In this document: one piece after another, positions 1 through 30,928 of the stretch | How the letters are laid out: each line of letters opens with the position of its first letter | Numbering within the stretch: position 1 is the first letter of the stretch | Virus record (IMG/VR): IMGVR_UViG_3300032217_000015 | Coordinates: 1-30,928 of that record | From: a virus | Length of the DNA: 30,928 bases | Reading direction: 5' to 3' (one strand) | The notes under the pieces: generated by a model | The model's input: only the letters and a program-made list of their open reading frames with translations | Told to the model about the DNA's origin: nothing | Database searches by the model: none | Position numbers and translations under genes: made by a program

Positions 1-31
1 CACTGGATGGACGGAAATATGGCATGGCTAA
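1..31 (+). CDS. 3' end of an upstream gene (partial)
   Basis: The second reading frame is open from the left edge to a TAA at 29-31, giving a short tail ending in I-W-H-G. It would overlap the helicase start by 8 nt, the same style of junction used by most genes that follow. Only about nine codons are visible, so no function can be given. The helicase frame is also open to the left edge, so an upstream helicase start cannot be excluded. Confidence 0.3.
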   Translation, partial: TGWTEIWHG

Positions 32-983
32 TTTTATTGACGACAGCATAGATTTCTCTCAGTACCTAAAAGAGACTGATAACAAGCAAAAAGTACGTCC
101 TGCTGCTGACTACATTCCTTCTATCAAAGAACGGATGCGTCTGTTAGCAACTGAACGCAAGTTGTTCATGCCATGGGTAAAGTCTCAGGAATCTTTTTAC
201 TTTAGACCTGGTGAAATGTCGGTATGGGCTGGACAGAATGGACACGGCAAAAGCCAAATCACCGCCCAGATCGCAATGCACTTGATGCACCAAGGTGAAC
301 GGGTTTGCATGGCGTCTTTTGAGATGAAGCCAGTAGAAACAATCAGACTGATGAGCAGAATGTTTATAGGGACAAATCCATTTACACCTGAATATCAGTC
401 TATCGAAGGTTTTGAAGCACTTGATACCATGTTTGACAGCTTTGGAGTTTGGAGTAATAGCAGACTATGGATTTACGATCAAATGGGCGTAACAACCCCC
501 CAAACCGTAATCGGGATGAGCAGGTACTGCGCAAAAGAGTTGGGCATAAAGCACGTTTTTATTGATTCATTGATGAAAGTGGTGGGCGATGAGGATGACA
601 TGAACGGTCAAAAACGATTGGTTGGCGAACTATTCGCAATTGCCAAAGACTTGCAAATTCACATCCACCTAATTCACCATCTAAAAAAGCCACAAAATGA
701 AGCGCAGATACCAGACAAACACGACACAAAGGGAAGTGGAAGCATCACCGACCAGGTGGATAACCTTTTCATGGTCTGGAGAAACAAGCCAAAAGAAGAC
801 GATAAGCGCAACAACGGGCAATTTGGCAACAAGCAAAGCGAGCCTGATTCCATTCTTTTTTGCCGCAAGCAAAGGCATTACGAAGGTAGTGGAGATGGTG
901 AACCAGCTATTGGGCTTTGGCTACATCGAGACTCGGGCCAATTTACTGGAAATGCTGGCGAAGCACCTAAAACTTATGAATGA
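24..983 (+). CDS. DnaB-like replicative helicase (RecA-fold ATPase domain)
   Basis: This is probably the phage replication-fork helicase, a 5'-3' DNA unwinding ATPase. The protein has 319 residues. After a short N-terminal region it carries a Walker A motif GQNGHGKS at about residues 70-77, a catalytic-type Glu in ASFEM at about 100, and a Walker B VFIDS at about 178-182. These are followed by a DnaB-type segment HLIHHLKKP near 215 and GSGSITDQVDNLF near 237. The usual DnaB N-terminal primase-interaction domain is absent, so it resembles the short helicases of some phages or the helicase half of gp4/Twinkle proteins. The ATG at 24 was chosen because a weak GGA lies upstream and the preceding frame stops at 31, but the frame is open to the window edge. 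It heads a compact DNA-metabolism run. The superfamily is well supported. The exact role is inferred. Confidence 0.85.
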   Translation: MANFIDDSIDFSQYLKETDNKQKVRPAADYIPSIKERMRLLATERKLFMPWVKSQESFYFRPGEMSVWAGQNGHGKSQITAQIAMHLMHQGERVCMASFEMKPVETIRLMSRMFIGTNPFTPEYQSIEGFEALDTMFDSFGVWSNSRLWIYDQMGVTTPQTVIGMSRYCAKELGIKHVFIDSLMKVVGDEDDMNGQKRLVGELFAIAKDLQIHIHLIHHLKKPQNEAQIPDKHDTKGSGSITDQVDNLFMVWRNKPKEDDKRNNGQFGNKQSEPDSILFCRKQRHYEGSGDGEPAIGLWLHRDSGQFTGNAGEAPKTYE

Positions 984-1194
984 TCGTGCACAACTGGAAA
1001 AAGCAGAGGCAAGAATGCTAGTACCGTCTTACTTTGCAACCTTAGCACTTTTGGGTAGACCGGCGGCAAACGTTTGGTTGACAAAACAAATAAGCAAAGC
1101 GGAAAAACACTACGGCAAAGGCTTTGACTCACGCTGTAGAAAATATATGCGAGAAATAACGGAGACTGAACTATGCGTAGAGCAGCAAGGGTAG
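976..1194 (+). CDS. Small hypothetical protein, 72 aa
   Basis: I do not recognise this family. The frame is open well upstream inside the helicase gene, but the ATG at 976 gives an 8-nt overlap with the helicase stop, which suits translational coupling. Earlier ATGs at 895 and 952 would force long overlaps. The product is mixed-charge and probably helical, with a lysine- and arginine-rich second half (KQISKAEKHYGKG, then CRKYMREI). That suggests nucleic-acid contact, but this is only inference. It overlaps the following nuclease gene by 22 nt. Its position between helicase and nuclease suggests a replication or recombination accessory role. Confidence 0.6.
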   Translation: MNDRAQLEKAEARMLVPSYFATLALLGRPAANVWLTKQISKAEKHYGKGFDSRCRKYMREITETELCVEQQG

Positions 1195-1451
1195 ATCAAA
1201 ACCAAGACCAAGTAATTAGCGCATTAAGGGCTGCTGGCGCTTATGTATGGATTATTGGATTGCCAGTTGACCTTTTGGTTGGTTATAAAGGAAATACTTA
1301 TTTAGTGGAAGTAAAAGATGGCCCTAAAAAGCGTTTAACGGCGTTACAGCAGGCTTTTTTTGCAAAATGGACTGGTGGTGCATTGATTAGAGTTGATGGC
1401 CCAGAAGACGCATTAAAAATGATTGGGGTGTTAAATGAAACTATCGGTTGA
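1173..1451 (+). CDS. PD-(D/E)XK-type (VRR-NUC-like) nuclease, 92 aa
   Basis: This looks like a minimal restriction-fold nuclease, of the kind that acts on branched or single-stranded DNA during phage recombination. The signature is the pair VDLLVGYKG (about residues 32-40, with the metal-binding Asp) and YLVEVKDG (about 43-50, giving the E-x-K). An early Gln within DQNQDQVISALRAAGA and an aromatic LQQAFFAKW helix complete the expected order. The length is typical of stand-alone phage members. A GGAG at 1161-1164 sits 8 nt before the ATG. The gene overlaps its neighbours on both sides (22 nt and 17 nt), next to NinB, which supports a recombination role. Substrate specificity cannot be read from the sequence. 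Confidence 0.75.
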   Translation: MRRAARVDQNQDQVISALRAAGAYVWIIGLPVDLLVGYKGNTYLVEVKDGPKKRLTALQQAFFAKWTGGALIRVDGPEDALKMIGVLNETIG

Positions 1452-1830
1452 ATGTGTAAATCCCGTCCAAGCGCATACGGCAATGACTAAAAGCATCTGG
1501 CCTCAATTGAAAAGCGCGTTAATGGCTGGTCATCGAATGGTGTTAGAGGTTAAGCCGTTAACCCGTAGTTTGGAACAAAACGCAAGACTTTGGGCGATGC
1601 TGACAGACATTAGTAAACAAGTGGATTGGTATGGACGCAAACTAACGCCTGACGACTGGAAACACGTTTTTAGTGCGGCGCTGAAGAAACAAGAGGTTGT
1701 ACCAGGCATCGACGGTGGATTTGTGGTGCTTGGCACATCAACCAGCAAGATGACAAAATCAGAAATGTGTGACCTTCAAACCCTAATGGAAGCATTTGGT
1801 GCGGAACGTGAAGTAAGGTTTTCAGCATGA
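1435..1830 (+). CDS. ninB: NinB-like recombination mediator
   Basis: The 131-residue product matches the NinB/Orf family of lambdoid phages, which bind single-stranded DNA and help load recombinase at gaps. Recognisable family features are RSLEQNARLWAMLTDIS at about residues 43-59, the W-Y-G-R-K-L-T-P-DDWK stretch near 64-75, and the strongly conserved VPGIDGGFVVLG followed by TSKMTKSEM in the C-terminal half. The length is close to the usual ~140 aa. The start at 1435 overlaps the preceding nuclease by 17 nt, and the stop overlaps the next start as ATGATG. Gene order (nuclease, NinB, YbcO-like nuclease) resembles the nin-type recombination block of lambdoid phages. Confidence 0.88.
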   Translation: MKLSVECVNPVQAHTAMTKSIWPQLKSALMAGHRMVLEVKPLTRSLEQNARLWAMLTDISKQVDWYGRKLTPDDWKHVFSAALKKQEVVPGIDGGFVVLGTSTSKMTKSEMCDLQTLMEAFGAEREVRFSA

Positions 1831-2132
1831 TGTTTCCGAAAACAAAATATGTAAGAAACAAGAAACGCTTGGAAGCCTGCCGCGCTTTACCTTGTCAGCA
1901 CTGCGGGGCAGAGGATGGTACGGTGGTAGCCGCACATAGCAATGAGGGCATACACGGCAAAGGAAGGGGCATTAAAGCCAGCGATGAGTTTATAGCCGCC
2001 TTATGCTTCACTTGCCACGCGAATTTAGACCAAGGCAGAATGAGTAAGCAGGAACGCACAGAGATGTGGCACAATGCTCATGAACGAACAATCTTGTTGT
2101 TGGCAAGCAAAAATGATATAGTTTCATCATGA
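1827..2132 (+). CDS. YbcO/DUF1364-like (HNH-type) nuclease, 101 aa
   Basis: The pattern is a zinc-binding CQHCG near residues 23-27, then VVAAHSN near 33-39, GRGIKASDEF near 46-55, and CFTCHANLDQG near 60-70. This matches the DUF1364/YbcO prophage nuclease family, a His-Me/HNH-like fold in which the second Cys pair and the CH..D contribute to metal binding and catalysis. It probably acts on recombination or replication intermediates or on host DNA. The start overlaps the ninB stop by 4 nt, and its own stop overlaps the next ATG (ATGA). Family assignment rests on the motif layout; the activity is inferred. Confidence 0.7.
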   Translation: MMFPKTKYVRNKKRLEACRALPCQHCGAEDGTVVAAHSNEGIHGKGRGIKASDEFIAALCFTCHANLDQGRMSKQERTEMWHNAHERTILLLASKNDIVSS

Positions 2133-2488
2133 ATGAAGAAGTAGCAGAATTTGTCGCAGCATTGTTGCATAGCAGCACGATCACGCATTTCATGCACTGG
2201 TCAACAGATTCGTTTTCCAAGCACCTTGCATTGGGTGACTACTACGACAAAATCATTGATCTGACTGACCAGTTTGCGGAAGCATACATGGGACGTTACG
2301 AGCAGCTAAAAAAGTTTCCTGAAGAATTCCATACAGAAAAAGACCCTGTAAGGTACTTGGAAAACATGAAAAAGTTTGTAGAAGAAGCAAGAAAGCAACT
2401 TCCACAAGATAGCGAATTGCAAAATCTAATTGACGAAATCGCAGATTTAATCAATTCCACTTTGTATAAACTACGATTCCTCAACTAA
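2129..2488 (+). CDS. DUF5856-like helical protein, 119 aa
   Basis: The sequence resembles the DUF5856 family found in many aquatic phages, recognisable by TITHFMHWSTDSFSKHLALGDYY in the first 40 residues, AEAYMGRYEQL near 50-60, and a C-terminal DEIADLINSTLYKLRFL. The protein is almost wholly helical with His, Glu and Asp on the helices, an arrangement reminiscent of Dps/ferritin-like four-helix bundles. A DNA-binding or metal-handling role is therefore possible but unproven. It begins in an ATGA overlap with the nuclease upstream and is the last member of the overlapping run, since a free ribosome binding site precedes the next gene. Confidence 0.7.
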   Translation: MNEEVAEFVAALLHSSTITHFMHWSTDSFSKHLALGDYYDKIIDLTDQFAEAYMGRYEQLKKFPEEFHTEKDPVRYLENMKKFVEEARKQLPQDSELQNLIDEIADLINSTLYKLRFLN

Positions 2489-2498
2489 GGAGATTTCC

Positions 2499-2684
2499 AT
2501 GCAAGACGAAAAATACGGTAACAGCTACAAAGCGCCAGCAGATGTAAACATGGCAGCATCTCGCGGAACTGCAAAGAACAACGTTCCTGTTGCACAAAGC
2601 AACCAATGCGGCCCGACCGGAAAATTTGATAGCGGAAAAACTAGCGGTGTGGCATATGTCCATAGCCGCAAGTGCTACCAATAA
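2499..2684 (+). CDS. Small hypothetical protein, 61 aa
   Basis: Unrecognised. The product is hydrophilic, rich in Asn, Ser, Gly, Ala and Lys, with two Cys (one in NQCGPTG, one near the C-terminus) and little predicted secondary structure. The start is decided by a strong AAGGAG about 8 nt upstream in the 10-nt gap after the previous gene, which makes translation likely. It is followed by an inverted repeat and then a cysteine-rich small protein. No function is proposed. Confidence 0.6.
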   Translation: MQDEKYGNSYKAPADVNMAASRGTAKNNVPVAQSNQCGPTGKFDSGKTSGVAYVHSRKCYQ

Positions 2685-2686
2685 GC

Positions 2687-2721
2687 GTAAACCCAAACCG
2701 CTGGCAGGCGGCTGGGCTTAC
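2687..2721 (+). promoter_or_regulatory. RNA hairpin in intergenic gap
   Basis: An interrupted inverted repeat fills most of this gap: GTAA (2687-2690) with TTAC (2718-2721), CCCA (2692-2695) with TGGG (2713-2716), and CCGC (2698-2701) with GCGG (2708-2711), around a 6-nt loop. No T-run follows, so it is not a canonical intrinsic terminator. It could be an mRNA-stability, processing or attenuation element upstream of the small Cys-rich gene. Confidence 0.45.
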
Positions 2722-2747
2722 TAACCAAACAAAAATGGAGGTTTTGA

Positions 2748-2966
2748 ATGGCTGAGACTGATTTTAAGTGCGGAAATTGCGAATATTTCGTAAACAAGCA
2801 AATCATGGGTATTTGTAGGCTGTATCCAATGCAGCAGAACAAACACGAAACTGATTGGTGTGGTCAACATAAAGCCATTCAGTACAGAAGCATTTACGAC
2901 ATCAAGACTGATGAAACTGTTGTAGTGCCCATGAAACGCAAATACACGAAGAAATCCGATGTTTAA
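2748..2966 (+). CDS. Cysteine-rich small protein, 72 aa (probable metal-binding knuckle)
   Basis: The N-terminal half holds CGNC at about residues 9-12, a Cys in GICRLYP near 23, and a Cys in DWCGQH near 38. This four-cysteine layout suggests one bound zinc or small Fe-S site. It resembles a small phage/bacterial family with C-x2-C, C-R-x-Y-P and D-W-C-G motifs. The C-terminus is basic (KRKYTKK). A good GGAGG stands 8-9 nt before the ATG. The gene overlaps the GroES-like gene by 8 nt, so the two are probably co-translated. Function is unknown. Confidence 0.65.
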   Translation: MAETDFKCGNCEYFVNKQIMGICRLYPMQQNKHETDWCGQHKAIQYRSIYDIKTDETVVVPMKRKYTKKSDV

Positions 2967-3216
2967 TCCGCTAAATGATCGAGTAGTAGTTCGACCCAAG
3001 ACACGGCACTTGTCGGACATTATCTACATCAACAACAAAGAACCGTTTAACGAAGGCACGGTGGTTGCAGTTGGCCCCAAGGTCTATGAAGCACAAGTTG
3101 GTGATTTCATAAAATACGGCAATGGCGATTACTTAAATTGGCCTGTTCACCGTGTAGACGACCAGGATTACCAAATCATTCAAGAAGCGGATATTTGCGC
3201 CATTGTCGAAGTGTGA
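2959..3216 (+). CDS. GroES-like co-chaperonin (Cpn10 family), 85 aa
   Basis: The product would cap the GroEL folding chamber. The Cpn10 signature is clear: PLNDRVVVRPKT at about residues 4-15, then a mobile-loop-like segment, EGTVVAVGP at about 32-40, VGDFIKYG near 47-54, and a C-terminal QEADICAIVEV corresponding to the family's final strand. At 85 residues it is shorter than E. coli GroES (97). The mobile loop lacks the usual Gly-Gly-Ile-Val-Leu pattern and instead shows DIIYI, and the roof hairpin is reduced. It overlaps the Cys-rich gene by 8 nt. Phage co-chaperonins such as T4 gp31 act in coat-protein folding, and this phage has a P22-type coat, a fold known to need GroEL/ES. The functional link here is inference. 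Confidence 0.85.
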   Translation: MFNPLNDRVVVRPKTRHLSDIIYINNKEPFNEGTVVAVGPKVYEAQVGDFIKYGNGDYLNWPVHRVDDQDYQIIQEADICAIVEV

Positions 3217-3256
3217 GTAAAATTAATCAGAGCCTCTTAACCTTAAGGAACTAATC

Positions 3257-3670
3257 ATGTCCAACTCTATCGCTACTGGCGTTGCATACGCTGACCCAGA
3301 ATTCACCACTTGCTACGCAACCCAAGAAATCGGTTATTCAACCGCTGCCCAAGGTACGGTAACACAGGCTACCGACAAATCAACGGGCGTGACTCTGAAC
3401 AAGTCTGCTGGTCGTATTACGATGAATAACGCAGCATTGGCTGGCGGTGCAGTTGCATCATTCACACTGACTAACAGCTTGATTTCTGCCAATGACACAC
3501 TTATTGTTTGCGTTTCTAGCAACACTACTGGCAGCGCTGCCGGGGCTTACACCACTTACATTTCTTATTTGACTTCTGGTTCTGCTTTGATTTCATTGCG
3601 TAATTTGAGTTCAACTTCTTACTCTGAAGCTGTAATCATTAACTATGCCATCATTCACGGTGCATCGTAA
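3257..3670 (+). CDS. Probable virion protein, beta-rich (decoration or fibre-like), 137 aa
   Basis: The protein is dominated by Ser, Thr, Ala, Gly and alternating hydrophobics, as in phage decoration or fibre domains. It carries a VTQATDKSTGVTLNKSAG stretch near residues 36-53, then VASFTLTNSLI near 65-76, and ends in a hydrophobic strand VIINYAIIHG. Similar modules occur in uncharacterised structural proteins of many environmental phages. There is no signal peptide or TM segment. TAAGGAACTAATC gives a good ribosome binding site. Its place between the GroES-like gene and small basic genes, more than 2 kb before the terminase, is unusual for a virion component. The assignment is by composition and resemblance only. 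Confidence 0.55.
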   Translation: MSNSIATGVAYADPEFTTCYATQEIGYSTAAQGTVTQATDKSTGVTLNKSAGRITMNNAALAGGAVASFTLTNSLISANDTLIVCVSSNTTGSAAGAYTTYISYLTSGSALISLRNLSSTSYSEAVIINYAIIHGAS

Positions 3671-3822
3671 TGCCTCTAATCAAATCCATGACTCCAAAGG
3701 CGATGAGTAAAAACATTGCTAAGGAGATGGAGGCGGGAAAGCCTCAAAAGCAAGCCGTAGCTATTGCATACGCTGTAAAGCGCGAAGCTAAAGAGAAAGA
3801 GCGTAAAGGCTCCAAGAAGTGA
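3670..3822 (+). CDS. DUF6496-like small basic protein, 50 aa
   Basis: This short gene starts in a TAATG overlap with the preceding stop and ends in a GTGA overlap with the next start, which argues it is real. The product is helical and lysine-rich, with KAMSKNIAKEMEAGKPQKQA in the middle and AVAIAYAVKREA near residues 29-40. This is a recognisable layout of a small family common in phages and bacteria (DUF6496-type). Function is unknown; the charge suggests nucleic-acid or protein scaffolding contact. Confidence 0.7.
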   Translation: MPLIKSMTPKAMSKNIAKEMEAGKPQKQAVAIAYAVKREAKEKERKGSKK

Positions 3823-4088
3823 AACACGACAAGCCAATTCCGCACAAGACCACGGGGAAGGGTAAAACCTATAACCCCACGGAAAAAGGCGCGGGAATGA
3901 CCGCTAAAGGTCGTGCAGAGTACAACGCTAAGAACGGAAGTAACCTAAAGCCGCCAGCGCCTAACCCAAAGACGAAGGCAGACGCAGGACGTAAGGCTAG
4001 TTTCTGTGCGCGAATGGAAGGTGTCGTAAAGAACGCCAAAGGCCCAGCAGAACGAGCAAAGGCATCACTTAAGAATTGGAATTGCTGA
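3819..4088 (+). CDS. DUF6321-like small basic protein, 89 aa
   Basis: The start is GTG, overlapping the previous stop by 4 nt; no ATG fits the junction. The sequence shows GMTAKGRAEYNAKNGSNLK at about residues 26-44, a basic linker, and KASFCARMEGV near 59-69, and ends in ASLKNWNC. This matches a small phage family (DUF6321-like) with a conserved SFCARM core and terminal W-x-C. It is strongly basic, without TM segments. It belongs to a run of four short lysine-rich genes placed just before the methyltransferase and terminase. Function is unknown. Confidence 0.7.
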   Translation: MKHDKPIPHKTTGKGKTYNPTEKGAGMTAKGRAEYNAKNGSNLKPPAPNPKTKADAGRKASFCARMEGVVKNAKGPAERAKASLKNWNC

Positions 4089-4300
4089 TGACCAAAAAAC
4101 TGATTGGCAACTACAACACGACAAAACAATTTTTTGAAAATGGATATGCTATTCCTTTGTATGGCACTCACACTCATTTATGGGTGCATTTTGACAAAGA
4201 AGTAGTTTTGCCGCATGGTGCATTAGAAATTACCACTATTAATGACGTTCCCTGCGCTTTGTGGACAGATATTTTAGAAGCTGCAAAGGAAAAAGCATGA
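4088..4300 (+). CDS. Hypothetical protein, 70 aa
   Basis: Unrecognised. The ATG at 4088 shares its A with the TGA of the previous gene (TGATG); a TTG at 4076 would extend it by four residues but would overlap more. The product looks like a compact beta-rich fold with HTHLWVHFDKE near residues 28-38 and a C-terminal helix WTDILEAAKEKA. Unlike its neighbours it is near neutral. Its stop overlaps the next ATG by 4 nt, so it is part of the same coupled run. Confidence 0.6.
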   Translation: MTKKLIGNYNTTKQFFENGYAIPLYGTHTHLWVHFDKEVVLPHGALEITTINDVPCALWTDILEAAKEKA

Positions 4301-4455
4301 AACTAGGTCTATACGCCAACATTCACGCCAAGCAAGAACGAATTAAGCAAGAAAAGGCTGAAGGCGGCAAAGTGGAACGTATGCGTAAGCCTGGCTCCAA
4401 AGGTGCACCAACTGCGGCAGCATTCAAACAATCAACAAAGACTGCTAAAAAGTGA
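4297..4455 (+). CDS. Small conserved phage protein, 52 aa (LYANIHAKQ family)
   Basis: The product begins MKLGLYANIHAKQERIKQ and ends in RKPGSKGAPTAAAFKQSTKT. I recognise this signature from very many environmental phages, where the gene lies near terminase genes, but no function is known to me. It is strongly basic and probably disordered at the end. The ATG at 4297 overlaps the preceding TGA, and the stop overlaps the GTG start of the methyltransferase. Confidence 0.72.
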   Translation: MKLGLYANIHAKQERIKQEKAEGGKVERMRKPGSKGAPTAAAFKQSTKTAKK

Positions 4456-5702
4456 AAATTACCCCAAAGAAAGTCACAGAGCTAATTCCTTATGTAAATA
4501 ACAGCCGCACCCACTCTGACGAGCAAATTGCTCAGATTGCGGCAAGCATTAAGGAATTTGGCTGGACTAACCCCATACTGGTAGACGGTTCAAACGGCAT
4601 CATTGCAGGGCATGGAAGGCTATTAGCTGCACGAAAGCTAGGCCACAAAGAAGTTCCCACTATTGAACTGGCAGACTTGACCGAAACCCAAAAAAAGGCT
4701 TACATCATTGCCGACAACCGCTTGGCGCTTAACGCAGGATGGGACAATGAAATGCTAACCATAGAGTTAAACGACTTATTGGAAGATGGGTTTGCGTTAG
4801 AAATTTTGGGTTTTGACACCAAGGAACTAAATGCCCTGCTAGAGCCTGAAGTGGTGGAAGGGCTGACTGACGAGGATGCCGTTCCCGAAGTGCCTGATGA
4901 GCCTCAGACCAAGATGGGCGACATTTACCAATTGGGCAACCACCGCTTGATGTGCGGAGATAGCACCAGCACTGACGCTGTGGATAAGTTGATGGATGGG
5001 CAGAAAGCCGATATGGTATTTACCGACCCTCCATACAATGTGAACTTTACTGGTGCGCTGTCCAGCACTTCTAAAGGCGGAAAACTAATAAAAATGAGTG
5101 ATGGATATAAAAACCCATCTTCAACGCATGAAGTCATTAAAAATGACAAGATGGATAAGTCAGAGTTTCACGACTTTATGTTGGAGATACTTTCTGTCAT
5201 ATCCACTTATTGCCGTGGTGGTTTCTACATTTGTTTTTCTAGTTCCACTATTGATGAATTGTTAAACCCTTTGTTAGAAACTGGCATAGGCTGGAAAAGC
5301 ATAATTATTTGGAATAAAAACCAATCGCCTATGGGCGGTGGTCATTACAGGCGTAAATACGAACCTATTGCTTACGGATACTTTGAAAACAATTTCTACG
5401 GCAAAGATTACGCAGAAGATGATGTGTGGGATATAGCCAGAACCAAGAAGAATGATTTACACCCAACAATGAAACCCATTGAACTGGTGGAAAAAGCAAT
5501 TAAATGCTCAAGCACATCTAAAGATTTAGTATTAGATTTGTTTGGTGGCTCTGGTAGCACATTGATTGCTTGTGAAAAACAAAACCGCCACGCTAGGCTA
5601 ATGGAACTAGACCCAAAATACTGCGATGTAATAGTAAAGCGGTGGGAAGACTTTACAGGGAAGAAAGCCGTTCTATTGACAGAAGTAACCGAAAATTTGT
5701 AA
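4452..5702 (+). CDS. ParB-domain / DNA methyltransferase fusion, 416 aa
   Basis: This is an orphan-type N6-adenine (or N4-cytosine) DNA methyltransferase with a ParB/sulfiredoxin-like N-terminal domain, usual for phage enzymes of this class. The ParB-like domain spans roughly residues 1-110 and includes IIAGHGRLLAARKLG at 50-64. The methylase domain has the catalytic DPPY at 192-195, HPTMKP at 337-342, and the S-adenosylmethionine-binding FGGSGST at 364-370. The order (DPPY before the FxGxG motif) fits the beta class. The start is GTG in a 4-nt overlap with the preceding gene. No cognate endonuclease lies beside it, so self-protection against host restriction or a packaging-linked mark is more likely than a complete restriction system. 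Target sequence unknown. Confidence 0.92.
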   Translation: MKITPKKVTELIPYVNNSRTHSDEQIAQIAASIKEFGWTNPILVDGSNGIIAGHGRLLAARKLGHKEVPTIELADLTETQKKAYIIADNRLALNAGWDNEMLTIELNDLLEDGFALEILGFDTKELNALLEPEVVEGLTDEDAVPEVPDEPQTKMGDIYQLGNHRLMCGDSTSTDAVDKLMDGQKADMVFTDPPYNVNFTGALSSTSKGGKLIKMSDGYKNPSSTHEVIKNDKMDKSEFHDFMLEILSVISTYCRGGFYICFSSSTIDELLNPLLETGIGWKSIIIWNKNQSPMGGGHYRRKYEPIAYGYFENNFYGKDYAEDDVWDIARTKKNDLHPTMKPIELVEKAIKCSSTSKDLVLDLFGGSGSTLIACEKQNRHARLMELDPKYCDVIVKRWEDFTGKKAVLLTEVTENL

Positions 5703-5729
5703 ACTAAAGTAACACTTCCCCTATATAAA

Positions 5730-6068
5730 ATGTCAGACGCACATATTCCTACCGATGAAACCCGCAAGATGGTTGAAAGCACCAGCGGGTTAGGCTTGCC
5801 GCATGAGCAAATAGCCATATTGGTGGGGATAGACGATAAAACCCTACGCAAGTATTACCGCACCGAACTAGACATGGGTAAGGCCAAGGCCAATGGGCAA
5901 ATAGCTAAAACGCTATATTCCAAAGCCGTGGCAGGCGATACGACTAGCCTTATTTGGTGGACAAAATCACAAATGCGCTGGTCTGAAACGGTTAAGCAGG
6001 AAGTAACAGGCGCTGATGGTGAGCCGCTACAAGGCATCCAAGTCACCTTTGTAAAGCCGAATGAGTGA
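5730..6068 (+). CDS. Putative terminase small subunit, 112 aa
   Basis: The protein begins with a helix-turn-helix-like segment at about residues 10-45 (GLPHEQIAILVGIDDKTLRKYY), followed by a helical region with AKANGQIAKTLYSKAVAGD and a WWTKSQMRW motif. This is the typical form of small proteins placed immediately before a PBSX-type large terminase, where the small subunit recognises the packaging site. It overlaps the large subunit gene by 8 nt. The 27-nt gap upstream has no clear ribosome binding site, which leaves the exact start less certain. Function rests on position plus the HTH; it might instead be another DNA-binding regulator. Confidence 0.7.
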   Translation: MSDAHIPTDETRKMVESTSGLGLPHEQIAILVGIDDKTLRKYYRTELDMGKAKANGQIAKTLYSKAVAGDTTSLIWWTKSQMRWSETVKQEVTGADGEPLQGIQVTFVKPNE

Positions 6069-7335
6069 CTTACAAGCCGTAATTGCGAAAGCAGAATTCC
6101 CCGTAAAGCTGGAAGGTCTGTTTAAGAAAAGCCGCTATAAGGTTGCATACGGTGGACGGGGCGGCGCTAAGAGTTGGGGCATTGCCAGGGCACTACTAAT
6201 CCTTGGGGCTAAAAAACCGTTGCGTATCCTGTGTGCTAGGGAATTTATGACTTCCATGCGGGATTCGGTTCACAAGCTACTGTGCGACCAGATTGAATCC
6301 TTGGGTTTGATGGGGTTCTACGAGATTACTCAGGCAAGCATTCGAGGCAAAAACGGAACGGAATTCTCTTTCGCTGGTCTAAAGAACAACATTGCCAACA
6401 TTAAATCGTTTGAAGGTGTGGACGTTTGTTGGGTAGAGGAAGCCCAGACGGTAAGCCGATTGTCGTGGAACGTGCTAATCCCTACCATCCGCAAAGAGAA
6501 TAGCGAAATATGGGTTAGCTTTAACCCTGAATTGGAAACAGACGAGACTTACCAGAGATTTGTTGTCAAGCCGCCTGATGACTGCATCCAAATCAAAGTG
6601 AACTGGTCGGATAACCCTTGGTTCCCTGAAACCCTGCGACTCGAGAAAGACGCGCTAAAGGAACGGGACGAGGAAGCCTATAACCAAGTTTGGGAAGGTT
6701 TATGCCGCCAGACGGTGGATGGGGCTATCTTTGCCAAAGAAATGCAGCAAGCAGAGAAAGAAGGCCGTATTACCCGTGTAGCCTATGACGCCACAAAGCC
6801 TGTTCATGCGGTGTTTGACCTTGGCTGGTCTGACAGCACGGCAATTTGGTTTTTGCAGTTTATAGGCATGGAAACTAGGCTAATCCGCTACATTGAAGAC
6901 AGCCAGAAGACTATTAGCTATTACATGGCAACGATGCAGACTTTTGGGTATGTGTACGACACTATCTGGCTACCGCATGATGCGGAAAATAAGACCTTAG
7001 CGGCAGCAGGGCGTAGTATTGACGACATTGTGAGAGCAGCAGGGTACAAAACTAACATCTTGCCTAGAGTGCCAATTACTGACTCAATCAACGCTGCAAG
7101 GACAATATTTCCTTCCTGTTGGTTTGATCGTGAGCACGCAGCGGAAGGTTTAGCTTGTCTGAGGCATTACCGCTATGAAGTTGACCCAGACACGGGGCAA
7201 TTTAGCCGTAGTCCATTGCACGACCATTATTCTCATGGTGCAGATGCTTTTAGATACATTGCGCTTATGATTAAAGAGCCTGCCAAGCGCAAGAAACAAG
7301 CTGCAATTGCCAATGTCGGCAGTTGGATGGGATAA
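6061..7335 (+). CDS. Terminase large subunit (PBSX/Terminase_3-like)
   Basis: This is the DNA-packaging motor, an ATPase that translocates DNA into the prohead and a nuclease that cuts it. The ATPase domain has Walker A GGRGGAKS at residues 31-38, Walker B VCWVEE at about 122-127, and coupling motif SFNP at 153-156. The RNase H-like nuclease domain has acidic residues in FDLGWSD (D253), LPHDAE (about D307) and HGADAFRY (about D395). The length of 424 residues is normal. It overlaps the putative small subunit and is followed by the portal gene, the standard packaging order. The family is certain; headful versus cohesive-end packaging cannot be told here. Confidence 0.95.
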   Translation: MSDLQAVIAKAEFPVKLEGLFKKSRYKVAYGGRGGAKSWGIARALLILGAKKPLRILCAREFMTSMRDSVHKLLCDQIESLGLMGFYEITQASIRGKNGTEFSFAGLKNNIANIKSFEGVDVCWVEEAQTVSRLSWNVLIPTIRKENSEIWVSFNPELETDETYQRFVVKPPDDCIQIKVNWSDNPWFPETLRLEKDALKERDEEAYNQVWEGLCRQTVDGAIFAKEMQQAEKEGRITRVAYDATKPVHAVFDLGWSDSTAIWFLQFIGMETRLIRYIEDSQKTISYYMATMQTFGYVYDTIWLPHDAENKTLAAAGRSIDDIVRAAGYKTNILPRVPITDSINAARTIFPSCWFDREHAAEGLACLRHYRYEVDPDTGQFSRSPLHDHYSHGADAFRYIALMIKEPAKRKKQAAIANVGSWMG

Positions 7336-7354
7336 TAGGTAAAAAGGGCTAACT

Positions 7355-9496
7355 ATGTCTGATTATCAAGCACAAACATCAAGCGCCGATGGGCGCATTA
7401 ATGACGCTATTAAGTTTTGGCGGCTGGTTAATGATGCTGACTCTACGAACCGTGCAGAAGCGTTGCAGGACGTTAAGTTTGCTGCTGGCGACCAATGGCC
7501 TGTTGAAATACAAAACTCGCGCAATGTGGAAGCCCGTCCTTGTCTAACCATTAACAAGATCGACGCTTACATTCGCCAGGTTACAAACCAACAGCGCCAG
7601 CAACGTCCGCGCATTAAAGTTCATGCCGTTAACAATCTAGCGGATTACAAAGTTGCTCAGGTAATTGAAGGTATTGCCCGTCACATTGAAGTCAATTCCA
7701 ACGCTGACACCGCCTACGATACCGCCTTTGATTACGCCGTGCGGATGGGTTGGGGGTATTGGAGGGTAAATACTCGCTACTCAAGCGAAGATAGCTTTGA
7801 CCAAGAAATCTACATTGACACGATTGACAATCCGTTTACCGTGTACTTTGACCCTAATTCCGTTTTACCTGATGGTTCAGACGCCGAACGCTGCCTGATT
7901 ACCACGGTAATGGATAAAAAAGTTTTCCGCGAACATTACCCAGACGCTGATGATGGCGCTAACTTCCAACAACGGTCAACTGGCGATGACACCGCAAGCT
8001 GGGTGACAAAAGAAGATATACGAGTTGCAGAGTTTTTTTACATTGAACGCGAACGTGCAAAGTTGTATCTGTTAAGCGATGGTTCACGGCATTTTGCCGA
8101 TTCGGATAGTTTTTTTGAACGTGTAGATGCTGCTGGCCTTACCGTACTTGATGAGCGCGACTCTTTCCGAAAAGCCGTTAAGTGGGTAAAGATGACGGCA
8201 ATGGAAATTTTGGAAGAAAAGACTTGGGCTGGTAAGTACATCCCTGTTATCCCTTGCTATGGCGCACAAGTTATTGTGGACGACAAGCGCAAGAAATATG
8301 GCTTAGTTAGGTTTGCCAAAGACCCTCAGCGGATGTATAACTTTTGGCGCACATCAATGACCGAGAGCATTGCACTTGCTCCAAAGGCAAAGTGGCTGCT
8401 TGCTGAAGGTCAAGATGAAGGGCATGAAAGCGAATGGGCAATGGCTAATATCAAGTCAAGCCCTGTCCTGCGCTATAAGCAAAAAGACATTGAAGGGGTT
8501 CCAGCGCCTGTTCCGCAAAGGTTGCAGCCTGAAGCGCCACCAGCAGGCATCATGGAGGCCGCAGGAGCCATTTCTGCCGACTTGCAGATGGTGTTGGGTA
8601 TCCTAGACCCAAATCAGCTTCCAAGCGGAAATATCAGCGGTAAAGCGTTGTCTGGACAACAAAACCAAGTTGACCTGTCTAACTTCCACTTCTACGACAA
8701 CATGACCCGCAGCATTCGGCATACGGGAAAAATCATTTTGGACTTGATTCCAAAGATTTACGACACGCAGCGGGTAATGCGAATTATTGGCGCAGATGGT
8801 CAGCCGAGCATGGAAACCATTAACGAACGTAAAGTTGGTGACGATGGCATTGAGGCTGTGCTAAACGATGTGACGGTTGGTGAGTATGACGTTGTGATGG
8901 ACACCGGCCCAGGATTCATGACTCGCCGCCAACAGGCTGTTGACGCAATGATGCCGCTGATGGCAAAGCCTGAACTGTTTAATGTGGCTGGTGACCTTGT
9001 GTTTAGGAACATGGACTTCCCTGGCGCAGACGTTATTGCAGATCGACTTGCCGCAATGAATCCCTTGTCGCAGATTGACGAGAAATCCGATATACCGCCT
9101 CAAGTGCAAATGCAATTGGCGCAAGCTAAGAAAACCGTCCAAGATATGCAGAATCAGATGGCGGCAATGCAATTGGCAATGAAGCAACGTGCAGACATTG
9201 AAAGCGTTAAACAGGAAGCAGAGACTAAACGCGAACTCATGCGTCAGACTGCCAAGGCACATAACACCGAAACAATGGCAGAAGTTAAGGTCAACGATCA
9301 AAATACTCGCGCTATTACTAGCCAAAACAAAACAGAGATTGAAGCTATTGTTGATTTGCTATTGCACCGCATGGATACGGGACGTTTAGAGATGGAAATC
9401 TCGCGTAGGAATTCCGAACAACAACAATATGCCCAATTTGCCGCCCAAGATATTAGTCAAGGGGCTAATCCATTAATTCAACAAATGACGCAATAA
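7355..9496 (+). CDS. Portal protein, P22-like, 713 aa
   Basis: This forms the dodecameric ring through which DNA enters and leaves the capsid. Its length is very close to P22 gp1 (725 aa), and the N-terminal part shows the family pattern: FWRLVNDADSTNRAEALQDVKFAAGDQWP, RPCLTINKIDAYIRQVTNQQRQ and a following PRIKVHAV. The C-terminal 130 residues are a long Gln- and Ala-rich helical stretch (about 585-690) equivalent to the P22 barrel/coiled-coil region that projects into the capsid. A ribosome binding site (AAAAGGGC) lies upstream. It is followed by a hairpin and the scaffold gene. Confidence 0.93.
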   Translation: MSDYQAQTSSADGRINDAIKFWRLVNDADSTNRAEALQDVKFAAGDQWPVEIQNSRNVEARPCLTINKIDAYIRQVTNQQRQQRPRIKVHAVNNLADYKVAQVIEGIARHIEVNSNADTAYDTAFDYAVRMGWGYWRVNTRYSSEDSFDQEIYIDTIDNPFTVYFDPNSVLPDGSDAERCLITTVMDKKVFREHYPDADDGANFQQRSTGDDTASWVTKEDIRVAEFFYIERERAKLYLLSDGSRHFADSDSFFERVDAAGLTVLDERDSFRKAVKWVKMTAMEILEEKTWAGKYIPVIPCYGAQVIVDDKRKKYGLVRFAKDPQRMYNFWRTSMTESIALAPKAKWLLAEGQDEGHESEWAMANIKSSPVLRYKQKDIEGVPAPVPQRLQPEAPPAGIMEAAGAISADLQMVLGILDPNQLPSGNISGKALSGQQNQVDLSNFHFYDNMTRSIRHTGKIILDLIPKIYDTQRVMRIIGADGQPSMETINERKVGDDGIEAVLNDVTVGEYDVVMDTGPGFMTRRQQAVDAMMPLMAKPELFNVAGDLVFRNMDFPGADVIADRLAAMNPLSQIDEKSDIPPQVQMQLAQAKKTVQDMQNQMAAMQLAMKQRADIESVKQEAETKRELMRQTAKAHNTETMAEVKVNDQNTRAITSQNKTEIEAIVDLLLHRMDTGRLEMEISRRNSEQQQYAQFAAQDISQGANPLIQQMTQ

Positions 9497-9521
9497 CTGT
9501 GGTATAAACCGCACAACCTTA

Positions 9522-9538
9522 CCAGTTGGGTCAACTGG
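9522..9538 (+). promoter_or_regulatory. Perfect 7-bp hairpin between portal and scaffold genes
   Basis: CCAGTTG (9522-9528) and CAACTGG (9532-9538) are exact reverse complements around a GGT loop. It sits in a 64-nt gap, 22 nt before the scaffold start. There is no following T-run, so it is not a clear terminator. A role in mRNA processing or in setting the high scaffold and coat expression relative to the portal is plausible. Confidence 0.45.
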
Positions 9539-9560
9539 GTTAATTCTTAGGATAAAACCT

Positions 9561-10460
9561 ATGTCAGAAGTACAGGATGCACCACAAGTGCAACCACGGC
9601 AGGCACAAACAGTGCTTACCAACGAGAATATGGCTGAATTCGCTGCCAAGAAATTAGGTTTAGCTGCACCAAGCGAGGCTGTAAAAACAGAGCCGCAACA
9701 GAGTGAACCAGTTGATAGCGAGAATGAGGCAACAGCGGTAGAGGATAGAAAACAGAATCCAAAATTGGAGAAAAGGTTTTCAGAGATTACCAAGCAACGA
9801 GAGGCGGCAAGGGCAGAGGCCCAAACCGAGCGCGAGGCTAGGCAACAACTGGAAGCAAAGTTGCGGGATTATGAGGAAAAGGCAAAGCCAAAAGCTGAAG
9901 CTAAATCTGAAGAAGAACCGCAGCCGAATCAGTTTTCCGATATGTACGAATACGCTAAAGCGTTGACAGACTATCGGGTTGAACAGCGGATGAATGAGGA
10001 AAAGCAGAAGGAAGTACAAGCAAAGGTACAAGCCGAACGCGACAAAGTAATTAATACTTGGTCTAAACGGGTTGAATCTGCGAAAAGCGAAATGCCTGAC
10101 TTTGAGGATATGGTTGGTTCTGCGGATGTTGCGGTAAGCAACGAAGTACGGGACGCCATTTTTGAATCAGAAGTTGGCCCTCGCATCTTGTATCACCTTG
10201 CTGAAAACCCGGAAATTGCTGAAAAACTGCAAGGCATGACTTTGACAAGAGCCTTGGCAACAATTGGGAAACTGGAGGCACAGTTTGAAAAGACAGAGCC
10301 TCAGACAAAGCCTACTGTTGGAAGAAGTAAAGCGCCAGCGCCGATTAATCCTATTAAGGCGACAGCAAACGGGCCGATTACCGAACTTGATTCAAATCGT
10401 CAGTTCCATGGTAATTACCAGGCTTGGAAAGCTGCTCGACTTGCAGGACGAATCCGCTGA
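9561..10460 (+). CDS. Scaffolding protein, P22 gp8-like, 299 aa
   Basis: The product is highly charged, rich in Glu, Lys, Gln and Ala, with long predicted coiled-coil stretches at about residues 65-120 and 130-175. Its length equals that of P22 gp8 (about 303). It ends in a basic helical tail (NYQAWKAARLAGRIR), matching the way P22-type scaffolds bind coat protein through a basic C-terminal helix-turn-helix. It lies between portal and coat, exactly where gp8 lies in P22. AGGATAAA precedes the ATG by a normal distance. The primary sequence of scaffolds is poorly conserved, so the call leans on position and form. Confidence 0.85.
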   Translation: MSEVQDAPQVQPRQAQTVLTNENMAEFAAKKLGLAAPSEAVKTEPQQSEPVDSENEATAVEDRKQNPKLEKRFSEITKQREAARAEAQTEREARQQLEAKLRDYEEKAKPKAEAKSEEEPQPNQFSDMYEYAKALTDYRVEQRMNEEKQKEVQAKVQAERDKVINTWSKRVESAKSEMPDFEDMVGSADVAVSNEVRDAIFESEVGPRILYHLAENPEIAEKLQGMTLTRALATIGKLEAQFEKTEPQTKPTVGRSKAPAPINPIKATANGPITELDSNRQFHGNYQAWKAARLAGRIR

Positions 10461-10489
10461 CAACACAATTTTTTTATTAAGGAAATGAA

Positions 10490-11710
10490 ATGAGCAATAA
10501 CCTGCTTACCATCTCCATGATTACCAACGAAGCGTTGATGGTCTTGGAAAATGAGTTGACTTTCTCCTCTGAAGTCATGCGCAACTATGACGATCAATTC
10601 GCTGTTACCGGCGCAAAGATCGGTGCGACCCTGAACGTTCGTCGTCCTGGACGCTTTATCGGCACTACTGGCCCTGCTTTGAACGTTGAAGACTTCAACG
10701 AAACGAGCGTGCCTGTTACCCTGTCAACACAGTTCCACGTTGATACCCAATTCACCACTCAAGACTTGGCACTGAGCCTGGACGCTTTCTCTGATCGCGT
10801 TCTGAAGCCTGCCGTGGCTGCTGTGGCGAATAAGATCGACTTTGACGGCACTACGATGGCTAAACTCAATACCGCCAATATCGTCGGTACTGCCGGTTCG
10901 CCTCCCACTTCGCTGTTGACATACCTGACTGCCCAAGCCTACTTGGATGCTGAGGGTGCGCCTCGCGATGGTCGCCGTTCGTGCATTATTGAGCCGTTCA
11001 CCGGCGCAACGATTGTGGACAGCTTGAAGGGTCTGTTTGTGCCTAGCGATAAAATCGGCGCACAATTCAGCAAAGGCATGATGGGCCGCGATTCTGCTGG
11101 CATGAACTGGAAAATGGATCAGAATATTTCTGCTCAAACTTTCGGTTCGTATTCGGGTACTGCGACTATCAACACCAGCACTGATACCGGCATTTTGACT
11201 TCTGGTTGGGCACAAACATCGTCTTTGACGCTGTCCAAGACCGGCACTTTCACGCCTCTGGTTGGTGATACTTTCACTATCGCTGGTGTGTATGCTGTCA
11301 ACCCACAAAACCGTCAAGCCTACGGTAGCAACAAGCTGCGCAATTTCGTCGTTACCGCTATCAGCGGAAATGCCGTCACCGTTAGCCCTGCTGTTATCTC
11401 CGCTGGTCAGTTCCAGAACGTGTCTATCACTAGCCCTGGCGCTTCTGCTGTGACCCCGTTCAACCAAGCTGGTGCAGTATCTCCGCAGAACATCGTGATG
11501 CACAAAAACGCATTTACGCTGGCTACGGCTGATCTGGACTTGCCTGATGGCGTAGTGTTCGCTGGTCGTGCTTCTGATAAGGACTTGGGCCTCTCGATGC
11601 GTATTGTTCGTCAGTACACCATCAACAACGATTCCATCCCGACTCGCGTTGATGTACTGTACGGTTGGGCGCCTCTGTATACTGAGTTGGCTTGCCGAGT
11701 GGCTTCTTAA
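10490..11710 (+). CDS. Major coat protein, P22 gp5-like, 406 aa
   Basis: This is the HK97-fold shell protein. It begins NNLLTISMITNEALMVLEN, the characteristic P22-coat-family N-terminal helix, followed by NVRRPGRF at about residues 49-56 and VDTQFTTQDLALSLDAFSDR near 84-103. A beta-rich insertion at about 225-330, including VGDTFTIAGVYAVNPQNRQ, corresponds to the telokin-like I-domain of P22 coat. The length is slightly below P22 (430 aa). AAGGAAATGAA gives a strong ribosome binding site. GC and codon use appear more biased than in the flanking genes, as expected for the most expressed protein. P22 coat needs GroEL/ES to fold, which makes the phage GroES-like gene relevant. Confidence 0.95.
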   Translation: MSNNLLTISMITNEALMVLENELTFSSEVMRNYDDQFAVTGAKIGATLNVRRPGRFIGTTGPALNVEDFNETSVPVTLSTQFHVDTQFTTQDLALSLDAFSDRVLKPAVAAVANKIDFDGTTMAKLNTANIVGTAGSPPTSLLTYLTAQAYLDAEGAPRDGRRSCIIEPFTGATIVDSLKGLFVPSDKIGAQFSKGMMGRDSAGMNWKMDQNISAQTFGSYSGTATINTSTDTGILTSGWAQTSSLTLSKTGTFTPLVGDTFTIAGVYAVNPQNRQAYGSNKLRNFVVTAISGNAVTVSPAVISAGQFQNVSITSPGASAVTPFNQAGAVSPQNIVMHKNAFTLATADLDLPDGVVFAGRASDKDLGLSMRIVRQYTINNDSIPTRVDVLYGWAPLYTELACRVAS

Positions 11711-11733
11711 ACCCATAAAGAAAGGAAACTATC

Positions 11734-12156
11734 ATGGCTAATCCAGGCGCAGCAAGCACCACGACCAACCACCCGATTCAACTGTCTAGCAATCAGGCAA
11801 TTCGCTTGATCGGTTCGGCACAATCGGTTAACCTTAACAGCGTAGCCGATACCGTTGCACAAATCCTAGTTTCAGGTCGTGTCAGCGTGGCTTATGTTTT
11901 GGTAACTAACGCAAGCGTCAGCTTGACCACGGCTCAAGTTGCGGTTTACACCGCACCTGCTGCTGGCGGTACTGCTGTACTCTCTGCAACCGCCCTTACC
12001 GGCGCTACCACGGCGGCTAAAGTTGTGAATACTGCTGCATCGTCAACTGATGCGGTAACAGGCCAATACCTGTACATTCGCAATACAACCGCCCAAGGTG
12101 CAGCCGCAACTGCTGATGTATTCATCTACGGTTACGACCTGACATTCCTGCCTTAA
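11734..12156 (+). CDS. Probable head decoration protein, 140 aa
   Basis: A small Ala-, Thr-, Ser- and Val-rich beta protein made from alternating hydrophobic strands (VSVAYVLVTNASVSLTTAQ, then AVYTAPAAGG) with no membrane segment. It stands directly after the coat gene with its own AAAGGAAAC ribosome binding site, and immediately before a strong terminator. This is the usual place for capsid decoration or cement proteins. No specific family is recognised, so the role is inferred from position and composition. Confidence 0.6.
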   Translation: MANPGAASTTTNHPIQLSSNQAIRLIGSAQSVNLNSVADTVAQILVSGRVSVAYVLVTNASVSLTTAQVAVYTAPAAGGTAVLSATALTGATTAAKVVNTAASSTDAVTGQYLYIRNTTAQGAAATADVFIYGYDLTFLP

Positions 12157-12172
12157 AACGGCATGAAACCCT

Positions 12173-12206
12173 AAAAAGGCCACTCTCGCAAGAGGTGGCT
12201 TTTTTT
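12173..12206 (+). terminator. Intrinsic terminator closing the head module
   Basis: The stem is GCCAC (12179-12183) with GTGGC (12195-12199), a bulged T at 12184, then CTC (12185-12187) with GAG (12192-12194), capped by a GCAA tetraloop. An A-run precedes it and a seven-T run follows at 12200-12206, extending the stem by A-T pairs. It lies 17 nt after the decoration gene. The flanking A- and T-runs mean it could work in both directions. Confidence 0.9.
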
Positions 12207-12217
12207 CTTTTAAAGCA

Positions 12218-12223
12218 TATAAT
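12218..12223 (+). promoter_or_regulatory. Possible -10 box (TATAAT) for the tail module
   Basis: A perfect TATAAT sits 11 nt after the terminator's T-run and 24 nt before the next start codon. No convincing -35 hexamer lies at 16-18 nt spacing, since that stretch is inside the terminator stem. A promoter here would restart transcription for the tail genes, but the AT-rich setting makes a chance match possible. Confidence 0.25.
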
Positions 12224-12246
12224 TTGCAAAATCTCCAAGGAGCATT

Positions 12247-12579
12247 ATGTCTACCGTAAACGCATTTACGCCCAAAGGCCAAACTTATCTTGTATCAACT
12301 TCTGACGTTCAAGTTAAAACACAAGACAACGTTTACGCCGTTTCTTACCGAATCGTCAACATCACCAGCGGCACTGTTTATCTAGGTTTTAAAGCAGCAG
12401 ACCCATTGGGCGCATCAGTTTCTGTTGGAACGGTAGCAGCACCAACCGCTGGAAGCCCTGTTACTAACATTGTTGGTTTTCTTGCTGGTTCAATTGAAGT
12501 CTTGTCTTTCCCACCGAATGTTTGGCTTAAATCTGACACGGCAAATGCGCTGTTGGTCACACCAGGCGAAGGCATTTAA
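12247..12579 (+). CDS. Hypothetical structural protein, 110 aa
   Basis: No family recognised. The product is beta-rich with little charge (YAVSYRIVNITSGTVYLGFKAAD near residues 30-52; an Ala/Pro/Gly stretch near 60-75; VEVLSF-type strand near 84-89), like small head- or tail-attached virion proteins. A clear AAGGAG is spaced 6 nt from the ATG. It is the first gene after the terminator and stands 9 nt before the tailspike gene, so it may be a head-fibre or tailspike partner. Role inferred. Confidence 0.6.
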   Translation: MSTVNAFTPKGQTYLVSTSDVQVKTQDNVYAVSYRIVNITSGTVYLGFKAADPLGASVSVGTVAAPTAGSPVTNIVGFLAGSIEVLSFPPNVWLKSDTANALLVTPGEGI

Positions 12580-12588
12580 GGATAAATT

Positions 12589-14220
12589 ATGACCGTCAAT
12601 CTTTCAATGTTGGCTGGTGCTGGTGCACAATTTTTTGACAACACTGGCATTATTCTTTCTGGCGGTCTTGTTTATACTTATGCGGCTGGAACTACAACGC
12701 CACAAGCTGCATATACAACAAGTGCGGGAAACATTGCACATTCCAATCCTATTGTTCTAGACTCGGCTGGTCGTGTTTCTTCTGGTGGAGAAATTTGGTT
12801 AACCGATTCTGTTTCATATAAGTTTGTTTTAAAAACATCTATTGGAATTACTATTGGAACTTACGATAATGTAACTGGCAATTCAAGTGGAATTTATGCT
12901 GCTTTTGCCGCATCATCTGGTTCTTCTCTTGTTGGTTATTTGCCAGCAGGTTCTGGGGCTGTTCAGACTACGGTGCAGGCCAAGTTGAGGCAAACTGTAA
13001 GCGTAATGGATTTTGGCGCTACTGGCAATGGCACTACTGATGACACGGCGGCATTTACCAATGCAGCTACATATGCTGCTAGTATTAATGGTGATGTATA
13101 TTTGCCACCGCCAGCAACTACATATAAATTAAGTGGCAATCCCACAGTTCCAACAAATGTAAATTTTCAAGGTTCATTAACTTGGTTAAGTGGTGCAGGA
13201 GTTTTACCTGTTGAACAGTTTATTGCATTATCTGAAAGTATTTCCCCAAATGTTTTTTCTGTCAAATCTTTAAATTATTCTGAAACCGCATCTAACGAAA
13301 CCACAAGAAAATGGGCTGTTTGCGGATGGGTAAATTATAAAAATTCTCCTGCATCTGGTTATGCTGGAACAGCCACTGATGCAGTTGGAGTAGATGGACG
13401 AGGAATTGCTAGTGTTGCAAATGGTCGGGTATGGGGTATTGTTGGACTTGGTCAACTTAATACTGGTGTTTCAGGTGTAGCACAAGCCTATTCAGCAGAA
13501 TTTGACATTAACAACAACTATGCAAATATTACTGCTTTTGATGCTTCTCCAACTGCCAAGGGAATAGTTATTGCGTCTGGTGGAACTTATCAACCAGAAA
13601 CTGCTGGTCTTGTAATTTCCACAAAAACACCTACAAACACATTAGGCGATAATAGATTTTTTGCTGGGTGGAGATTTTATCAAGATTGTTACAAAGAATT
13701 TGGAATTCATTTTGATGACAATTGCAAAAATGTAGCAATAAGAATTCCAAGTACAGCCATAGGAGTAAGATTTACCAAATCAAATACTTACAATTTTGAT
13801 TTTTCTTTAAATGACATTTCATATCGAGGTCAAATTTTTGCACCAGTTGGCAAAGGAATTGATGTTCTTAAATCAACGGGTTCACAATTAATTGGCATCA
13901 ACGAAACATTCGTTAATTTCAATGTACCTTTGTGTGAAAAAACAAATACTCAAACCGTTCCAACTTCTTTAGATGCAACTGCTGCTAATATTTTTAGCAT
14001 ATCTACGGCAGGCACAATTTCCGGTGGGATTATTCAAGGTGTAGACGGTCAAAGAATTACAATTATTAACGCATCTTCTGGTACGGTAAATGTAAGTAAA
14101 AACGCTAATATGAGAACTATTGGTGGAGCAACAGTAGCACTTGCACCTTTGCAATTGGTCGAATTTGTATATGTTTCTCCAACTTATTTTCAAATTGGTG
14201 CTCCAGTTTCGCTTGCTTAA
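12589..14220 (+). CDS. Tailspike with pectate-lyase-like beta-helix, 543 aa
   Basis: This is probably the host-recognition spike. Residues 1 to about 95 form an N-terminal particle-binding module (FFDNTGIILSGGLVYTYAAGT, followed by an LDSAGRV strand and an IWLTDSVSYKFVL strand) seen in many podovirus tailspikes. The linker AVQTTVQAKLRQTVSVMDFG leads into GATGNGTTDDTAAF near 143-156, the classic start of a pectate-lyase-3 right-handed beta-helix. The C-terminal half is strand-rich and ends in a small fold near 490-543. No catalytic residues can be assigned from sequence alone. The gene is visibly more AT-rich than the coat gene, consistent with exchange of receptor-binding modules. AAGGATAAATT gives the ribosome binding site. 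Confidence 0.85.
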   Translation: MTVNLSMLAGAGAQFFDNTGIILSGGLVYTYAAGTTTPQAAYTTSAGNIAHSNPIVLDSAGRVSSGGEIWLTDSVSYKFVLKTSIGITIGTYDNVTGNSSGIYAAFAASSGSSLVGYLPAGSGAVQTTVQAKLRQTVSVMDFGATGNGTTDDTAAFTNAATYAASINGDVYLPPPATTYKLSGNPTVPTNVNFQGSLTWLSGAGVLPVEQFIALSESISPNVFSVKSLNYSETASNETTRKWAVCGWVNYKNSPASGYAGTATDAVGVDGRGIASVANGRVWGIVGLGQLNTGVSGVAQAYSAEFDINNNYANITAFDASPTAKGIVIASGGTYQPETAGLVISTKTPTNTLGDNRFFAGWRFYQDCYKEFGIHFDDNCKNVAIRIPSTAIGVRFTKSNTYNFDFSLNDISYRGQIFAPVGKGIDVLKSTGSQLIGINETFVNFNVPLCEKTNTQTVPTSLDATAANIFSISTAGTISGGIIQGVDGQRITIINASSGTVNVSKNANMRTIGGATVALAPLQLVEFVYVSPTYFQIGAPVSLA

Positions 14221-14235
14221 TAAAATTTAATCAAC

Positions 14236-14430
14236 ATGACCCTGTTACTCCAACTCCTAAAATCCCGCACAGTCCTCTTTGCTTTAGCACTGGCGGTGCT
14301 GTCCGTACTCCAAGGCTACGTAGCTTTGTTACCAGTAACACCTGTACAACAGATGTACGCTGGTATTGCTATTAGCGTAGCTATCACGTTACTGCGAATC
14401 ATCACAACGCAACCTATCAGTGAAAAATAA
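14236..14430 (+). CDS. Small two-TM membrane protein, candidate holin, 64 aa
   Basis: Two hydrophobic segments are predicted at about residues 12-34 (VLFALALAVLSVLQGYVALL) and 40-58 (MYAGIAISVAITLLRII), with a short basic N-terminus (KSR) and charged C-terminus. The form fits a small class II-like holin or another phage membrane peptide. It stands between the tailspike and a cupin gene, 11 kb from the endolysin, so it might instead be an adsorption-linked membrane protein. No good ribosome binding site is seen, but it is spaced only 15 nt after the tailspike stop. Its stop overlaps the next ATG (TAATG). Confidence 0.6.
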   Translation: MTLLLQLLKSRTVLFALALAVLSVLQGYVALLPVTPVQQMYAGIAISVAITLLRIITTQPISEK

Positions 14431-14711
14431 TGATTCCAGCAAAACGTTTGTTACACGCACAATATGCTGGTGTGGAAGTTAACATTTACCAAGCCAACAT
14501 TGGTGAGGGTGTGCCTATGCACATTCATGCGTTTGCTCACGGAACTATTTGCCAATCGGGTTCTTGCAAAATTACTTGTGGTGAAGAATCGTTTGTCATT
14601 GCTAACAATATAATGCATGAAATGCCTGCTAATGTACCGCACGAAATAGAAGCCTTGGAAGACGGTACAACCATCGTAAACATAATTCCAAACCAAGGAA
14701 GTAAAGCGTAA
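14430..14711 (+). CDS. Cupin-fold protein, 93 aa
   Basis: A single small beta-barrel domain with the two cupin motifs: GEGVPMHIHAFAHG near residues 25-38, with His31, His33 and His37 as likely metal ligands (His37 in place of the usual Glu), and MPANVPHEIE near 65-73, with His71. The size equals a minimal cupin. Such proteins occur in phage structural clusters and are of unknown role, possibly binding a metal or sugar. It is coupled by TAATG overlaps to the membrane protein before it and to the adhesin after it. Confidence 0.75.
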   Translation: MIPAKRLLHAQYAGVEVNIYQANIGEGVPMHIHAFAHGTICQSGSCKITCGEESFVIANNIMHEMPANVPHEIEALEDGTTIVNIIPNQGSKA

Positions 14712-16666
14712 TGGCACAAATAATTCTTACCGGCTCTGGCACGTGGAATCTTCCAGCAGATTGGAATGATGCCGCTAATACCATTGAGATTTACGCAGCA
14801 GGTGGCAATGGAGCAACGGGAACAGCCTCTGCGTCAGGTGGTGGTGGCGGAGGTGGTGGCTATATAAAAGCAACCAATGTACCTTTAAAAGCATCTAATA
14901 CTGCTGGATATGTGACTAGCTTTGGTTATGGGGCAAACGGCTCTTATTTGTGGCAAGGTACTCAGTCTTACGATGGTTGTGGGTTTCCAGTTATTGGGCC
15001 TTTGGTATATGCAACTACTGGAAATAATGCTTCAGGAATAACCGCTGGTTCAGGTGGTGTAGGTGGAGGAGCGTCAATAAATGCAGTCTCTTACCTTACC
15101 CTTCAACAAAACGGTGGTAGTGGTGGAGGCGGAAGAACAAATGCTACTGCGGCAGGTGGTGGAGGTGGAGGTGCAGCGGGGCCTAATGGCAATGGTGGCG
15201 CAGGCTCAACAAACACCGTCACCCTAGTAGGCAACGGCGGTGGCGGTGGTAACGGTGGCGGCGCAGGTTCTGGGGCAACAGGCGGTACTGCTGGCACTGG
15301 TGCGGGTGCTGGTGGAGCAGGCGGTATTGCAGCCACGTCTGGCACTGCTGGTGGTGCAGGTACATCTGTTTACTCAGGCGGTGGCGGTGGAGGCTCTGGT
15401 GATGGCGCAGGAACTACTGTGGGTGGTGCTGGCGGCTCGTATGGCGGCGGTGGCGGCGGCGGCGCATCTTCCACAATCTCAACAGGCGGTCTTGGTGCTG
15501 GTGGCATTATTGTTATTACTTACACGCCTGTAGCACCTGTAACTTACTATTGGGTTGGTGGAACTGGAACGTGGAGTGGAACAGGTAATACACAATTCGC
15601 TTTAACTTCTGGCGGTACAGCTACTTCTTCAAACCCAACAGCAATTGATACAGTTATTTTTGATGCTAACTCAGGCACATCGGCTACAGTCACTGTTGCT
15701 TCTACTGCGGTTTCATTAAGTACCACAATCAATAAATCAGATATTACTTTATTGTTGTCTGGAAGTCCTACGCTATGCACAGAAGCTGGAACTCTAACTT
15801 TGACTGCGGGTACATTAAATTTAAATAACAATGCGTTATCCATTGGATTATTTAATTCCAGCAACAGTAATGCGAGAACTGTTACTAGCGGAACAGGTAC
15901 GTTTACCCTTACAGGCAGCGCGACAACAATTTGGCAGACAGGGGTTTCTACCAACTTAACCTATACAACAATACCTACTGTAAATGCTACATACTCTGGC
16001 GCTACAGGAACTAGAGCATTTAGCACAGCAGGAGCACCAGACAGGATTAATCTCAATATCACGGCTGGTACTGATGTTATTTCGCCCGTATCTACGTTTA
16101 TTGTAAATAACTACAACTTTACTGGGTTTAGTGGTACGCTAACCAACATATCCACACAAATTTACGGTAGTTTAACCCTATCAACGGGAATGACCGTATC
16201 TGCTGGTGCTAATACGTTTACGTTTAGATCAACATCCAGCGGGAATACTATTACCAGTAACGGTAAGACAATGGACTTCCCTGTTACGTTCAATGGTGTA
16301 GGCGGCACTTGGGCCTGTCAAGATGCTTTGACGTTAGGTTCAACTCGTGCATTAACTTTTACAAATGGTACGCTGCAACTTGCAGCAGGCACGACCAGCA
16401 CTGTTGGTTCTTTTGTCACAAGCGGTACAACTTTAAAGTATTTACAAAGCACAACTTCTGGTACACAAGCGACTATTAGTGACGCAAGCGGTACAAATAC
16501 AGTAACGTACTTAAATATTAAAGACAGCAATGCCACGGGCGGTGCTACATGGGATGCGCTTGCAACAAGTAATGTCAACGCTGGAAACAATGCAGGTTGG
16601 AGTTTTTCTTCAGTATTGAAGCGTTACATTTACACTCGCAGAAAAAATAAAGTCGTATTGACGTAA
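14711..16666 (+). CDS. Glycine-rich tail fibre / adhesin, 651 aa
   Basis: Residues 1-30 resemble the start of glycine-rich tail-fibre domains (ending in EIYAAGGNG). A long glycine-rich region at about 30-265, with polyglycine blocks such as at 43-50 and 245-251, ends with LGAGGIIVITY, the typical close of the phage glycine-rich domain that forms polyglycine-II-like sheets in adhesins. Then YYWVGGTGTWSG near 279-290 begins a repeated-strand region rich in Thr and Ser, probably a beta-helix, ending with a basic tail KRYIYTRRKNK. It is likely to be a second receptor-binding protein. It starts in a TAATG overlap with the cupin gene. Confidence 0.8.
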   Translation: MAQIILTGSGTWNLPADWNDAANTIEIYAAGGNGATGTASASGGGGGGGGYIKATNVPLKASNTAGYVTSFGYGANGSYLWQGTQSYDGCGFPVIGPLVYATTGNNASGITAGSGGVGGGASINAVSYLTLQQNGGSGGGGRTNATAAGGGGGGAAGPNGNGGAGSTNTVTLVGNGGGGGNGGGAGSGATGGTAGTGAGAGGAGGIAATSGTAGGAGTSVYSGGGGGGSGDGAGTTVGGAGGSYGGGGGGGASSTISTGGLGAGGIIVITYTPVAPVTYYWVGGTGTWSGTGNTQFALTSGGTATSSNPTAIDTVIFDANSGTSATVTVASTAVSLSTTINKSDITLLLSGSPTLCTEAGTLTLTAGTLNLNNNALSIGLFNSSNSNARTVTSGTGTFTLTGSATTIWQTGVSTNLTYTTIPTVNATYSGATGTRAFSTAGAPDRINLNITAGTDVISPVSTFIVNNYNFTGFSGTLTNISTQIYGSLTLSTGMTVSAGANTFTFRSTSSGNTITSNGKTMDFPVTFNGVGGTWACQDALTLGSTRALTFTNGTLQLAAGTTSTVGSFVTSGTTLKYLQSTTSGTQATISDASGTNTVTYLNIKDSNATGGATWDALATSNVNAGNNAGWSFSSVLKRYIYTRRKNKVVLT

Positions 16667-16674
16667 GGAACAAA

Positions 16675-17643
16675 ATGACCCAAGCAATTGACATCATTAC
16701 TCGCGCAATGAAGGACATTGGCGCGGTGGCGGCTGGTGAAGTTCCAACTGCGGATGAGGCGCAAGACGGTTTGGATATGTTGAACGACATGGTTGCGCAA
16801 TGGTCTAATGAAAACATGATGGTTTTTTATCGAACCGAATTGATTTTTCAGACCGTGCAAAACACCGTGCAATATACGCTTGGGCCTGGTGGCTCGGTAG
16901 GCGCTACATTCGTCGGTTCCATTTCTGGAAACACACTAACCGTCACAAGCATTAGTTACGGCGGCATCACAATGGGTATGACCCTTACGGGAACAGGTAT
17001 TACGCCTGGAACAACTATTGTTGGCTTTGGAACGGGTGCTGGCGGTAACGTCAACGAAGCAGGCACTTACACTGTAAGCATTTCGCAAACAGTGGCAAGC
17101 ACTACTGTTAAAGCCTACTATGAGCGTCCATTAACGATTGAATCGGCCTTTGTTCGCGTTGCAACTACACAAGGTGGCTCTAACATTGCAGGCGGTTATT
17201 TGGACTATCCTGTCGCGATTCTGAGCCTTGAAGAATATGAATCATTGGGCATTAAACAACTCAACGGCCCATGGGCAAAGATGATCTACTATATGCCAGC
17301 GGAAACGCTTGGAACGGTGTATGTTTTCCCCAATCCATCTCAGGGTGAACTTCATTTATTTACACAAACTATTTTTAGGCAATTTCAAAGCATTAACGAC
17401 ATAATCACATTGCCACAAGGCTATAACATGGCTTTGCGCTGGTGTCTTGCTGAACGATTAATGCCGATGTATGGAAAATCTAACCAAACCCAAGTTGCTT
17501 TGATTAGCAGTTATGCAGCGCAAGCTAAATCAACAATCAAACGCACAAATATGAAACCGCCACAGGTGGCACGTTACCCAGATTCGTTGATGATGGGTAA
17601 GGCTAAAGATGCTGGGTTCATAATGGATGGTGGATTCCGTTAA
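16675..17643 (+). CDS. Tail accessory factor, P22 gp4-like, with inserted beta domain
   Basis: This protein probably binds beneath the portal to form the first ring of the tail and seal packaged DNA. The N-terminal helix ITRAMKDIGAVAAGEVPTADEAQDGLDMLNDMVAQW is characteristic of the gp4 family, and residues after 150 continue the family fold (GGYLDYPVAILSLEEYESLG, then FPNPSQGELHLF, ending with a Lys-rich helix). Residues about 76-147 are an apparent insertion: a Gly-, Thr- and Ser-rich beta module (TVTSISYGG, TGTGITPGTTIVGFG, TYTVSISQTVASTT) that I recognise as a shuffled unit in other phage virion proteins. Total length is 322 aa against 166 for P22 gp4. AAGGAACAAA is the ribosome binding site. 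Confidence 0.82.
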   Translation: MTQAIDIITRAMKDIGAVAAGEVPTADEAQDGLDMLNDMVAQWSNENMMVFYRTELIFQTVQNTVQYTLGPGGSVGATFVGSISGNTLTVTSISYGGITMGMTLTGTGITPGTTIVGFGTGAGGNVNEAGTYTVSISQTVASTTVKAYYERPLTIESAFVRVATTQGGSNIAGGYLDYPVAILSLEEYESLGIKQLNGPWAKMIYYMPAETLGTVYVFPNPSQGELHLFTQTIFRQFQSINDIITLPQGYNMALRWCLAERLMPMYGKSNQTQVALISSYAAQAKSTIKRTNMKPPQVARYPDSLMMGKAKDAGFIMDGGFR

Positions 17644-17652
17644 AGGATAAAT

Positions 17653-19128
17653 ATGCCTGATTTTGGTTTTGTCGGCGCATCTTACGAAGCACCATCTATT
17701 TATCAAGACGCACAAGAATGTATTAATTTCTTCTGCGAAATTGACCCTACTAAACAACAGGGTGGGCGCGGTGTTGTTGCGATGTATCCAACGCCAGGTC
17801 TTGTAAAGATTGCACAGCTTGTGTCTGGTGAAGTGCGTGGACTACATACGTTGTCTAACGAAGATTATTTGATTGCTGTATCCAATTCAACTGTTTACAA
17901 GGTTGACCATAGTTACACTGCTACGGTAATCGGAGGATTAACTACCAGCACCGGCTATGTGTCAATATCAGACAACGTTACTAACGATGGCATGACTGTG
18001 TACATTGTGGACGGTGTAAATCGATATACTTGGGTTCAATCAACCAACACTTTTACAACACTGCCAAGCACAGATGGCCCGTGGCAAGGTGCTACTGTTG
18101 TTGATTCAATAGACGGATATAACGTTTATAACGAACCAGGCACGTTTAATTGGGCTTGCACTGACTTAGATTCAAGTTTATCAACTCAAGCCTTATATGG
18201 CTCTGCTAATGGATTTCCTGACAACATCGTTAGCCTTATCGTTGATCGTCGGCAAGTTTATTTATTGAAAGACGTAACTACAGAAGTTTGGACTGATGTA
18301 GGAAATACCATTTCTGGAATTACAACCTTTCCATTCGCTAGGGTTCCAGGCACAACCGTTCAATCAGGCGTTGGCGCACCCTTTTCTGTTGCACGTTTTG
18401 GCACATCATTTGCGGCAGTGTGTAAAGACACTCGCGGTGATTCCACAATTGAAGCAATGGTTAACTATGAATACAAAAAGTTCTCGACTCATGCTGTTGA
18501 ACAATCAATAACAAATTATGTTACTAGCGATGCGGTAGCTTATACCTACCAAATTGAAGGTCATGAAATGTATGTGCTTACGTTTCCAAGTGTTGGCGAA
18601 TATGGATTGACTTGGGTGTATGACGGAGCAACTCAACAATGGCACAAATGGCTATCTTGGGATGCCGACCTCGCAGTTTATAAGCGCCACCGTTCTAATT
18701 GCGGATGTTTTTTTAATAACCAATACATTGTCGGCGACTATGAAAACGGCAAGTTGTACATGATTCAGAATGATGTATACACTGAAGATGGTGCGACTAT
18801 TCGCAGATTGCGCCGTGCGCCTCATTTGACAACAGACCTGCAACGTCAATATTTTGAATCGTTCCAAATTCAATTTCAACCAGGCGTTGGTTTAACAACA
18901 GGTCAAGGTGATGACCCGCAAGCAATGTTGCGCTGGTCTAATGACGGTGGTTCCACTTGGTCTAATGAACATTGGGTAACGATTGGAAAAATGGGCCAAT
19001 ATGCTAATCGTGCGCTTTGGCGGCGTTTGGGATGGTCGCGAGATAGAATTTTTGAAGTTGTGATTAGTGACCCTGTTAAAGCCGTTATTGTTTCTGCTGA
19101 ACTGAAAGCAAGCGCAGGAGAAAATTAA
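17653..19128 (+). CDS. Packaged-DNA stabilisation protein, P22 gp10-like, 491 aa
   Basis: This should form the second tail ring below the gp4-like adaptor. Length is near P22 gp10 (472 aa). Recognisable elements are GFVGASYEAPSIYQDAQECINFF at residues 5-27, YPTPGL near 45-50, then repeated beta-propeller-like segments, including TWVYDGATQQWHKW near 325-340 and WSNDGGSTWSNEHWV in the last 70 residues (a bacterial-neuraminidase-repeat-like motif). Its place directly after gp4 is as in P22. AAAGGATAAAT gives the ribosome binding site, and the stop overlaps the next ATG (TAATG). Confidence 0.87.
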   Translation: MPDFGFVGASYEAPSIYQDAQECINFFCEIDPTKQQGGRGVVAMYPTPGLVKIAQLVSGEVRGLHTLSNEDYLIAVSNSTVYKVDHSYTATVIGGLTTSTGYVSISDNVTNDGMTVYIVDGVNRYTWVQSTNTFTTLPSTDGPWQGATVVDSIDGYNVYNEPGTFNWACTDLDSSLSTQALYGSANGFPDNIVSLIVDRRQVYLLKDVTTEVWTDVGNTISGITTFPFARVPGTTVQSGVGAPFSVARFGTSFAAVCKDTRGDSTIEAMVNYEYKKFSTHAVEQSITNYVTSDAVAYTYQIEGHEMYVLTFPSVGEYGLTWVYDGATQQWHKWLSWDADLAVYKRHRSNCGCFFNNQYIVGDYENGKLYMIQNDVYTEDGATIRRLRRAPHLTTDLQRQYFESFQIQFQPGVGLTTGQGDDPQAMLRWSNDGGSTWSNEHWVTIGKMGQYANRALWRRLGWSRDRIFEVVISDPVKAVIVSAELKASAGEN

Positions 19129-19919
19129 TGGCAACAACAATGCCAAGCACAAACATTAACATTCCGTATTCGGCATTTCTTGATACCACTACGGGACGAC
19201 CTACACAGGCTTGGCTGCTGTGGCTAATGTCTCCTTCATTCATTACTACAAATCTCGCTAATGCTTTGGGTGTTACGTCTGGCGGTACAGGAATAACAAC
19301 CGTTCCATCAAATGGACAACTGCTTATTGGCAATGGAACTGGATACACGCTAAATACGTTGGGTTATGGTGCTGGCATATCTGTCGCAAATGGCTCAGGC
19401 ACAATTACGTTAGCTAACACAGGCGTTTTGTCCACCATTGCAAGCACAGGAATATCTGTATCAAGTGCTACTGGAAATGTCACCATTACCAATACGCTGC
19501 CAGATAAAACGGTGGTGCTTACGGGCGCTGGAACAACTACTGTTACCGGCACTTACCCCAACTTCACCATTACATCAAATGATGCCTATGTGGGTACAGT
19601 AACTAGCGTAAGTGGCACTGGCACTGTAAATGGAATTACATTAAGTGGAACCGTCACCAGTTCAGGCAGTTTAACGCTGGGCGGCACTCTCAGTGGGGTT
19701 AGCCTAACTACTCAAGTAAGTGGCATTTTGCCGGTGGCTAATGGCGGTACAGGGGCTGGAGTAGCATATACCGTAGCAACCCTGCCAGCAGCGGGAACAC
19801 AAGGGCGCAGGGCTTGGGTAACAAACGCCTTGGCTCCTACCTTTTTGGCTGCTCCTGTTGGTGGTGGCACTGTGGTTTGTCCTGTGTTTGATAACGGTAC
19901 TGCTTGGGTTGTCGCATGA
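19128..19919 (+). CDS. Tail fibre/needle-like protein, 263 aa
   Basis: After a short N-terminal region (IPYSAFLDTTTGRPTQAWLLWL, a common start of small podovirus tail proteins) the sequence is built of tail-fibre-type repeats: VTSGGTGITT near residues 49-58, TVTSVSGTGTVNGITLSGT near 164-182 and ILPVANGGTGAG near 200-211. It has few charged residues. It occupies the gp26 tail-needle position of the P22 order (263 vs 233 aa), although no coiled-coil signature like that of P22 gp26 is visible; it may be a functional replacement or a trimeric fibre. TAATG overlap with the gp10-like gene. Confidence 0.65.
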   Translation: MATTMPSTNINIPYSAFLDTTTGRPTQAWLLWLMSPSFITTNLANALGVTSGGTGITTVPSNGQLLIGNGTGYTLNTLGYGAGISVANGSGTITLANTGVLSTIASTGISVSSATGNVTITNTLPDKTVVLTGAGTTTVTGTYPNFTITSNDAYVGTVTSVSGTGTVNGITLSGTVTSSGSLTLGGTLSGVSLTTQVSGILPVANGGTGAGVAYTVATLPAAGTQGRRAWVTNALAPTFLAAPVGGGTVVCPVFDNGTAWVVA

Positions 19920-20368
19920 ATGATTTAGAAATTCCGAATTACGTAAGCCGTGAACAAGTTGAACGCTTGCAGACTGAAATGTCTGTTATGCCGCAAGCAG
20001 CAAACTTGGTGACGGAACATCAATTTAGCCCTGGAATGTATATGCGAAAGCTATTCCGTCCAGCAGGAACGTTAATTGTCGGCAAAGTTCACAAGAAACC
20101 GCACTTCTTTTTATGCGCAAAAGGAGAGATAATTGCGTGGACTGAAAATGGTATGAAACATCTTAAAGCAGGTGACGCAATTGAAAGTCAACCTGGAACT
20201 AAACGGGTAACTCTGGCTGTGACTGATGCCATCGGCATTACGATTCACAGAACTGATCTAACCGACCTTGATGAGATCGAGGCTGAATTGATTGAACCAG
20301 ATATGACTGCACTTTTTGATTCTTCAAATAAATTAAAAATAGCAGCAAACGAAATGATTGGAGAATAA
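19916..20368 (+). CDS. Cupin-like protein in the P22 gene-14 position, 150 aa
   Basis: The central barrel runs from about residue 48 to 113: PAGTLIVGKVHKKPHFFLCAKGEI holds His59 and His63 in a cupin motif-1-like arrangement, followed by LKAGDAIESQPGTKR and a strand ending IGITIHRTD. The usual second-motif His seems replaced. The C-terminus TDLDEIEAELIEPD is a conserved-looking acidic extension. Similar proteins recur in podovirus clusters between the needle and ejection genes, where P22 has gp14; that equivalence is positional. The ATG at 19916 was chosen (ATGA overlap) over the TTG at 19904. Confidence 0.7.
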   Translation: MNDLEIPNYVSREQVERLQTEMSVMPQAANLVTEHQFSPGMYMRKLFRPAGTLIVGKVHKKPHFFLCAKGEIIAWTENGMKHLKAGDAIESQPGTKRVTLAVTDAIGITIHRTDLTDLDEIEAELIEPDMTALFDSSNKLKIAANEMIGE

Positions 20369-20369
20369 T

Positions 20370-21125
20370 ATGACTTGGATTGTGGCAGCAGTAGAGGGCG
20401 CAGCAACCTTTTTAGGCCCGACAGGAACGGCAATTGCCGGTAGTTCTCTGTTAAATTTATTTAGCGGTGGTAAACAAGCCAGTGCTGCTTCAAACGCTGC
20501 CGATTTGCAATCTCAAGCTGCTCAACGTGCTTCAGATCAGCAAATGCAGATGTTTAACACGTTAAACGAACAGCAAAAGCCATATCGTGAAGCTGGTTAC
20601 GGCGCGTTAAACCAAATCAACACAATGCTTCCGCAGTTTACAAAGACGTTTGGCCCTGCTGATTTGAATGCTAACCTTGCTCCAAACTATGAGTTTATGC
20701 GGCAACAAGGTCTTGGCGCTACTGCACAGCAAGGTAATGTCTCTAGTCCCGGTTCAAATGTCGATCTTGCTAAAACCATGTTTGCGGAAAATTATGCCAA
20801 AAATGGCTATCAGGATGCACTGAACAATTGGCGCAATCAACAAACAGACATTTTTAATCGTCTATCAGGCATTGCTGGCATCGGTCAAACCGCACAAGGT
20901 TCTGCTCAAACTTTGGGTACTCAAACTGCTAATAACATTGGTCAACTTGGCATTGGTGCTGCTGGGGCACAAGGGGCTGGTCAGATCAATGCGGCTAATG
21001 CACAAGGTGGTGTTGCTAACAGTATTGGAAATTCAGGATTCTTATATTCCATGTTGAGACCGCAAAATTCTGCAAATCCCATAAATATTGGCGCACCCCA
21101 AGATGCTTCTCAAGTTTTAGGATAA
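20370..21125 (+). CDS. Ejection protein, P22 gp7-like, 251 aa
   Basis: Probably a DNA-ejection protein carried inside the capsid and delivered to the host envelope. Composition is Ala-, Gln-, Gly- and Asn-rich. There is a hydrophobic N-terminal segment (AAVEGAATFLGPTGTAIAGSS), a helical region with QRASDQQMQMFNTLNEQQKPYREAG near 55-80, and a characteristic RLSGIAGIGQTAQGSAQTLG segment near 167-186. P22 gp7 is 229 aa. It is the first of three such genes in the P22 order 7-20-16. The ATG at 20370 has GGAG 6 nt upstream; a TTG at 20358 is a weaker alternative. Confidence 0.72.
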   Translation: MTWIVAAVEGAATFLGPTGTAIAGSSLLNLFSGGKQASAASNAADLQSQAAQRASDQQMQMFNTLNEQQKPYREAGYGALNQINTMLPQFTKTFGPADLNANLAPNYEFMRQQGLGATAQQGNVSSPGSNVDLAKTMFAENYAKNGYQDALNNWRNQQTDIFNRLSGIAGIGQTAQGSAQTLGTQTANNIGQLGIGAAGAQGAGQINAANAQGGVANSIGNSGFLYSMLRPQNSANPINIGAPQDASQVLG

Positions 21126-21128
21126 ATC

Positions 21129-22553
21129 ATGGCAGACTTTTCTTTTCCAACAATGCCATCGGTAACGCCGCAGCAAACGTCTATTGGCGACATGCTAAAT
21201 ATTGCTCGCGGAGCGCAAGCCTATCAGCAAGCGCAACAAATTAATCCATTAGAGTTGCAAGCTAAACAATTAGCCGTTCAGCAAGCCCAACAAATTAATC
21301 CATTGGCATTGCGTAAGCAAACAGCGGAAACAGCGGCAGCAGAAGGCACGTTGGCTCCAACAATTGCTAGAGCCGGTTCCGAGGCTGAAACTGCTGCAAC
21401 GGGTTCTGAAGCCGCCAAATTAGGATTGGCACAAAAGAAAGCACAAATAATTTCCAATGGTTATGTTGGGGCAATTAACGACCCTATTGTTTTGCAGGCC
21501 ACTAAAAATCCTGAAGCTGTTGATAAAAATCAATTACTTAAATTTGTAGAAAACTTTGGTAAAACTCAGGCTAAAGCAGCAGGCGTTCCAGAAGAACAAG
21601 CCAGCGCAATAATGCAACCCTATTTAGAAGTTGCACAAAATAATCCTGCTGCTTTGCGTTCTTATCTTATTCAACGGCATGTTGCAGGATTAGACCAAGC
21701 TGCTCAAACAGGTACTTACCAAACACAAACCACAGTTACACCTGAAGGTCGCACTGTTAAGGTTACGCCTGGTCTTGGAACGCAGAATGTTGAACTTGGG
21801 CTTGCGGGAGGTTTGCAAAGTAATCAACCTGCGGCTGTTTCAGCGGGAACTGAAGTTGCGCCCGGTATGCGTGTTCCTTACCCCGTCCGTAATGCTGCAC
21901 AACCTTACATTCCCGAACCAACGGAAGCTAAAGATCAAGCCGCTGGCGCTGAATACCGTAACAGTCTGGTGTCTGCTCAGACAGGATTGGCTCAGGCTCG
22001 ACGCAATGTTCAAGAGGTAATGGACACTGCCAACAAAATCGGCAGCGATTTGTACTTTAACAAAGGCGGCATTCCTGGACAAATTGAGCAAAAAATTCGT
22101 ATGTCTATCGGTAGTGAGAAATACGATATGCTTGCTAAAGACTTGGCAAACATGGCTATTACTAACTCAAAGGCAATGGGTAATGTTGGCGGTACTGTAG
22201 CTGGTTTGGATATGGCGGCGGTGGCTAACGGAACGATTAAAGTACCACCAGATGTATTGACAAAAATTGCTCGTAGGGTTCAAGCTGACCAGACAAACCT
22301 TGATATGCAAGCCAATGGCGCACAGCAATTTGCACAAAAGTTTGGCGACAACAATCTTAAGGCTTATCAACAGGCATGGAATGCTAACGCTGACAGCAAA
22401 ATTTTTGAAGCCATGAACATTACACGGGACACGACTGACCCTGCAAAACTTAAAGCAGAATTGAATCGTTTGTTTCCTAATCCTAATGACTACCAAGATT
22501 TTCTAAAGAAATATCAGAACATCAAAAAACTGTCGGCAACAGGGAGTTTGTAA
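21129..22553 (+). CDS. Ejection protein in the P22 gp20 position, 474 aa
   Basis: Length equals P22 gp20 (471 aa), and position in the ejection trio agrees. The product is Ala- and Gln-rich and helical. Near the N-terminus is an imperfect duplication, QQAQQINPLEL at 33-43 and QQAQQINPLAL at 51-61. A central stretch (YQTQTTVTPEGRTVKVTPG, near 197-215) is strand-rich, followed by long helices. No transmembrane helix is obvious. AGGATAAATC precedes the ATG by a usual distance. Ejection proteins diverge quickly, so homology to gp20 itself is not claimed, only equivalence by position and type. Confidence 0.68.
   Translation: MADFSFPTMPSVTPQQTSIGDMLNIARGAQAYQQAQQINPLELQAKQLAVQQAQQINPLALRKQTAETAAAEGTLAPTIARAGSEAETAATGSEAAKLGLAQKKAQIISNGYVGAINDPIVLQATKNPEAVDKNQLLKFVENFGKTQAKAAGVPEEQASAIMQPYLEVAQNNPAALRSYLIQRHVAGLDQAAQTGTYQTQTTVTPEGRTVKVTPGLGTQNVELGLAGGLQSNQPAAVSAGTEVAPGMRVPYPVRNAAQPYIPEPTEAKDQAAGAEYRNSLVSAQTGLAQARRNVQEVMDTANKIGSDLYFNKGGIPGQIEQKIRMSIGSEKYDMLAKDLANMAITNSKAMGNVGGTVAGLDMAAVANGTIKVPPDVLTKIARRVQADQTNLDMQANGAQQFAQKFGDNNLKAYQQAWNANADSKIFEAMNITRDTTDPAKLKAELNRLFPNPNDYQDFLKKYQNIKKLSATGSL
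21225..21311 (+). repeat. 54-nt-spaced direct repeat in the second ejection gene
   Basis: Two copies of about 33 nt (21225-21257 and 21279-21311) encode QQAQQINPLEL and QQAQQINPLAL. This is a local in-frame duplication in the N-terminal helical region. Confidence 0.8.
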
Positions 22554-25040
22554 ATGGATGCTTTAGAACAATTCCTTGGTGGTGCTGCACCATCAATGCC
22601 GCCTGCGCCCACTAAAAAAGTTGGTCAACCAACTGCGCAAGAAATGATGGGTGTAAAAGATTTGCAAGATTCTTTAACCCAGATTAAATCATCTTTGGCT
22701 GACTATGTGCCTGGTTCTCCATCTCATAAAAGAGCGTTGGCTGACATACAAAGCATTCAATCGGAGTTGCAGCGGCATGGCACGGCGACACAACCGGCAC
22801 AACCAACTGGAGACCCATTAGAGGCGTTCTTCTCAGGCAAACCCGTAGCCTCTGTTCAACCTACCCAAACCCCCGCTGCAATGACTACGAGTACGGCAGA
22901 AGGGACAATGGGTGCTTATGTTCCAAGACCAAGCACAGGCCCAATTACAAACGCTGTCGCTGATTTGGCAAACAAATATTTGCAAATTAAACCAAATTTG
23001 GGAGCAAGAGCAGCCGGTGCAATTGATACTTTGTACGGCATTGTCCCCGCTACTTATGGCGCTGGTGTACAGGCTTTAGCAAGAACCGTTCAATCGCCTG
23101 AACAAGCCGCGCAAACAGGCCAAGCAGCCGCTGCAAGCATTGACCAACCCTTGGGTAAGGCTTTAGGCATTACGGGCAAGGAAGCGTATCAAAATCCGTT
23201 AGGTGGAATTACACAACCTATTGCCGAACAAGTGAACAAAATGTTCAATAAGTTGGGGATGACACCTGAGCAGATTTCTGAAAAAACTGGCGTTCCTGCT
23301 GCTGACATTCGCAACATGGTTACGATTGGTTCTACCGCTATTCCTCAAGCAGTTAAGGAACTTGCTCCTGGCGTTAAACAAGTTGGGCAGGCAATAGCTA
23401 AACCAATTCAAGAAGCCGCCGCTGAACTGCAAGTAGTCAAACCACTTAGTAAGGCAGAAGCACAAGCCCAATTTGAAGCCCGTAAAGCGCCAGAAGGTAG
23501 CGCAGGAGCAGCCGCAACCACTAGCAATCCATTTGCTGGACAGATTACAGGTGAAGAAAATGTGCGCGGTCAGTTCCCGCAAGTTAAGCTATCCAAAACT
23601 CCCAATGATGTGCCAGTCTCCGAACAGCGTTTGCGTTCGCAGATTGTTCAAGAAGTCGCACCTGAAGGCGGTGTTCGTCCAGGCGTTGTAACGGGCAATG
23701 AAAACACATTGCGGACTGAATACACAAAAGCAAAACTAGGAACGCCAGAGGGTGAAGTTTATAAGCAAAAGATTGCTAATGAACAAGCCGCCTTATCTAA
23801 GTTTGCTGAAGACCGTGTTAACGCCACCGGAGCATCCACTAGGCTTATCAATGACGAACAACGTGGAGCAACCATCAATGATGTTTTCCACGGTCAATCG
23901 CCTATGGATGAAGCACCGACAAGCATTACAGGCTATCTTAACCAAGCCAAAAAGAAAGTTTACGATTCAGCATTTGAAAAAGTTGGTAACAACCAAATCA
24001 ATACAACGCATATTGATGATCTGTTAAAAGATCCACAATGGGCTGCTGGCTTGAAAATCAAAGGTGTTGAAGGTGTGCAGTCTGCTGCTCAGGAATATTT
24101 AAATCTTGCTAAAACTGTTGGATTCAAAGACGCTAACGGCGTGTTGCATCCACCTGGTTCTGTTGCCGCCTATGATTCTGTTCGTAAGGCAATGAACGCC
24201 GAATGGACTCCGCAAAACGCAAGGGCTATTCAAAAGGTAAACCAAGCCATTGACCAAGATATTGCATCTGTTGCTGACCCTGCGCTTTATAAACTTGGCG
24301 ACAAGATTCATCAGGTTGAAAAGACAATTCTTGGCTCCAAAGGCATCAAAACTTTGTTTGGCGAGACTGATGCAAATGGCGTTGTTACATCATCTACAGC
24401 ATTAGAAAAAATTCCAACAAAGTTAAACAATCTTCCCAAAGACCAGTGGCGGCATATTCGGGACACTTTAAGCGAACTAGAAAACGGGCGAGTTAGAGGC
24501 GCACCAGAAGGAATGCCGCCTGTTCCACAAGAACTACGTCAAGCCGCTGGCGCTGCAAGGGCTGAAATTGATGGTGCGTTGGCTAGAGAAGTTCAAAGTG
24601 CAGGCGCGTCTAAGATGGGTGAATGGAACCAAAACAGCGCAAACAAGGTTTTAAATTCTGTTGTTGGTCAAAAAATACTAGAAACATTTCCACCGGATGA
24701 AGTACGTAAGTTCCATGTTTTAAACCTTGCTGGTCACATAATGCCCGGAATACATGGCTATGAAGGCGCAGCATTGCAATCAAGGCGTGTTGGTTTAATT
24801 GAAGGTAATTTAGGTAAACTCGGTACTGGTGCTGGTGCTGCTATTGGTGGTGCGATTGGGGAGGCTCCTGGCGCTGCTGTTGGTGCGTATTTGGGTGGTC
24901 AAGCTGGCGTAAAAGCATCGGAAAAATTAGCAGCAAGCGCAATGTCTAAACAAGCACAAAAGGCAAAAACAGAATTGGCGAAAGCTGCTGCTCTTGGCAA
25001 GCAAAGCGGCACAAACAAATTGCAAGATTTAACAAAGTAA
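22554..25040 (+). CDS. Ejection protein in the P22 gp16 position, 828 aa
   Basis: This large internal virion protein begins MDALEQFLGG, is Pro- and Ala-rich in its first 150 residues, and is mainly helical afterwards. The last 76 residues start with a glycine-zipper segment (LGKLGTGAGAAIGGAIGEAP then GAAVGAYLGGQAG, about 753-785), the type of segment that inserts in membranes, followed by a Lys- and Ala-rich tail. That fits a role in forming the envelope channel during DNA ejection, as for P22 gp16 (609 aa). No lysozyme domain was recognised. It starts directly after the previous stop. Function by position and membrane-active features. Confidence 0.68.
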   Translation: MDALEQFLGGAAPSMPPAPTKKVGQPTAQEMMGVKDLQDSLTQIKSSLADYVPGSPSHKRALADIQSIQSELQRHGTATQPAQPTGDPLEAFFSGKPVASVQPTQTPAAMTTSTAEGTMGAYVPRPSTGPITNAVADLANKYLQIKPNLGARAAGAIDTLYGIVPATYGAGVQALARTVQSPEQAAQTGQAAAASIDQPLGKALGITGKEAYQNPLGGITQPIAEQVNKMFNKLGMTPEQISEKTGVPAADIRNMVTIGSTAIPQAVKELAPGVKQVGQAIAKPIQEAAAELQVVKPLSKAEAQAQFEARKAPEGSAGAAATTSNPFAGQITGEENVRGQFPQVKLSKTPNDVPVSEQRLRSQIVQEVAPEGGVRPGVVTGNENTLRTEYTKAKLGTPEGEVYKQKIANEQAALSKFAEDRVNATGASTRLINDEQRGATINDVFHGQSPMDEAPTSITGYLNQAKKKVYDSAFEKVGNNQINTTHIDDLLKDPQWAAGLKIKGVEGVQSAAQEYLNLAKTVGFKDANGVLHPPGSVAAYDSVRKAMNAEWTPQNARAIQKVNQAIDQDIASVADPALYKLGDKIHQVEKTILGSKGIKTLFGETDANGVVTSSTALEKIPTKLNNLPKDQWRHIRDTLSELENGRVRGAPEGMPPVPQELRQAAGAARAEIDGALAREVQSAGASKMGEWNQNSANKVLNSVVGQKILETFPPDEVRKFHVLNLAGHIMPGIHGYEGAALQSRRVGLIEGNLGKLGTGAGAAIGGAIGEAPGAAVGAYLGGQAGVKASEKLAASAMSKQAQKAKTELAKAAALGKQSGTNKLQDLTK

Positions 25041-25044
25041 CATC

Positions 25045-25278
25045 ATGGAAACACAACAACTTCTCAATGTGGGTCTTAGCGTTTCAATGGCAGTTACCGG
25101 CTGGTTTGCCCGTGAACTTTGGTCGGCAGTTAAAGAATTGAAATCTGACTTGTCCAAACTGCGCGAAGACTTGCCAAAAAGTTACGTTAGCCGCGATGAC
25201 CACAAAGAAGATATGCGAGACATCAAAGAAATGCTCAATAAAATTTTTGACAAGCTAGAAGCAAAGCAGGATAAATGA
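25045..25278 (+). CDS. TM plus coiled-coil protein of the lysis cassette, 77 aa
   Basis: A hydrophobic N-terminal segment (about residues 6-22, LLNVGLSVSMAVTGWFA) is followed by an extended charged helix (ELKSDLSKLREDL, then DMRDIKEMLNKIFDKLEAKQ). This suggests a membrane-anchored coiled coil, similar in plan to small proteins that accompany holins. It precedes the holin and overlaps it. It might modulate holin timing; no lipobox or spanin signature is visible. Confidence 0.6.
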   Translation: METQQLLNVGLSVSMAVTGWFARELWSAVKELKSDLSKLREDLPKSYVSRDDHKEDMRDIKEMLNKIFDKLEAKQDK

Positions 25279-25664
25279 TGGACATTACTGGTCTTGGTTC
25301 TATCTCTGATTTAGTAAACACCGCCATCAATAAAATCTGGCCTGACAAATCAGAGGCTGAAAAGCAGCAACTTGCTGCCGCAGTAATGGTTGTTCAAGGA
25401 CAAATTGACACCAACAAGGTTGAGGCGGCTAATCCCAGCGTATTTGTATCTGGATGGCGACCATTTATCGGCTGGGTATGCGGATCCGCTTGTGCTTGGA
25501 ACTGGATTGGTTTACCAATTGCCAAAGTTGGACTGGCATTAGCTGGTTATCCTATTGATCTTGCACCCGCTAATCTTACTGAAATGCTGCCTGTACTAAT
25601 GGGAATGCTGGGCTTGGGTGGTTTGCGTACCATTGAGAAAATTAACGGCGTAGCAGCTAAATGA
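25278..25664 (+). CDS. Holin, GTA-type 3TM family, 128 aa
   Basis: This would form the inner-membrane lesions that release the endolysin. The key signature is VSGWRPFIGWVCGSACAWNWI near residues 54-74, an intervening hydrophobic stretch near 78-88, and LPVLMGMLGLGGLRTIEKI near 103-121, matching the gene-transfer-agent 3-TM holin family. The ATG at 25278 has AGGA spaced 6 nt; the ATG at 25275 (ATGA overlap) is equally in frame and adds one Met. Its stop overlaps the endolysin start by 4 nt, the expected holin-endolysin order. Confidence 0.85.
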   Translation: MDITGLGSISDLVNTAINKIWPDKSEAEKQQLAAAVMVVQGQIDTNKVEAANPSVFVSGWRPFIGWVCGSACAWNWIGLPIAKVGLALAGYPIDLAPANLTEMLPVLMGMLGLGGLRTIEKINGVAAK

Positions 25665-26170
25665 AATCAAATTTTGAAGATTGCCTAGCACGTGTTTTAG
25701 CATCAGAGGGTGGTTTCAGTAACCACAAAGACGACCCAGGCGGTATCACTAACTGGGGCTGCACTAAGGCGACATGGGAAGAATTTGTAGGTCATCAGGT
25801 GTCTGAGGCTGACATGCGCGCCCTGACGCCTGATGACGTTGCGCCGTTGTACAAGCGCAAGTATTGGGACAAAGTATCAGGCGACCAGTTGCCCAAAGGC
25901 TTGGATTATGCGGTGTTTGATGCTGCCATTAACAGTGGGCCAGGAAGGGCTGCAAAGTGGCTACAAGAGATCGTAGGCGTTACAGTTGATGGCGCTATCG
26001 GCCCAAAGACTTTAGAGGTTGTAAACACTTATCCCGTGCAATTCTTAATTGCTCAGTACAACGATACTAGACTTCAATATCTTGAATCTTTGCCTACCTG
26101 GTCAATCTTTGGTAAAGGTTGGGGCAACCGTGTTTCAAGCGTGCAATCAGTAGCATCAATGCTTGCGTAA
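25661..26170 (+). CDS. Endolysin, glycoside hydrolase 108 (N-acetylmuramidase-type)
   Basis: The enzyme would cleave peptidoglycan glycan strands at lysis. The N-terminal domain carries the GH108 signature VLASEGGFSNHKDDPGGITNWG at about residues 12-33, with catalytic-type Glu16 in EGG, followed by YKRKYWDK near 64-71 and FDAAINSGPGRAAKWLQ near 87-103. The C-terminal part has VDGAIGPKTLEVV, typical of the peptidoglycan-binding half. The length of 169 is typical. There is no signal peptide, so release depends on the adjacent holin. No Rz/Rz1-type spanin was recognised after it. Confidence 0.92.
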   Translation: MKSNFEDCLARVLASEGGFSNHKDDPGGITNWGCTKATWEEFVGHQVSEADMRALTPDDVAPLYKRKYWDKVSGDQLPKGLDYAVFDAAINSGPGRAAKWLQEIVGVTVDGAIGPKTLEVVNTYPVQFLIAQYNDTRLQYLESLPTWSIFGKGWGNRVSSVQSVASMLA

Positions 26171-26216
26171 TACAAATGTGTTAATGTCCAAAAGTTTTTA
26201 AAATCAAGGACTTACC

Positions 26217-27167
26217 ATGAGTGTCTCAGATGATGAATTTGTAGAACTTTGGAAATTGCATCCATCACCGTCAAAGATGGCTAAAACTCTTGGTAGCACT
26301 GAACGCAACATCTATAGACGCAGAAACCATATTGAAGGCAAACTCAATATAACACTTCCCACAAATAAGGAATCGTACACCGCATCTCCTGTAAGACCAA
26401 AATCAGAACTTGGAATTGAAAATGGCACAGTTATTATTTTTTCTGACGCTCATTTCTGGCCTGGGATACGGACTACTGCTTTTCAGGGTTTATTGTGGGC
26501 GATTGAAAAACTACAGCCGAAAGCAGTTATTTGCAATGGTGATGCTTTTGACGGTGCATCTATCTCTCGCCATCCACCTTTGGGATGGGTTCACACACCC
26601 AGCGTGATTGATGAACTAAAAGCCTGCAAAGAGATGCTTGGTGAAATAGAGGAAACCGCCAAAAAAGCACGGCAAAATGTAAAGCTAATGTTTACAATGG
26701 GCAATCATGATGCTCGATTTGAAATGCGTTTGGCGTCCAATGCACCACAATACGTACAAACACCAGGCTTTAAGTTATCCGACCATTTTACAGATTGGTC
26801 ATTTTGTATTTCGGTTTGGGTCACTGATGACATTATTGTCAAGCACCGATACAGGAATGGCGTACACGCTACCCACAACAATACGGTAGGGGCTGGTAAA
26901 AGCATTGTGACGGGGCATTTGCACAGTTTAAAGGTCACGCCCTATGCAGACTACAACGGCAACCGTTTTGGCGTGGATACGGGCACTCTGGCAGAGCCTC
27001 ATGGCCCTCAGTTTGATTATTCTGAAGAAAACCCGTTGAACCATCGTTCTGGTTTTGCCGTGCTGACAATCAAGGATGGGAAGCTATTGTGGCCTGAGTT
27101 GGTACACAAATGGAATGAAGGACAGATCGAATTTAGGGGTGAGGTTGTTGATGTAAGTGGTCTTTAA
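26217..27167 (+). CDS. Calcineurin-like metallophosphoesterase with N-terminal HTH-like segment, 316 aa
   Basis: All five metal-site motifs are visible: SDAH at about residues 76-79, GDAFD at 108-112, GNHDA at 162-166, VKH near 208-210 and GHLH at 233-236. Such phage enzymes hydrolyse phosphodiesters or phosphomonoesters in nucleic acids or nucleotides. The first 45 residues (LWKLHPSPSKMAKTLGSTERNIYRRRN) resemble a resolvase- or repressor-type helix-turn-helix, suggesting DNA targeting. AAGGACTTACC gives the ribosome binding site, and a 46-nt gap separates it from the endolysin. It is the last plus-strand gene before the convergent junction. The substrate is not deducible. Confidence 0.88.
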   Translation: MSVSDDEFVELWKLHPSPSKMAKTLGSTERNIYRRRNHIEGKLNITLPTNKESYTASPVRPKSELGIENGTVIIFSDAHFWPGIRTTAFQGLLWAIEKLQPKAVICNGDAFDGASISRHPPLGWVHTPSVIDELKACKEMLGEIEETAKKARQNVKLMFTMGNHDARFEMRLASNAPQYVQTPGFKLSDHFTDWSFCISVWVTDDIIVKHRYRNGVHATHNNTVGAGKSIVTGHLHSLKVTPYADYNGNRFGVDTGTLAEPHGPQFDYSEENPLNHRSGFAVLTIKDGKLLWPELVHKWNEGQIEFRGEVVDVSGL

Positions 27168-27214
27168 AGGACAAATAAGAACGCTTATGTATACAAAACG
27201 CTCAAATTTGTCCT
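27168..27214. terminator. Inverted repeat between convergent genes, possible bidirectional terminator
   Basis: AGGACAAAT (27168-27176) and ATTTGTCCT (27206-27214) are exact complements, separated by 29 nt that contain TGTATACA and two ACGCT copies. It begins directly at the end of the metallophosphoesterase gene and stops 12 nt before the minus-strand gene's end. It lacks a long T-run, so termination is likely but not typical. Confidence 0.4.
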
Positions 27215-27225
27215 CTTAGAACTAC

Positions 27226-27552
27226 TCAAACAGCTTCCGAATCTTCAACTTCAAAACCGTCTGCATCTTCCACTAACAGCCACTCACCAGTTTCTACGTT
27301 AAGGTAATACCAAGCCTCATGCTGCTCATCGTACCAGCAAAAAACGTCTTGATCTTCATCGTAAATGTAATCTTCGTCATCTTCAAAAAACTTGGCGATT
27401 TCTTCTGGGATTTCAACTTCATCTTCTTCATCGTCTTCCACAACATCGGTGTTGCCCAACATTTGAGCAATTTCAGCCATTTCAAACAAAGATTCAGTAG
27501 AAAATTCAAAGTAAGCGGAACCCGGCAGGTCAACGGTAATAGTAAATAGCAT
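27226..27552 (-). CDS. Acidic hypothetical protein, 108 aa
   Basis: No family recognised. After an N-terminal beta-like stretch (MLFTITVDLPGSAYFEFSTE) the middle is very acidic (VVEDDEEDEVEIPEEI, then FFEDDEDYIYDEDQDVF) and is followed by an aromatic-rich end (CWYDEQHEAWYYLNVETGEWLL). The strong negative charge recalls DNA-mimic proteins used by phages against host nucleases or regulators, but there is no direct support. The ATG at 27552 has GGAG 8 nt upstream; a TTG at 27564 is a weaker alternative. It is the last gene of the minus-strand run and is separated from the previous one by 71 nt. Confidence 0.65.
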   Translation of the reverse strand: MLFTITVDLPGSAYFEFSTESLFEMAEIAQMLGNTDVVEDDEEDEVEIPEEIAKFFEDDEDYIYDEDQDVFCWYDEQHEAWYYLNVETGEWLLVEDADGFEVEDSEAV

Positions 27553-27623
27553 GATGTTCTCCAAAAAATTAGTGCAGCGGAATCGTGCAAAAACATCTTA
27601 CAACATTCAAATTACACGGTTGA

Positions 27624-27797
27624 TTACTTTGTTTGTTGCGAAATTAAAACTTTTCTAAGTTCTTTCATTACAAAGTTAAGGTCGTTTTTAAGTGCTTCTA
27701 TTGCTTCTTGTTGCTGCTGCATACGAACGTAAGCGTCTTCTGCAAACTTAGCTAGATTCTCATTGCTCCAGGCCGCAAAGTTTGGCAGGTCTTTCAT
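27624..27797 (-). CDS. Small helical protein, 57 aa
   Basis: Starts MKDLPNFAAWSNENLAKFAEDAY and continues as a likely coiled coil (MQQQQEAIEALKNDL, ending in ELRKVLISQQTK). I recall similar short proteins in many Burkholderiales-type phages; function unknown. The ATG overlaps the stop of the HTH protein upstream by 4 nt, which decides the start over a longer frame beginning at 27872. Confidence 0.6.
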   Translation of the reverse strand: MKDLPNFAAWSNENLAKFAEDAYVRMQQQQEAIEALKNDLNFVMKELRKVLISQQTK

Positions 27798-28021
27798 GGT
27801 TTGGGACAATCTAATGGTGGTACAACGGCAATCCAGACGGCCTCTGGCGGCGACATTGGTTGTTTTACCCACCTATCAATGTAGGTGTCTGGCATATCTT
27901 CAAGCGCATTGCGAATGGTATCCTTTTTTATTCCCGTAAGAGAAGAAATTTCAAAAACCGTCATGCCATCTGGTTCATTGTGTAAAGTTTCTCTGATTAC
28001 CCTATGTTTTGACAAACTCAT
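27794..28021 (-). CDS. Helix-turn-helix protein, 75 aa
   Basis: The first half holds a winged-HTH-like segment (VIRETLHNEPDGMTVFEISS, continuing to LTGIKKDTIRNALEDMP, about residues 8-44), then YIDRW near 46-50 and a proline-rich C-terminus ending VVPPLDCPKP. This is a family I recognise from phages of betaproteobacteria, probably a small DNA-binding regulator of unknown target. AAGAGAAAG provides a weak ribosome binding site before the ATG at 28021. It overlaps the DUF551-like gene by 20 nt and the next gene by 4 nt. Confidence 0.65.
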   Translation of the reverse strand: MSLSKHRVIRETLHNEPDGMTVFEISSLTGIKKDTIRNALEDMPDTYIDRWVKQPMSPPEAVWIAVVPPLDCPKP

Positions 28022-28211
28022 TTTTTTCTTTCTCTTGATTGCGTTTTGGCAGTGGTAGCCAGCCAAGGCACCATCCACTACCCCAAAAACCCACGGTACA
28101 AATACCACCTTGAGATAATATAAGCACTTTAGTATCTATAGGTGGTTTAGGGTCGCCAGCGTGGGGGTAGAAGAACTCTTGGCCCCCTGCGAGGTAGCGT
28201 TGTTCGGTCAC
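28002..28211 (-). CDS. DUF551-like small protein, 69 aa
   Basis: The start is GTG in a GTGA overlap with the preceding stop. The sequence has the DUF551 plan: a Pro-rich region (HAGDPKPPIDTKVLILSQ), a glycine- and tryptophan-rich middle (FWGSGWCLGWLPLP, about residues 43-56) with the family-defining WLPLP, and a charged tail. Function of the family is unknown; it is frequent in phage accessory regions. It lies within the coupled minus-strand run. Confidence 0.65.
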   Translation of the reverse strand: MTEQRYLAGGQEFFYPHAGDPKPPIDTKVLILSQGGICTVGFWGSGWCLGWLPLPKRNQEKEKNEFVKT

Positions 28212-28474
28212 GTATTTCCCCTTGCTCGGATGGCTTTGCGTACAGATGCTGCGCCTTCACGCCATCCTTTATCAAAACAAGAGGCTGCGACGTACCATAA
28301 GGCACCCTTGCCCTCAGTTGGCATTCTTCTTGGTTTGCCAGCCCGTGTTTTGCTGCATTTCTCACGCTCGTAGGCACGGATAAGGTCGGAGAACCGATGA
28401 AAGTGTTCTTCCGTTCCCCAAGATATACCTGCGCTGTCTTGCATCATTTGGGCGATTTCGTCTCGTTCGTTCAT
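28208..28474 (-). CDS. Accessory protein with FSDLIRAYERE motif, 88 aa
   Basis: The product begins MNERDEIAQMMQDSAG, carries FSDLIRAYEREKCSK near residues 27-41 and ALWYVAASCFDKGWREGAASV near 58-78, and ends AIRARGNT. It is related to the genes at 28471-28680 and 28915-29142 through the DLIRA..ERE block. Helical throughout, no catalytic motif. The ATG overlaps the preceding stop by 4 nt and its stop overlaps the GTG of the next gene. Function unknown. Confidence 0.6.
   Translation of the reverse strand: MNERDEIAQMMQDSAGISWGTEEHFHRFSDLIRAYEREKCSKTRAGKPRRMPTEGKGALWYVAASCFDKGWREGAASVRKAIRARGNT
28361..28393 (-). repeat. 33-nt dispersed repeat encoding DLIRA..ERE, copy 1
   Basis: Nearly the same 33 bases recur at 28558-28590 and 28996-29028, each inside a different gene of the minus-strand run and in the same reading frame. 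Only a few bases differ among copies. This marks shared ancestry of the three genes. Confidence 0.85.
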
Positions 28475-28680
28475 TTGTCGCTCCTTGCTCGTATGGCTGC
28501 TGCAAAATGCAGTCGTGACGGATAGCTAACATGGCTCTCACATAGCTTCGCACAAGCCTCACGCTCGTCGGCACGGATAAGGTCGGCGAATTTCTTTAGC
28601 TGATCTGCGTTGCACCAAACCCCATCGCAGTCATTCTTAAAGCCAGCTTGCTTTGCAAGTGCAATGTGCTTTTCAGTCAT
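28471..28680 (-). CDS. Accessory protein with FADLIRADERE motif, 69 aa
   Basis: Begins MTEKHIALAKQAGF, has FADLIRADEREACAKLCE near residues 35-52 and ends in AAAIRARSDK. It is a close relative of the genes at 28208-28474 and 28915-29142. The ATG at 28680 overlaps the previous gene by 8 nt; ATGs at 28704 and 28710 would overlap more and lack the family's N-terminus. Widely seen in phages of betaproteobacteria; function unknown to me. Confidence 0.62.
   Translation of the reverse strand: MTEKHIALAKQAGFKNDCDGVWCNADQLKKFADLIRADEREACAKLCESHVSYPSRLHFAAAIRARSDK
28558..28590 (-). repeat. 33-nt dispersed repeat encoding DLIRA..ERE, copy 2
   Basis: Second copy, in the gene at 28471-28680. It differs from copy 1 at only a couple of positions. 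Confidence 0.85.
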
Positions 28681-28918
28681 GTTTTTTACTCCGTACAATT
28701 TCATCTGCATTTGGCTCTCCCCACGGAGGTGGCGTGCAGGTGTGTATCACATTCAAGTCAGCCGTGCGCTTACCGCAGCGGGGACAGAAGTTGCGGGGTT
28801 CTGGTGACTGCGCCAATGCCTCCCTTGTTATGCTTTCAAGCTGGTCACAAAGCATAGGAGCATGAGATTCTGTCATCAATAATTGATACATCTTTTTTAA
28901 TGCTTCGTCTTTAGTCAT
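28673..28918 (-). CDS. Accessory protein with zinc-ribbon-like motif, 81 aa
   Basis: The N-terminus MTKDEALKKMYQLLM matches its relatives at 29139-29474 and 29471-29875, followed by ITREALAQSPEP near residues 30-41. The second half differs: CPRCGKRTADLNVIHTC near 45-61 gives three cysteines and a histidine, a possible zinc-binding knuckle, and then PPPWGEP. It therefore looks like the shared N-terminal module joined to a different C-terminal domain. Overlaps both neighbours. Confidence 0.62.
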   Translation of the reverse strand: MTKDEALKKMYQLLMTESHAPMLCDQLESITREALAQSPEPRNFCPRCGKRTADLNVIHTCTPPPWGEPNADEIVRSKKHD

Positions 28919-28924
28919 GTGTTC
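28899..28924 (-). repeat. 26-nt exact repeat at a gene start, copy 1
   Basis: The same 26 bases occur at 29455-29480. They span the end of one gene, the start codon and the first codons (MTKDEA) of the next; a weaker version is at 29859-29878. Confidence 0.85.
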
Positions 28925-29142
28925 GCCCTTGCTCGGAAATCTTTGGCAAATGCCGAGTTAACCATGTCGTATTCCTTCAGCAAATCTTCAACCGCCTCAC
29001 GCTCATCGGCGCGGATGAGGTCGGCGAACTCCAACTGTTCGGGATTTCCAAATAGTTCAGATAGCTGTGCCTGCTTTGCTGCATTGACTGCTCGTGCAAT
29101 CATTGCATCCACTTCGTCGGCGGTATACATGCGTTCGTTCAT
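28915..29142 (-). CDS. Accessory protein with FADLIRADERE motif, 75 aa
   Basis: Begins MNERMYTADEVDAMIARAVN, a common helical start in phage accessory proteins, then LEFADLIRADEREAVEDLL near residues 39-57, ending FRARANT. The ATG at 29142 has AAGGAG upstream inside the last codons of the previous gene and overlaps its stop by 4 nt; the longer frame to 29253 is rejected. It shares its central block with two other genes in this run. Function unknown. Confidence 0.62.
   Translation of the reverse strand: MNERMYTADEVDAMIARAVNAAKQAQLSELFGNPEQLEFADLIRADEREAVEDLLKEYDMVNSAFAKDFRARANT
28996..29028 (-). repeat. 33-nt dispersed repeat encoding DLIRA..ERE, copy 3
   Basis: Third copy, in the gene at 28915-29142, slightly more diverged than copies 1 and 2. 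Confidence 0.85.
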
Positions 29143-29474
29143 GTGTTCTTCTCCTTGAGTTTGGCTTCGATGGCGCGACACAAAACATACGCATCCTTGC
29201 CATCCCATGCGGCCATGCAATCTTTTGTTTGTTGATGCGTCAGCCCTACCCATTCGCGCTTTGGTGGGGTGATGTAAAGAGCAGTAGCGTTTTCAAAAGG
29301 CTTCTCTGTATGCGCTTGCAATCCATATCCCAGCCAGTAATCAGGCTCCTGCGCTGGCTGTGCTAGGGCTTTACGGATAATTTTCGTTGCCCCGTATTTG
29401 CAGTTTCTTATTTCAACAATTCCTGTTGCTTCCAACTCCTCAAGCGCCAGCTTCAATGCTTCGTCTTTAGTCAT
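29139..29474 (-). CDS. Accessory protein, ALAQPAQEP family, 111 aa
   Basis: The N-terminal module is MTKDEALKLALEELEATGIV, then KIIRKALAQPAQEP near residues 31-44. The C-terminal part has ALYITPPKREWVGLTHQQTKD near 65-85 and ends AIEAKLKEKNT. It aligns over most of its length with the gene at 29471-29875, so the two are tandem duplicates. The ATG overlaps the previous stop by 4 nt, with AAGGAG inside that gene's last codons. Function unknown; this family is very common in Burkholderiales-type phages. Confidence 0.65.
   Translation of the reverse strand: MTKDEALKLALEELEATGIVEIRNCKYGATKIIRKALAQPAQEPDYWLGYGLQAHTEKPFENATALYITPPKREWVGLTHQQTKDCMAAWDGKDAYVLCRAIEAKLKEKNT
29343..29371 (-). repeat. 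28-29-nt repeat encoding ALAQPAQEP, copy 1
   Basis: Repeated at 29739-29766 almost without change, with a shorter third match at 29671-29694. All encode the QEP-containing segment of the duplicated accessory genes. Confidence 0.8.
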
Positions 29475-29480
29475 GTGTTC
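29455..29480 (-). repeat. 26-nt exact repeat at a gene start, copy 2
   Basis: Exact match to 28899-28924. Here it is extended leftwards on the minus strand by AAGGAG, which overlaps the last codons of the upstream gene. Confidence 0.85.
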
Positions 29481-29875
29481 TTCTCCTTTAATGCATTGTC
29501 AATAGCCCTAGCAAGTGCTTGTTTAGTGGTATTACAACCAATCCAATACTCTCGTTCCTCATCCGTCAGCCCTACCCACGGGCGCTGGGGTGGTGTGGTG
29601 TAGATGAATTGCCCTTGTTTGAATTTGTACGGGTTATCACTCCACTCAATTTCTTTTCCCGTCCATTTGCCCACCGGCTCCTGCGCTGACTGTGGTGGGG
29701 TGGTGGCAATTTGCCCCGTACCTTTTTCATTAACCACCGGCTCCTGCGCTGGCTGTGCTAGGGCTTCTTTGATTGCATCAATAGCAGCATCTCGGTAATG
29801 GATTTGCTGAGGATGCTTGATTGCCGTGTGATTTTCTAGCGCATCAAGCGCCAGCCTCAATGCTTTGTCTTTCAT
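29471..29875 (-). CDS. Accessory protein, ALAQPAQEP family, 134 aa
   Basis: Begins MKDKALRLALDALENHTAI, then AIKEALAQPAQEPV, a second internal copy SAQEPVGKWTG, then YTTPPQRPWVGLTDEEREYW and the end AIDNALKEKNT. It is a longer duplicate of the gene at 29139-29474, with an internal repeat of the QEPV segment. The ATG at 29875 shares one base with the previous TGA; a GTG at 29878 is an alternative start. Function unknown. Confidence 0.63.
   Translation of the reverse strand: MKDKALRLALDALENHTAIKHPQQIHYRDAAIDAIKEALAQPAQEPVVNEKGTGQIATTPPQSAQEPVGKWTGKEIEWSDNPYKFKQGQFIYTTPPQRPWVGLTDEEREYWIGCNTTKQALARAIDNALKEKNT
29739..29766 (-). repeat. 28-29-nt repeat encoding ALAQPAQEP, copy 2
   Basis: Matches 29343-29371. 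The flanking bases from 29735 also match 29671-29694, giving an internal duplication inside the same gene. Confidence 0.8.
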
Positions 29876-30129
29876 CACATCCCCCTGCTTTTAAATTTCA
29901 AATGGTCATTCGCACCGGGGCGCACGTAACCTGACTTCTCAGGCACATAAGATTCCCTCGCCCAGATATTCATTGCCGGTGCTGGCACAGCCTCGGGGTC
30001 TTTAACAGAGGGTTTAAAGCCTCGGCGTTCTTTGGCATGGGCTTTGTTACCAAGGATGTTGGCAAAATTGCCGAGCGAGACTTCTTTATTGACTCGCATT
30101 AGGTTTGGGTTTCCAGCTTGTAGTTTCAT
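29875..30129 (-). CDS. Conserved hypothetical protein, 84 aa
   Basis: No function recognised. The sequence is basic at the N-terminus (MKLQAGNPNLMRVNKEV) and holds PAPAMNIWARESYVPEKSGY near residues 50-69, followed by VRPGANDHLKF. This NIWARESYVP block is one I associate with small phage proteins, but not with a known role. It starts in an ATGA overlap with a short upstream gene and ends in a TGATG junction. Confidence 0.6.
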   Translation of the reverse strand: MKLQAGNPNLMRVNKEVSLGNFANILGNKAHAKERRGFKPSVKDPEAVPAPAMNIWARESYVPEKSGYVRPGANDHLKFKSRGM

Positions 30130-30227
30130 AGTAACGCATCCTCAAAATCATCTGGATTAAACGGCGTGGGCTTCTCTTTAATCGGTGCTTGCGGTGGCAT
30201 CGGGAATGGTGGGAATGGCCAGTTCAT
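30126..30227 (-). CDS. Proline-rich micro-protein, 33 aa
   Basis: A short open frame running MNWPFPPFPMPPQAPIKEKP then TPFNPDDFEDALL. Its ATG overlaps the stop of the TM peptide upstream (ATGA), and its stop overlaps the next start (ATGA), which argues for real coupled translation despite its size. The first 15 residues are largely proline and aromatic. Function unknown. Confidence 0.5.
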   Translation of the reverse strand: MNWPFPPFPMPPQAPIKEKPTPFNPDDFEDALL

Positions 30228-30355
30228 GTACGATACCAAAAATAACCCACGCTAAACATCAGTGCAGTAAATAATCCCAAGTAAAAAAGCACTTGAAGGA
30301 TTGCATCAATACCTGCTTTCCAAGCATTCAATTCACGCTCAATTTCTTCTTTCAT
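30224..30355 (-). CDS. Single-TM micro-protein, 43 aa
   Basis: A charged N-terminal helix (MKEEIERELNAWKAG) is followed by a hydrophobic segment near residues 19-39 (ILQVLFYLGLFTALMFSVGY) and a short WYRT end. AAGGAAT stands 5 nt before the ATG. It overlaps the next gene by 4 nt. A small inner-membrane peptide of an early phage region; possible roles include superinfection exclusion or host-membrane modulation, without direct evidence. Confidence 0.55.
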   Translation of the reverse strand: MKEEIERELNAWKAGIDAILQVLFYLGLFTALMFSVGYFWYRT

Positions 30356-30435
30356 TTTTATTCCTTAAAGGTGGGGGGATTTGCTTCATTAAGCCTGCAT
30401 GGTGACACAGAGCATGCAAATCATGGAGTACGCAT
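30339..30435 (-). other. Possible chain of three micro-ORFs with GC-rich inverted repeat
   Basis: Between two real genes lie three tiny frames linked by stop-start overlaps: 30435-30421 (4 codons), 30424-30389 (MICMLCVTMQA, joined by ATGA) and 30389-30339 (MKQIPPPLRNKNERRN, joined by TAATG and running into the TM-peptide gene). A run of six G on the minus strand just before 30435 could act as a ribosome binding site for the second frame. The same G-run can pair with the C-run at about 30373-30378. Coding is unproven; the tract may instead be a leader hairpin. Confidence 0.25.
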
Positions 30436-30447
30436 CCCCCCTAAAAA

Positions 30448-30693
30448 TTAAAACGCCAAATCTTCAGGATTGTCTTGCGGTAAACCTGCAAACTTGTCTT
30501 TGACTTGCGGGTCATTGATGTAAGCCCATCCATTCCAGCCGCCATCAATCAAAGGCATCTGGTCAAGTTTCAACATATCACCATTTTTGGTTTCAATAAT
30601 GCTACCAATTCGTTGATAACGATTTTTTTGTGCGCCATCTTTGTTTTTGTACTGACCAGCAATGATGGTGATTTCTTTAACAACTTTAGACAT
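30448..30693 (-). CDS. Conserved hypothetical protein, 81 aa (beta-rich, OB-fold-like?)
   Basis: Begins MSKVVKEITIIAGQYKNKDG, continues with KNRYQRIGSIIETKNGDMLKL near residues 23-43 and GGWNGWAYINDP near 51-62, and ends DNPEDLAF. The alternating strands plus basic residues resemble small phage proteins near replication genes and could be an OB-fold nucleic-acid binder, but no family is confidently recognised. The ATG at 30693 has AAGG upstream, and the longer frame to 30753 is rejected because it would overlap the preceding gene strongly. Confidence 0.6.
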   Translation of the reverse strand: MSKVVKEITIIAGQYKNKDGAQKNRYQRIGSIIETKNGDMLKLDQMPLIDGGWNGWAYINDPQVKDKFAGLPQDNPEDLAF

Positions 30694-30700
30694 AAAAACC

Positions 30701-30928
30701 TTAAAAAATGTGTTGATTAGCAATTTCCCGAACAATTTGATCGTAGTAGACACGGGCGGCTTCTACTTTGACTTTGATCTTTTCTTCCAAGACCAAATCC
30801 CTTTCATATGGAACCAGCGTCAAACGCAACTCGCGATTAATGTGGTCAACCTGGTGCAGCGTAGGCGACTCCCAACCGATAAGGTCATCAGGCGTTGAAA
30901 CTAGACAATAAGCGATCTCAGCGTAAGG
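30701..30928 (-). CDS. 3' end of a gene running past the right edge (partial)
   Basis: A minus-strand frame is open from the window edge to a TAA at 30701-30703, giving 75 residues without any stop and no Met start. It reads as a plausible protein end: a region with STPDDLIGWESPTLHQVDHI, then LRLTLVPYERDLVLEEKIKV and a final helix with RVYYDQIVREIANQHIF. It ends 8 nt before the next start, so it is the upstream neighbour in the same run. Unrecognised, mixed-charge, probably helical; the missing N-terminus lies outside the window. Confidence 0.6.
   Translation of the reverse strand, partial: PYAEIAYCLVSTPDDLIGWESPTLHQVDHINRELRLTLVPYERDLVLEEKIKVKVEAARVYYDQIVREIANQHIF

Follow-up and report, generated by a model that had tools for sequence, protein, structure and literature searches.

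The window analysed here, a 30,928-base virus record, carries a gene for a short phage-encoded co-chaperonin of the Cpn10 (GroES) type, which appears to be a core gene of a group of uncultured freshwater podoviruses with a P22-type coat, and whose product probably serves as a lid for host GroEL, folding late proteins during virion production. We propose this role because the product has both the sequence and the predicted fold of a Cpn10, because its mobile loop is conserved, because the phage has no GroEL of its own, and because the gene is constantly linked to packaging and head genes. Seven copies of the protein would form a ring, their mobile loops would dock onto the apical domains of host GroEL, and the resulting cage would fold head or tail proteins of the phage, the coat included, at a time when host GroES may be limiting. 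It is already well known that phages carry GroES genes, short ones included. The features discussed below are collected in Table 1.

Table 1. Features of the window with their positions, strand and supporting evidence.
Feature	Positions	Strand	Evidence or remark
Four-cysteine (CxxC..GxC..C) HiPIP-like small protein (Cys4), 72 aa	2748..2966	+	weak PF18524 match, below cut-off
Overlap of Cys4 and Cpn10 genes, 8 nt	2959..2966	+	probable translational coupling
Cpn10/GroES-like co-chaperonin gene, 85 aa	2959..3216	+	PF00166; phrog_3188; AlphaFold model matching GroES and gp31
Mobile-loop codons, residues 14-32 (KTRHLSDIIYINNKEPFNE)	2998..3054	+	loop length comparison; residues 19-28 with pLDDT <50; selection on residues 20-32
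DIIYI codons, residues 20-24	3016..3030	+	counterpart of G24-IVL of GroES; 76 distinct relatives
Roof-loop remnant, residues 40-46 (PKVYEAQ)	3076..3096	+	9 aa shorter than E. coli GroES; sequence comparison
Probable small terminase	5730..6068	+	phrog_309, E 2.7e-15
Large terminase (TerL)	6061..7335	+	PF04466
P22-type portal, possible client	7355..9496	+	PF16510, E 1.8e-173
Scaffolding protein	9561..10460	+	phrog_8865, E 1.9e-39
P22-type coat, 406 aa (about 44 kDa), candidate client	10490..11710	+	PF11651, E 2.8e-35

A short Cpn10 in a P22-type phage

The 85-aa product matches PF00166 (Cpn10) with E 1.1e-8, scoring 35.4 bits where the cut-off is 21.1, with residues 2-83 aligned to positions 2-93 of the profile, and it matches phrog_3188 (co-chaperonin GroES) with E 1.2e-9. 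An AlphaFold monomer model built from 35 relatives has a mean pLDDT of 79.6, residues 19-28 being the only segment below 50, and it gave 32 PDB matches at E <= 0.001, which comprise GroES, Cpn10 and Hsp10 chains, gp31 of phage T4 (1g31) and one chain of 7ekq, identified by sequence search as the Cpn20 co-chaperonin. The predicted fold is the Cpn10 beta-barrel, and the conserved N- and C-terminal strands would be compatible with a heptameric ring. The Cpn10 landmarks named in the initial annotation are thus upheld by both profiles and by the model, and the predicted fold, on which that reading could have failed, also speaks for it. The same is true of the coat, which had been called P22-type and matches the corresponding profile (Table 1).

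With E. coli GroES (97 aa), to which it is about 28% identical when the structures are aligned, the protein shares the fold, the strand order, a hydrophobic patch in a disordered loop and the conserved terminal strands, but it is without the roof hairpin (9 residues fewer, measured from AVG to VGD), its mobile loop is shorter by 4 residues with SD for GG, and it has 1 residue fewer at the N-terminus and 2 more near the C-terminus. T4 gp31, which substitutes for GroES, is also without roof loops (PMC6318259); it is likewise short between the counterparts of AVG and VGD, is phage-encoded, has a hydrophobic triad (LII in gp31), and matches the model structurally with E 9.4e-4. However, the mobile loop of gp31 is lengthened (22 residues against 16 in GroES; PMC6318259) and its client coat gp23 is 56 kDa, whereas here the loop is shortened and the coat has about 44 kDa. 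The pairing of a longer loop with a coat that outgrows the GroES cage is therefore not seen in the window. Kinship in sequence is not seen either, as identity to gp31 is 14% in the structural alignment and gp31 was absent from the PDB-sequence profile search.

Since short viral GroES proteins are common (among the best 50 viral-protein structural matches, about 19 are no longer than 92 residues), a length of 85 residues would not be strange for a viral lid. Two GroES proteins of uncultured phages in BFVD, A0A221S421 (85 aa, 29% identical to the window Cpn10) and A0A6J7WHX6 (83 aa, 31%), are similar in size and fold, with TM 0.72-0.79. Judged from the sequence comparisons, what seems unusual is the combination of a missing roof with a shortened loop that has no GG.

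Elsewhere in the window, a fusion of a ParB-N-like domain with an N6/N4 DNA methyltransferase (PF02195, PF01555; phrog_498) lies upstream of the terminase at 4452-5702, and a pectate-lyase/depolymerase-like protein, possibly a tailspike, is encoded at 12589-14220 with the coat on one side and adaptor genes on the other. A calcineurin-like phosphoesterase gene (PF00149, phrog_221) at 26217-27167 adjoins the GH108 lysin gene. No tRNA genes were found in the window as a clue to the host, and scans for promoters and terminators yielded no more than in shuffled DNA.

The mobile loop and its conservation

The stretch from DR to AVG is 33 residues long in the window Cpn10, compared with 37 in E. coli GroES and 37-38 in Latescibacterota genes (21 parseable). 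SDIIYI stands where E. coli GroES has AGGIVL, SD taking the place of the GG before the IVL triad, with the alignment inside the shortened loop uncertain by about one residue. Among 76 distinct close relatives, a sample that favours conservation because relatives were picked by exact peptides, some of them within the loop, position 20 is occupied by D, E or N, G being absent there, positions 21 and 22 are invariably I, position 23 takes Y, F, I or W, and position 24 takes V or I, which gives the pattern S-[D/E/N]-I-I-[Y/F/I/W]-[V/I]; Cpn10s of the same type that were reached via the coat instead have the same pattern. The replacement of the usual GGIVL-type contact by DIIYI, first remarked in this one sequence, is therefore a real change that is kept across the close family. 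The loop still has its conserved hydrophobic triad (II[YFIW][VI]) within the segment of low pLDDT, but in a shorter form and without GG.

Codon data for the same 76 distinct sequences, in which synonymous change is near saturation (pS 0.69), gave a pN/pS of 0.17 over the whole gene, with 0.145 for residues 20-24 and 0.033 for residues 25-32, and the C-terminal strand is also under strong purifying selection, while the roof remnant is the most variable part of the protein (0.53 for residues 41-46). A chance open reading frame was rejected on account of the PF00166 match and the low overall pN/pS at near-saturated synonymous change, and a decayed GroES on account of the strong purifying selection on the loop and the C-terminal strand.

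In E. coli GroES the IVL triad touches helices H and I of GroEL, G24D makes the protein temperature sensitive, and L27A abolishes binding (PMC3514286). The window Cpn10 has D at the place of G24, and other Cpn10 types have D, E or H at the counterpart of L27, which together suggest a different fit to GroEL and not its loss. As this D and the varying counterpart of L27 are akin to mutations with a weakening effect in E. coli GroES, one should not take it for granted that the protein binds a GroEL of the E. coli type.

Lid, coat and host chaperonin among relatives

At least 461 close relatives of the Cpn10 are present in IMG/VR, of which 80 (identity 76-93%) were retained for the close-family analysis, and there are 571 relatives of a sister type, which keep the roof loop, have the loop SSVIIV, and may overlap with the close-type set. 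Cpn10 was found by Pfam in 18 of 24 coat contigs and by tblastn in one more, the other five ending or beginning near the terminase; a P22-type coat is present in 19 of 24 close-type Cpn10 contigs, the other five being incomplete, and in 16 of 16 sister-type contigs. Among assessable contigs this makes 19/19 coat contigs with Cpn10 and 35/35 Cpn10 contigs with coat. That Cpn10 is missing from part of the group was rejected, as the apparent gaps are contigs that end near the terminase or a gene missed by Pfam, and Cpn10 is apparently a core gene of this group. HTVC023P-type pelagiphages, too, have GroES among their core genes (PMC9599517). No Cpn60/GroEL is encoded in the window or in the 24 related records that were checked, and a scan of bacterial genomes for a prophage host found none, yielding only two Latescibacterota GroES genes, one of them followed by a GroEL-sized open reading frame.

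Among named phages, the isolate Xanthomonas phage PBR31 (MT119766) has an annotated GroES in the same slot upstream of TerL, portal, scaffold and a P22-type coat that is 56% identical to that of the window, but its GroES is unlike the window protein, with a roof loop, 43 instead of 33 residues from DR to AVG, and SAGILV in the loop, and no Cys4 gene is annotated before it. The Manatee Spring phages MW202674 and MW202520 share the gene order including the Cys4 gene, and their P22 coats are 75-77% identical to the window coat, but their lids are just 36-37% identical, with loops SSIIDV and STIIDV. The slot holds further loops in other loci, namely SESLDLSMMAG (L098), SALFISDTSYP (L108), SAIPGFVYAEEYN (L146) and SDLWIQTAEAP (L152). 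Outside the group, locus L204 (DSL-LC05) has at 9731-9979, between portal and terminase, an 82-aa GroES that has diverged strongly and whose loop is shorter still.

Two observations concern the coat contigs as such. Locus L260 (contig G057, 46,124 bases) has two P22-type coat genes, at 636-1856 and 36844-38070, which may stem from two phages or from an assembly that was joined or repeated. In L057 (contig G034) and L250 (contig G054) the coat gene is split across both ends of a contig of 34-35 kb, pointing to a complete genome of this length that is circularly permuted.

The initial annotation had suggested that the gene product may be a dedicated cap that adapts host GroEL to this particular coat, in the manner of T4 gp31. 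On this reading the lid would be tailored as gp31 is to gp23, and the loss of the roof and the change in the loop would suit the coat. That Cpn10 and P22-type coat consistently go together in the group fits such tailoring, as does the absence of roof loops from gp31 too, but we consider it unlikely, for several reasons. The premise that P22 coat needs GroEL/ES was an overstatement: wild-type P22 coat does bind GroEL, but strong dependence on it is a property of folding mutants. A coat of this size gives no reason for a wider cage, and P22-coat phages without a lid exist, since no Cpn10 was found in five records from outside the group, namely Rhodoferax phage P26218, Pseudomonas phage PAE2, EBPR podovirus 1 and the spring phages MW202483 and MW202691. 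Cpn10 is also lacking in the spring phages MW202710 and MW202462, which have a related terminase and another capsid protein.

A further objection comes from loci with similar coats. Locus L152 and loci L109 and L132 have coats at a distance of 0.04 (96% identical), whereas their Cpn10s are at 0.65 (about 35% identical) and their loops differ; likewise, the coat of L095 is 86% identical to that of the window, but its lid is 36% identical and roofed. Over the 28 loci with the full module, the mean pairwise distance is 0.47 for Cpn10, 0.40 for scaffold, 0.30 for portal, 0.23 for TerL and 0.15 for coat, and the rank correlation with Cpn10 distance is 0.37 for coat, 0.51 for portal and 0.46 for scaffold. 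We divided the Cpn10s into type A (roofless, SDIIYV), type B (roofed) and type C (the mixed remainder); on the coat tree, four changes are required for the roofless type and its monophyly is rejected (AU p 0.020), while with the TerL tree monophyly is not rejected (AU p 0.072), the test being weakened in both cases by the fact that the types were named after the sequences had been seen.

On these trees and distances, one of the two, lid or coat, has been exchanged, and whichever it was, the type of lid is not tied to the coat. Tailoring to the coat thereby loses ground, and adaptation to host GroEL is left as the simpler explanation; host GroEL, more probably than the coat, would determine which loop is used. 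A tentative extension, which we regard as possible but less than even in its chances, is that the slot beside the terminase never stands empty but takes interchangeable lids, with or without a roof and with several loops, which follow host GroEL and not the coat.

Other readings, the Cys4 gene and significance

The protein could also act as a competitor or modulator of host GroEL, displacing host GroES and diverting folding away from host proteins without any particular phage client. The altered turn and triad could change the affinity, and the lack of a GroEL in the phage record agrees with it, but the position by the packaging and head genes, in the group as well as in PBR31, fits virion assembly better, and we find this reading rather improbable.

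The overlap with the upstream Cys4 gene had been taken as a sign of a co-translated partner. An overlap of 4, 7, 8 or 20 nt is present in 78/78 assessable relatives (77 of 80 and one added by direct look, with two lacking upstream sequence), and the four-cysteine motif is present in all 78 upstream-gene matches, so this part stands and coupled expression of the two genes is likely; a partnership general to the group does not, since no Cys4 gene lies upstream of the sister-subtype Cpn10 in the members examined. Although the constancy of the overlap within the subtype would suit a Cpn10 fold reused as a virion part or in a complex with the Cys4 protein, that is very improbable in view of the sister subtype, of one spring phage of another capsid type that has a HiPIP-like gene and no Cpn10, and of a loop that is conserved and predicted to be disordered as in GroES.

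With the lid for host GroEL as the preferred reading, these findings extend phage co-chaperonins to a large uncultured group of freshwater podoviruses, as an apparent core gene. The main interest, more than in the single gene, is in the exchange of lid types within one conserved slot, as the natural pairs of nearly the same coat with very different lids allow one to test whether the client or host GroEL selects the lid of a phage, a question which gp31 by itself cannot answer. If lids do track host GroEL, the slot would be a phage module that matches infection to the chaperonin of the host.
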